A DNA stretch of 47,722 bases. Source: Campylobacterales bacterium. GTDB taxonomy: Bacteria; Campylobacterota; Campylobacteria; Campylobacterales; Hydrogenimonadaceae. The stretch is from positions 1 to 47,722 of the forward strand of contig JALWMA010000067.1 of NCBI GenBank assembly GCA_027081015.1, in the 5' to 3' direction. Shown piece after piece: positions 1 to 47,722 of this stretch (positions within the stretch are counted from its first letter, which is position 1; every line of letters begins with the position of its first letter). The translations under genes and the position numbers were made by a program. The notes under the pieces were generated by a model. That model was not told the DNA's origin and did not search any database. It was given only the letters and a program-made list of their open reading frames with translations.

Positions 1-143
1 ACCAGCTGCTTGTTCAGTGGGTCAAAGATGCCGTAAAGGAGATTCCCGGCGTCAACGAAGTGGATGTCGAGATCGTTTGGGAGCCGGAGTGGAACATCTC
101 TATGGCCGAAGAGCATGTAAAAAAAGCGCTCCAGGGCGGCTGA
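1..143 (+). CDS. DUF59/MIP18-type protein, C-terminal fragment
   Basis: Only the last 46 codons are present; the reading frame enters at base 3 and stops with TGA at 141-143. The peptide (KEIPGVNEVDVEIVWEPEW, then a short helical tail) matches the end of the DUF59/MIP18 (SufT/PaaD-like) fold, in which an IPGV..V.V..VWEP.W strand-turn is characteristic. Family members assist Fe-S cluster assembly or delivery in the cytoplasm. The next gene starts 2 bp downstream, so the three first genes of the window probably share a transcript. The assignment is by family resemblance and the missing N-terminus cannot be judged. Confidence 0.75.
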   Translation, partial: QLLVQWVKDAVKEIPGVNEVDVEIVWEPEWNISMAEEHVKKALQGG

Positions 144-145
144 GG

Positions 146-439
146 GTGAGCGCCAAAGAGGAGTGGCTGCGCGAGCTCCGGCATCTCTACGGCGCCGGAA
201 TTCTGTTTTTCTATTATGCCAAATGGCCCATACTTATCGGACTTCCGATATTATACTACGGGCTGGACTATCCCCGTAACCTTGCACTGGATATCCTTTG
301 GATCTGGTCGCTGGCGCTTGTATTCAAAGATCTTTATGTATGGCTGGTTCTTCAAAAGAGCTACTGCGGCTCAAAATCGTGCAGAAGCGAAAAGGAGAAA
401 AAGGATGGCGGAGATAACCCCGAAAACGAAAGTCGATGA
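146..439 (+). CDS. small membrane protein of unknown function (97 aa)
   Basis: GTG start at 146, two bases after the DUF59 stop; an earlier in-frame ATG at 17 would overlap the DUF59 gene almost completely and was rejected. The protein has two hydrophobic segments, about residues 13-40 (GILFFYYAKWPILIGLPILY) and 45-68 (LDILWIWSLALVFKDLYVWL), then a hydrophilic Lys/Glu-rich tail with two cysteines (YCGSKSC). It overlaps the next gene by 35 bp. I do not recognise the family. Its position suggests co-expression with the DUF59 and DUF1858 proteins; nothing in the sequence reveals a reaction. Confidence 0.6.
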   Translation: MSAKEEWLRELRHLYGAGILFFYYAKWPILIGLPILYYGLDYPRNLALDILWIWSLALVFKDLYVWLVLQKSYCGSKSCRSEKEKKDGGDNPENESR

Positions 440-917
440 TCTGCTCAAGGAGTATCCGCAGCTTGAAGAGTTCCTGATAAATCTGAATCCGAAATACAAA
501 AAGCTCAAAAATCCGATTCTGCGACGTACCGTAGCTAAAATCGCCACACTGACGCAGGTAGCCAAAATAGGAGGCTACGATCTCTTCCATCTGGTCAACC
601 TGCTTAGAGAAGAGGTGGGCCTGCCGCCTCTTGAAAATGCTCCTGCCGAAACGGAAGAGGAGCCCGAAGAGGCCCCTGCATGGATCGGGCAGACCCCGAA
701 AGAGACTATAGACGCCAACAGGCTTCTCGACGAAGATAGAAACCCTCTTGCGGAGATCGGCAAGGCGTTAAAAAAGATAGGGAGCGGAGAGGTGGTGGTG
801 ATAGAGAGCGACTTCCTGCCCTCCCCGCTGATCGATATGTTCAAAGAGAAGGGGTACGAAGTGTATGCCGCCGAAAGTGAAGATGGGATATACCTGACCT
901 ATATCAGAAAACCTTGA
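405..917 (+). CDS. DUF1858 domain protein with C-terminal DUF2249-like domain
   Basis: ATG at 405 is preceded by AAAGGAG at 391-397, which sets the start (170 aa). Residues about 1-80 form a DUF1858-type helical domain with the signature LNPKYKKLKNPILRRTVAKI followed by ATLTQVAKIGG. A Glu/Pro-rich linker (about 82-110) leads to a small alpha/beta domain (GSGEVVVIESDFLPSPLIDM ... GIYLTYI) that resembles DUF2249/TusA-like folds. Such domains occur with hemerythrins and other NO- or metal-related proteins, and this window has a DUF2249 and a hemerythrin at 9354-10057. Function is unknown; a role in metal-cluster or NO chemistry is inference. The 227 bp to the next gene contain an AT-rich stretch near 1104-1120 that could be a promoter. 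Confidence 0.7.
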   Translation: MAEITPKTKVDDLLKEYPQLEEFLINLNPKYKKLKNPILRRTVAKIATLTQVAKIGGYDLFHLVNLLREEVGLPPLENAPAETEEEPEEAPAWIGQTPKETIDANRLLDEDRNPLAEIGKALKKIGSGEVVVIESDFLPSPLIDMFKEKGYEVYAAESEDGIYLTYIRKP

Positions 918-1144
918 TCCCTTAATATTTGGTAAAAGTACAATGGAAGCTTAAACAACATGCTCATAAAACAATCTGACACTACCCGTAACGGTTTTAT
1001 AAGAACCTTCTCCATAGATAGTTGTTAACATCTATTAAAAACTTTTCACCGATACTTTTACACCTATGACTCGAAAATTCATCAATTTTTCATCTTTCGA
1101 TATAAGAATATAGATGTAGAAAAATATCTTGCAAAGGAGACATC

Positions 1145-3379
1145 ATGAGGTGGGTATATCCTGCAGGTCTTTCGGCGCTCCTCCTATTGAGCGGTTGCGG
1201 AAGCGGAAGTATAAGTACTGAAGAGAGTACGACAAGAAGCTACACGGGAATCTTTGTAGACAGCCCTGTAGACGGACTAAGTTTCGAAGGTAACCTTGGA
1301 AGCAGCGGAGTTACAAAAGATGGCGGACTTTTCAAGTTCCAGGATGGTGAAGTCATTACATTCAAGGCCGGAAATGTAATACTCGGAGATTTTCCTCTGA
1401 CTTCACAAGATAGAATAGTTACCCCGGCAAAGATAGTATCTTACGAGATAAACGCTACGGCAGAGTTGAACAACCCGAAAGTCCTCTCCATAGCCCAGTT
1501 TCTAATAGCGGCCGACTCGGATGGAGACCCTACAAACGGTATCACTCTTGATAGTACTCTTTTATCACAGCTTGCAAACAAAACCCCTATCAGGCTTGAC
1601 GAAGATGACATAAACAGCACCATTATCGCAAACTATCTGGAAAAAGATGAAAACCTTCTTCCTGACATATCAGTCGTAATCTCCCATCTCGAAGAGAGTG
1701 AATACGAAATTGAGAACGATGAATACGATGACGATCTGGAAAAGGAGTATAGAGACGATGATGACGACGATGATGACTACTACTATAACGACGGTAATAC
1801 AACCGTTTCATACCGCCTTCTCGCATGGAACGACCTGGGAATGCACTGTATGGACGGCAAAGACTACTCCGTATTCTCGATTCTGCCACCCTACAACAGC
1901 CTTGTGGCTCAACTGGTAAAGAGAGGCTCTGAACCGGAGCATATCAAGAGTGGAGTAACCATAACGTATGAAGCCCTCCCCTCACTTGATGGGAAAACCA
2001 ATACGGAGAGTGCTTCGAAAACCAACTTCTGGGACTATGTCAAACAGCTCTTCGGTGTAGATCTTCAGCCTAACGAAGGTTTGGCAGGGAAATACTGGGA
2101 TCAGAACCTATCGAAACAGACACTCGCTTACGATGCCGAAAACAACTGGTGGATCGCCGAAGGAATTCCTGTTACCCCGGTAAATGACGATGGCAGCTAC
2201 AACAGGTATCCGCTTGTTCGGGTGACTGCAAAAGACAGCTCCGGCAACATCATAGCGCAGACTACAACGGTTCTGCCTGTCAGCGACGAGATGGATTGTA
2301 AAAAGTGCCACTCTTCGACTTCAGGAAACGACAAAACCATGCCGAGTGCCGGATGGGCCAATCTGGAAGATCCGGAAAAAGACTACAAAACAAATATTCT
2401 AAGGCTTCACGATGAGAATCATCCGACTGCGGTAGCAGACCACATAGACTCCCTAAGAGCCAAGGGGTGGGATTACAACACCACCGGTCTCGAGGCGACG
2501 GCGGCATCCGGTACACCTGTGCTTTGTGCATCGTGCCACAGCAGCAACGCACTTCCCGGTACGGGCGTGGATAACATAAAACCTTTGACACAGGCTCTGC
2601 ACGGCAAACATGCAAATGTCATAGACCCCGATACGTCAGCTACCTTGAATGACGCGACAAACAGAAACGCATGCTACACTTGCCACCCCGGAGCAACGAC
2701 ACAGTGTCTGCGCGGAGCCATGGGTAAAGCCAAAAACCCCGACGGTACAGACAAAATGCAGTGCCAGAGCTGCCATGGAACCATGAGTGCCGTCGCAAGC
2801 AGCAACAGAAAAGGGTGGCTGGATATGCCAAACTGCCAAAACTGCCACCAAAACGGAGAGAGGTATACGGAAGCGGTAACCGATATGCAGACCGGAACGC
2901 TTAGAGCCGCAGTCGACAGAAGGTTCGCAACCAACCCGGATACGCCTATGAACGGGGTCAGCCTCTACAGATTCAGCAGCGGCCACGGCGATATACAGTG
3001 TTCGGCCTGTCACGGCTCTACACACGCGATCTATCCCAGCAGCCGTCCCGAAGACAATATACAGAGCATCGACGCACAGGGGTATGCCGGTACCATCGGA
3101 GAGTGTACGGTCTGCCATACGACGGCACCTCTGACTGCAGACAAAGGACCTCACGGACTACATACGATCGGCCAAAAATGGGTTGACGAGCATGGGGACT
3201 ATGCCGAAGACGGAAGATATACGAGCTGTTCCACATGCCATGGAACCGACTACAGAGGCTCGGTGCTCTCGAAAACCATGACATCGAGAACTTTCAATAC
3301 CGAATACGGCACAAAGAGTTTCCCGAAAGGACATATGATAAGCTGCTACGACTGCCATGACGGCCCTGACGGAGACTGA
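1145..3379 (+). CDS. nine-haem c-type cytochrome lipoprotein
   Basis: ATG follows AAAGGAGA. The N-terminus has a lipoprotein signal ending LLLLSGC (acylated Cys about residue 18). There are nine CxxCH motifs, all in the C-terminal half (first Cys at residue 385; the last, CYDCH, about residue 733): CKKCH, CASCH, CYTCH, CQSCH, CQNCH, CSACH, CTVCH, CSTCH, CYDCH. The haem-free N-terminal half ends in an acidic tract (about residues 208-216, all Asp) followed by YYYN, then a conserved-looking block AWNDLGMHCMDGKDYSVFSI that I recall from large multihaem cytochromes of anaerobes. It is probably anchored in a membrane facing the periplasm or outside and moves electrons. It is a single gene closed by a terminator; donor and acceptor are not evident. 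Confidence 0.85.
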   Translation: MRWVYPAGLSALLLLSGCGSGSISTEESTTRSYTGIFVDSPVDGLSFEGNLGSSGVTKDGGLFKFQDGEVITFKAGNVILGDFPLTSQDRIVTPAKIVSYEINATAELNNPKVLSIAQFLIAADSDGDPTNGITLDSTLLSQLANKTPIRLDEDDINSTIIANYLEKDENLLPDISVVISHLEESEYEIENDEYDDDLEKEYRDDDDDDDDYYYNDGNTTVSYRLLAWNDLGMHCMDGKDYSVFSILPPYNSLVAQLVKRGSEPEHIKSGVTITYEALPSLDGKTNTESASKTNFWDYVKQLFGVDLQPNEGLAGKYWDQNLSKQTLAYDAENNWWIAEGIPVTPVNDDGSYNRYPLVRVTAKDSSGNIIAQTTTVLPVSDEMDCKKCHSSTSGNDKTMPSAGWANLEDPEKDYKTNILRLHDENHPTAVADHIDSLRAKGWDYNTTGLEATAASGTPVLCASCHSSNALPGTGVDNIKPLTQALHGKHANVIDPDTSATLNDATNRNACYTCHPGATTQCLRGAMGKAKNPDGTDKMQCQSCHGTMSAVASSNRKGWLDMPNCQNCHQNGERYTEAVTDMQTGTLRAAVDRRFATNPDTPMNGVSLYRFSSGHGDIQCSACHGSTHAIYPSSRPEDNIQSIDAQGYAGTIGECTVCHTTAPLTADKGPHGLHTIGQKWVDEHGDYAEDGRYTSCSTCHGTDYRGSVLSKTMTSRTFNTEYGTKSFPKGHMISCYDCHDGPDGD

Positions 3380-3392
3380 AAAGCCAAGATAC

Positions 3393-3412
3393 AGGCCCCT
3401 CCTCCGGGGCCT
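3393..3412 (+). terminator. GC-rich hairpin after the multihaem cytochrome
   Basis: Arms AGGCCCC (3393-3399) and GGGGCCT (3406-3412) with a 6-nt loop, followed by CTTTC. It begins 13 bp after the stop codon. The stem is strong and the T-run short, so termination is likely but perhaps not complete. Confidence 0.65.
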
Positions 3413-3442
3413 CTTTCAGCATACAACATACTGAAATTGGGA

Positions 3443-3448
3443 TATAAT
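3443..3448 (+). promoter_or_regulatory. -10 box (TATAAT) just before the outer-membrane protein gene
   Basis: A perfect TATAAT lies only 10 bp before the ATG at 3459, predicting a start site about 3455 and almost no leader. No Shine-Dalgarno sequence is visible before that ATG, consistent with a leaderless or nearly leaderless mRNA. No clear -35 box is seen. Confidence 0.4.
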
Positions 3449-3458
3449 CTCTTTTGAA

Positions 3459-4448
3459 ATGAAAAGAATCGTTTGCACTATCTCCATTTTACTACTGCTT
3501 ACATCCTGCCTGTTTTCCGCAGAAACCGACTATGACGAGCCGGTTGAAGGGTGGTATCCCGCCGAAAAGACTCCGGTATATACAGGCGGATACCTCTCCC
3601 TGCATGAAGAGATAACAGAAAGAGCGAGCCGTTTTTCCATATATGAAGCCGCACTCATGCTATATGGTGAGTTCGACCGCAGCGGTTTTATGAGTGAATT
3701 CGAACTCTATAACTTCTACGTCAAAGACTCCGGAAACAGCAGTAATGAGGAGTTTAACAAAAGGGTATATATCGAGCGTCTCTATTTCTACCTCTATCCC
3801 GATGAAGGATCCAAAATAACAGTCGGTAAATTCTACTCACACATCGGCTTCTGGAATAGAATGTCTATAGATGTCCTCAGAGATACCACTTCCGATCCCT
3901 TTTTCATCTACACAATATTTCCGATCTCTACCACCGGTATTCTTTACGAAAGAGAGTTAAACGAAAAGATTAGCGCCTCCGTATCGATACAACAAAACAG
4001 TGGAATACACTCGGATATAAACAGTTTTAATACCGACAGGCACTACTCAGTCTCTCTAAACATAGAACAGGATACGATAGAGTGGCGCACCTCGGCGGGA
4101 TGGTACAGGATAGAAACAGAAAACGGCCGCTGGTACGCGTCTCTATCTTTTCAAAAAATCTTTGAAAGTATGACGATTCTGGGTGAATCTGCCGTCGCGA
4201 TAGACTCATCTTTTTCGAAAGGTTTCTCTTACGACATCTATATTCAGGATACCTGGCATATTAGAGAGAGACACGATATTATATTCAGGATAGAGAAGTA
4301 TAGGGAGGGCACATCCCAAACGAGGGATCTTGCCGCCTTGGCAGGCTACACCTACCGGCCGAAACCGAATATCGCTTTGAAAGCGGAATACAACATGTAT
4401 GAGAGAAAAAGCGGGAAAGCACTCTTCTCTTTCTCGCTTATGTTTTAG
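3459..4448 (+). CDS. predicted outer-membrane beta-barrel protein
   Basis: 329 aa with a Sec signal peptide (hydrophobic core ISILLLLTSCLFS, cleavage near residue 21). The remainder alternates polar and aromatic/hydrophobic residues as in antiparallel beta strands, with many Tyr/Phe girdle residues, and the chain ends FSFSLMF, the C-terminal Phe signature of barrels inserted by BamA. There is no N-terminal S-layer-like or TonB box motif. It starts a three-gene unit with a PBP-like protein (3 bp downstream) and a sensor kinase. The set resembles porin plus periplasmic ligand-binding plus kinase arrangements; the ligand is unknown. Confidence 0.7.
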   Translation: MKRIVCTISILLLLTSCLFSAETDYDEPVEGWYPAEKTPVYTGGYLSLHEEITERASRFSIYEAALMLYGEFDRSGFMSEFELYNFYVKDSGNSSNEEFNKRVYIERLYFYLYPDEGSKITVGKFYSHIGFWNRMSIDVLRDTTSDPFFIYTIFPISTTGILYERELNEKISASVSIQQNSGIHSDINSFNTDRHYSVSLNIEQDTIEWRTSAGWYRIETENGRWYASLSFQKIFESMTILGESAVAIDSSFSKGFSYDIYIQDTWHIRERHDIIFRIEKYREGTSQTRDLAALAGYTYRPKPNIALKAEYNMYERKSGKALFSFSLMF

Positions 4449-4451
4449 CAT

Positions 4452-4865
4452 ATGAAAGCCATTTTTCTGCTAATTCTCTCAATATCTTTATTGACAGCGG
4501 AAACAAGTCTGGCTATTGTCACAAATCCATACAACTCCATAGATCGTATCGATAGAACAACTCTGAAAAAGCTATATACCGGGAGACAGTTCCAGTTAAA
4601 AGGACATAAAGTTCTACTGATAAACCTTCCTTATGACAATCCTGTCAGAATCGAGTTTGAGAATGTTTTGGGGATAAACAGAATGTCCCTCAAACGATGC
4701 TGGCTTATCGCACACTATAAAGGACACCGTTCTCCAAAAGTACTGAAATCGCAGCGTGCTGTCGCCAAGATGATAAAGAGTATTCCATACGCCATAGGAT
4801 ACATGGAGCCCTCTTTGGCAGAGAGAGAGGGGCTAAAAATCATTTTAAGGCTGGATAGACAGTGA
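4452..4865 (+). CDS. small periplasmic PBP-like (PstS-related) protein
   Basis: 137 aa, signal peptide in the first 17 residues (IFLLILSISLLTA), then one lobe of a phosphate-binding-protein-like fold: AIVTNPYNSIDRIDRTTLKK followed by LYTGRQFQLKGHKVLLINL, the usual opening of these proteins in which IFLGK or LYTGR follows the first helix. It is about half the length of true PstS, so it is unlikely to be a complete transporter component. The next gene, a membrane kinase with a periplasmic domain, overlaps it by 4 bp (GTGA), so this protein may present a ligand to that kinase. That role is inference from context. Confidence 0.7.
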   Translation: MKAIFLLILSISLLTAETSLAIVTNPYNSIDRIDRTTLKKLYTGRQFQLKGHKVLLINLPYDNPVRIEFENVLGINRMSLKRCWLIAHYKGHRSPKVLKSQRAVAKMIKSIPYAIGYMEPSLAEREGLKIILRLDRQ

Positions 4866-6823
4866 GCTCTATGCGTGTCAAACTTCTTTTCGCATTCTCG
4901 ATAATTCTGACTGCAGGCTTCATTGCAACATGGCTTATCCTCTCCAGATACGAAACCGACAAACTTACCGAAGAGATTGTAAACAGACTTCACATAGAGG
5001 CGATAGAGTCGGCAGACGAAATAGTCCAAAACCTGGAAGAGCTGAAAAAAGAGCTGGTTTTTCTATCTGCACTGGATGTAATGGATGACATCATCGCACA
5101 CGATGTCGATATTCGAATCGAGTCGTATCTAAAAAAGAGAGCGGCCGACCTCGGCAACGGGATAGAGTTCGTACTCTTCGATACTGCCGGAAACGAGATT
5201 CTTGCGACACTGAGGCAGAACACCGACATAGATCCAAAAGCTCTTTTCGACACGGCAAGCGGAGGCAAAAGTTTTTTTAACAGGTTTTACATCATCTCGG
5301 CCCAAGTTCACGCCTCGTTTGATAAAAATCTGAATATTGGAAGGCTGGTCATGCTGGTACCTCTACAATATTTTAAAAAAGGTCTGCATGAGACAGGAGA
5401 TAAATTTGCATGGCTCCTGCCTCCCGAAAGTTCGGACAACACCGTAAAAGAGATTTTTTCCGCTCCGAATGAGAAGCTGGATGAAATGATCTACGCATCC
5501 ATTCCTTTGGCATCTCCACTTTACGGCTGGAAACTAATATACGCCGTAAAAAAAGAGGATGCGCTGCAAACCGTATATTTTGCAAAGAATATCATCTTCG
5601 CCACTTTCATCATTATGGCCCTGCTTATGGGACTCCTCACACTGATGGTTGAGAAACAGCTTCTCACCCCTGTAAGAGAACTCTCCAGATTTGTAAAAAA
5701 GATTATTGAGACAAACAACTACAGACTCAAACCGCCGATACCATCGAACGACGAGATAGGAGATCTGGCCGAAAGCTTTGCGGTTCTTATGGAGAGAACG
5801 GACAATGCACTAACAGAGATTGAAGAGCAGAATCTACGGCACATGAGAACTCTCGAAGCGCTCATGACCTTTCTGGAAGAGATGGCCGCTGCCAAAAGTG
5901 TGGATGAAGCGATAGAGACGGCAACGAACAGGATCAGGTTGATGACGGGTTCGAAAGCGGTTGACATCTCCGAGAGTGCGGATCAGGAGAAGTGGAGTCT
6001 CTCTATACCTATTCTTTACGAAAAAAGAGAAAAGCCGGTATACCGATACATCAATGTCAAAGAGGTCGACAACACTCTCGCTATGACCGACAGAGTATAT
6101 GCATCGATCGGCCGTATCGTCTCTGCACAGATAGAGAGGCTCCACCTTCTAAAGAGCAAAACATCTTTCTTTTCAGGACTCTCACACGAGCTGAAAACGC
6201 CGCTTGGTTCCATTCTTACACTCGCACAGCTTCTTATCGGATCGGGTAAATGCGGTGAGAAAGAGATGGAGTCTCTTGCCAGAATAGAACGATCGGCAGA
6301 GTACCTTCTACATATAATAAACGATATTCTCATGCTGGCGAAAGCCGATGCGGGAGAGATCAAACCGCATATACAAAAGTGCGACTTCAGAAGCCTGATC
6401 GGCGAGTGCATAGAGATAATAGAGCCGTTGGCAGAGGCAAAAAACCTTACCCTTGAAGCACTGTTTTTGGATCATTGCAAAAATATTCCGACAGATCCGA
6501 AACTTCTGCGTATGGTTATAATAAACATTCTGGCAAACTCCGTAAAGTTCACCCAAAAAGGGTTTATCAAACTATATATCTCTACGTATGACGGAGACCT
6601 TCGGATAAAGATAATAGACAGTGGAATAGGAATTTCAAAAGAGAATCTCGACAAGATTTTTGACGAATTTTTCAGGGAGTACAGAGAGGATTCAAGTGAA
6701 CACGGTACAGGGATAGGGCTTGCACTAAGCAAAAAAATAGTAGAGATCCTTGGCGGCCGGCTGAAGATTTCCAGCGAAGGAGAGGGCAAAGGAGCGTGTG
6801 CCACCATCACTCTCCCTCTATAG
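4862..6823 (+). CDS. membrane sensor histidine kinase (HAMP-HisKA-HATPase)
   Basis: 653 aa from GTG at 4862 (4 bp overlap upstream); an ATG at 4871 is an alternative start. TM1 is about residues 5-24; a periplasmic sensor domain of about 210 residues follows; TM2 is about 238-262 (IIFATFIIMALLMGLLTLMV); then HAMP (about 265-320), a coiled-coil/linker domain, and HisKA with H442 in FFSGLSHELKTPLGS. ATP-binding boxes are NILANSVKFT, DSGIGIS and GTGIGLALSKKI. The kinase is complete. Its 3' end overlaps that of the convergent regulator gene (6807-7475) by 17 bp, so the likely partner is on the other strand and separately transcribed. Confidence 0.9.
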   Translation: MSSMRVKLLFAFSIILTAGFIATWLILSRYETDKLTEEIVNRLHIEAIESADEIVQNLEELKKELVFLSALDVMDDIIAHDVDIRIESYLKKRAADLGNGIEFVLFDTAGNEILATLRQNTDIDPKALFDTASGGKSFFNRFYIISAQVHASFDKNLNIGRLVMLVPLQYFKKGLHETGDKFAWLLPPESSDNTVKEIFSAPNEKLDEMIYASIPLASPLYGWKLIYAVKKEDALQTVYFAKNIIFATFIIMALLMGLLTLMVEKQLLTPVRELSRFVKKIIETNNYRLKPPIPSNDEIGDLAESFAVLMERTDNALTEIEEQNLRHMRTLEALMTFLEEMAAAKSVDEAIETATNRIRLMTGSKAVDISESADQEKWSLSIPILYEKREKPVYRYINVKEVDNTLAMTDRVYASIGRIVSAQIERLHLLKSKTSFFSGLSHELKTPLGSILTLAQLLIGSGKCGEKEMESLARIERSAEYLLHIINDILMLAKADAGEIKPHIQKCDFRSLIGECIEIIEPLAEAKNLTLEALFLDHCKNIPTDPKLLRMVIINILANSVKFTQKGFIKLYISTYDGDLRIKIIDSGIGISKENLDKIFDEFFREYREDSSEHGTGIGLALSKKIVEILGGRLKISSEGEGKGACATITLPL

Positions 6824-7475
6824 TGTAACCTACTCCCCTCACCGTTTTTATAAGAGCGCTGTTTCGAATCTTCTTTCTAATATTTTTAATATGTACATCC
6901 ACGACGTTGCTTGACGAGATTTTATCGAAATCTCTGTGAATATGCTCGAAAAGCTGGTATCTGGTCAAAACCACACCCCTGTTCCTTACAAGAAGCTCCA
7001 GCAGTTCGAACTCTTTGGCGGAGAGCTCCACCCTCTCTCCTCCTACCCTTACACTGCGACCTTTCAGGTCTATCTCCATATCGTCGATCTTCACCGCTTC
7101 ATTTTTCAGAGTCGCTCCCCTTCTGATAAGTGCACGGACCCTTGCAAGTAGTTCAATATTCGAAAACGGCTTGGGCAGGTAGTCGTCGGCACCATTGTCG
7201 AGGGCATCCACCTTATCCTCCACCTCACTTCTTGATGAAAAGAGCAGAACCGGTGTTACCACCCCGATCTCTCTTATTCTACTCAGCCACTCTACACCGC
7301 TTCCGTCGGGAAGCATCCAGTCCAGAAGAATCAAATCGTAGTTTCTCTCGTTGAGCAGGTTTGATGCTTCCATGATAGTGGTGGCGGTAAAGATCTTGTA
7401 TCCGCCGGTTTTAAAAACCTCTTTCAATCCAAAAAGGAGGTCTTCGTTATCGTCCACTACCAGCAGATAGCCCAT
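6807..7475 (-). CDS. OmpR/PhoB-type response regulator
   Basis: 222 aa. The start is the ATG at 7475 because GGAAGGGGGG lies 4 bp before it; a TTG five codons upstream would sit on that ribosome site. The receiver domain has acidic DD at 8-9, phospho-acceptor D52 (LILLDWMLPDG), S80 and K102 (PKPFS); a winged-helix DNA-binding domain fills about 125-222 (AKEFELLELLVRNRGVVLTR, ending GVGYTIEGE). Only 27 bp separate it from the upstream FmdE-like gene with no terminator, so it is probably the last gene of the hemerythrin operon driven by the FNR box at 10355, yet it faces the sensor kinase at 4862-6823. Confidence 0.9.
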   Translation of the reverse strand: MGYLLVVDDNEDLLFGLKEVFKTGGYKIFTATTIMEASNLLNERNYDLILLDWMLPDGSGVEWLSRIREIGVVTPVLLFSSRSEVEDKVDALDNGADDYLPKPFSNIELLARVRALIRRGATLKNEAVKIDDMEIDLKGRSVRVGGERVELSAKEFELLELLVRNRGVVLTRYQLFEHIHRDFDKISSSNVVDVHIKNIRKKIRNSALIKTVRGVGYTIEGE

Positions 7476-7502
7476 ATTCCCCCCTTCCAAGGTGAACGAG
7501 TA

Positions 7503-8105
7503 TCAAAACAGAGTAACCATCTCTTTCCAAAGCTCTCTTTGCAATAAGATCCTCTTCACACGCTCCTGCCACAGCCGGGCGAACCGTCTCTTCTCGTCAC
7601 TCTCCGCGACTCCCTGCAGAACCTTCTGCATCAGCGCCTGCTGCTCGGGGGTGCCGGGAACTACGGAAGGGTTGTAGGCAAGCTCCACGCTCACGCCGTT
7701 GTCGAGCCTGCTCAACCTGACCTCTCCCTCCATCTCGACGCCGTATATGAGCCTGTTGTTCCTGGCCATCCTGCCGCCGAGCCCCTTGAAGCCGCCCTCG
7801 TTTGCGGCACCGGTAATGAGGCCTATACAGCTGCCTATGACCCCTACCACACCTTCGTCCAGCGCCCCGCGCATCTCCACTCTTATCTCGCCCCTTACCG
7901 GAAGCTCCTCGCCGTACAGCTTTTTCAGGGCGATCGATGTCATGATCCACGCACCGGCCACTGTCGGACAGGAGTGGCCGGCAAATTTGACCATATCGAG
8001 GTAACTGTATGTGAACCTGCCCTCTTCTGCGGCACCGAGCGTCTCGGCCAGGGGGTCGTACATGTCGATCGGTTCGACTTCGTCGAAAAATTCAGGGTAC
8101 TTCAT
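7503..8105 (-). CDS. FmdE-like domain protein
   Basis: 200 aa, no signal peptide. The motif FAGHSCPTVAGAW (about residues 41-53) corresponds to the GHxCP metal-binding motif that opens the FmdE (molybdenum formylmethanofuran dehydrogenase operon) domain, and the centre is Gly-rich (GVIGSCIGLITGAANEGGF). The C-terminal zinc-finger seen in some FmdE proteins is missing; instead there is a helical tail. ATG overlaps the stop of the upstream membrane-protein gene by 4 bp (ATGA), so the two are translationally coupled. FmdE domains are linked to molybdenum or other cofactor metabolism but have no firmly established reaction; here the neighbours point to NO or haem chemistry. Confidence 0.65.
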   Translation of the reverse strand: MKYPEFFDEVEPIDMYDPLAETLGAAEEGRFTYSYLDMVKFAGHSCPTVAGAWIMTSIALKKLYGEELPVRGEIRVEMRGALDEGVVGVIGSCIGLITGAANEGGFKGLGGRMARNNRLIYGVEMEGEVRLSRLDNGVSVELAYNPSVVPGTPEQQALMQKVLQGVAESDEKRRFARLWQERVKRILLQRELWKEMVTLF

Positions 8106-9364
8106 AGGATTCCTTTATCTTTTAGAGATTGGTATATCTTGGCCGCACGAACCAGGTTTGCACCGTAAAGCAGAAACTCCGCGGCCATAAAGGCTCCGAC
8201 CGCTTTCCATGCGTACGGTGTAACGCTCAAAGCGGCTCCGGCCGCCAATAGGCCCCAGTGCAGCCACAGATGCGCCATAGCCCTTTTAGATGGTATTATA
8301 TCACCCATCATCGGGCACTCGATCACCCCTTTCGCGTTGAGATGAAACCAGACGAGAAAAGGGACTATCTTGTAGCTCATCGCAAATATCACGCTCAATA
8401 CGAAATAGCCGAACAGCAAAGAGGCGGCAGAGACCATGACATCGGCATAGATGAAGTTCGACAAAAATGCCGCTACGGATGCGGCGGCCAGAGAGATCAT
8501 GGCCGTACGCCACATTAAAACCGTAGCGTCGGCTACCGGACGTTTTCGCCGGGAGAGGCGCCTGAGTGTGACCGCCGCAAAGATAAAGAAGATGAAAACG
8601 AGAAGAATATCCATCATGGCGGCCGCTTCCGGCATAACGTAAGAGACCGCAAAGAAGAGAATCAGCAGCACGAAAACGGCAGCTGGAAAAATGTCGGTAA
8701 CCTCTCTAGGGTAGGGCGGGGTGACGTAAAACATCTCGATCACCTGAAAAGCGACCGCCATCACCAGCACCCCGATCCAGCCGACGAGCATGAAGTGTAT
8801 ATGTACGGAGCGCAGCACCATAGGGTCGAGCCCTATATCGAAATCCATAAAGATGGCCGTCAACAGCAGTGCGAAGAGGATTCCGAAGCCAAGGCTCGCC
8901 AATGACACCATCATACCCTTTACCGAAGCCGTCTTGTTCTCCACTTTCACAAGTTTCGAAAGCATCAGGTATATCACGAAACCGAGGCTTCCGACAAGAA
9001 GCGGCACGGCCGGGTGCATCAGGATATATCGGTCGAAGTAGAAAGAGGCCGAGAGCAACACGATACCCACTACCATGAGCATATGGATCCACCTCGCATG
9101 ATAGAGCGGCTCCGAAATCGAAGCGCCGGCGATCACTGGCAGCATCTGAAAGAGTGCGCCGACCATGGCCATTGCGGCCACACCCAGCATCAGCAGGTGC
9201 ACTACGGCGACCACAGCCGGCGCATCCCAATGAAGAAGCATCTCCGGATCCGCAAAGAGTATGGCTCCGGCGGCCAGGACTCCGAAAAGAGGAGTGGTCA
9301 GGAAAAACCGCAGTATGACTTCTATAGGCGGAGCCTGGTCGAGAGAAAGTCCTTTATTGAACAC
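8102..9364 (-). CDS. 12-TM membrane protein, haem-copper-oxidase/NnrS-like
   Basis: 420 aa, almost entirely membrane with about 12 hydrophobic helices. Histidines sit at helix positions typical of haem ligands: VVHLLMLGVAAMAMVGALFQ (TM2), HIHFMLVGWIGVLVMAVAFQ (TM6), FLVWFHLNAKG and MAHLWLHWGLL. The HIHFMLVGW block resembles the HAHLGLFGW block of distant haem-copper oxidase subunit I relatives found near denitrification genes, and the protein also resembles NnrS in general layout. It lacks the HH pair and the Glu set of NorB, so it is unlikely to be a NO reductase by itself. A role in NO tolerance or sensing is inference from the hemerythrin and DUF2249 genes immediately upstream. Confidence 0.6.
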   Translation of the reverse strand: MFNKGLSLDQAPPIEVILRFFLTTPLFGVLAAGAILFADPEMLLHWDAPAVVAVVHLLMLGVAAMAMVGALFQMLPVIAGASISEPLYHARWIHMLMVVGIVLLSASFYFDRYILMHPAVPLLVGSLGFVIYLMLSKLVKVENKTASVKGMMVSLASLGFGILFALLLTAIFMDFDIGLDPMVLRSVHIHFMLVGWIGVLVMAVAFQVIEMFYVTPPYPREVTDIFPAAVFVLLILFFAVSYVMPEAAAMMDILLVFIFFIFAAVTLRRLSRRKRPVADATVLMWRTAMISLAAASVAAFLSNFIYADVMVSAASLLFGYFVLSVIFAMSYKIVPFLVWFHLNAKGVIECPMMGDIIPSKRAMAHLWLHWGLLAAGAALSVTPYAWKAVGAFMAAEFLLYGANLVRAAKIYQSLKDKGIL

Positions 9365-9620
9365 TGCAGTACCCTTTCATAACATTTTTGAGATCGAACT
9401 CTTCACTTTTCGAAAAAATTATATGCCACTCGTTCTCTGCGGCTTCACACACCTCGAAACGAATCCCATGCCGTTCGGCTATCGCAAGGAGGGGCCGCGG
9501 CAGACGGTGGATGAGCAGGTGAAAGAGGTTCGAGCCGTCCAGCCTCCGAAAGATCTCTACCGACCTCTCGAGCGGTTCGGGATGGTTCAACCCTCTTGCA
9601 TCGAGTTCCAGAATCTCCAC
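9354..9620 (-). CDS. DUF2249 domain protein
   Basis: 88 aa from GTG at 9620; a TTG at 9629, which would overlap the hemerythrin stop as TTGA, is the alternative. The protein is a single DUF2249 domain: ILELDARGLNHPEPLERSVE opens it, and the C-terminal strand (NEWHIIFSK) follows. DUF2249 domains are small TusA/SirA-like folds often fused to or next to hemerythrins; in this window one is separate and one lies at the end of the DUF1858 protein. It overlaps the membrane-protein gene by 11 bp. No catalytic Cys is in the expected TusA position. Confidence 0.75.
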   Translation of the reverse strand: MEILELDARGLNHPEPLERSVEIFRRLDGSNLFHLLIHRLPRPLLAIAERHGIRFEVCEAAENEWHIIFSKSEEFDLKNVMKGYCSVQ

Positions 9621-9625
9621 ACCTC

Positions 9626-10057
9626 TCAATGCTCTTTCATCTCGTTTACAAGCTTTTCGGCCTCGGCATCCAGGAGCCGGTCGCACATAGCATAGAGCAT
9701 CTGCTCCTCTTTCATGTTGTGCTGCTGCAGTAGTATCATAAGGGTGTCCGCAACCGAAAAGAACCTCTCTTTGTCCCTACTGTCTATGGCCTCTTTGAGC
9801 TGCTCCAGAAGCCCCCTTACCTGGGTATGCTCGTGGCGCATGACCCGAGTGGGTCCTTCGGTGGTTCCGGCAGCCTTCTCGAACGCGGGGAAGAGTATCT
9901 CCTCCTCTTTCGAAAAGTGTCTCAGGGTATCGAGCATAAACTCTTCGAAGTGTCTGAAAGCCTCCTCGAAGTCACCGTTGCTCGCAGCCTGTTCGGCCTT
10001 TGCAAACGACTCGTCACAGCTGCGGTGCTCCTCTCTCATATAGTTTGATATCTCCAT
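9626..10057 (-). CDS. hemerythrin-domain protein
   Basis: 143 aa, ATG with AGGAGCGG upstream. A four-helix hemerythrin HHE fold with ligand candidates H11 (MREEHRSCD), H47 and E51 (TLRHFSKEEEILFPAFE), H75/H77 (MRHEHTQ), and H113 and E117 (LLQQHNMKEEQMLY). Such cytoplasmic di-iron proteins bind O2 or NO, or help repair Fe-S clusters (as in the YtfE/ScdA group). It is the first full-size gene of an operon with DUF2249, a haem-copper-like membrane protein and an FmdE-like protein, all behind an FNR-type box, which suggests a nitrosative-stress or low-oxygen role. Confidence 0.9.
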   Translation of the reverse strand: MEISNYMREEHRSCDESFAKAEQAASNGDFEEAFRHFEEFMLDTLRHFSKEEEILFPAFEKAAGTTEGPTRVMRHEHTQVRGLLEQLKEAIDSRDKERFFSVADTLMILLQQHNMKEEQMLYAMCDRLLDAEAEKLVNEMKEH

Positions 10058-10068
10058 ACGATCCGCTC

Positions 10069-10143
10069 CTATCTGAAAGTTAAAAATATTTTTGCCATCA
10101 GCACGGCAGTCAAAGCCAGAAACGAGACCATTATCCAGTCCAT
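10069..10143 (-). CDS. 24-residue membrane peptide heading the hemerythrin operon
   Basis: ATG at 10143 with AAAGGGA 5 bp before it, stop TAG at 10071-10069, 11 bp before the hemerythrin ATG. The product is one transmembrane helix with short ends (MDWIMVSFLALTAVLM then AKIFLTFR). The start site, ribosome-binding site, stop and spacing all look like a genuine gene, and the hemerythrin Shine-Dalgarno lies directly after its stop. Function unknown; it may be a leader that couples translation, or a small subunit that associates with the 12-TM protein of the same operon. Confidence 0.6.
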   Translation of the reverse strand: MDWIMVSFLALTAVLMAKIFLTFR

Positions 10144-10325
10144 ATTTTCCCTTTCAACCATACTGCCCCGTTTCGATGTTCGCAGAGATGCAAAATCTTA
10201 CGGTTTCGTGTTTTGCACCCCTCTTTGAGAACCGGCGCAAAACCTGCAAAGACCGTTTCCAAACTGCTGTAGAAGCTCAGAAACGGCCGGGGCCGCGCGG
10301 CTTTATACAAAAGAAGTTCAGTGCG

Positions 10326-10331
10326 ATTGTA
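10326..10331 (-). promoter_or_regulatory. leftward -10 box (TACAAT) of the hemerythrin operon
   Basis: TACAAT on the minus strand predicts a start at about 10319, which puts the FNR-type box (10355-10368) at about -42. The mRNA leader before the 24-residue peptide would be about 175 nt. Confidence 0.5.
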
Positions 10332-10354
10332 CTCAAAAAGATCTTTCAAATTGG

Positions 10355-10368
10355 TTGACGCCAATCAA
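10355..10368. promoter_or_regulatory. FNR-type box between hemerythrin operon and nrdD
   Basis: TTGAC-GCCA-ATCAA, one mismatch from the TTGAT-N4-ATCAA consensus. It lies about 42 bp upstream of the predicted start for the leftward -10 (10326-10331) and 41.5 bp upstream of that for the rightward -10 (TATAAA, 10391-10396). It is also embedded in a wider ATTGG-N6-CCAAT palindrome. Binding by the CRP/FNR protein encoded at 31084 is inference. Confidence 0.65.
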
Positions 10369-10390
10369 CAAACAGAGATTTTTATTTTAA

Positions 10391-10396
10391 TATAAA
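10391..10396 (+). promoter_or_regulatory. rightward -10 box (TATAAA) upstream of nrdD
   Basis: TATAAA predicts a start near 10403, exactly at the foot of the hairpin at 10404-10457 and 41.5 bp from the centre of the FNR-type box. Confidence 0.5.
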
Positions 10397-10403
10397 TGCG
10401 ATG

Positions 10404-10468
10404 TCACAAATGTGTCACCAAAGCCCGTAAAAACGGGATGCCGTGACACATTTGTGAGCTCTTTTTTT
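10404..10468 (+). terminator. strong intrinsic terminator just after the FNR promoter (possible small RNA or attenuator)
   Basis: Perfect 15-nt arms TCACAAATGTGTCAC (10404-10418) and GTGACACATTTGTGA (10443-10457) enclose a second hairpin (CCCGT 10424-10428, ACGGG 10433-10437); seven T residues follow at 10462-10468. On the plus strand this is a textbook terminator, but no plus-strand gene lies upstream. A transcript from the predicted start at 10403 would be about 65 nt. Confidence 0.7.
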
Positions 10469-10506
10469 ATCGCCCGGCAAGTAAAAAAAGCTTACAATTT
10501 CAGAGT

Positions 10507-10702
10507 CCGGCGTACGAAGATTTCGTAACCGGGTACCTGCTCCTTTAGCTTGCACCGAAATGAGCAATTTTTTGAAGCGTCCTGTGCTTCAGACACCCTT
10601 TCGGAACCTGTCACGAAGAAGTGGAAACGGACACTTTTTCGCGACAGGTTCTGTCAAAAGGGTGCTTCCAAAGCCCCGTCGAGGCCGCTTGACCTCCCGG
10701 GG
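10507..10702 (+). other. structured leader upstream of nrdD
   Basis: Four further plus-strand hairpins are visible between the terminator and nrdD: CCGG-cg-TACGAA (10507-10518) with TTCGTA-a-CCGG (10522-10532, imperfect); GAAGC/GCTTC (10574-10590); CACCCTTT (10594-10601) with AAAGGGTG (10657-10664), enclosing GAACCTGTC (10604-10612) with GACAGGTTC (10643-10651); and CCCCG..GAGG (10674-10684) with CCTC.CGGGG (10693-10702), followed by TTTT. I see no match to the cobalamin riboswitch and no NrdR box. It may be a cis-regulatory RNA or a dispersed repeat. Confidence 0.5.
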
Positions 10703-10757
10703 TTTTCGAGGCACCCGGGATAACTCCTGCATAAACCATACAGAAAAGATTTTAACG

Positions 10758-12881
10758 ATGCTTAAAGAGATTCTGAAAAGAGACGGTACGAAAGAGGCGT
10801 TTGCCCCCTATAAAATAGAAGATGCGATCAAGGCGGCTTTCAAAAGCCAGAACACCACATACGACAGTACGATATTTTTCAACGTACTCGACAGACTGAA
10901 ACAAAGACGCATCGCCGCGGTCGAAGATATTCAGGATATGATAGAGCAGGAGCTATTCAAGGCCCGCTACTTCGAGGTGATGCGCGCCTTCATGATCTAC
11001 CGCCACACCCACAAGATGCAGAGAGAGCATATACTCGGTCTGGTAGAAGACACCACCTTTGTCAACTCTACCGAGACGATAGAGGAGTATATCTCAAAAA
11101 GCGACTGGCGCATTAACGCCAACTCCAATACCGGATACTCGCACGCGGGGCTGATAAACAACACGGCCGGCAAGATCATCGCCAACTACTGGCTCGACAA
11201 GATCTACTCAAAAGAGGAGGGGTACGCCCACAGAAACGGCGACTACCATATACACGACCTCGACTGCCTGAGCGGTTACTGTGCGGGGTGGAGCCTTCGC
11301 GTGCTTCTGGACGAGGGGTTCAATGGCGTAAGGGGGCGCGTCGAGAGCCGTCCTCCGAAGCACTTCAGGGAGGCTCTCGGACAGATGGCCAACTTCCTGG
11401 GCATACTGCAGTCTGAGTGGGCCGGCGCTCAGGCATTCAGCTCGTTCGACACATATCTTGCGCCCTATCTCTTCAAAGATCGACTCTCTTATACCGAGAC
11501 CAAAAAGGCTATACGCAGCTTCGTATACAACCTCAACGTCCCGGCACGATGGGGGCAGTCACCCTTTACGAACATAACGATCGACTGGACCGTTCCGGAA
11601 GATCTCAAAGAGCAGTTCCCCACCCGCGCCAAGGAGCACCTGCTGAAAGGTTTGGATGATGAGCGGCTGCTGAAAGAGGCCAGAAGACGCGACCCGAACA
11701 TAACCTCTCTGGAGCAGATGTGCTATCGCCACTTCCAACCCGAGATGAACATGATCAACCGTGCATACTACGAAGTTATGACCGAAGGCGACAGCACCGG
11801 GCAGCCCTTTACGTTCCCGATACCCACGGTAAACATTACCGAAGATTTCGACTGGTACGGCGAAAATACCGATATTCTCTTCGAAAACACGGCCAAGATC
11901 GGCTCGTCATACTTTCAAAACTTCATAGGAAGCCAGTACAAGCGGGATGAAAACGGAAACCTGGTGCCGAACGAAGAGGCGTACAAACCGGGACATGTCA
12001 GAAGCATGTGCTGCAGGCTTCAGCTCGATCTTCGAGAGCTCCTCAAAAGAGGCGGCGGGCTCTTCGGAAGCGCCGAAATGACCGGCAGCATCGGTGTCGT
12101 CACGATAAACATGGCCAGACTCGGATACCTCCACAAAAACGATATCAAGGGGCTCTACAACAGGCTCGGGGAGCTGATGGACCTGGCTAAATCGACACTC
12201 GAAAAGAAGAGAAGGTTCATCCAGGAGCTTTACGAAAGGGGGCTCTTCCCCTATACGAAACGGTATCTTCCCGGTTTCAACAACCACTTCTCGACAATAG
12301 GCGTAAACGGCATGAACGAGATGATCAGGAACTTCTCCGACGACACGCTGACGATAGCGGACGAAGAGGGGAGACGTATGGCCCTCGAGATTCTCGACTT
12401 CATGCGCGACAGGATGAGGGAGTACCAGGAGGAGACCGGAAATCTCTACAACCTCGAAGCTACGCCTGCGGAGGGAACCACATACCGCTTCGCCAAAGAG
12501 GACAGAAAGAGATACCCAGATATCATTCAGGCCGGTAGCGGCAAAAACATCTACTATACCAACTCGTCGCAGATACCGGTGGATCTGACCGAAGATCCGT
12601 TCGAAGCGCTGGAGCTGCAGGACGAACTTCAGTGCAAATATACCGGCGGAACGGTTCTGCACCTCTATATGAGGGAGCGCATAAGCTCTGCGGAGGCGTG
12701 CAGAAACTTGGTAAAGAGGGTCATAACGAACTTCAAACTTCCGTACATCACGGTAACGCCGCTCTTTTCAGTATGCCCCAAACACGGCTACATACCGGGC
12801 GAACACGAATTCTGCCCGAAGTGCGACGAAGAGCTGCTGCAAACTTATGAAGAGGAGGGGAAAAAATGTTCGTCGTTTTAG
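10758..12881 (+). CDS. nrdD: anaerobic (class III) ribonucleoside-triphosphate reductase, main part
   Basis: 707 aa from ATG at 10758; an in-frame upstream ATG at 10560 would force the GC-rich hairpins to be coding and was rejected. Residues 1-90 are an ATP-cone (ILKRDGTKEAFAPYKIEDAI), followed by the glycyl-radical barrel (HIHDLDCLSGYCAGWSL, NMINRAYYEVMTEGDSTGQP). The C-terminus is a zinc site, CPKHGYIPGEHEFCPKCDEE, and then the frame ends EEEGKKCSSF. The glycyl-radical loop that normally follows the zinc site in the same chain is missing; it is encoded by the gene at 12992. The enzyme reduces NTPs to dNTPs without oxygen and needs NrdG (13134). Confidence 0.93.
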   Translation: MLKEILKRDGTKEAFAPYKIEDAIKAAFKSQNTTYDSTIFFNVLDRLKQRRIAAVEDIQDMIEQELFKARYFEVMRAFMIYRHTHKMQREHILGLVEDTTFVNSTETIEEYISKSDWRINANSNTGYSHAGLINNTAGKIIANYWLDKIYSKEEGYAHRNGDYHIHDLDCLSGYCAGWSLRVLLDEGFNGVRGRVESRPPKHFREALGQMANFLGILQSEWAGAQAFSSFDTYLAPYLFKDRLSYTETKKAIRSFVYNLNVPARWGQSPFTNITIDWTVPEDLKEQFPTRAKEHLLKGLDDERLLKEARRRDPNITSLEQMCYRHFQPEMNMINRAYYEVMTEGDSTGQPFTFPIPTVNITEDFDWYGENTDILFENTAKIGSSYFQNFIGSQYKRDENGNLVPNEEAYKPGHVRSMCCRLQLDLRELLKRGGGLFGSAEMTGSIGVVTINMARLGYLHKNDIKGLYNRLGELMDLAKSTLEKKRRFIQELYERGLFPYTKRYLPGFNNHFSTIGVNGMNEMIRNFSDDTLTIADEEGRRMALEILDFMRDRMREYQEETGNLYNLEATPAEGTTYRFAKEDRKRYPDIIQAGSGKNIYYTNSSQIPVDLTEDPFEALELQDELQCKYTGGTVLHLYMRERISSAEACRNLVKRVITNFKLPYITVTPLFSVCPKHGYIPGEHEFCPKCDEELLQTYEEEGKKCSSF

Positions 12882-12979
12882 CCAAAGAGAGGTTGTCCGG
12901 TTCGTTTATGAGGCTGCTCTTTCAGATGGCCGGAAATACTATACGCCCGGATGCGCGGGCATTCATATCAAACATTTAG
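12866..12979 (+). CDS. possible 37-aa peptide between the two parts of nrdD
   Basis: ATG at 12866 inside the end of nrdD (16 bp overlap), with AGGAGGGG 5 bp before it; stop TAG 12977-12979. The product (MFVVLAKERLSGSFMRLLFQ then a 17-residue tail) has no similarity I recognise. It is in the same frame as the glycyl-radical gene that starts 12 bp after its stop. It could be a translational coupler, the residue of an older fusion, or noise; the excellent ribosome site is the main argument for it. Confidence 0.35.
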   Translation: MFVVLAKERLSGSFMRLLFQMAGNTIRPDARAFISNI

Positions 12980-12991
12980 AAGGAGGATACG

Positions 12992-13147
12992 ATGCACAAC
13001 AGAGACGAGATACTAAAAAAGCTGCAGGAGAGACGTACAAAGTGTACGGTATATACGAGGGTGATGGGTTACCATAGACCGGTAGAGAGCTTCAATATCG
13101 GCAAAAGAGGCGAACACCGCCAGAGAAAGCAGTTTGTTGAGCGATAA
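12992..13147 (+). CDS. glycyl-radical domain of class III ribonucleotide reductase as a separate 51-aa protein
   Basis: ATG at 12992 with a near-perfect AGGAGG at 12981-12986. The sequence CTVYTRVMGYHRPVESFNIG followed by KRGEHRQRKQF is the C-terminal glycyl-radical block of NrdD, in which the RVxGY glycine carries the radical; here that is G26 in RVMGY. In most NrdD proteins it directly follows the CPxC zinc site. It lies between nrdD and nrdG (14 bp overlap with nrdG) and must complement the 707-aa NrdD in trans. A sequencing error is unlikely, because a frameshift and a stop codon separate the parts and both have their own ribosome sites. Confidence 0.8.
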   Translation: MHNRDEILKKLQERRTKCTVYTRVMGYHRPVESFNIGKRGEHRQRKQFVER

Positions 13148-13811
13148 ACAGATTTTCGACATCACACCATTTACCCACCTCGACTATCCCGGCAAACTGG
13201 CCTGTATAGTCTGGTTTTGCGGCTGCAACATGCGCTGTATGTACTGCTACAACAGCGATATAGTATTTGCCAAAGAAGGGAACTACGGTGTAGACGAACT
13301 CTACGACTTTCTCGAAAGGCGCATAGGGCTGCTCGACGGGGTGGTTCTAAGCGGAGGAGAGCCGACGATACACGAGCTGGCTCCCATCTGCCGAAAAATA
13401 AGGGAGTACGGCTTCTCCATCAAACTCGATACGAACGGACTCAACACCGAGAGGGTGGAGGAGCTTGTCGAAGAGGGCCTGGTCGACTATATCGCCCTCG
13501 ATTTCAAAGCCATGAACGGAAAATTCGGCTATGTGACAGGATCGAGCAGGTACAAAGGATTCATAAAGACACTCGAGTTTCTTGTCTCGAGCCAGGCGCA
13601 GTTCGAAGTGCGCACGACGATCCACTCGGACCTTCTGCAGCCAGAAGATATAAACGTAATGATGCGTGAACTTAAGTCATACGGATACAACGGCCCCTAC
13701 TATCTTCAGAGATTCATAGAGACCAGAAACAATATAGCAAACATGAAGAGTCCCGAAAGCGACTTCGACGAGAGCAGACTCGAAGATACGCTTCAGATCG
13801 TCTGGCGCTGA
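13134..13811 (+). CDS. nrdG: anaerobic ribonucleotide reductase activating enzyme (radical SAM)
   Basis: 225 aa starting with TTG at 13134 (a second TTG at 13137 is equally possible). The radical-SAM cluster motif is C31-x3-C35-x2-C38 (WFCGCNMRCMYCY), followed by the GGEP motif (VVLSGGEPTI). It generates the 5'-deoxyadenosyl radical that oxidises the NrdD glycine, here G26 of the separate peptide. It overlaps that peptide gene by 14 bp. The length and the short spacing before the cluster fit NrdG of the pyruvate-formate-lyase-activase superfamily. Confidence 0.9.
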   Translation: MLSDKQIFDITPFTHLDYPGKLACIVWFCGCNMRCMYCYNSDIVFAKEGNYGVDELYDFLERRIGLLDGVVLSGGEPTIHELAPICRKIREYGFSIKLDTNGLNTERVEELVEEGLVDYIALDFKAMNGKFGYVTGSSRYKGFIKTLEFLVSSQAQFEVRTTIHSDLLQPEDINVMMRELKSYGYNGPYYLQRFIETRNNIANMKSPESDFDESRLEDTLQIVWR

Positions 13812-13843
13812 CCGAAAGGCTCAGGCACCCGGAAACTCCCCTG

Positions 13844-14539
13844 TCAACCCTTTCTTGAGCCGGCCCCGGCAAGAAGGTAGCCCTGCCCCGATATATTCTC
13901 TATCAGCCCCCTGTCGCTCTTCTGCCTGACTCGCTTTATGAAGGTTCTGAGCCTGTCGTCGCTCACCTCTTCATCGGGCCAGAGTGCGGCTTTGATCGCA
14001 TCGTTGGAGAGGTAGTTGTTGGGGCTGTGCAGCAGCTGGGCTATAAATCTGCTCTCACGCTTGCTAAGGTGAACCAGCACCCCGTTTTTGAAGAGCTGTT
14101 CGCTCTGAAGATCGTACTCGAACGGCTCCATCAGCTTGATCCTGTTCTGCTTTTTTATCTTCAGCGCCAGTTCGCAAAGATAGTTCAGGAGCTCTTCCGG
14201 ATCGAAGGGCTTTATGAAGTACTTTACCACCCCGACATCTATCGCACCGAGCAGCTTCTGTTTGTCGCTGTATGCGCTGAGTATTATCACCGGCACATCC
14301 GGGTTTTCCGACTTTACTGCGGATGCGAGTTGAAGCCCGTCCATCCGGGGCATCGTGATGTCCGTAATGACGATATCGGGCCTCAGTCTTCTGAATGCCT
14401 CCAGCCCCTCTATCCCGTCATGAGCTATCGCAAACTCCGCGAAATAGTCGCCTATCGCCTCTTTGAGCAGCTTGGCGAGGGTCTCTTCGTCCTCCACCAG
14501 CAACAGGCGCAGATTTACAAGTCTCGAGCTACACGACAT
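13844..14539 (-). CDS. response regulator with winged-helix output domain
   Basis: 231 aa, ATG with AGGAGA 6 bp upstream, overlapping the kinase stop by 11 bp. The receiver has E16/D17, phospho-acceptor D60 (DIVITDITMPRMDG), S88 and K110 (YFIKPF). A C-terminal OmpR-like effector follows (HLSKRESRFIAQLLHSPNNY ... ISGQGYLL). It is cotranscribed with the PAS kinase, its obvious partner, and with the fused siroheme decarboxylase upstream of that. Target genes are not evident. Confidence 0.88.
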   Translation of the reverse strand: MSCSSRLVNLRLLLVEDEETLAKLLKEAIGDYFAEFAIAHDGIEGLEAFRRLRPDIVITDITMPRMDGLQLASAVKSENPDVPVIILSAYSDKQKLLGAIDVGVVKYFIKPFDPEELLNYLCELALKIKKQNRIKLMEPFEYDLQSEQLFKNGVLVHLSKRESRFIAQLLHSPNNYLSNDAIKAALWPDEEVSDDRLRTFIKRVRQKSDRGLIENISGQGYLLAGAGSRKG

Positions 14540-15752
14540 CCGCGGTCTCCTCCGCCAGCGGTATCTCTATCACGAAGCAGGCGCCGTCGCCGCAGTTTTT
14601 CGCCTCTATGCTGCCGGACAACCCCTTCTCGATGATCATCTTCGACATGAACAGCCCCAGACCGGTCCCCTTGGCCGTATGCTTGGTGGTGAAATAGGGC
14701 TCGAATATCCGCTCGAGTGCCGACTCCTCTATCCCTCCGGCATTGTCGGCCACGGTGATTCGCGCGAAATCCCCCTCTCTCGAGACTATCAAGGATATCT
14801 TTCTATCACTTATACCCTTTTCGATGAAGGCGTCTTTGGCGTTTTGAAGCAGGTTGATTATGACCTGCGAGAGCTCGTTGCTAACCCCTACCGCCTTTAG
14901 CGACGTATCTATGGACATATCTATCTCGATATGCTCTTTTTCGAGACTCTTGTGGAGTATCTGCATCGACTCCTCCAGACTCTTGGCGATCTCGAAGGGC
15001 TCTTTCGGCTTGTCGGGTCTGAAGAAGTTGATGAAGTCCTCTATCGTCTGCGACATGTTCTGAATCATCGCTTTGGCTTCGTCGTAGATCTCCTCCACCT
15101 GCTCGTCGTCCCTCTTAAGGGCCGCCCTCTTCATGTTGAAGAGCGCCAGCGTGAGCTCAGTAAGCGGCTGTCTCCACTGGTGCGCTATATTCGCCATCAT
15201 CTGCCCCAGGCTGGCAAACCTCGACTGCCAGAAGAGCATCTTCTGCTTCTCCTCGTTTTTGCGCACCTCTTCCCTTACCCTCTCTTCGAGATTCTTGTTG
15301 AGCTCGTAAAGCTTGCGGGTCTGCAGGGCCACGCGCTTCTCGAGTGTCCTGTTCAGAGCCTCGAGCTCCTTCTCCTTCTTTTCGAGCGCGATCTTCAGGT
15401 TCACCTCTTTCGTCACATCGTATCTGATGGCTATGAACTCTTCAATGTCGCCCTTTTCGTCGAGTATGGGGATTATGGTGGTGTTCACGAAGAAGGTGCT
15501 GCCGTCTTTCGCCATGTTCATGACGGTAGACTTGTAAATCTTCTTGTTTAAAATCGTATCCCAGAGCCGCTTGAAGTTACTGGCCGGAACGTCCGGGTGG
15601 CGGACTATGTTGTGGTTCTGGCCTATCAGCTCCTCTCTCGTATATCCTGAGATTTTGCAAAACTCGTCGTTTACGAAAGTGATAATGCCGTTTATATCGG
15701 TTTTCGAGACGATATTGGAACTCTCGATCGCATCTTTGTACTGCTTGAACAT
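14529..15752 (-). CDS. cytoplasmic PAS-domain sensor histidine kinase
   Basis: 407 aa without membrane segments. Residues about 5-120 are a PAS domain of the Aer type (ITFVNDEFCKISGYTREELI, then NIVRHPDVPASNFKRLW), which in Aer binds FAD and senses redox state. A coiled coil (about 118-175) leads to a HisKA-like domain with H191 in NIAHQWRQPL and a HATPase domain (NLLQNAKDAF, DNAGGI, GTGLGLFMSKMI). It starts 3 bp after the siroheme decarboxylase stop, so it lies in the FNR-box operon, which suggests a redox or electron-transport sensor tied to denitrification. Confidence 0.9.
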   Translation of the reverse strand: MFKQYKDAIESSNIVSKTDINGIITFVNDEFCKISGYTREELIGQNHNIVRHPDVPASNFKRLWDTILNKKIYKSTVMNMAKDGSTFFVNTTIIPILDEKGDIEEFIAIRYDVTKEVNLKIALEKKEKELEALNRTLEKRVALQTRKLYELNKNLEERVREEVRKNEEKQKMLFWQSRFASLGQMMANIAHQWRQPLTELTLALFNMKRAALKRDDEQVEEIYDEAKAMIQNMSQTIEDFINFFRPDKPKEPFEIAKSLEESMQILHKSLEKEHIEIDMSIDTSLKAVGVSNELSQVIINLLQNAKDAFIEKGISDRKISLIVSREGDFARITVADNAGGIEESALERIFEPYFTTKHTAKGTGLGLFMSKMIIEKGLSGSIEAKNCGDGACFVIEIPLAEETADVV

Positions 15753-15755
15753 GGG

Positions 15756-16745
15756 CTAATTATAGCACTTTTCCCACTCTGCAAACTCGTCGGAAAAGTA
15801 GTTTATGCGAACTTTTTTGAACTCTCTGGTCGAGTATAGATAGCTGTAGTCGTCCACACCGATCTCTTCCGCCATCTCCGAAACGATCTTCTCGACCTCC
15901 TCCCTGCTCTTGCCGTGCACCATCGAAAAGAGCGGGTAGGGCCAGTCCGGATAGACCGGGCGCAGGTAGCAGTGGCTGACGGCGCTGTATGCCGCCACTC
16001 TCTCGCCGATCTCTTCGGCCCGCTCCTCGGGGATCCTCCAGACCACCATCGCATTGGCCGTAAACCCCGCTTTTCTGTGGTAGAGAATCGAAGCGAACCG
16101 CCTCATTATGCCGGCCCTCTTCATCTTCTGCACCTCATCCGAGAGAGTCCCGTAATCGATGCCGAGAGAGTCGACGATATGCGCGAACGGCTCTTTTTCC
16201 GCCGCTATATCTTTTTGAAGTCCCCTTATCATCTCGTAGTGGATATCTTTTAGCTCCATGGGCTCCCTCTCCACTTTTTTGCGGCGCTCTTTTTTGGCCC
16301 TGTCGCCCTTCAGGTCAAGCTGTACCGAGATTTTGAACATCTTTTTCGTCGGAAGTATGATGTACTCTTCGCATCCGGCCTTTTGGGCAAGAATCTCCAC
16401 CGTCCTTTCGAGCCCCAGCTTCGAATCGGGGGCTACCGCGATGGTGAACCAGAGGTTGTAGGGGTTCTCCCTTTCGTAGTTGTGACTAACTCCGGGATGA
16501 GTGTTGACAAGTGCCGCAGCCTCCTCAATCCTGTCGGTTTTGAAGGCTACGAGCGACGATCTGTAGCCCAGGCTCTTCGTATCGAAAATGGCCGAAGTCT
16601 GGCGGATGATCTTCTCCTCTTTGAGCCTCGAGTAGAGGTTCAAAATCTCCTCTTCCGTGCCGCCGAGCTCCTTCGCCAGCTCCGCAAAGGGCCTTCTGCA
16701 TACGGGAAACTCTCTCTGTATCAGTGTCAAAAACTCTTTTTCCAT
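15756..16745 (-). CDS. fused siroheme decarboxylase (AhbA-AhbB / NirD-L-G-H type)
   Basis: 329 aa made of two Lrp/AsnC-like halves. Half 1 (about 1-145) carries FDTKSLGYRSSLVAF and GVSHNYERENPYNLWFTIAV, as in AhbA/NirD; half 2 (about 165-329) carries GIMRRFASILYHRKAGFTAN and VSHCYLRPVYPDWPY, as in AhbB/NirH. Such proteins decarboxylate siroheme to 12,18-didecarboxysiroheme, an intermediate of haem d1 and of alternative haem synthesis. The two subunits are usually separate or paired (NirDL), so one chain carrying both is notable. The gene is about 6 kb from nirE but diverges from precorrin-2 dehydrogenase with an FNR-type box between them. It might be misread as an Lrp regulator. Confidence 0.85.
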   Translation of the reverse strand: MEKEFLTLIQREFPVCRRPFAELAKELGGTEEEILNLYSRLKEEKIIRQTSAIFDTKSLGYRSSLVAFKTDRIEEAAALVNTHPGVSHNYERENPYNLWFTIAVAPDSKLGLERTVEILAQKAGCEEYIILPTKKMFKISVQLDLKGDRAKKERRKKVEREPMELKDIHYEMIRGLQKDIAAEKEPFAHIVDSLGIDYGTLSDEVQKMKRAGIMRRFASILYHRKAGFTANAMVVWRIPEERAEEIGERVAAYSAVSHCYLRPVYPDWPYPLFSMVHGKSREEVEKIVSEMAEEIGVDDYSYLYSTREFKKVRINYFSDEFAEWEKCYN

Positions 16746-16768
16746 AACGGTTCCGCTTTTTTTGCTCC

Positions 16769-16774
16769 ATTATA
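16769..16774 (-). promoter_or_regulatory. leftward -10 box (TATAAT) of the siroheme decarboxylase operon
   Basis: A perfect TATAAT on the minus strand predicts a start near 16762, 42.5 bp from the centre of the FNR-type box at 16798-16811, and a leader of about 16 nt. Confidence 0.6.
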
Positions 16775-16797
16775 AAGGTTTCCTCTTTACACTTTCC

Positions 16798-16811
16798 TTG
16801 ACGTCTATCAA
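16798..16811. promoter_or_regulatory. FNR-type box between siroheme decarboxylase and precorrin-2 dehydrogenase genes
   Basis: TTGAC-GTCT-ATCAA. It is about 42 bp from the leftward start (TATAAT 16769-16774). On the right, TAAGAT at 16834-16839 sits exactly where the -10 would be if the box were centred at -41.5, so the site could serve both genes. Confidence 0.65.
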
Positions 16812-16875
16812 CGCCTTTTCAAGGAGGGTATGATAAGATTGTCCACTCTCCGAATGTTACGCAGAAGGATCGATA

Positions 16876-17460
16876 TTGGCCTATTTTCCGGCATTCATAA
16901 AACTCGACGGCAGAGCTGTTCTGGTGGTGGGCGGCGGCCGTATCGCCGGCGAAAAGCTCGAGAAGCTCCTCGACTTCACGCAGAACATAACCGTAGTCTC
17001 CCCCCAACTGAGCCCCCGAACGAAAGAGCTGGTAGAGTCGGGTGGGCTGAGAGTGGTCGAACGCCCCTACGAAGAGTCCGATATAGAGGGATTCGACATA
17101 GTCATAGTGGCGGTGGACGATCTGGATCTTCAAAAGAGGATCTATGAAGCGTGCCGCGAACGGCACACCCTGTGCAACAGCGTCGACTCCGTCGACTACT
17201 GCGACTTCATCTTCCCGTCATACACCAAAAAGGGGGACCTCACCGTCGCCTTCTCGACATCGGGCGTCTCCCCTTCGGTGGCGAAATATCTGCGCCGCTC
17301 GATCGAGAGACTCATCCCCGACTCCATATCGGAGTTTCTAAAAGAGATGAAGAGTCTGCGCTCTTCGCTGCCCAAAGGGAAGGAGCGGATGAGACTGCTG
17401 GATGAAAAGGCGAAAAACTATATAGAAAATCTCTTTCCAAAGGATAGGAATGTTCAGTAA
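16876..17460 (+). CDS. precorrin-2 dehydrogenase (siroheme synthase N-terminal type)
   Basis: 194 aa from TTG at 16876, chosen because GAAGGAT lies just upstream and no ATG is available. The Rossmann motif VLVVGGGRIAGEK (about 15-27) binds NAD; NSVDSVDYCDFIFPSYTKKG and STSGVSPSVAKYLR match the MET8/CysG N-terminal family. It oxidises precorrin-2 to sirohydrochlorin and may insert iron. Together with NirE and the decarboxylase it supplies siroheme for haem d1. It overlaps the next gene by 11 bp. Confidence 0.9.
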   Translation: MAYFPAFIKLDGRAVLVVGGGRIAGEKLEKLLDFTQNITVVSPQLSPRTKELVESGGLRVVERPYEESDIEGFDIVIVAVDDLDLQKRIYEACRERHTLCNSVDSVDYCDFIFPSYTKKGDLTVAFSTSGVSPSVAKYLRRSIERLIPDSISEFLKEMKSLRSSLPKGKERMRLLDEKAKNYIENLFPKDRNVQ

Positions 17461-17821
17461 AAAACTGGTCTGGGCGCTGATGGCGATTTTCGCCTTTTTG
17501 AGCATTAGCACATTTATCATGAACATGCCGGAAAAGAAAGACCGGCACGTCATAGAGAAGATCAGCGCATATTTTCCCTACGAGATCACCAAGACGATGG
17601 GGGGTCTCGACATAGTAGACAAAAGGAGCGGCGAGAAGCTCAAAATCGACAATGCGAAGGTCTTCCTCGCCTTCGACGACCTCCTCAAGAAGTGGGGCGG
17701 TACGCACCTGAGGCTCGAAGACTCCACGCTTCTCATCGTAGATGACGAAAACAGGACCGTCGATACGATGCACCTGAACGAAAAAGAGATCTCATTCGTC
17801 AAAAATTTCTTTTTCAAGTAG
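17450..17821 (+). CDS. small membrane-anchored protein of unknown function
   Basis: 123 aa, ATG behind AAAGGATAGGA. One N-terminal helix (LVWALMAIFAFLSISTFIM, about 6-24) anchors a soluble domain of about 95 residues rich in charged strands (GGLDIVDKRSGEKLKID, LEDSTLLIVDDENRTVDTMH). It overlaps precorrin-2 dehydrogenase by 11 bp and its 3' end overlaps that of the convergent thioredoxin-like gene by 30 bp. I do not recognise the family. Confidence 0.7.
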   Translation: MFSKKLVWALMAIFAFLSISTFIMNMPEKKDRHVIEKISAYFPYEITKTMGGLDIVDKRSGEKLKIDNAKVFLAFDDLLKKWGGTHLRLEDSTLLIVDDENRTVDTMHLNEKEISFVKNFFFK

Positions 17822-18175
17822 CGCCGCATCGACCTTCCCCGAGAGGGGCGGTTTCAGAAGCACCTCTTCCGGCGAAAGGAGAAATATCGCAGGGTATTCG
17901 AGCGTATAGAGCAGCTCTATCGGATAGTCCTCGTTCTCCTTCGTGACAATTACCGGGACCGTCTTCTCGTTCACCAGCCTCACTATACGCTCCTGCATCA
18001 GCGTCTCTACAAAAAGCCTCCTGCACTCGTCGCAACCCCTCTCGACAAGCACCACGAAGATAGGCCTCCTTTCAGCCTGTGAAGCTCTCAGCGCACTCTC
18101 GAACGACCCATGCCACCTGATGGTTGAAGCGTGTAAAATCGTACATAGAAGCAGCGCGGCGATTAAGAGTCTCAT
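17792..18175 (-). CDS. periplasmic thioredoxin-like protein
   Basis: 127 aa with a signal peptide (LLIAALLLCTILHAS, about 3-17). A thioredoxin_7-like fold has the CxxC motif in VLVERGCDECRRLF and a cis-Pro candidate at YPAIFLL. It is probably a thiol-disulfide protein in the periplasm. ATG overlaps the stop of the peroxidase gene by 4 bp (ATGA), so it may keep that c-type enzyme or its haem sites reduced; this is inference. Confidence 0.75.
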   Translation of the reverse strand: MRLLIAALLLCTILHASTIRWHGSFESALRASQAERRPIFVVLVERGCDECRRLFVETLMQERIVRLVNEKTVPVIVTKENEDYPIELLYTLEYPAIFLLSPEEVLLKPPLSGKVDAALLEKEIFDE

Positions 18176-19296
18176 CTTATTTCGTACCCCACAGGATCAC
18201 CCTCCAGCGTTTTCAAAAAGGCGACGATCTCGTCTATCTGCTCATCGCTGAGTATGAGCCCCAGCTGGTGGCGTGCCATTATGCGCACAGCCTCCTCTAT
18301 CTCTTCTACCGATCCGTTGTGAAAATAGGGCGCCGTGCGGGTTACATTGCGCAGTATCGGAACACGGAAAAGATACTGCCCGTTCCGGCCGTGGAACCCT
18401 CCGATATCGGGAAACGGATAGGGCTCGTCGCCGCGAATCTTCTGCCATCTGAAGCCTGCGAAATAGCGCTCGTCGTTCACGAAATACGACTCGGGGGAGA
18501 GTATAGAGTTATATCTCCTGAGAGGAAAGCGCTGCAGGCTCTGACCGCCGACGCTCATTCCGGTATGGCACCCTTTGCAGCCTATGCGCATGAATAGGTA
18601 GAGCCCCCTCTTAGCCTTTTGGGATATCGCCTCGTCGTCGCCCTCCAGGAAGCGGTCGTACGCACCGCGCGTAAGGAGTGTCCTTTCGAATGCGGCGATC
18701 GCCTTTGTGACCGTATCAAAGCTCACCCCTTCACCCGGGAAGACCCTCTCGAAGAGGGCCCTGTAACCGGGGGCCGCCTCGAGCCTCTCTTCCACCTCCG
18801 CAGGGGTCATTCCCATTTCGAACGGGGCCTCTATCGGCCCCTTGGCCTGATCCTCAACATCGGGGCTCCTGCCGTCCCAGAACTGGCGTCTGGCCAGTGC
18901 GGCGTTCAAAACGGTCGGGGAGTTTAGGTGAAACGGGTTCTTCTGTCCCCCTATCCCGATAGCCGTTGGCCTGTTGTCGTCTCCTCCCTCCTCGATTATG
19001 TGGCAGCTTGCACAGCTTACCGTACGATCTTTCGACAGTATCGGATCAAAATAGAGCATCCTACCGAGCGCGACCTTTTCCGCCGTCACCGGATTTTCGG
19101 GGTTATCCACGACTCTCTTCGCCTCATCCCAGCTCTTCGGAACGGGCAGCATCCCGCGGCTCAGTGCACGCTCACGCAGCTCTTTATCATCGATTTCCGG
19201 CGTACCTTTTCCGCCGGCGGGTATGAGCATCCCTATTTTGAAGTAGAGCGCAAAGACTCCGAAAGATATGAGAAGTATCGCAACAACCGTTCTCAT
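18172..19296 (-). CDS. di-haem cytochrome c peroxidase
   Basis: 374 aa with one N-terminal membrane/signal helix (VVAILLISFGVFALYFKIGM). Two CxxCH motifs: C95-C98-H99 (VSCASCHIIEEGG, the peroxidatic haem) and C240-C243-H244 (IGCKGCHTGMSVGG, the electron-entry haem), plus the family blocks LYFDPILSKDRTVSC, FWDGRS and TAPYFHNGSV. It reduces H2O2 to water in the periplasm with cytochrome c electrons. It follows the SDR gene by 10 bp behind the AraC-type direct repeats, so it is probably induced by that regulator. Confidence 0.92.
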   Translation of the reverse strand: MRTVVAILLISFGVFALYFKIGMLIPAGGKGTPEIDDKELRERALSRGMLPVPKSWDEAKRVVDNPENPVTAEKVALGRMLYFDPILSKDRTVSCASCHIIEEGGDDNRPTAIGIGGQKNPFHLNSPTVLNAALARRQFWDGRSPDVEDQAKGPIEAPFEMGMTPAEVEERLEAAPGYRALFERVFPGEGVSFDTVTKAIAAFERTLLTRGAYDRFLEGDDEAISQKAKRGLYLFMRIGCKGCHTGMSVGGQSLQRFPLRRYNSILSPESYFVNDERYFAGFRWQKIRGDEPYPFPDIGGFHGRNGQYLFRVPILRNVTRTAPYFHNGSVEEIEEAVRIMARHQLGLILSDEQIDEIVAFLKTLEGDPVGYEIR

Positions 19297-19306
19297 GACA
19301 GATCAC

Positions 19307-20125
19307 CTATATTCCGAAGGTCTCTTTCACCATCTTTTCGAAGCTCTTGTCGTCCAGCTCCTTTCGAAGCGGCACGAACCTCTCAGCCTCCGCACCCACG
19401 GGAACGAATATCTCGGCATCCTCATCCTCTATTATACTCTTTACGGCCTGCGCCACCGGGAGCGGATCGGGCCCCTTGTTTATCGCATTCGCGACGATGG
19501 GAACGAAGTGCGAGACGAGCTCCCTGTACGGGGACTCTTCACCGAGTGTATCTTCGTTCACCGCTAGCCCCTTTTTCACGAAGTTCGTCCCGAAAAGCCC
19601 CGACTGAATGGAGTGGACCCTTATGCCGAATGGGAGGGTCTCGAACCTCATCGAGTCGACGATCCCCTCAACCGCATATTTGCTCGCGTTGTAGTGGGTC
19701 AGAAGGGGCAGCCCCATCTTCCCGAGGAATGAGCTTATGTTTATGATGACACCCCTCTTCGCACCTCTCATATGGGGCAGAACCTCCCTCGTGGTGCGCA
19801 GCAGACCGAATACGTTGACGTTGAACTGGTCGAACATCTCCTTGTCGGTCGCATCTTCGACAGTCGCTACGAGCCCGTAACCTGCACAGTTTACCAAAAC
19901 GTCTATCTTTCCCTCTCTCTCGATTACGGTATCTACCGCCTCTTTTACACTGCAGCAGTCCGTTACGTCGAGATATAGGCTCTTTACCCCGTCGCAGCAA
20001 TCCTCCCCCGTCAAGCTGCGCTCTCTCGTTCCGCCGTATACCCTGTAGCCTTCGCCTGCCAGCAGTTTCGCCGTCTTTTTGCCGATACCGGAGCTTGCCC
20101 CGGTTATAAGTACCACCTGCGCCAT
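19307..20125 (-). CDS. short-chain dehydrogenase/reductase (SDR 1)
   Basis: 272 aa; ATG at 20125 follows a perfect AAAGGAGG, so a longer in-frame reading up to 20257 (through the direct repeats) is rejected. Classical SDR: GASSGIG (NAD(P) binding), NCAGYG (NNAG variant), catalytic Ser in IINISSFLG and YNASK (YxxxK). It shares long blocks with the SDR at 21209-22021 (FDQFNVNVFGLLR, ISSFLGK.GLPLLT). Substrate unknown. First gene of an operon with the peroxidase and the thioredoxin-like protein. Confidence 0.88.
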   Translation of the reverse strand: MAQVVLITGASSGIGKKTAKLLAGEGYRVYGGTRERSLTGEDCCDGVKSLYLDVTDCCSVKEAVDTVIEREGKIDVLVNCAGYGLVATVEDATDKEMFDQFNVNVFGLLRTTREVLPHMRGAKRGVIINISSFLGKMGLPLLTHYNASKYAVEGIVDSMRFETLPFGIRVHSIQSGLFGTNFVKKGLAVNEDTLGEESPYRELVSHFVPIVANAINKGPDPLPVAQAVKSIIEDEDAEIFVPVGAEAERFVPLRKELDDKSFEKMVKETFGI

Positions 20126-20191
20126 ACTCCCCTCCTTTAAAATAGAGCCGCCAAAAGGCGGAAGAGATAAACCATAATCGATCTTTAAACG

Positions 20192-20221
20192 ATTATAGTA
20201 GTCAAGAGTCATCAAAATCAA
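20192..20221 (-). promoter_or_regulatory. sigma-70 type promoter of the SDR1-peroxidase operon
   Basis: On the minus strand -35 TTGATT (20221-20216), an 18-bp spacer and -10 TATAAT (20197-20192). The -35 box is four bases from the nearest direct repeat. The predicted leader is about 60 nt. Confidence 0.55.
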
Positions 20222-20225
20222 GATG

Positions 20226-20267
20226 GTTTTGGCACAAAAAGGATTTTGTTTTGGCACAAAAAGGATT
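20226..20267 (-). repeat. two 20-bp direct repeats, probable AraC-type operator
   Basis: Identical copies of GTTTTGGCACAAAAAGGATT at 20226-20245 and 20248-20267 (plus-strand sequence), with a period of 22 bp, two helical turns. They sit immediately upstream of the -35 box of the SDR1 operon and 27 bp after the end of the AraC-family gene at 20295. This is the geometry of operators bound by AraC-type activators. Confidence 0.75.
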
Positions 20268-20294
20268 ATTCGAGGCTTACGGAGTTTGAACCGG

Positions 20295-21209
20295 CTACTT
20301 CAGATCTTTCGGGTATATTCCGTACGTTTCGAAAAAGAGTCTTCCGAAGTGGCCCTGGTGGTTGTAGCCGACCTCTCTGGCCACCTCGCCTATGGAGAGT
20401 ATGCGGTCTTTTAGCAGCAGATTCGCCCTCTCGAGCCGCAGTTTGCGTATGTAGCTGCCTATAGTGGTCTTGTAGACCTTTTTGAAGGTGCGCTTCAGCT
20501 TCGTTTCGTTGGTGGCGCAGATATGCGCAAGCTCGGGAATCGTAGGCGGGGAGACGAAGTTGTTCAGCAGATACCTCTGTGCCCTCTGCGCGATTTCGAG
20601 CTCCTCGGGGTCTATGCTCTCGTCTACCAGGCAGATCAGGGAGAAGCGGTGTATCATGAACTCGATCACACTGTGCTCGCACTTTATACTGTGGAGCCTC
20701 TGCTGATCTTTCGTGTCGATGATCTTCTCTATCAAATGGAGGCTCAACGCATCGAGCGGCTTGCTGTCTACCCGCTCTACGCCTATTTCACCCTGAATCT
20801 TTCCATAGAGGAAATCTATCGGCTCGTTTCTGTTGAGGCTGAGATACCTCTTTAAAAAAAAGTCCGCTATACACAATACGAAGATGTCGCAGCTCTCCGA
20901 CGCCTCTATCTTAAGGGTGAAATCCTGTCTCGAAGAGCAGTAGATGTTCACCTCGTCCCTTCTGGAGGAGAGGGTCTCTTCGCTCCCCTTCTGTGAGATT
21001 GTGAAGCCGCCCTCTTTAACAACGGTGATGACGACCATCCTGTCGAGGTTTTTTATATCGAAGCTATGGCTCTCCTGCCTTTTCAGATGTATATCGAAAA
21101 AGACGATTCCGTTGGAGATATCGACCCTTGTAATATGCTCTTCGCCCCTCTCGTAGAGCGGGGTGGTCTTATACCTCTTGTCGCCGATATTGAAAAAGAG
21201 ACTCTCCAT
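20295..21209 (-). CDS. AraC-family transcriptional regulator
   Basis: 304 aa from ATG at 21209 (a GTG one codon earlier is possible). The first 190 residues are an uncharacterised ligand/dimer domain; residues about 205-300 carry the two AraC helix-turn-helices (IPELAHICATNETKLKRTFK and SIGEVAREVGYNHQGHFGRL, then F...YGIYPKDLK). The start shares one base with the SDR2 stop (TGATG), so it is the last gene of the nir unit. Its probable target is the operator with direct repeats just downstream, controlling SDR1, the peroxidase and the thioredoxin-like protein. Confidence 0.9.
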   Translation of the reverse strand: MESLFFNIGDKRYKTTPLYERGEEHITRVDISNGIVFFDIHLKRQESHSFDIKNLDRMVVITVVKEGGFTISQKGSEETLSSRRDEVNIYCSSRQDFTLKIEASESCDIFVLCIADFFLKRYLSLNRNEPIDFLYGKIQGEIGVERVDSKPLDALSLHLIEKIIDTKDQQRLHSIKCEHSVIEFMIHRFSLICLVDESIDPEELEIAQRAQRYLLNNFVSPPTIPELAHICATNETKLKRTFKKVYKTTIGSYIRKLRLERANLLLKDRILSIGEVAREVGYNHQGHFGRLFFETYGIYPKDLK

Positions 21210-22021
21210 CACAAATCGTAATACTCTCTTACACGACGCTCGAAATCTTCGTCGCTCAGCTCTTTGCGCATCGGGATGAATTTGCTCGCTTTGTCCCCCA
21301 CGGTCACCCTCGCCGGGAAGTTCTCGTCCTCTATTATCGTGTATATGAGCTCCGCGACATCTTCGGCATCGTTTCCGCGGTTGATCTGCTCCACGATTTT
21401 GGGTGCGAGGTTTGACACCATGCAGGCATACGGGGACTCTTCACTGAATGTCTCTGCGTTGGTAACCAGGTTGCCTCTGGCAAACTCCGTATCGAAAAAG
21501 CCGGGCATCACCGAGTGGACGCGGATGTTGAAATCGGCCAGCTCGTATCTTAGCGAATCGGTGATTCCCTCCACCGCGTATTTCGTGGCGTTGTACATAG
21601 TAAGAAGAGGGAGACCGATCTTGCCGAGAAACGAACTTATGTTTATTATCACGCCCGATCTCTCCCTCCGCATCAGGGCGATGGAGTGTTTCGTCACCCT
21701 AAGGAGGCCGAATACGTTGACGTTGAACTGGTCGAACATCTGCTTCTCGTCCAGCTCCTCTACCGTAGAGACCAAGCCGTATCCGGCGTTGTTTACAAGA
21801 ATATCCAGCCTCTCGACGGCGCAAAAGGCCTCTTCGACGCTTTTTGGATCGGTAATATCCATGTAGAGCGGAGTCACATCGCCTTCAAATGCCCCGGTGA
21901 GTTTTTCGGGGCTGCGGGTGGCGGCATAGACTTTAAAACCCTTCTGCGCAAGAAGACGGACACTCTCTCTTCCCATTCCGCTCCCGGACCCCGTTACCAA
22001 TACGACTCTTTTGCGTTCCAT
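21209..22021 (-). CDS. short-chain dehydrogenase/reductase (SDR 2)
   Basis: 270 aa, ATG at 22021 with AGAGGATC upstream. TGSGSGMG cofactor motif (a variant of TGxxxGIG), NNAGYG, INISSFLG and YNATK (YxxxK). Closely related to SDR1, from which it is separated by the AraC gene, pointing to duplication. It is 66 bp after nirE and couples to the AraC gene by a 1-base overlap. No link to haem d1 chemistry is known to me. Confidence 0.88.
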   Translation of the reverse strand: MERKRVVLVTGSGSGMGRESVRLLAQKGFKVYAATRSPEKLTGAFEGDVTPLYMDITDPKSVEEAFCAVERLDILVNNAGYGLVSTVEELDEKQMFDQFNVNVFGLLRVTKHSIALMRRERSGVIINISSFLGKIGLPLLTMYNATKYAVEGITDSLRYELADFNIRVHSVMPGFFDTEFARGNLVTNAETFSEESPYACMVSNLAPKIVEQINRGNDAEDVAELIYTIIEDENFPARVTVGDKASKFIPMRKELSDEDFERRVREYYDL

Positions 22022-22087
22022 CAGAGATCCTCTTCTGCCCTGCCTCACCGTAACGGAGCAAAAAAACAGGGACTTTCCTCTCTCAGG

Positions 22088-22834
22088 CTATTTCGACTCC
22101 TCTATCCACTCCAGATCCTTTTTCAGCTCCACAACTTTACCTACCACTATCAGGGCCGGCGTCTGGATCTGCGCATCTTTCACCTTTTCGTAGATATTCT
22201 CGAGCGTTCCGGTCACACTCTTTTGATCGGGAGTGGTCCCCTTGCTTATGACGGCGCAGGGTGTATCTTTCGGGCGCCCCACCTTTACAAGATTTTCTGC
22301 AATGTTGCGCAGGTTGTGAAGCCCCATCAGAAATATGATCGTCTCATCGGCCCTCATCGACTCCCAATCCACCTGGGAGTGCTTTTTATTTGGGGTCTCA
22401 TGGCCGGTTACGACCTTGAAAGAGACGGCCACTCCGCGGTGGGTGACCGGTATACCGGCATAGGCCGGGACCGAGATGGCCGATGTGACACCGGGGATGA
22501 ACTCGAACTCCACTCCCCTTTCACGCAGATACTTCGCCTCTTCGCCCCCTCTGCCGAAAACCAGCGGGTCACCCCCTTTAAGACGCACCACACTCTCGTT
22601 TTCCATAGCCTTTTTGTAGATGACTTCGTTTATCTGATCCTGCGGCAGAGTGTGGCGCCCATCCTCTTTTCCGACATAGACGAACTCACATCCCGGCTTC
22701 GCCTCTTTCAGGATGTCGGGGTTGGCCAGCCGGTCATATATTATGACGTCGGCCTCCCTGACCACTCTTAGCGCCTTGACCGTAAGAAGGTCGATATCTC
22801 CCGGCCCCGCACCTGTAAGATAGACTTTACCCAT
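22088..22834 (-). CDS. nirE: uroporphyrinogen-III C-methyltransferase
   Basis: 248 aa. Standard SUMT motifs: [20 protein letters not shown] at the N-terminus, [17 protein letters not shown], and [20 protein letters not shown]. It methylates uroporphyrinogen III at C2 and C7 with SAM to give precorrin-2. The sequence alone does not separate NirE from CobA; the symbol rests on its place 3 bp after nirJ in the nir cluster. Confidence 0.88.
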
Positions 22835-22837
22835 GAT

Positions 22838-23962
22838 TCACAATCCTCTTCTTTCTTCATCGTTCAGGTAGCAGGAGGGGTCTTCGGCCCACAGGTCGCC
22901 GTGAATCGCGTAGGCCCTGCTCCTCGACCCTCCGTTGCATACATCAACCACTCCGCACTCGGAGCAGATGCCCCCAAGCCTCCTTGGACGCTCCCGCAGT
23001 CTTGTCAGCATCTCGTTTTTGTCGTCGCACCATATCTCGCTGAAGGGGCGCTCTGTAATGTTTCCTATTACAAACGGGAAGAACGGGTCGGGTTTGACAC
23101 GCCCAAGCCAGTCGATATTTCCGAGCTTCACGCCTGCACTGTTTCCGCCCCACCTCAGAAGACGCTTTGCCATCTCATCTTTGAGATGCGGATACCTTTT
23201 GGCGAACTTCTTCAAAAAGAGTACGGCATCCATCTCCATATTGCCGGTAACTATATCGATGCCCCTGCCCTCTTTCTGGTACTCGAACGCTTTGTCGATC
23301 ATGAACTCCACATACTCGCGCCTCTCCTCTTCGGAGATATCTATTTTGAGATTCTCCAGACCGCGCCCGCTGTATACGAGGTGGGAGATATATATCTTGT
23401 CCACCCCTATACTCTCGGCAAGTTCGAAGATCGGGTAGAAGCTCTCTTTCGTCTCGTTGGTGATAGTAAAGCGGATTCCGGCGTTTCCGCCGTGCTTCTG
23501 AATGAGAGATATGGCATCGAGGCTCTTTCTGTAGGCGCCGTTCATCCCCCTGAACCTGTCGTGCACCTCTTCGATCCCGTCTATGCTTATGCCTATGTAG
23601 TTGAAGGTTTCGATGATCCGGTCCACATTTTTCTCGCTTACATAGAGCCCGTTCGTGGAGAGATAGGTCATGATGCCTTCGCTGCGCATGGCATCTGCTA
23701 TATCGAAAATATCCCTTCTTATAAGCGGCTCTCCTCCAGAAAAGATGACAAATCTCACCCCTGCCCTCTTCAGCTCGGGAATCGTGCCCAAAATCGTCTC
23801 CGTAGTCAGGAAATCTTCCGAATTGGGGTCGGCATAGCTGTAGCAGTGGTGACATGCGAGGTTGCACCTGTTCGTGAAGTTCCAGATGATTATGCTGCCG
23901 TTCAGCGAGCGCTCCTCTTTACCCTCCGTAACAGACTTTATGAGGTTTGAGAGTCTGAACAT
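22838..23962 (-). CDS. nirJ: haem d1 biosynthesis radical SAM protein
   Basis: 374 aa. Radical-SAM cluster C33-x3-C37-x2-C40 (NFTNRCNLACHHCYSYADP), FSGGEPLIRRDIF motif, and a C-terminal cysteine-rich SPASM-like region (GICSECGVVDVCNGGSRSRA ... DPSC). NirJ converts didecarboxysiroheme by removing two propionate side chains on the way to haem d1. The start shares one base with the nirF stop. It could be confused with AhbC/AhbD; NirF and NirC beside it favour NirJ. Confidence 0.88.
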   Translation of the reverse strand: MFRLSNLIKSVTEGKEERSLNGSIIIWNFTNRCNLACHHCYSYADPNSEDFLTTETILGTIPELKRAGVRFVIFSGGEPLIRRDIFDIADAMRSEGIMTYLSTNGLYVSEKNVDRIIETFNYIGISIDGIEEVHDRFRGMNGAYRKSLDAISLIQKHGGNAGIRFTITNETKESFYPIFELAESIGVDKIYISHLVYSGRGLENLKIDISEEERREYVEFMIDKAFEYQKEGRGIDIVTGNMEMDAVLFLKKFAKRYPHLKDEMAKRLLRWGGNSAGVKLGNIDWLGRVKPDPFFPFVIGNITERPFSEIWCDDKNEMLTRLRERPRRLGGICSECGVVDVCNGGSRSRAYAIHGDLWAEDPSCYLNDEERRGL

Positions 23963-25113
23963 CAGCGGTTCTCTCTTTTATCGAAAACGAATATACCCGA
24001 CGGTTTAGGCACCTGCCACTCCAGATTCAGCCACCACCTCTTCGGGTCGCGGTTGTCTACCCTGTACGCCTGAACCATATCTTTGTCGTTTATCGAAAAG
24101 TAGAGGTAGGGATGGTTCGGCGACCACCTTAGGTGCAGAACCATACCCGGAAACTTGAGTCTGCGGACCACCTTTAGCCTTCTGGCATCCACTATCTGCA
24201 CTACCGGAAACTTCTTTCCGCTGAATGTCACGGCAAGCCACTTCTTGTCCGGGCTCAGGGCGGTAAAGACCGGGTTCCCCTCTACATCGATCGCTTTGAC
24301 GAGCCTGAAGTCGTGGTCGAAGACGAAGACCTTCTTGTTTCCTACCGCCGGAATGAAGAAGTAGTCGCCGCTTATACTCCAGAATCCGAAATGGGGAACC
24401 TTAAGAATACGCTCTTTGTCTCCCATCTTCAGCGGAACTTTCCTGTACTTCATGGTATCCAGATCGAGTACCCCTACACTCTTGGAGTTGAAAAATCCGA
24501 CTACGTAGAGATTTTTGTCTATCATTGCGTCGAAAGGGACCTTTCCGGCACTCTCTATCTTCTTGTAGAGAACGAACCAGGGCCTCTTTTCACCTGCATG
24601 CTCATCCTGCAAAACCCATATCTCGTCGCTGTCCATACAGGCAAAAACAAGGTAGTCTTTGTACTCCTTTATTCCGACGTTCCTGCTTCCGGTCTCTATG
24701 GTCTGGATATGGTTGAGATCGCGGTCGAGGATCTCTACCGTCTTGTTGTCGTAGTTGGCTACAGCAACGTAGTTGTCGCCTATTATAAACCCTATGGCGC
24801 TTCTGCTGGTCTTGTACTCTTTGAGCTTCTTCTCCTTTATAGGATCGAACTTTATAACGTAGCCGTCTCTCGTAATCACATATCCGTCGTTGTCCCTGAA
24901 CTTGACGACCGCATGGTTGAAGTTGTGCAAGCCCTTGATCTCACCCTTGAACATATTGTTCTCTATCACGGCGAGTGCGGAGTCTTCACGCTCTACTACA
25001 AAGATTTTATCTTTCGACTTCGGTACGATCTCGGACGGATCCTTTATTCTCTCCTTCGCCGACAAAAGTGAGGTGGCGGCAAGTATAGAGAGCGCTATCT
25101 TCAATATCTTCAT
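23962..25113 (-). CDS. nirF: NirF-like haem d1 biosynthesis protein
   Basis: 383 aa with a signal peptide (ILKIALSILAATSLLSA). The rest is an eight-bladed beta-propeller of the cd1/NirF type without a cytochrome c domain: DRDLNHIQTIETGSRNVGIK, HFGFWSISGDYFFIPAVGNK and similar blades. NirF is a periplasmic haem d1 biosynthesis enzyme that binds the d1 precursor. It overlaps nirC by 4 bp and nirJ by 1 base, a tight nirC-F-J-E order. Confidence 0.85.
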   Translation of the reverse strand: MKILKIALSILAATSLLSAKERIKDPSEIVPKSKDKIFVVEREDSALAVIENNMFKGEIKGLHNFNHAVVKFRDNDGYVITRDGYVIKFDPIKEKKLKEYKTSRSAIGFIIGDNYVAVANYDNKTVEILDRDLNHIQTIETGSRNVGIKEYKDYLVFACMDSDEIWVLQDEHAGEKRPWFVLYKKIESAGKVPFDAMIDKNLYVVGFFNSKSVGVLDLDTMKYRKVPLKMGDKERILKVPHFGFWSISGDYFFIPAVGNKKVFVFDHDFRLVKAIDVEGNPVFTALSPDKKWLAVTFSGKKFPVVQIVDARRLKVVRRLKFPGMVLHLRWSPNHPYLYFSINDKDMVQAYRVDNRDPKRWWLNLEWQVPKPSGIFVFDKRENR

Positions 25114-25421
25114 TTGGCATCCTTGAACTTCATGATGTAATCGGCGAGCGCTTCGAGCTCCTCGGGCTTGAGATCGTTGAATGGAGGCATGGAGTTTCTT
25201 TTGTACCCCAACATCCTATATGTCCCCTTTGGGTCGACTATCTGCGCGATAATTTCGCCCCTGTTGCGCTTTGAAGCGATCGTCTTGAACGAAGGTCCGA
25301 ACGCTTCGGCCGTCTGGTGGTGACACCCCCAGCAGTATGTTTTAAAGAGTCTCTTGCCGTCCGCTGCCGATACGGCAGAGGCTGCACAGAGAACTAAGAG
25401 CACTATGGCTGATTTTTTCAC
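25110..25421 (-). CDS. nirC: monohaem c-type cytochrome, NirC-like
   Basis: 103 aa from GTG at 25421 (AAAGG 9 bp upstream); a longer in-frame reading up to 25514 has no ribosome site. Signal peptide IVLLVLCAASAVSA; haem site C30-C33-H34 (YCWGCHHQTAEAFGPSF); likely Met ligand in NSMPPFNDL; C-terminal helix typical of class I cytochromes. Probably the periplasmic electron carrier for NirS or for haem d1 maturation. The symbol is by position and size. Confidence 0.8.
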   Translation of the reverse strand: MKKSAIVLLVLCAASAVSAADGKRLFKTYCWGCHHQTAEAFGPSFKTIASKRNRGEIIAQIVDPKGTYRMLGYKRNSMPPFNDLKPEELEALADYIMKFKDAK

Positions 25422-25486
25422 AGATTCAACCTTTGTAAATCGTTGTTTCGGATGTACTCGGCGGCACATCCACAGGTTCAGACGGT

Positions 25487-25514
25487 ATTCTACCATCTCT
25501 ACATATATATCCAA
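25487..25514 (-). promoter_or_regulatory. possible promoter of nirC-nirF-nirJ-nirE
   Basis: On the minus strand TTGGAT (25514-25509), 16 bp, TAGAAT (25492-25487), within the 261-bp space between nirS and nirC, the longest gap in this unit. No FNR-type box is visible there, so the biosynthetic genes may have a separate, weaker supply of transcripts. Confidence 0.35.
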
Positions 25515-25657
25515 CTTTTAAAAACACCGTTAGAGACCACTTTCGTATACAGAACGCAACCCATATGCAAAACTATGGAGTAGTGCAAACATCTTTTCTG
25601 CATAAAAAAGTGATGGAACAGTATGTATTAACGTTGCGGTTCAGTGAAGGAACATCC

Positions 25658-25671
25658 CTCCCCGAAGGGAG
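25658..25671 (-). terminator. UUCG hairpin after nirS
   Basis: On the minus strand CTCCC-TTCG-GGGAG, 11 bases after the nirS stop, without a T-run. It more likely stabilises the nirS mRNA end, or terminates partially, than acts as a strong terminator. Confidence 0.4.
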
Positions 25672-25682
25672 AGAGGCCTCTG

Positions 25683-27392
25683 TTAAGCGCCGGGAATGTG
25701 CTGACGGTGCTCTACAGAGTAGGTGAATGTCGGAGTGGTCAAGTTGTAGATATACTTGATGAATTTACCGGTCTTGGCATCATAGATACCGATTCTTCCG
25801 GTAGTCCACTCAGATATGAAAGTCCATTTTCCGTGGTTTGCCGGCTCAGCATGGAGCAGTCTCGGCTGTACCGGATTTTTGACTTTCGGACCTTTTTTGG
25901 TCGTATAAGTGACAAGCTTCTCTTTGGAGATCTTGGAGTCGATCTCTTTGCCTTTTACGGTTTTATACTGTGTAGCATCCCATGTCTGCAGCACTTTACC
26001 GGTATGGGCATCTATCAGCTTGCCTTTTTTCTTGCCGACTTCTATGATTCTGTCGGTTTCGAGGGTCTCTTTGTTGATCAGGTAGACCTTGTTGTAGTTG
26101 TCAGGTGTACCGAGAACACAGTCTGCCCAGAGATACGGTGTATCTTTGCTCGTTCCGATGAAGAGTCCGCCGCCTGCAGTCGGCACATTGGCGACAACAT
26201 CCCAGTTCATATCCCAGATGACGACGTTACCTACGTTCATACTGACCGTAGCATTAAGCTGACCGTACTTGTCGTTGTACCAGGAGCTTCCCTGTCCGGG
26301 GTGCGGCTTGGAACCAGGACCTGTATAGACTTTCGCTGCAAGTCTTTTGGTCTTGAAGTCAACAATACCCATAACGTCACTTCCCTGAGAAGCGATCATA
26401 TAGTATCGTCCGATCTCTTTACCTTCATTCAGGAACGCATCGTGCAGAATCTTTCCGATATTCGGAATGTCACCGACAATCGGGAAGTCCGGCTTGCTGT
26501 AGTCAACGATATAGACATGTCCGCCGTCTTTGAGCGCGAACGCGAAGTAGGGACCGTACGGAGTGTCGGCAATAGAAGCTACACGGCTTGGCCCGATGTT
26601 ACCGTCGGGATCGATGACACCAGCAGTCTGGTAGACTTTGAGAGGCTCGAGAGTCAGTGCGTCGCAGAGTACTGCACCGCCCGGGTTGTAGTTACCCGCC
26701 ATTACATACTTACCGTCCGGAGAGACTGCAAGTCCTCGAGACTCCTGACCGACCTGTACGCTGGCAAGAGCCGGCTGTCCAGGTGCTGCGAGGTCGAACA
26801 TCGTGAGTCGCCCGGATCGGCTGATGGAGTATGCGTATCTTGGCATACGCTTGTTTGTAACGGTAACATGAACCGCAAATCCCGCTTTATGGCGAGAGAG
26901 AACCTTCCCTGTTGTACCGTCTATGAAGTCGACAAGTGAAGCGTCACGCTCTGTCGCGAAGACGATATCCATCACGCTTTTGACATCTGTCGGGTGAGGA
27001 TACTTCTTCGCCAGCTCTTTCCTGTCGGCGAGTATCTTCCATGTCTTTTTGACCTCGTCGAGATCGAGGCGGAGTTCAACCGTATTCTTCCAGTGCATAA
27101 GCCAGTCGACCATGCCTGCTGCATCATCTTTACTGAACATATGTTTCCACTCGGGCATCGCCGTTCCCGGCTTACCGTTTAGGATCACGTCGGCCAGCAT
27201 CTGGGCGTTCTTCTTTTTAAGAGCCTTGGGTCGAAGGTCTGAACCGACGCCACCCTGGTGGATCGGGCCGTGACATCCCTGGCACTCTTTCTCGTAGACC
27301 TTTTCAAAATCCATCTTCGATGAACCGGCATAGAGCGATCCGGCAACCATTGAAACACATGCAGCCATACCAAGAAGTTTAGATAGCTTCAT
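25683..27392 (-). CDS. nirS: cytochrome cd1 nitrite reductase
   Basis: 569 aa, ATG behind AAAAAAAGGAG. Signal peptide (about 1-22); cytochrome c domain with C37-C40-H41 (CQGCHGPIHQGG); then an eight-bladed d1 propeller with the d1-iron ligand H175 (AGFAVHVTVTN). The first active-site histidine is H364 (SKPHPGQGSS); at the position of the second (LFIKTH in Pseudomonas) the sequence reads LFIGTSKDT, so S415 replaces it. There is also an insertion of about 40 residues near 440-490 relative to Pseudomonas. The gene follows a 58-residue membrane-protein gene and norB. NirS reduces nitrite to NO in the periplasm. A NirN-like role cannot be fully excluded. Confidence 0.85.
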   Translation of the reverse strand: MKLSKLLGMAACVSMVAGSLYAGSSKMDFEKVYEKECQGCHGPIHQGGVGSDLRPKALKKKNAQMLADVILNGKPGTAMPEWKHMFSKDDAAGMVDWLMHWKNTVELRLDLDEVKKTWKILADRKELAKKYPHPTDVKSVMDIVFATERDASLVDFIDGTTGKVLSRHKAGFAVHVTVTNKRMPRYAYSISRSGRLTMFDLAAPGQPALASVQVGQESRGLAVSPDGKYVMAGNYNPGGAVLCDALTLEPLKVYQTAGVIDPDGNIGPSRVASIADTPYGPYFAFALKDGGHVYIVDYSKPDFPIVGDIPNIGKILHDAFLNEGKEIGRYYMIASQGSDVMGIVDFKTKRLAAKVYTGPGSKPHPGQGSSWYNDKYGQLNATVSMNVGNVVIWDMNWDVVANVPTAGGGLFIGTSKDTPYLWADCVLGTPDNYNKVYLINKETLETDRIIEVGKKKGKLIDAHTGKVLQTWDATQYKTVKGKEIDSKISKEKLVTYTTKKGPKVKNPVQPRLLHAEPANHGKWTFISEWTTGRIGIYDAKTGKFIKYIYNLTTPTFTYSVEHRQHIPGA

Positions 27393-27450
27393 TTTTTCTC
27401 CTTTTTTTGAGGTTTCCTCCCCTCATAAAGAACATGCCGAAAGGCCGTTC

Positions 27451-27627
27451 TCACCACTCTCCCTGAGGCTCCTCCTTACCTTCCTGCAGTCTCTTCTTCT
27501 CCTGGAAGTAGATGAAGAACATCGGTATTATGATAACCGTATGCAGGAAGATAGTGAGCGTCAGTGGACCCTGGTTCAGCAGTGCGAATATATTGTCGCA
27601 CGCTAAATCGGTACATGCTTCGAACAT
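27451..27627 (-). CDS. 58-residue membrane protein between norB and nirS
   Basis: ATG at 27627 behind A8GGAG, stop TGA at 27453-27451. One transmembrane helix of about 24 residues (PLTLTIFLHTVIIIPMFFIY) with a short N-terminal region containing two Cys (MFEACTDLACDN) and a charged C-terminal tail (QEKKRLQEGKEEPQGEW). Spacing and the strong ribosome site argue that it is a real gene of the nor-nir unit. It may be a small subunit or assembly factor of NorCB or an anchor for NirS. I do not know a named family. Confidence 0.75.
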   Translation of the reverse strand: MFEACTDLACDNIFALLNQGPLTLTIFLHTVIIIPMFFIYFQEKKRLQEGKEEPQGEW

Positions 27628-27654
27628 ATCTTACTCCTTTTTTTATTATTAAAC

Positions 27655-27680
27655 ACTTACGGCACTATTGTACCGTAAGT
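27655..27680 (-). terminator. inverted repeat between norB and the 58-residue gene
   Basis: Arms ACTTACGG (27655-27662) and CCGTAAGT (27673-27680), 10-nt loop, 12 bp after the norB stop. On the minus strand it is followed by TGTTTAATAAT, a weak T-run. Partial termination or an RNA-processing/stability element would set different levels of norB and nirS transcripts. Confidence 0.5.
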
Positions 27681-27692
27681 ATTTCTAAAGTA

Positions 27693-29150
27693 TCAAGCCG
27701 CCGCGGCCTGAACCTCTTCCTCTTTTGCCGCCTCTGTCTTGCCGATGGTCAAGAGATCGGCAACAAGGAAGAGGAAGCCCGTGAAGGTTACAAGCCCCAT
27801 CGTCAGGCGCCATCCCTGTGCCTGAAGATACCACGGAAGCTCCTGGGCAATGAAGTAGGCATCCCATCCGCCGCCGAGATCAGCACGCTCTACAAGAACC
27901 TGCTCGTAACCCGCTACCGTAAGCGAAACGGTCATTCCGAGCACTCCGAATACGATCAGGCCGATAGCCATCTTCGTCTTGAACGTCATAGTCATCTTCT
28001 TGATACCGTAAGCACCCTGTACACCGAGGTACATCATACCTATAAGGATGGTCGCATATGCTCCGAAGAAGGCGAGGTGTCCGTGCGCCGCCGTAAACTG
28101 CGTACCGTGCGTATAGATGTTTACCTGCGGCAGAGTATGGAAGAATCCCCAAATACCGGCACCCAGGAAGTTACCGAAAGCGTTTATCGCAATCCATGCC
28201 ATCGCCGGCGTATTGTTTACCGCATGGCCCTGCTGTCCCGCTTCGGCGTGCCCCTGCTCTTTACCCCAGTCGTAGAGTACATGCACGAACATCGCTACCA
28301 GCGGAACGGGCTCGAGGGCGCTAAAGAGGGCTCCGATCTCCCACCAGTATTCGGGTGTACCGATCCAGAAGTAGTGGTGTCCGAGACCCAGAATACCGGA
28401 ACCGAACAGCATAAGTACCTCGATCCAGAGCCACATCTCGACAATTTCTCTTTTCGCACCGAGAATCTTGATCAGACCGTAAGCGGCAAGAGAACCGACG
28501 AATACTTCCCATGTGGCTTCAACCCAGAGGTGAATTACCCACCACCACCAGTACTGGTCCATTGAGATATTGTCGGTAAAGAACATACCGCACAGATAGA
28601 GACCGGCGAGCGCGAAGAGGTCGGCGACAAGGACGGTCATTATCCCGGTCCTATTACCCTTTGTATAGGTAGCGAATACATTGTAATAGAAGACCAATAC
28701 GACCACAACGATACCGATGTCGGCCCAGCGCGGAGCTTCGATATACTCACGCCCTTCGTTGATAAGCCAGATCGTGGCTTCGTTACCAGGTCCTACCTGA
28801 ACAAAGATGTAGACAAGTACGACAACCGCAACCGCTGCAGTAAGAACCCAAAATGCGAGCTTTCCAAGCTTTATGCCGACTGCTTCTATTCCCGTCTCAT
28901 CGGGAAGCAGCATATACACCGATCCAATCATCGCATACAGCATCCAGACTACAAGTGCATTGATATGAACCATGCGCGCGACGTTGAAGTCGAACACCTC
29001 AAAAAGGAAACTCGGATAGAGAAACTGTATCGCCGCGATCAGTCCCATAAGAAGCTGGGCACCGAATAGTACGATCGCGACCCTGAAATAGTTCATCGCG
29101 AGTTTTTGCGATTCATATTTAAACTCATTTGACTTAATACTAGCGAGCAT
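27693..29150 (-). CDS. norB: nitric oxide reductase large subunit
   Basis: 485 aa; ATG at 29150 follows GGAGGTACTC, overriding a longer in-frame reading. About 12 membrane helices. Diagnostic cNOR residues: HLWVEATWEVF (metal-site His and Glu), GLGHHYFWIG (two metal-site His), MVHINALVVWM, and YTHGTQFTAAHGHLAFFGAY (haem b and b3 ligands). With NorC it reduces 2 NO to N2O using cytochrome c electrons. It overlaps norC by 11 bp. The chain lacks the quinol-oxidising N-terminal extension of qNOR. Confidence 0.93.
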   Translation of the reverse strand: MLASIKSNEFKYESQKLAMNYFRVAIVLFGAQLLMGLIAAIQFLYPSFLFEVFDFNVARMVHINALVVWMLYAMIGSVYMLLPDETGIEAVGIKLGKLAFWVLTAAVAVVVLVYIFVQVGPGNEATIWLINEGREYIEAPRWADIGIVVVVLVFYYNVFATYTKGNRTGIMTVLVADLFALAGLYLCGMFFTDNISMDQYWWWWVIHLWVEATWEVFVGSLAAYGLIKILGAKREIVEMWLWIEVLMLFGSGILGLGHHYFWIGTPEYWWEIGALFSALEPVPLVAMFVHVLYDWGKEQGHAEAGQQGHAVNNTPAMAWIAINAFGNFLGAGIWGFFHTLPQVNIYTHGTQFTAAHGHLAFFGAYATILIGMMYLGVQGAYGIKKMTMTFKTKMAIGLIVFGVLGMTVSLTVAGYEQVLVERADLGGGWDAYFIAQELPWYLQAQGWRLTMGLVTFTGFLFLVADLLTIGKTEAAKEEEVQAAAA

Positions 29151-29805
29151 GAGTACCTCCTTCAAGACGTTTCGCAGACTGCGAGAAGTTGCGAGGGAAT
29201 CCGTTCGTATCGATTGCACTCATATGCTTCAAAAACGCGACCAACGCGACGGCTTCTTCCCTTGTTATTCCAAGATCCGGCATCATGCGCTCATGTGTCG
29301 GGTACTGGGACGGATGCATCAAAAACTCCGCCATCGCCTCTTCTACCGTATCTTTGCCCGTGATTCCGGTCATGGTACCGTCGTTCCATTTCGGATCTAG
29401 CCAAGCTTTGGTCAGATCGGGAGCGTAGTAGGCACCGTTACCGAGCAGGGTGTGGCAGTTCATGCAGTTTTTTGCCTGCTGTGTCAGCTTGCCGTGGCGA
29501 AGCAGCTCAGCAGCCTCCTCGGCACTCCACTCCTTACCGAAGAAAGGCTGTTTTTCACCGATAACCGGCACCTCGTGCCCCCTCTTCTCATCCATTTTGT
29601 AATCGATCTTGTAGTTGATTACAGTCGGGGCGGGGATACGCTTTGTAACTCCGTTTTGCAAATCCTCATCCGAACCCATGGCGATCTGGCCCATCGTGTT
29701 GAACGTGAGCCACATAAGCAGTACGGTAGCCGTTCCGGTTACCCACGCCGCCGAGCGTCGCCAAAAGGTTATGCTCGTCCAGACCGAGACTTTCTTTCCG
29801 CTCAT
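29140..29805 (-). CDS. norC: nitric oxide reductase cytochrome c subunit
   Basis: 221 aa, ATG behind AAAAAAAGGAGG. One N-terminal anchor helix (about 19-41) and a periplasmic cytochrome c domain with C114-C117-H118 (NCMNCHTLLGNGAYYAPDL, the usual NorC motif) and a Met ligand candidate in HERMMPDLGIT. It hands electrons to NorB. At about 220 residues it is longer than Pseudomonas NorC (about 146), owing to the region between the helix and the haem. Confidence 0.92.
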   Translation of the reverse strand: MSGKKVSVWTSITFWRRSAAWVTGTATVLLMWLTFNTMGQIAMGSDEDLQNGVTKRIPAPTVINYKIDYKMDEKRGHEVPVIGEKQPFFGKEWSAEEAAELLRHGKLTQQAKNCMNCHTLLGNGAYYAPDLTKAWLDPKWNDGTMTGITGKDTVEEAMAEFLMHPSQYPTHERMMPDLGITREEAVALVAFLKHMSAIDTNGFPRNFSQSAKRLEGGTHAR

Positions 29806-29828
29806 CTCTCCTCCTTTTTTTGCTGATG

Positions 29829-29868
29829 GTTACGCATCGTACGCATCATGACGTATACGATGCGTAAC
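29829..29868. repeat. 13-bp inverted repeat upstream of norC
   Basis: GTTACGCATCGTA (29829-29841) and TACGATGCGTAAC (29856-29868), loop 14 nt, extended outward by GAT/ATC with one bulged base. It fills most of the 71 bp between orf110 and norC. There is no T-run on either strand. Confidence 0.6.
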
Positions 29869-29876
29869 ATCAAGTT

Positions 29877-30209
29877 TTACTCTTTCGAATTTCCGTAGCG
29901 CTCCTCCGACTGCTCTATAAGGTAGAAGTACAGATGCGGTGCGAACAGATATGCGACCATCGCGACCGCAAGTACCTTCGCAGTGAAGGGACTGCTATGG
30001 ATAAGTACCGAAAGGTCGTACAGACTGTACACCTGCAATATCCAGAATAGGTAACTAAAAGGAGCAAACTTTTTTGACACTACCCCCATCTTTGCAAGCG
30101 TAAGCAAAGCGGCGTATCCAACACCGAAGACCAGCACCAGAGTCGCTACGATGAAGATTCTCAAAAACTCATCGGGTGCGATCTGCGGCATCATAATGAC
30201 AGGTTCCAT
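29877..30209 (-). CDS. 110-aa membrane protein heading the nor operon
   Basis: ATG behind AAAAAAAGGAGG. Three hydrophobic segments (IFIVATLVLVFGVGYAALLT; FSYLFWILQVYSLYDLSVLI; VLAVAMVAYLFAPHLYFYLI). No cysteines or haem motif. It is the first gene after the FNR-type box at 30280-30293 and lies 71 bp before norC. I do not recognise a named family; small membrane proteins commonly accompany NorCB, so an assembly or stability role is plausible but unproven. Confidence 0.75.
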   Translation of the reverse strand: MEPVIMMPQIAPDEFLRIFIVATLVLVFGVGYAALLTLAKMGVVSKKFAPFSYLFWILQVYSLYDLSVLIHSSPFTAKVLAVAMVAYLFAPHLYFYLIEQSEERYGNSKE

Positions 30210-30251
30210 TTTGCCTCCTTTTTTTCACTACCCTGAATAAGGCGTAGAGTA

Positions 30252-30257
30252 ATTATG
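30252..30257 (-). promoter_or_regulatory. -10 box of the nor operon
   Basis: CATAAT on the minus strand, at the position expected for a start near 30245 with the FNR-type box centred at -41.5. The leader before orf110 would be about 36 nt. Confidence 0.55.
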
Positions 30258-30279
30258 ACAATTTTTATCGGAGATATGA

Positions 30280-30293
30280 TTGATATGTGTCAA
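30280..30293. promoter_or_regulatory. FNR-type box of the nor/nir operon
   Basis: TTGAT-ATGT-GTCAA, one mismatch from the consensus palindrome. Upstream lies a very AT-rich stretch (30294-30358) that could act as an UP element. The 181-bp gap up to the 123-residue gene holds nothing else I can name except a small GCGCC/GGCGC hairpin at 30364-30380. Confidence 0.65.
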
Positions 30294-30390
30294 GAATTTA
30301 GCTTTTTTTTGTAGTTTTTAAAATGGAGTTTTTATTTAATGTTTTTTTAATATTTGACTGAAGGCGCCGTATACAGGCGCATCATGCAAT

Positions 30391-30762
30391 CTACTTATCG
30401 TAAACTATACAGCGTGCGGTAAAAAAAGGACGGTTATAGGCATCCGAAACAAAATAGTCTCCATCTAATCTCCAGCCTAATTTTTTACTAAGGATTATCG
30501 ACTGTGCACCCTTTCTGATTATCCTGCTTTCGCATATTATCTTCTCACCCCTGTTGAATGCGTCTCTCACTTCGCTCATTCTCTCGGTCGTGACCCAGTA
30601 ATGCGCCCCTATAAGCAGCGCCAGTACCGTACCTACCGAGCCCATGCCCCTCTTTACGGCACCCTTTCCCATAAACGGACGAGTCGTCACATAAAGGGTT
30701 ACCAGCATGATGATGAACGCCAAAATAAGATATCCGCCTTCAAGATAGAAAAATTTTTCCAT
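30391..30762 (-). CDS. 123-aa membrane protein of unknown function
   Basis: ATG at 30762 behind AGGAAG; an in-frame ATG 14 codons upstream lacks a ribosome site. Two N-terminal helices (YLILAFIIMLVTLYVTTRPF and VGTVLALLIGAHYWV) and a soluble C-terminal domain of about 65 residues with two isolated Cys. It has its own FNR-type box (30819-30832), predicted leader about 22 nt. Not recognised; by context part of the denitrification regulon. Confidence 0.7.
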   Translation of the reverse strand: MEKFFYLEGGYLILAFIIMLVTLYVTTRPFMGKGAVKRGMGSVGTVLALLIGAHYWVTTERMSEVRDAFNRGEKIICESRIIRKGAQSIILSKKLGWRLDGDYFVSDAYNRPFFTARCIVYDK

Positions 30763-30818
30763 AGAGACTTCCTGAAATTTTAATATTAATATGGTAACAT
30801 GCAATCTATCAAATCGAC

Positions 30819-30832
30819 TTGATTGGCATCAA
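30819..30832. promoter_or_regulatory. perfect FNR-type box between the 123-aa and 62-aa membrane-protein genes
   Basis: TTGAT-TGGC-ATCAA matches the consensus exactly. Leftward, TACCAT (minus strand, 30796-30791) sits at the -10 position for a start near 30784. Rightward no -10 is found at the corresponding distance; the 62-aa gene begins only 40 bp away, so rightward the site could repress rather than activate. Confidence 0.65.
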
Positions 30833-30871
30833 GAGTGTAAGCGGTAACGTCAATTGCGAGAAAGGATTTAG

Positions 30872-31060
30872 ATGATAGATGTGGTGCTGACACTGGTTTT
30901 CAGTATAGTGATGCTCTTTTTTATGATCTTTCCCGCAATGAAAATTGTCGAGTGGATCGACTCCCGTTACCCGGTTCCGCCCAAGTTTTACAACCCTTTA
31001 ACCATAGTTATAGTAATTTTACTATCAATATGTATAGGGCTTTTTCTCAAATACGCCTAA
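30872..31060 (+). CDS. 62-aa membrane protein upstream of the CRP/FNR regulator
   Basis: ATG behind AAAGGA. Two helices (VVLTLVFSIVMLFFMIFPAM and NPLTIVIVILLSICIGLFL) joined by a short polar loop with WIDSRYPVPPKFY. It lies 23 bp before the regulator gene and is probably cotranscribed. Function unknown. Confidence 0.7.
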   Translation: MIDVVLTLVFSIVMLFFMIFPAMKIVEWIDSRYPVPPKFYNPLTIVIVILLSICIGLFLKYA

Positions 31061-31083
31061 AGAAGTTATAGATCGGGAAGAGT

Positions 31084-31722
31084 ATGCAGAGCTTTAGAAA
31101 TTTTTACCTTTTCAAACATCTGAGCGACGAGAAGTTCGCCAGACTCGAAGAGATTTCGAAAATCGTCGACTACAAGAAGGGGGCGATCCTCTTCTTCGAG
31201 GGAGACGAGGCCAAGTCGCTGATCGTACTCATAGACGGTGTGCTGCAGGTCTACAAGACCGATCAGAAGGGGAACAAAGTGATACTCCACCACTTTTTTC
31301 CTATGGACGTGATAGCGGAGATCGTCAACTTCGAACATATGCGCTACCCGGCTTCGGCTGAGTTCGAAAGCGACGGCAAAGCGTTGATAATAGACTACGA
31401 CGCTTTCGAAAAGGAGTTTCTCAAAGATCCCGAAGTATCTTTCGCGTTCATAAAGTCACTCTCGAAAAAGATCAAATACCTCGAAAACGTGATCGCGACG
31501 AACCTGATGATGAACTCTACCGCAAGAGTCGCAAAATTCATATGCGAACATGAACATGAGATGAAAAAACTGAAAAAGAGCCATATTGCCGCCGATCTGA
31601 ACATGACCCCCGAAACGCTCTCGAGAATATTGAAAAAACTCGCCACTCTCGGTCTTATCGAGAAGAGAAAAGATGAGATAATCGTTCTCGACAAAGAGGG
31701 GCTGGAGACTTTCTACCTCTAA
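31084..31722 (+). CDS. CRP/FNR-family transcriptional regulator
   Basis: 212 aa. An N-terminal cyclic-nucleotide-binding-type beta-roll (about 10-115), a long dimer helix (about 116-150) and a C-terminal winged helix (HIAADLNMTPETLSRILKKL). The recognition helix has E177, S180 and R181, the residues by which FNR reads TTGAT half-sites. Only one Cys (C154) exists, so the oxygen-sensing 4Fe-4S cluster of true FNR is absent; DNR/NssR-like NO or haem sensing is more likely. It lies between the nor and nap clusters, whose promoters carry matching boxes. Confidence 0.9.
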   Translation: MQSFRNFYLFKHLSDEKFARLEEISKIVDYKKGAILFFEGDEAKSLIVLIDGVLQVYKTDQKGNKVILHHFFPMDVIAEIVNFEHMRYPASAEFESDGKALIIDYDAFEKEFLKDPEVSFAFIKSLSKKIKYLENVIATNLMMNSTARVAKFICEHEHEMKKLKKSHIAADLNMTPETLSRILKKLATLGLIEKRKDEIIVLDKEGLETFYL

Positions 31723-31980
31723 TCATCTTCTCCACTGCGACGCTAAAAGACCCTTTTGTGCACTTAACAGTGAGGCACACTTTTGTACTATTTTATAAAC
31801 TGATATCACTTAAGCTTAGGACGGAGCCCTCGGTATTTTCGGTATATAGAGTATGGCCCGCATACAGCACCCCTGATACTTGGATATTGCAGATTTGAAT
31901 ACCGTATTTACGATCTTTGTATAAAATTGAGATATAAAAAAGGCTTCTATCACAATCTTTTCTTATCTTGATAATAAATT

Positions 31981-31994
31981 TTGACCCATATCAA
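31981..31994. promoter_or_regulatory. FNR-type box of the nap operon
   Basis: TTGAC-CCAT-ATCAA in the 407-bp region between the regulator and napA. The -10 candidate is TAAAAT at 32017-32022 (or TATAAA two bases earlier), for a start near 32029. The part of the gap before it (31723-31980) is AT-rich and I see no gene in it; there is a weak GTGC/GCAC pair near 31758-31780. Confidence 0.65.
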
Positions 31995-32033
31995 CTACAT
32001 TTTATCTTCTTTCCTATAAAATATCTTTGCATT

Positions 32034-32098
32034 GGAATCATAGTACCTAGATTCAAGAAAATTTTATTTTTTTTGAATCTGGGTGCTAGTGCGATTCC
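32034..32098 (+). other. large stem-loop at the 5' end of the nap mRNA
   Basis: Imperfect long stem: GGAATC (32034-32039) with GATTCC (32093-32098), and AGATTCAA (32049-32056) with TTGAATCT (32073-32080), closing on an AT-rich loop. It starts five bases after the predicted transcription start and ends 31 bp before the napA ATG. It could protect the mRNA or regulate napA translation. Confidence 0.55.
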
Positions 32099-32129
32099 AG
32101 AAAGTAGCTAATCTTACAGGAGGTAAAGT

Positions 32130-34934
32130 ATGTCATCTATGTCAAGACGCGACTTCCTCAAGAGTGCTGCTGCCGCTACGGCAGCAAGTGCTGTTGGGAT
32201 GTCGGTTCCTACCGAAGTAGAGGCCAAAGCGAGCAGTGCGGAGGCCGGATGGCGATGGGATAAAGCGGTCTGCCGCTTCTGCGGTACAGGTTGCGGTATC
32301 ATGGTCGCTACCAAAGACGGAAAGATCGTTGCTGTAAAAGGAGACCCAGCAGCACCGGTAAACAGGGGGCTCAACTGTATCAAGGGGTACTTCAACGCAA
32401 AAATCATGTACGGTGCCGACCGTCTGACTACACCCTTGCTGCGTATGGACGACAAGGGTAACTTCGCAAAGAACGGAAAGTTCCGTCCGGTAAGCTGGAA
32501 GCGTGCATTCGACGAGATGGAGAAGCATATACGAAAGGCTCTAAAAGAGGGTGGTCCCGAGGCCGTAGCTGTGTTCGGTTCCGGACAGTACACGATCCAG
32601 GAGGGGTACGCAGCCGCCAAGATGATGAAGGCCGGATTCCGCTCCAACGCGATCGACCCGAACGCACGCCACTGTATGGCCTCCGCGGTCGTCGGCTTCT
32701 TCCAGACTTTCGGTATCGATGAGCCGTCAGGCTGCTACGACGATATCGAAATTACGGATACGATCGTGACATGGGGCGCGAACATGGCGGAGATGCACCC
32801 GATTCTATGGGCCCGTGTTACCGACAGAAAGCTCTCCGACCCGGATCGCGTCAAAGTGGTCAACATCTCTACATACCGCCACAGATGTTCAGACCTCGCC
32901 GACATGGAGATAATCTTCCGACCCAATACGGACCTGGCGCTATGGAACTATCTCGCGCATGAAATCGTATACAACCACCCGGAAGTGATCGATTGGGATT
33001 TTGTCAAAAAGCACACGATTTTCGCTACGGGATTCGTAGAGACCGGATACGGCATGAGAATGCCGGATGAGGCAAGAAAACTCGGATACTCCGACAAAGA
33101 GCTCGAGACAATCCGCAAAGAGAAGAGCAAAGTAGTCTCCGAAAGAGAGGCACCCGGACTCGCTCCGCTAGGCTACAAAGCCGGCGACGTCATGGAGATG
33201 AAGCACAGAGGCCACGCTCTCGGACACTGGGAGATCAGCTTCGAAGAGTTCAAGAAGGGACTTGAACCGTACACTCTCGACTATGTGGCGAAAATCGCGA
33301 AAGGCGATCCTGACGAGAGTCTGGAGAGTTTCAAGAAAAAACTCGAGACCCTGCGCGACCTCTATATAGACAAGAGCCGCAAAATGGTCAGCTTCTGGAC
33401 GATGGGTATGAACCAGCACACAAGAGGAAGCTGGGTAAACGAGCAGTCCTATATGGTTCACTTCCTTCTCGGCAAGCAGGCAAAACCGGGCAGCGGCGCA
33501 TTCTCTCTGACAGGCCAGCCCTCGGCATGCGGTACGGCCCGCGAAGTCGGAACCTTCACACACCGTCTGCCGGCCGACATGCTTGTCAAAATCCCCAAGC
33601 ACAGAAAGATTGCAGAGAAGATCTGGAAGCTGCCTGAAGGTACGATCAACCCGGTAGGGTATCAGCACATCATGAATATCCATCGACAGATCGAGAGCGG
33701 AAAGATCAAATTCGCATGGGTCAACGTCTGTAACCCATATCACGACTCAGCCAATGCGAACCACTGGATCAAAGCGGCAAGAAAGATGGACTGCTTCATA
33801 GTAACATCCGACGGCTACCCCGGAATTTCGGCGAAAGTTTCAGACCTCGTTCTTCCTTCGGCGATGATCTACGAGAAGTGGGGAGCCTACGGAAACGCCG
33901 AGCGACGCACACAACACTGGAGACAGCAGGTCGTTCCGGTAGGCGAAGCGATGAGCGATACATGGCAGTGGGTAGAGCTCTCCAAGCGCTTTACGGTCAA
34001 AGATCTCTGGGGAGAGTGGACCGTAAAAGGGGGCAAAAAGCTTCCCAACGTCATCGAAAAAGCGAAAGCGATGGGTTACGACGAAGATACGACAATGTTC
34101 GAGATCCTCTTCGCCAACGACTGGTACAGAAGCTTCAGTGCCGACGATCCGATCAGTATCGGTTTCGACAATACCGACGTTTTGGGTGACCACCGCAACG
34201 TGATCGGCTCCGACGGAAAGCCGTGGAAAGGGTATGGATTCTTCATCCAGAAAGCGCTCTGGGAGGAGTACAGGAAGTTCGGTGCGGGACACGGACACGA
34301 TCTGGCCGACTTCGATACCTACCACAGGGTACGCGGTCTCAGATGGCCGGTCGTAGACGGAAAAGATACTCCGTGGCGATTCAACGTCAAGTACGATCCG
34401 TATGCGCGCAAATATGCTAAGCCGGGCGAACAGTTCGCATTCTACGGCCCCGCACTCAAGAAGATCAAGCGCGGAAATCTCAAAAAGATCGATCCGAGCC
34501 TCGGAAAGATAGCTCTGCCGAACAAGGCGAAGATCTTCTTCAGGCCCTACATGGATCCGACAGAGATCCCCGACAACGATTACGATACATGGCTCTGTAC
34601 GGGTCGCGTTATCGAACACTGGCACAGCGGTACGATGACGATGCGTGTTCCCGAGCTCTACAGGGCGATGCCCGAGGCACTCTGCTACATGAACCCCAAA
34701 GATGCGAAAGCGAAGGGGCTCAAAGACGGCGACCTGGTATGGATAGAGAGCCGCCGCGGAAAAGTGAAGGCCCACATAGATACACGGGGCAGAAACAGGC
34801 CTCCGAGAGGACTCGTTTTCGTTCCGTGGTTCGATGAGCGCGTATTCATCAACAAAGTCTGCCTCGACCACACATGTCCGATGTCGAAACAGACAGACTA
34901 CAAAAAGTGTGCGGTCAAGATCTACAAAGCGTAG
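32130..34934 (+). CDS. napA: periplasmic nitrate reductase catalytic subunit
   Basis: 934 aa, ATG behind CAGGAGG. Tat signal [14 protein letters not shown]; 4Fe-4S cysteines C48, C51, C55 and C83 (CRFCGTGCG ... NCIKG); molybdenum ligand C182 ([10 protein letters not shown]). It reduces nitrate to nitrite in the periplasm with a bis-MGD cofactor. At 934 residues it has the length of Campylobacterota NapA, about 100 longer than that of enterobacteria. It heads the nap operon behind the FNR-type box and stem-loop. Confidence 0.96.
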
Positions 34935-34979
34935 AGAGAGACCGTAGAAAAAATTTAAAAGCAAAGGTGGATTGAGTCT

Positions 34980-35816
34980 TTGAACACTCAAAATCCGAAG
35001 AGAGATACCAAGCCCAAAATCACCGAGAGGCGGCGCTTCCTGACCATAATGGCCCAGAGCGTCGGACTCTCCGCACTCGGCGGTCTGATCTGGACCGGGT
35101 ATGTGGAGGAGGCGAAAGCCTCGCCGCTGATGCTGCGTCCGCCGGGCGCTGTGCCGGAGAGAGACTTCCTGCGCATGTGCATCAAGTGCGGCCAGTGTGC
35201 GGAGGCGTGTCCATACGACACGCTTCTCATAGCGAAACCCGGTGACGGACGCCCGATGGGTACTCCCTACTTCATTCCGAGGGAGATCCCATGCTACATG
35301 TGCACCGATATACCGTGTGTTCCCGTCTGCCCGACCGATGCACTCGACCAGAAATCGGTATCGAGTCTAAAGGACGGCAAAGAGGTTCTCGACATAAACA
35401 AGGCGAGGATGGGGCTGGCTATTATCGATACCGAATCGTGCATCGCATACTGGGGAATCCAGTGTGATGCCTGCTATCGCGCCTGCCCTATTCTGGGCGA
35501 CGCGATATCCATAGAATATATTCGCAACGAGCGTACCGGCAAACACGCCAAGCTGGTTCCGGTCGTCCATGCGGACCACTGTACCGGATGCGGCCTCTGT
35601 GAGCACGCGTGCGTTACCGAGAAGGCGGCCATCTTCGTCCTGCCCAGAGATGTGGCTATGGGCAAGCCGGGAGACTACTACGTAAAAGGGTGGAGCGAAA
35701 AGGATCAGGAGCGTATCAAGGAGCGCGACATAAACAGTCTGCAGACAAAGACGAAACGTAGCGAAAAGAGCCCGCAGGACTACCTGAATCTGGATGAGGG
35801 GCTGTTCGATGAGTAG
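34980..35816 (+). CDS. napG: ferredoxin-type quinol-oxidation protein NapG
   Basis: 278 aa from TTG at 34980 with AAGGTGG about 10 bp upstream; the next ATG would remove the twin-Arg signal (ERRRFLTIMAQSVG). Four 4Fe-4S cluster motifs: CIKCGQCAEACP, CYMCTDIPCVPVCP, CIAYWGIQCDACYRACP and CTGCGLCEHAC. With NapH it passes quinol electrons towards NapB/NapA. It overlaps napH by 8 bp. Confidence 0.93.
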   Translation: MNTQNPKRDTKPKITERRRFLTIMAQSVGLSALGGLIWTGYVEEAKASPLMLRPPGAVPERDFLRMCIKCGQCAEACPYDTLLIAKPGDGRPMGTPYFIPREIPCYMCTDIPCVPVCPTDALDQKSVSSLKDGKEVLDINKARMGLAIIDTESCIAYWGIQCDACYRACPILGDAISIEYIRNERTGKHAKLVPVVHADHCTGCGLCEHACVTEKAAIFVLPRDVAMGKPGDYYVKGWSEKDQERIKERDINSLQTKTKRSEKSPQDYLNLDEGLFDE

Positions 35817-36639
35817 AATATATAAAATGCGGTATCTGCTGCTGCGACGTTTTACTCAGATCGGACTCCTTTTCCTATACTTTTCGGCCAATGCATACGG
35901 CTGGAAGATCCTGACGGGTACACTGAGCTCTTCGACGCTCTTTCAGACCGTACCGCTCGCGGATCCGTTCGCGATACTGCAGATGCTCTCTGCCGGTGCC
36001 GTTATGGGTATGGACGTCTTCATAGGCGCAGCCATTATAATACTCTTCTACGGCATAATCGGAGGAAGGGCGTTCTGCAGCTGGGTCTGCCCCGTAAACA
36101 TGGTGACCGACCTCGCAAACTGGCTGAGACGAAAACTTCTGCTCGACAAAGCGGAGAGAAAAGTTTGGGTCAGCCGCAACGCAAGGTATTGGGTGCTGGT
36201 TCTCTCGCTGATAGTCTCTGCGATAACAGGCCTGGCGGCATTCGAGCTCGTCAGCCCCATCACTATCTTCAACAGGGGAGTAATCTTCGGAATGGGGATG
36301 ACGGGCGGCGTGCTCTTTGCGATCTTTCTGTTCGATCTGTTTGGAGTGAAAAACGGCTGGTGCGGACATATCTGCCCGCTTGGGGGCGTATACTCCCTGA
36401 TAGGCCGTTTCAGCCTTATAAGAGTGCGCCACAACGAGCCGAACTGCACTCTCTGCATGAAGTGCAAAGAGGTCTGCCCGGAGAGCGAAGTGCTCTTCAT
36501 GATCGGCAAAAAGAGTACGACGGTAAATATGGGAGAATGTGTCAACTGCGCACGCTGTATCGAAGTGTGCGACGATGACGCACTCGGGTTTAGTATAAGA
36601 GATTTTGCAACAAGTAAAGCCAAAGGAGAAAACCGATGA
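35809..36639 (+). CDS. napH: membrane quinol dehydrogenase NapH
   Basis: 276 aa from ATG at 35809. Four membrane helices with CxxxCP motifs facing the cytoplasm (AFCSWVCPVNM and HICPLGGVY) and two C-terminal 4Fe-4S clusters (CTLCMKCKEVCP, CVNCARCIEVC). It oxidises menaquinol and, with NapG, replaces the absent NapC. It overlaps napB by 4 bp. Confidence 0.94.
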   Translation: MSRIYKMRYLLLRRFTQIGLLFLYFSANAYGWKILTGTLSSSTLFQTVPLADPFAILQMLSAGAVMGMDVFIGAAIIILFYGIIGGRAFCSWVCPVNMVTDLANWLRRKLLLDKAERKVWVSRNARYWVLVLSLIVSAITGLAAFELVSPITIFNRGVIFGMGMTGGVLFAIFLFDLFGVKNGWCGHICPLGGVYSLIGRFSLIRVRHNEPNCTLCMKCKEVCPESEVLFMIGKKSTTVNMGECVNCARCIEVCDDDALGFSIRDFATSKAKGENR

Positions 36640-37211
36640 AAAAGATGATTCTAATGGCACTTTCGGCTGCATTGGTACTGGGCATAAGCGCCTGCGCCAA
36701 CAAAACCGCGGAGAGTGCCGTACAGATGGATGAGCAGGAGCTCAATTCCAAAAATGCACCGATAGTAACGGAGGAGGAGCTCGGACTTCGTAGAGAGAAC
36801 CTCTATACTGAGCAGACGACCGCTCCGGTAAGAGCCGAGTACACATCCGCCGCTCCCGGAAGCGCGAAACGCTTCGAGCGATCGTATGAGAACGCGCCTC
36901 CGCTGATTCCGCACAGCGTTGACGGACTTCTTCCGATCAAAAAAGGGAACAACGCCTGCCTCGGGTGCCATATGCCGGATGTCGCCAAAAGCGTAGGTGC
37001 CACACCTATTCCGAAAACGCACTTCATGGACTTCAGAACGCAGAAGATGCTCGACCATCTGGCGGAGCAGCGCTTCAACTGCTCTCAGTGCCACGTTCCG
37101 CAGGCAAACGTACCTACACTTGTAAAAAATACGTTTGAGCCCGACTTCAGAAGAGCGGACGAGAAGAGCAAATCGAATCTGATCGACGTTCTCAACGAAG
37201 GTGTCAAGTAA
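36636..37211 (+). CDS. napB: di-haem cytochrome c NapB
   Basis: 191 aa. Two CxxCH haem sites, C108-H112 (CLGCHMPDVAKS) and C149-H153 (CSQCHVPQ), and the NapB block IPHSVDGLLPIKKGNN. The N-terminus reads LGISAC, so the signal may be of the lipoprotein type (Cys20), unlike the soluble NapB of many bacteria. It is the electron donor of NapA. Confidence 0.94.
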   Translation: MKKMILMALSAALVLGISACANKTAESAVQMDEQELNSKNAPIVTEEELGLRRENLYTEQTTAPVRAEYTSAAPGSAKRFERSYENAPPLIPHSVDGLLPIKKGNNACLGCHMPDVAKSVGATPIPKTHFMDFRTQKMLDHLAEQRFNCSQCHVPQANVPTLVKNTFEPDFRRADEKSKSNLIDVLNEGVK

Positions 37212-37212
37212 G

Positions 37213-37716
37213 ATGGTAGACGAAGGGAGAAGAGGCATATTCGCCTCTCTCTCCTCGGCGCTGAAAGGGGAGAAGAGAGAGTCGCAACCCCACATCGTAA
37301 GGCCGCCCTACAACAGCGATCCCGATCTTTTTCACAGACTCTGTCCCGAGTGTGCCGACAAACCGTGCGCCGGAGTGTGTGAAGAGGAGATAATAGAGAT
37401 CGATGAAGAGGGCACTCCCGTGCTATCTTTTTCTAAGAGGGGGTGCACATTCTGTGATGCCTGCCTCGATGCCTGTGAACCGGGAGTTTTAAGCGATAAA
37501 ACGTTAAACTCCATAAACGCCGTAGTGGAGATAGACGTTTTGAAATGTATGGCGTGGCACCAAAGTATCTGCAGCAGCTGCAAAGATCCCTGCCTGGAGG
37601 ATGCAATCGCTTTTTTGGGCCTCTTCAGGCCACAGATCGTATCCGACAGATGCACGGGGTGCGGATGGTGCATCCATGTCTGCCCGTCCGATGCCATAAA
37701 CGTCGTGTCGAGCTGA
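37213..37716 (+). CDS. napF: cytoplasmic ferredoxin-type protein NapF
   Basis: 167 aa from ATG at 37213, which has GAAGGTG about 11 bp upstream; an in-frame GTG at 37201 sits on that site. Cysteine clusters CPECADKPCAGVC, CTFCDACLDAC, CMAWHQSICSSCKDPC and CTGCGWCIHVCP. NapF assists maturation of NapA before Tat export. No signal peptide. Confidence 0.9.
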   Translation: MVDEGRRGIFASLSSALKGEKRESQPHIVRPPYNSDPDLFHRLCPECADKPCAGVCEEEIIEIDEEGTPVLSFSKRGCTFCDACLDACEPGVLSDKTLNSINAVVEIDVLKCMAWHQSICSSCKDPCLEDAIAFLGLFRPQIVSDRCTGCGWCIHVCPSDAINVVSS

Positions 37717-37729
37717 AAGGATTGGAAGG

Positions 37730-38689
37730 ATGAAGAGTTTTTTTCTGCTGTTCGCCGCTTTCGCAGCCCTGTTTGCGGGGCCTGTAGTCGTTAAACCGCA
37801 CGCCTACATCGAAACGGAAGGCAACGTAATCGAAATAGTTGTAAAGGGCTCTACCCTCTACGCGGCGACCGATGCCGGAAAGATGGAGGTCTACGACTGG
37901 AAGAGCCGAAAAATGCTATACAAAGTAGAGTTCGGCAAAATCCACGACTTCATGGGGGACGAGATAAACCCGAAGGTTTTCGGGGTAGATGTTGACAGAA
38001 GCGGCAAGCGGGTTCTTATGCTGGTCCAGGACGAGGATGGTGAGAGAACCCTATATATTCGCCAAGACGGCAAGATGGAGCGGCTGCTGGACAAAAAGGC
38101 CCATATAACGATGAGGGAGGTCAGGTTCGTAGATGACGACCACCTGCTGATCGCGACGATGAGCGACGAACTTATCCTGTTCGAGATCCCTACAAAAAAG
38201 GAGCTCTACAGAAACAAACTGAGCCTCTCGGTCTTTTCCGACTTTCAGCTCAACGAAGAGCATACCAGAGTTGCGAGTACGTGCGAGTCCGGCGTCGTAT
38301 ACATCGTAGATGTGAAGAGCGGAAATCTTATAAAAAGACTCGAAGGCGGCAACAAAGACGAGGTTTTCAAAGTCGATTACAAAAACAGGACCGTACTGGC
38401 CTGCGGAAAAGATAAAAAAGCTGTCCTCTACAGCGTCCCGTCGGGCAGAATGACTATATACGAAACCGACTTTCTCGTCTATGCCGGAGCGCTCAACAAA
38501 GATGCGTCTTTGAGCGCATTCAGTCTGAACGAACAGAACGACATCGGGGTTTTCGACAACTCCACGAAGGAGATGAAGTACAAACTGGTAGGACAGGGTT
38601 CCACCCTCAACACCATCATCTTCATAAACGACAACGAGCTCATAAGCTCGAGCGACAACAACAAAATCTTAATCTGGAGGATTCCATGA
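37730..38689 (+). CDS. napL: NapL, beta-propeller protein of the nap operon
   Basis: 319 aa with a signal peptide (FFLLFAAFAALFAG). WD40-like repeats throughout (GKMEVYDWKSRKMLYKVEF, ESGVVYIVDVKSGNLIKRLE, and the last blade NNKILIWRIP). NapL is known from the nap operons of Campylobacterota; its periplasmic role is not well established. It overlaps napD by 4 bp (ATGA). Confidence 0.87.
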   Translation: MKSFFLLFAAFAALFAGPVVVKPHAYIETEGNVIEIVVKGSTLYAATDAGKMEVYDWKSRKMLYKVEFGKIHDFMGDEINPKVFGVDVDRSGKRVLMLVQDEDGERTLYIRQDGKMERLLDKKAHITMREVRFVDDDHLLIATMSDELILFEIPTKKELYRNKLSLSVFSDFQLNEEHTRVASTCESGVVYIVDVKSGNLIKRLEGGNKDEVFKVDYKNRTVLACGKDKKAVLYSVPSGRMTIYETDFLVYAGALNKDASLSAFSLNEQNDIGVFDNSTKEMKYKLVGQGSTLNTIIFINDNELISSSDNNKILIWRIP

Positions 38690-39039
38690 ACATATCGAGT
38701 ATCGTAGTACAGGTAAGAAGCGAGTATGTGGACGAAGTGGTAGAAAAGTTAAAAGAGGCCGACTTCTGCGACTACCACTTCCACGACAAATCGATCGGAA
38801 AGATCATAGTCACCGTAGAGGGTGAAGATGTGGGAGAAGAGATAAAAAAGGTCAAGATGATACAGGCGGTACCTCACGTTATCGCCGCCGACATGATGAT
38901 GGCCTACAGCGAAGAGGAGCTCGAAAAGGAGCGCTCCAAGCTCGAAACGGGCCCAAACGTCCCGGAGATGCTCAACGACGACTCGATAAGGGCGGAAGAT
39001 ATCGTCTATCACGGCGACCTCAAAAAGATGAGTTTCTGA
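38686..39039 (+). CDS. napD: NapA chaperone NapD
   Basis: 117 aa. Ferredoxin-like fold typical of NapD: ISSIVVQVRSEYVDEVVEKL at the start, KIIVTVEGEDVGEEIKK and VPHVIAADMMMAYSEEEL. It binds the NapA Tat signal and holds the precursor until cofactor insertion. It has an extra C-terminal tail of about 25 residues compared with E. coli NapD. Last gene of the nap operon, 18 bp from the convergent GGDEF/EAL gene with no terminator visible. Confidence 0.88.
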   Translation: MNISSIVVQVRSEYVDEVVEKLKEADFCDYHFHDKSIGKIIVTVEGEDVGEEIKKVKMIQAVPHVIAADMMMAYSEEELEKERSKLETGPNVPEMLNDDSIRAEDIVYHGDLKKMSF

Positions 39040-39057
39040 TCCGCTTTAAGCCGATCT

Positions 39058-41373
39058 CTAAGAGTTGCGCATAAGTTGCAAAAACTCCGCCTCGCATAGA
39101 GGTCTGCTGTACAGATAGCCCTGGTAAAGAATAGACGAGTCGAGCTCTTTTAGCCTCTCTCTCTGCTCCCTCGTCTCTACCCCTTCGGCTATGACTGCAT
39201 AACCGAACTGTCTCGCGATATCCAAAATCGCTTTTACGAGTGCGATATCGTCCTCATCTTTGAGAATATCCCTTATGAACGATTTGTCTATCTTGATGGT
39301 CTCGAACCGGTATCTCTTCAGATAGGACAACGAGGAGTAGCCTGTCCCGAAATCGTCTATCATGAACTCGATACCCCTGGCCTTGAAACGCCCTATCAGC
39401 TCTTTCGCCCGCTCGCTATCTTCGATGAGCACACTCTCCGTGATCTCGAATCTAATCTTAGACGGATCGGCTCCGTTTCTGTCGACAATCTCCGAAACAC
39501 GTTCGAAAAAGCCGTTGTATCGCAGCTGTTTCGCACTTATGTTGAGACTTATGTAAGAGGGTATGTTCTCCTGTTGCGACTCCCACCTTTTGAGGCTCCG
39601 GCACACACTCTCTATAACCCATACCCCGATCTGATGTATGAGCTGCGACTCCTCGGCGACCGGAATCAACTCCGAAGGCATTATCGTCATACCGCTCGGA
39701 TGCTCCCACCTCAGAAGCGCTTCGGCCCCGACTATCTCGTTGGACGATACCGATACGATAGGCTGGAAATAGAGCTTCAGCTCGTCCCTGTCTATCGCGT
39801 GTCTGAGCTCCTTCTCCATACGGATACTCTTTTTTAGCTGCTCGTCCATGAAATCTTCATAGAAACTGGTAACCCCCCTGCCCAGCTTCTTGGCATGGTA
39901 CATCGCGATATCGGCACACCTGAGCACCTCATCGAGCGATTCGCCCCTTTTTCCGATCATCACCGCACCGATGCTGGTAGAGACATGGAGCCTATGCTTT
40001 CCTATTTCGAACTGCTCGGCAAGGGCTTTGTGAATCTTCTGGCCGACCAGAAGAGTGTGGTTGACACTCTCTGTAAGATCTTCGCTGATCATCGGAAGGA
40101 AAATAATAAACTCGTCACCGCCGAGACGGCAGACCGTGTCACTTTTGCGCAAGACCCTAAGAAGCCTTCTGGCACTCTCTTTGAGCAGTTCGTCGCCCAC
40201 ATTGTGGCCGTAGGTGTCGTTTATATGTTTGAAACGGTCCAGATCGAGGAAAAGGAGTGCCGAGTAGTGCCCCTTTCTACCGGCCTGAGCTATCTGTGAA
40301 TCGAACCTGTCACCAAGGAGCTTTCTGTTCGGAAGGGAGGTCAGTGAGTCGTGGTAGGCCAGAAACTCCGCCTTTTCGAACGCCTCGTGCTCCTGCGTCT
40401 TGTCCTCTACCGCCCCTATCGCGCCCTCGAGGTTTCCATCCGAATCGAACATCGGAGCTATCGTGGCACTCACCCAGATCTGCCTGCCGCTCAACATGCT
40501 TGTATAGGGGCCTTCGTACCTGAGTGTACGCTTTTCAAGCAGAACCTCTTTCAGGATCTCCAGCAGCTTTTTGTCTCTCATGCCGTGCAGATGCAAACCT
40601 ATAATCTGCTCTTTGGTGACGCCAAGCAGGTCAGTGAAGGCGCGGTTGCAATCGACTATCTTCAACCCCCTGTCATAACTGAATATCCCGGCCGGGGTCT
40701 GCTCCAGAACCATCCTCATTCTCTTTTGAAGCTGCGCCAACTCCGAATGCTGCCTCATCCCCTTCTGCATGACGGATCCGATCTGCCTGATGCTCATAAG
40801 CAGCAGTGCACCATAGAGCAAAACGGCTACGGATAGACCGATATGCAAAAGATCGCCCTCCACAAGAACTCTAAAAGAGAGCGGAGCCAGCAGAAGATAG
40901 ACGTATATCTCCGCTACAGGCCTGTCTATTGCGAAATTTACCGCACTCGCCGATGCGAGAAGGAGTATGAAAAATATCAGGAGCATCTGGTAGAGCGTAT
41001 CGCTCTGCGGAAAGAAGAAGAGTGCCGCGAAACTCCACAGCAGTGCCATAAGAAACGCCTCTTTCCGGAAAGAGGCATAACCCTCATCGAGGGGCTCGAG
41101 CAGGTTTCGGCAACCCTTTCGAACCTTCAGCAGTCGCAGCAGGCTCAAAGCGGCCACACAGATATACCACCCGCCTATAAGAAATGGGTTCGTAAAGGGG
41201 AGATAGAGCACGAAAATCACCGTCGCCAGTACCACTACGGCGCTCATCGTAACCGGGGCTTTTCTACAGAGCATCTCCAGCAGGTGCTCACGCAAAAAGA
41301 GGTGCAGAATCTGCTCCTGCGGCATCACCCTGTTCCAAACACTCCGTACACTCTCCCTAAATCGCTCAAACAT
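39058..41373 (-). CDS. membrane PAS-GGDEF-EAL protein (c-di-GMP turnover)
   Basis: 771 aa. N-terminal membrane region of about five helices (about 35-195), PAS domain (about 215-330, TPAGIFSYDRGLKIVDCNRA), GGDEF domain with intact CRLGGDEF (about residue 420) and EAL domain with GAEALLRWEHPSG (about 550) and DDFGTGYSSL. Both catalytic motifs are intact, so it could make or break c-di-GMP. It starts 10 bp after the reductase gene. Confidence 0.92.
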   Translation of the reverse strand: MFERFRESVRSVWNRVMPQEQILHLFLREHLLEMLCRKAPVTMSAVVVLATVIFVLYLPFTNPFLIGGWYICVAALSLLRLLKVRKGCRNLLEPLDEGYASFRKEAFLMALLWSFAALFFFPQSDTLYQMLLIFFILLLASASAVNFAIDRPVAEIYVYLLLAPLSFRVLVEGDLLHIGLSVAVLLYGALLLMSIRQIGSVMQKGMRQHSELAQLQKRMRMVLEQTPAGIFSYDRGLKIVDCNRAFTDLLGVTKEQIIGLHLHGMRDKKLLEILKEVLLEKRTLRYEGPYTSMLSGRQIWVSATIAPMFDSDGNLEGAIGAVEDKTQEHEAFEKAEFLAYHDSLTSLPNRKLLGDRFDSQIAQAGRKGHYSALLFLDLDRFKHINDTYGHNVGDELLKESARRLLRVLRKSDTVCRLGGDEFIIFLPMISEDLTESVNHTLLVGQKIHKALAEQFEIGKHRLHVSTSIGAVMIGKRGESLDEVLRCADIAMYHAKKLGRGVTSFYEDFMDEQLKKSIRMEKELRHAIDRDELKLYFQPIVSVSSNEIVGAEALLRWEHPSGMTIMPSELIPVAEESQLIHQIGVWVIESVCRSLKRWESQQENIPSYISLNISAKQLRYNGFFERVSEIVDRNGADPSKIRFEITESVLIEDSERAKELIGRFKARGIEFMIDDFGTGYSSLSYLKRYRFETIKIDKSFIRDILKDEDDIALVKAILDIARQFGYAVIAEGVETREQRERLKELDSSILYQGYLYSRPLCEAEFLQLMRNS

Positions 41374-41383
41374 TACACTCCTA

Positions 41384-42370
41384 TCACTCCGCCAGCGGCT
41401 CTTTGCACCCTTCGCGCCCCCTCATGCTCTCCATTATATGGCGGGCTATCGCATACCCGTGGTTTAGCCCCAGGGCTATGGAGCCGCCGGACTCCTGTGT
41501 TATGTCGCCCGCCACATAAAGGCCGGGAACATCCGTCATATAGTTTTCGTCATGCACGGGCCTTCCATCCTCCACGCGGATACCGGAACCCTGCAAAAAG
41601 GCGCTCGGTGTCGTCCCGCCTATCGCATAGATCACACGGTCGAAAGTCTCGGGTTCCCTCTCGGCAAAGATCACCCTGACCCTGCCGCCGTCATCTTCGA
41701 GGGCTTCGATATTCACTCCGAGATAGGGCTTGACCTCACCGTGGGCGATAGCGTTCGCTATAGCGCTCTGATTGGTGGGGTTGGCACGCCTGAAGGTTTC
41801 GCGCCTGTAGCAGATCGTCACGTCGTTCTTCTCCGCCAGGTCCACCGCATACTCCACGGCCGAATCGCCGCCGCCCACGACCAGTATCTTCTCACCCTCG
41901 CCGCATTCGTCGAGAGTGTAGTTGACCCTCTTTTTTATCGACGGGGGTATCTTGTAGTCGGGTTTGTTCGGCTTTCCCATGCGGCCTATCGTCACCACCA
42001 CATAGCGCGCCTTTACGCTTCCTCCGGGTATCATCACATCGAATATATCGCCGTTTTTGACGATTTTTTGAACCTCGGTGTGTGTACGGAGCTCGACCGA
42101 GTGGTGCGCTATGATCTCATCGAAAAAGTCCAGAGTGCTCTCTTTGGTTCCGTCGACGAAGTAGATGTTGCCGTCGAGCTCCACCTTCTGGCCCTTCCAA
42201 TCCTTGTCCACCCGCTTGTTGTCCTTGTAATATTTCCGTATCGTGGCGTTGTGGTTCTGATCTTTCTCCAAAAGAACGATATCGCGGACTCCGAGTATAT
42301 AGCTCTCCACAGCCGTGGCGATTCCCGCCGGACCCGCACCTACGATTACCAGATTGTGTATCTTCTCCAT
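41384..42370 (-). CDS. FAD/NAD(P)-binding thioredoxin-reductase-like protein
   Basis: 328 aa. FAD motif VIVGAGPAGIA near the N-terminus, NAD(P) motif VVGGGDSAVEYA in the middle, C-terminal FAD contact VPGLYVAGDITQESGGS. The redox CxxC of thioredoxin reductase is absent, so it is more like YpdA or ferredoxin-NADP reductase types. On the minus strand the 59-bp gap before it has TATAAT at about 42403-42398. The substrate is not evident. Confidence 0.82.
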   Translation of the reverse strand: MEKIHNLVIVGAGPAGIATAVESYILGVRDIVLLEKDQNHNATIRKYYKDNKRVDKDWKGQKVELDGNIYFVDGTKESTLDFFDEIIAHHSVELRTHTEVQKIVKNGDIFDVMIPGGSVKARYVVVTIGRMGKPNKPDYKIPPSIKKRVNYTLDECGEGEKILVVGGGDSAVEYAVDLAEKNDVTICYRRETFRRANPTNQSAIANAIAHGEVKPYLGVNIEALEDDGGRVRVIFAEREPETFDRVIYAIGGTTPSAFLQGSGIRVEDGRPVHDENYMTDVPGLYVAGDITQESGGSIALGLNHGYAIARHIMESMRGREGCKEPLAE

Positions 42371-42429
42371 CTCGATCTCCGTTTGAAATATTTGTATCGA
42401 TTATACTAAAAGCGGCAGGAAAAAGAAAA

Positions 42430-44664
42430 TCAGAGCTCCACTACCGTCGCCCCGAAGCCCCCCATATGCTGCGGCGCATCGTGGAAAGATTTCACACTCG
42501 GGTGCCCTTTTAGAAACGTCCTTACCGCGTGGGCCAGCTTCCCGGTGCCTATACCGTGATATATCAGAACCTCGTCGAAGCCCGCGAGGAGGGCGTCGGA
42601 GATGAAGCTGTCGAGCCTCTCTATCGCCTCCTCGGCCCTCAGCCCGTGAAGATCGAGCTTGACTCCGGCCGTCGCTACGCTCCTCTCGAGCGACACACTG
42701 CTCTTCGGTTTCGGGGCCGGCGGCGGGTTGCCCGATCTCTTCAGCTCCGCGACCGGAACGCGCAGTTTTATCCCTTCCGCGTCGATAGTCGCCTCACGAC
42801 CCCTGATAGAGATGATCACCCCCCTGCTCTTTCGGTACTTCACCCTGTCGCCTATCTCGAACCTCTCCACCCTCTTTTTCGGCTCGATCTTCGCCCTCTG
42901 CACACTCTTGTGCGCACGGTTGAGCTGACGGTGGATCGCCCTCTCGTCCTTGAGCTTCAGCGCCTCCCTGGCCTCCCTCACCGCCTCTTCGTATATCTTC
43001 TCGAGCTCGCGCTTCTTCGCCCTCAGTTCCGACTCCATCGAGTCGTTCAACTCTCTGTAACGCTCTTTTTGGCGCTCGAGCTCCCCTATCTTTCGCTCCA
43101 GCTCCTCTCTCTTTTTGCGCAGCTCCCTCTCCAGGGTGCTCGAGCGCTCTATAAGTTCGTTGAGCCTCTCTTTATCCTCTCCATACTCTACCTTCGCCAG
43201 CTTCACTATATTTTTCGGCACCCCGTACCTCTCGGCCGTCTCGAAAGCGTAACTCTTTCCGATGATACCCTGCAAAAAGGTGTAGGTAGGCACCCTGTTC
43301 TTCTCGTCGTAAACGGCGGCGGCGAGCTCCACACGCTCATCGCCGGCCATCATCGCCGCGAGCCGTTTATGGTGGGTCGTAACCACTATCTTGATCCTGC
43401 GCCTTATCAGCTCCTCTATCATCACCTTGAAGAGGCTGGCCGCTTCGTCGCTGTCGGTTCCTAGCTCTATCTCGTCGACCCCTACAAGCACGTCGTTTTG
43501 GCCGAAAAGGCGTGAAAACTGGCGCATACGGCCGGCAAAGGTCGATATGTCGTTTTTTACGCTCTGCGGATCCTCTATTATCGCCTCGATCCGGCGGAAA
43601 CCGCCTATTCTGCTCCTGTGGCGGTCGCACCTCATCGGAAGCAGATGCTTCGCCAGCCAGGCCGATGCGAGGATAGACTTTAGAAGCATCGTCTTTCCAC
43701 CGGCGTTGACGCCGGTGATCATCAGAACCGGTTTGTCGAAATCTATGCTCACCGGCTTCGGATGAGAGAGCGCGGGGTGGACGAAATCTTTGAGGATTAT
43801 CGAATCGGAGCGGTCGGGGAGCATAAAGACCAGATCCTCCATGCGGGCCATCTCGACCCTAGCCTGGTAGTGGTCGAAGCGGTCGAAGGCTCGGTCTATA
43901 AAGCGGAAAAACTTCACCCATCCGGCCATTACGGCCCCCGTCTTTTTCGCTATTTCATAATAGAGCTCTTCGAGCCTGCCGGCGATACCGGACTCCTTCT
44001 CCTTTAGTTTATGGACCGCCTCCGGCAGCACATAGAAATAGCCCGCCGATGTCCGGCCGATTATGCTCCCCTTCAGGACATGGCTGAAGCCGCCCCTTAG
44101 AAGCAGGGCCTCCTCATCGTTGATGTAGTGGACCTGTCTGTCGACCAGATATGGAGCGATCTTCGAGCCGCCGAGCAGTCTCGTAAGAGTCTGCCTTATC
44201 GCCTCCTTGTTCTGCTTCAGGGCGCTGTTTAGCGATGCCAGGCGCTCGTCTACACTCTCAAGAAGGTTCCCTTTCTCGTCGAACATCGCCTCTATAGCGG
44301 CTATTTCGTCGGGAATCTCGATACTCTCCAGCCACTCTCCAACCTCCCCCTCGATCTTGAGGCTTTTGAGGTAGATGAAGTATCGTACTATCTTGACCGC
44401 CTCGAAAATCTCCTTCAGCGCGGGCACCCCCTGTTTGCTCAGACGCATCCAGAGGTCGTCGAGCCTCCCCACCTTAGGCGGCGCCTTGAACTCGACACTT
44501 TCGAGAGCCTTCACAAACCTGTAGTGCAGACCCCTATCGCCCTCCATATAGAGCGGTTTCGGCCTTGCGAAGAGCTCCCTCAGGCGCCCCACATACTCAT
44601 CGAGGTCAAGCTGCTTGACGATCTTCGACTCATCCGCTCTCTTCTGCGAAAGCTCCCGCTCCAC
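42430..44664 (-). CDS. mutS2: MutS2 endonuclease/ATPase
   Basis: 744 aa from GTG at 44664, sharing one base with the murC stop (TAGTG); a longer reading into murC was rejected. Walker A ITGVNAGGKTMLLKS (about 318-325), Walker B LVGVDEIELGTDSDEAASL, long coiled coil (about 480-590), and a C-terminal Smr nuclease domain (LDLHGLRAEEAIERL and IYHGIGTGKL). The N-terminal mismatch-recognition domain of MutS is lacking. MutS2 suppresses recombination or rescues collided ribosomes, depending on species. Confidence 0.93.
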   Translation of the reverse strand: MERELSQKRADESKIVKQLDLDEYVGRLRELFARPKPLYMEGDRGLHYRFVKALESVEFKAPPKVGRLDDLWMRLSKQGVPALKEIFEAVKIVRYFIYLKSLKIEGEVGEWLESIEIPDEIAAIEAMFDEKGNLLESVDERLASLNSALKQNKEAIRQTLTRLLGGSKIAPYLVDRQVHYINDEEALLLRGGFSHVLKGSIIGRTSAGYFYVLPEAVHKLKEKESGIAGRLEELYYEIAKKTGAVMAGWVKFFRFIDRAFDRFDHYQARVEMARMEDLVFMLPDRSDSIILKDFVHPALSHPKPVSIDFDKPVLMITGVNAGGKTMLLKSILASAWLAKHLLPMRCDRHRSRIGGFRRIEAIIEDPQSVKNDISTFAGRMRQFSRLFGQNDVLVGVDEIELGTDSDEAASLFKVMIEELIRRRIKIVVTTHHKRLAAMMAGDERVELAAAVYDEKNRVPTYTFLQGIIGKSYAFETAERYGVPKNIVKLAKVEYGEDKERLNELIERSSTLERELRKKREELERKIGELERQKERYRELNDSMESELRAKKRELEKIYEEAVREAREALKLKDERAIHRQLNRAHKSVQRAKIEPKKRVERFEIGDRVKYRKSRGVIISIRGREATIDAEGIKLRVPVAELKRSGNPPPAPKPKSSVSLERSVATAGVKLDLHGLRAEEAIERLDSFISDALLAGFDEVLIYHGIGTGKLAHAVRTFLKGHPSVKSFHDAPQHMGGFGATVVEL

Positions 44665-45980
44665 TACTTCAGCCCCCTGATCTGGTATGTAATGTCGCCC
44701 GCCCCGAACGCCACCACGAGCCCGTCGTCGAAACTTCTGATCGCATCGCCGTGCCTGTCGACGACCTTTACGCTCCCCTCCTCTCTCGTTACGCGCTCGG
44801 CCATGATCGGGTCGTAACCGCCGAACGCTCCGCGCAGATCGATAGGAATCTCCACTTCGCCGGCGGCCCATATGGGGAGAATAACCAGTTCGTCCACACC
44901 CTCGAAGGAGTCGACGAATCCCTGCAGGTTATCGATCGTACGGCTATATTTATGCGGCTGCCAGATAGCCCTGATTTTTGAAAAACCGAGCATATCTGCA
45001 TAGGTTTCGAGGGCCATCATCGTCGCTTTTATCTCGGTCGGATGGTGCCCGTAGTCGTCTATCACGACAAATCCCGGCCTCTTCTCTATTATGTCGAAGC
45101 GCTTCTTTATTCCCCTGTAGTTTCTAAGGTTCTCCCTTGTCTCCTCGATATCGATGCCGGCACTCGATGCCGCAAGTATCGCGAGGGAGGCGTCAAGCGC
45201 TATATGCTCCCCGATTCCGAAGACTTCGAAGCGGCCCATATCGGCCAGCCTGAAACTGGTAAACGGCTCGCCGTCCACGAGCCTGTACTCGACCTCACCG
45301 ATCTGACGGCTCGGGTAGAGCCTGACCGCATCGAGCTCGAGCTTAGACAAAAATGGGTCTTCACCGTTTACCACTCTTATCTCGGCCAGGCGCAGAAACT
45401 CTTCGTAGGCCGCATGGAAGCGCTCGAGATCGTAGTCGTAATACTCCATATGCTCCGGCTCCACATTTGTAACGACAGCCAGATACGGGTTGCAGTTCAG
45501 GAAGCTCGCATCGCTCTCGTCCGCTTCGAAGACCACCTCCTCGCTCTCACGGGTGCGGACGTTGGAGCTGAAAGCCTTCGAGATGGCGCCTATGACGGCG
45601 TTGCTCCGCGGCATCAGCTCCGCCAGCATCGCCGAAGTGGTGCTCTTGCCGTGCGCCCCGCCCACCGCGTAGACCCTCTTGTCGCGAAGGATGAACTTCA
45701 GCGCCTCTTTCCTCGCATAGAGAGGCAGACCCATCTCTTTTGCGCGGATATACTCCGGGTTGTTCTTTCTTACCGCCGCGGAGTGTATGACCATATCGGC
45801 ACCCTCCACCGCGTCGCCGTGGTGCGGAATCGTTATCTTCGCCCCGAATTTCAGCGCCAGTTCGTCGGTAATTTCACTCTGGCGCAGATCCGACCCGCTG
45901 ACCGTATGGCCCTCCCCGGCCATGAATTTGGCGAGGGCCGATATGCCTATGCCTCCTATACCTATGAAATGGATTCTCAC
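44664..45980 (-). CDS. murC: UDP-N-acetylmuramate-L-alanine ligase
   Basis: 438 aa from GTG at 45980 (4-bp overlap GTGA with the upstream gene). Mur ligase motifs: HFIGIGGIGISALAKFM at the N-terminus, P-loop VGGAHGKSTTSAML (about 105-118), EADESDASFL and DDYGHHPTEIKATM. It adds L-Ala to UDP-MurNAc in peptidoglycan synthesis (cytoplasm). Complete and ordinary. Confidence 0.96.
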   Translation of the reverse strand: MRIHFIGIGGIGISALAKFMAGEGHTVSGSDLRQSEITDELALKFGAKITIPHHGDAVEGADMVIHSAAVRKNNPEYIRAKEMGLPLYARKEALKFILRDKRVYAVGGAHGKSTTSAMLAELMPRSNAVIGAISKAFSSNVRTRESEEVVFEADESDASFLNCNPYLAVVTNVEPEHMEYYDYDLERFHAAYEEFLRLAEIRVVNGEDPFLSKLELDAVRLYPSRQIGEVEYRLVDGEPFTSFRLADMGRFEVFGIGEHIALDASLAILAASSAGIDIEETRENLRNYRGIKKRFDIIEKRPGFVVIDDYGHHPTEIKATMMALETYADMLGFSKIRAIWQPHKYSRTIDNLQGFVDSFEGVDELVILPIWAAGEVEIPIDLRGAFGGYDPIMAERVTREEGSVKVVDRHGDAIRSFDDGLVVAFGAGDITYQIRGLK

Positions 45981-46558
45981 TTCTTCAGCGTCTCCAGCTC
46001 TTTGAGCGCCTCTTCAAGCACTCCCGCCTTCTCTTTCATGAACCCATCCACCGAAGGTTTGAAGTTCGTAAGAAAGAAGCCGTACTTTTCACTCTCGTTC
46101 GGGTTTTCCACATCCACCAGCTCATCTATGAAGTCGTCGAAAGGCATCTTCGAAGCGGCGGCGGCGATATGGGGCATCATCGCTTCGCTTATAGTCTCGT
46201 CGCCGGCGGTGTGGTGGATGATGAGAAATATCTCTTTGGCCCCCTTGAAGTCGTTTTCGCTGTAGCGCTCTATGCCGTGCTCGTATATCCCCCTGACCGT
46301 GAATAGATCGCTTCGATCCGACAGGTCGAAGAGGGAGTTGGCCGCCAGCTTGTCGGCAAGGCGGTCGAAAACGGTCTGGAGTATCTCGGTGTATATTCGA
46401 TTCAGCCTCTCCGCCGGCAGGTCCAGCATAACCGCTGTATCGAGAACCTCGTACATTCCGGCCACATCTTTCGCTTTTACGGCCGCCTCTTCCCGCTGCC
46501 CCAGATCGAGCATGAACTGCGGGTTGTTTTTCAGATCTTCGAATTCACTCTTTTGCAT
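45977..46558 (-). CDS. conserved hypothetical protein (193 aa)
   Basis: Mostly helical, no signal or membrane segment, no Cys. ATG follows a weak ribosome site; the stop overlaps the murC start by 4 bp. The sequence (VDVENPNESEKYGFFLTNFK, ETISEAMMPHIAAAASKMP) looks like a small conserved protein restricted to Campylobacterota; I do not know a function. Its 3' coupling suggests coexpression with murC and mutS2. Confidence 0.75.
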   Translation of the reverse strand: MQKSEFEDLKNNPQFMLDLGQREEAAVKAKDVAGMYEVLDTAVMLDLPAERLNRIYTEILQTVFDRLADKLAANSLFDLSDRSDLFTVRGIYEHGIERYSENDFKGAKEIFLIIHHTAGDETISEAMMPHIAAAASKMPFDDFIDELVDVENPNESEKYGFFLTNFKPSVDGFMKEKAGVLEEALKELETLKK

Positions 46559-46591
46559 TTTTGTTCCTGTTGTATAGTTTATAGTTTCATT

Positions 46592-46807
46592 TATGTTATA
46601 CGGATTCCGGGCAAAGCCCGCAATCCGGCAGGGCCTGGCCGGCCCTACAACCCCCTAAAGCTTCGAAATCCAAGATTTCGAGACGGCGTTTAGCTCACCA
46701 AACGCCGGTATGTTATACGGACTCCGGGCAAAGCCCGCAATCCGGCAGGGCCTGGCCGGCCCTACAACCCCCTAAAGCTTCGAAATCCAAGATTTCGAGA
46801 CGGCGTT
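46592..46807. repeat. two tandem 99-bp repeats with internal palindromes
   Basis: Copies at 46592-46690 and 46709-46807, period 117 bp, differing at one position (ATTCC/ACTCC near 46604/46721). Each contains GGGC-aaa-GCCC, a GC-rich palindrome (GGGCCTGGCCGGCCC) and TCGAAATCcaaGATTTCGA; the 18-bp spacer plus flanks also form GGCGTTT/AAACGCC. The second copy ends on the stop codon of the aminotransferase gene. This is a repeated-extragenic-palindrome-like element filling the 247 bp between the genes. Confidence 0.85.
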
Positions 46808-47722
46808 ACGCCTCCATATCTTCGAGAGAGGCCTTTATCCGCTTCAGGGCCTCTATCGTTCCGGGGGCCTCTTCGACCAGCGCTATCCTTACGTACCCCT
46901 GGCCCGCACCTTCGCGCCCCAGAAAGCTTCCGGGCAGCACCTTGACATTGTAGCGCGCATAGAGTCTCTTTGTAAACTCCAGTTCGTCGCCCACTTCGAG
47001 CCATATGTAAAAGGTGGCTTCGGGGACCTCTATACCGAGTATCTCCTTCGCGATCCCGAAGTTCTCCCTATACTTTTCGCGAAAACCGATCACATGCTCC
47101 TCGTCGCTCCATGCGGCGGCCGCGGCGGCCTGAAGCGGCAGCGGAGAGGCGCACCCCACATATGTGCGGTAGCGCATGTATCGTCTCAAAATCTCGTCGT
47201 CGCCGGCTATGAAACCGCTTCTCAGCCCCGGGGCACTCGAACGCTTGGAGACCGAGTTTATCGCAAGTACGTTTCTGAAACCGGGGTTGTCCGCCTCTAT
47301 GGAGGCCTGAAGTATCGACGGCGGCGGCTCGGAGGTGTATATCTCGCTGTAACACTCGTCGTTCAGGAGCACGAAGTCGTGCTTCAGAGCCAGCCTCACC
47401 CACTCCTTCATACCCTCTTTGTCCATAACCGAAGCGGTCGGATTGTTCGGAAAGTTAAGAATCACAAGGTCGCAGTCCGCAAGCTCGCTCTCGTCGACTT
47501 TCGGCAAAAAGCCGCTCTCTTTGAGCAGATCCAGATGCAGCACCGTCGCCCCCGAAGCTACGGCCGCACCCTCGTATATCTGGTAAAAGGGGTTCGTGAA
47601 GGCCATCTTAGGATCATCTTTTTCGGCAAGCAGAAACTGGGGAAAGTTGAAAAGAAGCTCCCTCGTTCCGAATGTCGGAATTATCTGCGAATCGTCCAGC
47701 TCTATATGAAAGCGCCTCTTTA
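46806..47722 (-). CDS. PLP-dependent aminotransferase (partial, N-terminus outside window)
   Basis: The 305 C-terminal codons are present; the gene continues past base 47722. Class I/II fold: NFPNNPTASVMDKEGM, LLNDECYSEIY, and the PLP lysine in NSVSKRSSAPGLRSGFI. The overall pattern resembles the succinyl-diaminopimelate aminotransferase (DapC-like) group of this phylum, but class I aminotransferases are hard to separate by eye. Its stop lies inside the second 99-bp repeat. Confidence 0.85.
   Translation of the reverse strand, partial: KRRFHIELDDSQIIPTFGTRELLFNFPQFLLAEKDDPKMAFTNPFYQIYEGAAVASGATVLHLDLLKESGFLPKVDESELADCDLVILNFPNNPTASVMDKEGMKEWVRLALKHDFVLLNDECYSEIYTSEPPPSILQASIEADNPGFRNVLAINSVSKRSSAPGLRSGFIAGDDEILRRYMRYRTYVGCASPLPLQAAAAAAWSDEEHVIGFREKYRENFGIAKEILGIEVPEATFYIWLEVGDELEFTKRLYARYNVKVLPGSFLGREGAGQGYVRIALVEEAPGTIEALKRIKASLEDMEA

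Follow-up and report, generated by a model that had tools for sequence, protein, structure and literature searches.

Divergent hemerythrin and nrdD promoters of a Hydrogenimonas-group bacterium are probably served by two separate regulatory circuits

The hemerythrin operon and the class III ribonucleotide reductase gene nrdD of this Hydrogenimonas-group bacterium probably belong to two unrelated circuits that happen to stand back to back. In the first, a DNR/FNR-type box would serve the hemerythrin operon; in the second, an operator for the response regulator RR2 and its kinase HK2 would serve nrdD, with no action of the box on nrdD. What points to this arrangement is conservation, fixed spacings and the natural separation of the two modules in two related genomes (G016 and G004). 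All features considered lie in the window, by which we mean the whole 47,722-nucleotide stretch of DNA that was analysed, and are listed in Table 1. The comparison within the genus covered 17 Hydrogenimonas-group genomes; the genus group comprises 18 species, including a locus that matches Hydrogenimonas sp. WV45_bin5.

Table 1. Positions of regulatory elements and genes in the window
Feature	Position	Strand	Remarks
Hemerythrin	9626..10057	-	PF01814, 81.5 bits
24-aa predicted membrane microprotein ORF MDWIMVSFLALTAVLMAKIFLTFR	10069..10143	-	first gene of the hemerythrin operon
-10 hexamer TACAAT, hemerythrin promoter	10326..10331	-	predicted +1 at ~10319
FNR/DNR-type box TTGACGCCAATCAA	10355..10368	.	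upstream of the hemerythrin operon; perfect TTGAYNNNNRTCAA
TATAAA, right -10 of the preliminary description	10391..10396	+	most likely a chance match
Distal operator copy GTCACAAATGTGTCAC (plus strand)	10403..10418	-	GTGAC-N6-GTGAC on the minus strand; conserved half-sites, variable spacer
Proximal nrdD operator GTGACACATTTGTGAG	10443..10458	+	direct repeat with 11-bp period, OmpR/PhoB-like
-10 hexamer TACAAT, nrdD promoter	10493..10498	+	predicted +1 at ~10505
nrdD leader, long and structured	10505..10757	+	conserved CCTRCTCC...AGCTTGCA
nrdD, class III ribonucleotide reductase	10758..12881	+	PF13597 plus ATP-cone from residue 4; NF006126, 1102.8 bits
nrdG-type activase	13134..13811	+	TIGR02495 NrdG2, 195.6 bits over the cut-off
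RR2, OmpR-type response regulator, candidate nrdD-operator binder	13844..14539	-	Response_reg plus Trans_reg_C
HK2, PAS-containing histidine kinase	14529..15752	-	PAS, HisKA, HATPase
Crp/Fnr-family regulator, DNR-like, candidate box binder	31084..31722	+	best PDB match DNR 3DKW

The box at 10355-10368 belongs to an FNR/DNR-type regulon and is more than a chance match. It agrees with TTGAYNNNNRTCAA at every position (0 mismatches), and perfect sites of this kind number 15 in the whole genome (2.14 Mb, labelled G000), compared with 1 for a reversed-pattern control. Five of the 15 (at 10355, 16798, 30280, 30819, and 31981) fall within the window, which makes up 2.2% of the genome, and an open reading frame starts near each of these five; two of the genes concerned encode a siroheme decarboxylase (15756-16745) and napA (32130-34934). 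A -10-like hexamer is found 21 to 23 nt away on at least one side of 11 of the 15 sites, with at least 5/6 matches in 10 cases and 4/6 in the remaining one.

Judging from its position and conservation, the box very probably switches on the adjoining hemerythrin operon from a class II position. The minus-strand TACAAT (10331 down to 10326) is spaced 23 nt from the box, whose centre thereby falls at about -42.5. In composition-matched random sequence, a hexamer with at least 5/6 matches arises at 21 to 23 nt on this left flank with a frequency of 0.7%. Across the genus, the box is kept at 16 of 17 hemerythrin loci, upstream of the 24-aa ORF and hemerythrin, and has decayed only in G005 (identical to locus L017 in this region). 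All 16 boxed genomes carry a hemerythrin-side -10 with a 5/6 match 22 or 23 nt from the box, a regularity that bears out the class II role proposed for this operon in the preliminary description. It was seen in 12/12 of the first aligned genus genomes and, at 22 nt, in all four genomes outside the set on which the hypothesis was formed (G013, G010, G016, and G004).

The hydrophobic 24-aa ORF MDWIMVSFLALTAVLMAKIFLTFR is unannotated; it is conserved in the alignment and at the unlinked hemerythrin loci L187 and L189. Two further genes of the neighborhood may be mentioned. The ORF at 9354-9686, between hemerythrin and a membrane protein gene, resembles a DUF2249-type protein by eye, and the membrane protein itself (420 aa, 8102-9364, in the hemerythrin operon) has multiple membrane spans and no Pfam or NCBIfam match. 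A hemerythrin gene under a Crp/Fnr-family regulator has a parallel in the Anr-regulated mhr of P. aeruginosa, as described in PMC12403760; in contrast, the operon here is a different one and its candidate regulator is of another type by sequence, without the FeS cysteine set.

The 31084 product is most likely the regulator of the box and is a good candidate by sequence, as the preliminary description had suggested. DNR, an NO sensor, is its best solved match, and its recognition helix, PETLSR, shows the ExxSR signature that goes with FNR-type specificity. Two more Crp/Fnr proteins were found in this genome, and neither has a helix of this type. The N-terminal cysteine set of FNR proper, the oxygen-sensing 4Fe-4S protein, is absent from the 31084 product, which has one cysteine only. 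Considering this single cysteine, the PETLSR helix and DNR as the best solved relative, we prefer the name FNR/DNR-type site to FNR site. G008 and G014 keep the box although a search of them gave no close homologue of the 31084 product; this may reflect incompleteness of these genomes. A DNR/FNR-type dimer, probably NO- or redox-responsive, would thus bind at about -42 and activate leftward transcription of the 24-aa ORF and the hemerythrin operon from TACAAT; we infer the identity of the regulator, activation rather than repression, and the signal that it senses. The arrangement resembles the class II promoters of the Pseudomonas DNR regulon (PMC1274295) in its TTGAT-N4-ATCAA-like box, its DNR-like regulator and the setting of the box, which adjoins a putative NO/O2-related gene and lies near nap and siroheme/heme-type genes. 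It differs from that regulon in that the regulator, from Campylobacterota, has little sequence similarity to DNR, the -10 lies 22 to 23 nt from the box and the target is a microprotein-hemerythrin operon.

On the other side of the box, nrdD would be transcribed from a promoter of its own. The preliminary description overlooked this conserved TACAAT (10493-10498), along with the inverted repeat at 10404-10457 and the true nrdD start, which is the ATG at 10758 and not 10560. The promoter hexamer lies 100 bp to the right of the TATAAA at 10391 and is conserved as TACAAT, TATCAT, or TATTAT in 17/17 genus nrdD loci. Campylobacter promoters have no clear -35 and combine an extended -10 with A/T-rich periodicity (PMC3656092), a type that the T7 and A-rich tracts at the nrdD promoter fit.

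The inverted repeat consists of two direct repeats with an 11-bp period, GTCAC-N6-GTCAC at 10403-10418 and its mirror, GTGAC-N6-GTGAG, at 10443-10458. Relative to the nrdD +1, the operator GTGAC-N6-GTGA[CG] is centred near -54 and the mirrored copy near -94. The half-sites are invariant or nearly so, and the spacers are variable. A spacing of 34 nt between the proximal operator and the -10 is found at each of the 17 genus nrdD loci, later loci included (G013, G016, G005, G010, and G004). For the 13 genomes compared first, the two operator copies together always cover exactly 55 bp, and the -10 keeps one fixed distance. A direct repeat with a 10- to 11-bp period at a fixed distance from the -10 is the arrangement of OmpR/PhoB-type operators. 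The nrdD operator shares with these its two similar half-sites in direct repeat, the 11-bp period and the position upstream of a -10 with no clear -35; it differs from them in its GTGAC half-sites, in the fixed 34-nt spacing (32 or 34 in other genera) and, in this genus, in the inverted second copy.

Other identities for the motif were considered. The Pho box is built of CTGTCAT-type 11-bp direct repeats, and nrdD is not known as a target of Pho-type control. An NrdR operator was rejected because NrdR boxes come as palindromic pairs of the form ACAC...GTGT, unlike the direct repeat at nrdD. A genome-wide GTCAC-repeat regulon was also discarded: at one mismatch the matches equal the control, and hence we claim no further targets. 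Two individual matches to the repeat, TGTCACTTTTTTGTCAT, may be recorded. One (locus L129, G000:C81:4046-4062) lies upstream of a response-regulator gene, and the other (L005, G000:C60:2415-2469; one mismatch) is separated by 24 bp from a perfect FNR-type box that has TATAAT at 22 nt, which makes it a second site in the genome where the two kinds of element are neighbors.

The nrdD operator extends beyond the genus. A wider set comprised 80 nrdD loci, drawn almost entirely from other Campylobacterota, and scoring was confined to loci whose upstream sequence was long enough. Twenty-nine loci of other Campylobacterota have the strict repeat, at positions -80 to -89 relative to the start codon, and in every case there is a -10-like hexamer at a spacing of 32 or 34 nt. 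A different layout is seen at six loci, of which five are titled Sulfurovum and one is a Campylobacteraceae metagenome-assembled genome: they have two FNR boxes, spaced 58 to 59 bp, and a perfect TATAAT at exactly 22 nt from the proximal box. These loci serve as a positive control that calibrates class II spacing. Control of nrdD by an FNR-type regulator appears to exist in the phylum but not in this genome. FNR/DNR control of class III ribonucleotide reductase is known elsewhere, since nrdD of P. aeruginosa is Dnr-controlled (PMC5645315). The six FNR-box loci share this architecture; the genus nrdD promoter, in contrast, is without an FNR/DNR box and has the GTGAC-repeat operator in its place.

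The nrdD operator probably belongs to a redox-sensing two-component system, for which RR2 and HK2 are the candidates. Their genes lie convergently beside nrdDG here and recur next to nrdDG in many repeat-bearing Campylobacterota loci. Among 50 genomes, an RR2 orthologue scoring above 200 bits was found for 18 of the 21 that have the repeat and for 4 of the 29 that do not (Fisher p = 4e-7, a value that is partly phylogenetic signal, being uncorrected for genome relatedness, and in which the few genomes without a listed match were given low bit scores from best E-values). The correlation loses significance at a threshold of 155 bits (p = 0.19), since most loci whose RR2 orthologues are 41 to 45% identical have no strict repeat; several of these, of Sulfurospirillum type, show a degenerate repeat by eye. 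None of the six FNR-box nrdD loci has a full-length RR2, five having no RR2 and one a truncated copy. As a side observation, RR2 is still matched in part (51% over 160 aa) in the genome of one two-box locus (L092), perhaps by the remnant of a replaced circuit.

By sequence, the PAS domain of HK2 is closest to those of MmoS (3EWK, E = 3e-27) and Aer (8DIK, E = 5e-22), flavin-PAS proteins, so that a redox or oxygen input is plausible. HK2 thus resembles the redox sensors MmoS, Aer, and NifL (3EWK, 8DIK, and 2GJ3) in this domain and differs from them as a separate kinase beside nrdDG, with flavin binding as a prediction. HK2 would phosphorylate RR2, which probably binds the operator near -54 and the mirrored copy near -94; we infer the binding of the repeats by RR2, its activation of nrdD and the signal sensed by HK2. 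Binding of the GTGAC repeats by a regulator other than RR2, such as RR1 (6807-7490, in the hemerythrin operon) or another OmpR-type protein, is possible but, we think, unlikely. The genome encodes 16 OmpR-type DNA-binding domains, and no RR2 orthologue was found for three strict-repeat loci (L052, L065, and L094). However, RR1 matches near nrdD in other Campylobacterota are of low identity (22 to 31%), and RR2 and HK2, unlike RR1, recur beside nrdDG together with the repeat.

Extending the RR2/HK2 assignment to the phylum, we lean, with some reserve, toward a scheme in which nrdD of most Campylobacterota would be controlled by a neighboring flavin-PAS kinase and an OmpR-type regulator acting on GTGAC-N6-GTGAC at a fixed distance, replaced in a Sulfurovum-related group by the pair of FNR-type boxes 58 to 59 bp apart, of which the proximal one would be class II. 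The resulting prediction for nrdD, a key gene for growth without oxygen, is that many Campylobacterota regulate it through a redox two-component system of its own and a few through FNR-type boxes. In the literature on nrdD regulation, we found no title or abstract describing a dedicated two-component system for nrdD. What is still of interest at the locus is the nrdD operator, together with the two-component system proposed for it.

The two modules are separated naturally in some relatives. G016 and G004 have hemerythrin and nrdD on separate contigs: there, nrdD keeps the GTGAC operator, with the -10 at 34 nt and no FNR box, and hemerythrin, elsewhere in the genome, keeps the box, with the -10 at 22 nt. 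In G005 (L017), hemerythrin and nrdD are adjacent, the box has decayed and the nrdD operator is intact. A consensus box is therefore missing at nrdD in all three genomes, and since each module follows its own gene, we assign the box to hemerythrin and the operator to nrdD. The sequence evidence speaks against FNR/DNR control of nrdD here, and the box is predicted not to act on this gene. A secondary long-range effect of the box on nrdD, through DNA bending or occlusion of the distal operator copy (10403-10418), is improbable: the two elements are 34 bp apart here and a few base pairs apart in five relatives, which would suit such an effect, but their distance varies widely, with insertions of ~150 to 300 bp in G008 and G009, and the loss of the box at nrdD in G005, G016, and G004 leaves the nrdD operator unchanged.

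In the preliminary description, both divergent promoters were taken to use the box in class II position, with the TATAAA at 10391-10396 as the right-hand -10. Its spacings are correct: TACAAT lies 23 nt to the left and the plus-strand TATAAA 22 nt to the right (box centre at about -41.5 on this side), so that the centre is near -42 in both directions. Its argument that such symmetry is unlikely by chance was not confirmed. On the AT-rich right flank, a hexamer with at least 5/6 matches occurs at 21 to 23 nt in 7.1% of composition-matched random trials, and among the genus genomes compared only G000 has TATAAA at this spacing; even in its closest relative, at 81% DNA identity, the hexamer is AATAAA and the spacing 21 nt. 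The predicted +1 of TATAAA, 10403, is the first base of the next operator within the conserved inverted repeat, and in five relatives (G001, G014, G015, G017, and G010) the operator begins 1 to 4 nt past the box (read directly for G010), too close for a promoter to fit between them. The distance from the box to the nrdD +1 ranges from about 110 to 412 bp between species. With a right -10 unique to G000, this variable distance and the boxless nrdD of G016 and G004, the class II role for nrdD does not hold up. The proposed link between hemerythrin and dNTP synthesis through one box falls with it, and dropping this NO/O2-to-dNTP connection for the genus avoids a wrong regulatory inference.

The inverted repeat at 10404-10457 can also be folded as RNA, giving a predicted hairpin of -31.7 kcal/mol (z = -7.3) with TTTTTTT directly after it. 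These features would suit an FNR-regulated small RNA of ~65 nt (10403-10468), driven by TATAAA and ending at the perfect hairpin and T7 run, a reading that we regard as very unlikely. The stem is perfectly paired in this genome only, and only here does it occur together with the -10. In relatives, pairing between the two arms holds for the half-sites but often fails in the spacers, as fits a protein operator and not a selected RNA stem, and the T run is kept also where the right -10 is missing. Stem pairing of an intrinsic terminator or small RNA at 10403-10468 is thus not maintained across relatives. Since the half-sites are nearly invariant and the spacers are not kept complementary, we favor a protein operator and rejected a small RNA or attenuator as the main reading.

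Even if limited to this species, a single box in class II position for hemerythrin and nrdD alike is scarcely credible: TATAAA does sit exactly 22 nt from the box, as at genuine class II sites here and at FNR-controlled nrdD promoters in other Campylobacterota, but the hexamer is unconserved and expected by chance at 7%, its +1 hits an operator base invariant in 13 genomes, its RNA would begin with the -31.7-kcal/mol hairpin and then U7 and would likely terminate, and a fully conserved nrdD promoter lies downstream, kept without any box in G016 and G004.

Downstream of the operator and promoter that we assign to nrdD, the leader is itself structured (z = -5.5 for 10470-10775) and carries, after a variable hairpin, the genus-conserved motif CCTRCTCC...AGCTTGCA. 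An Rfam search of the region and the nrdD leader returned no family, only sub-threshold chance matches, and no second copy of the leader motif was found in the genome. In several genomes, base pairing is possible between the CCTACTC of the leader and the 5' arm of a hairpin further on, which may suggest a switch.
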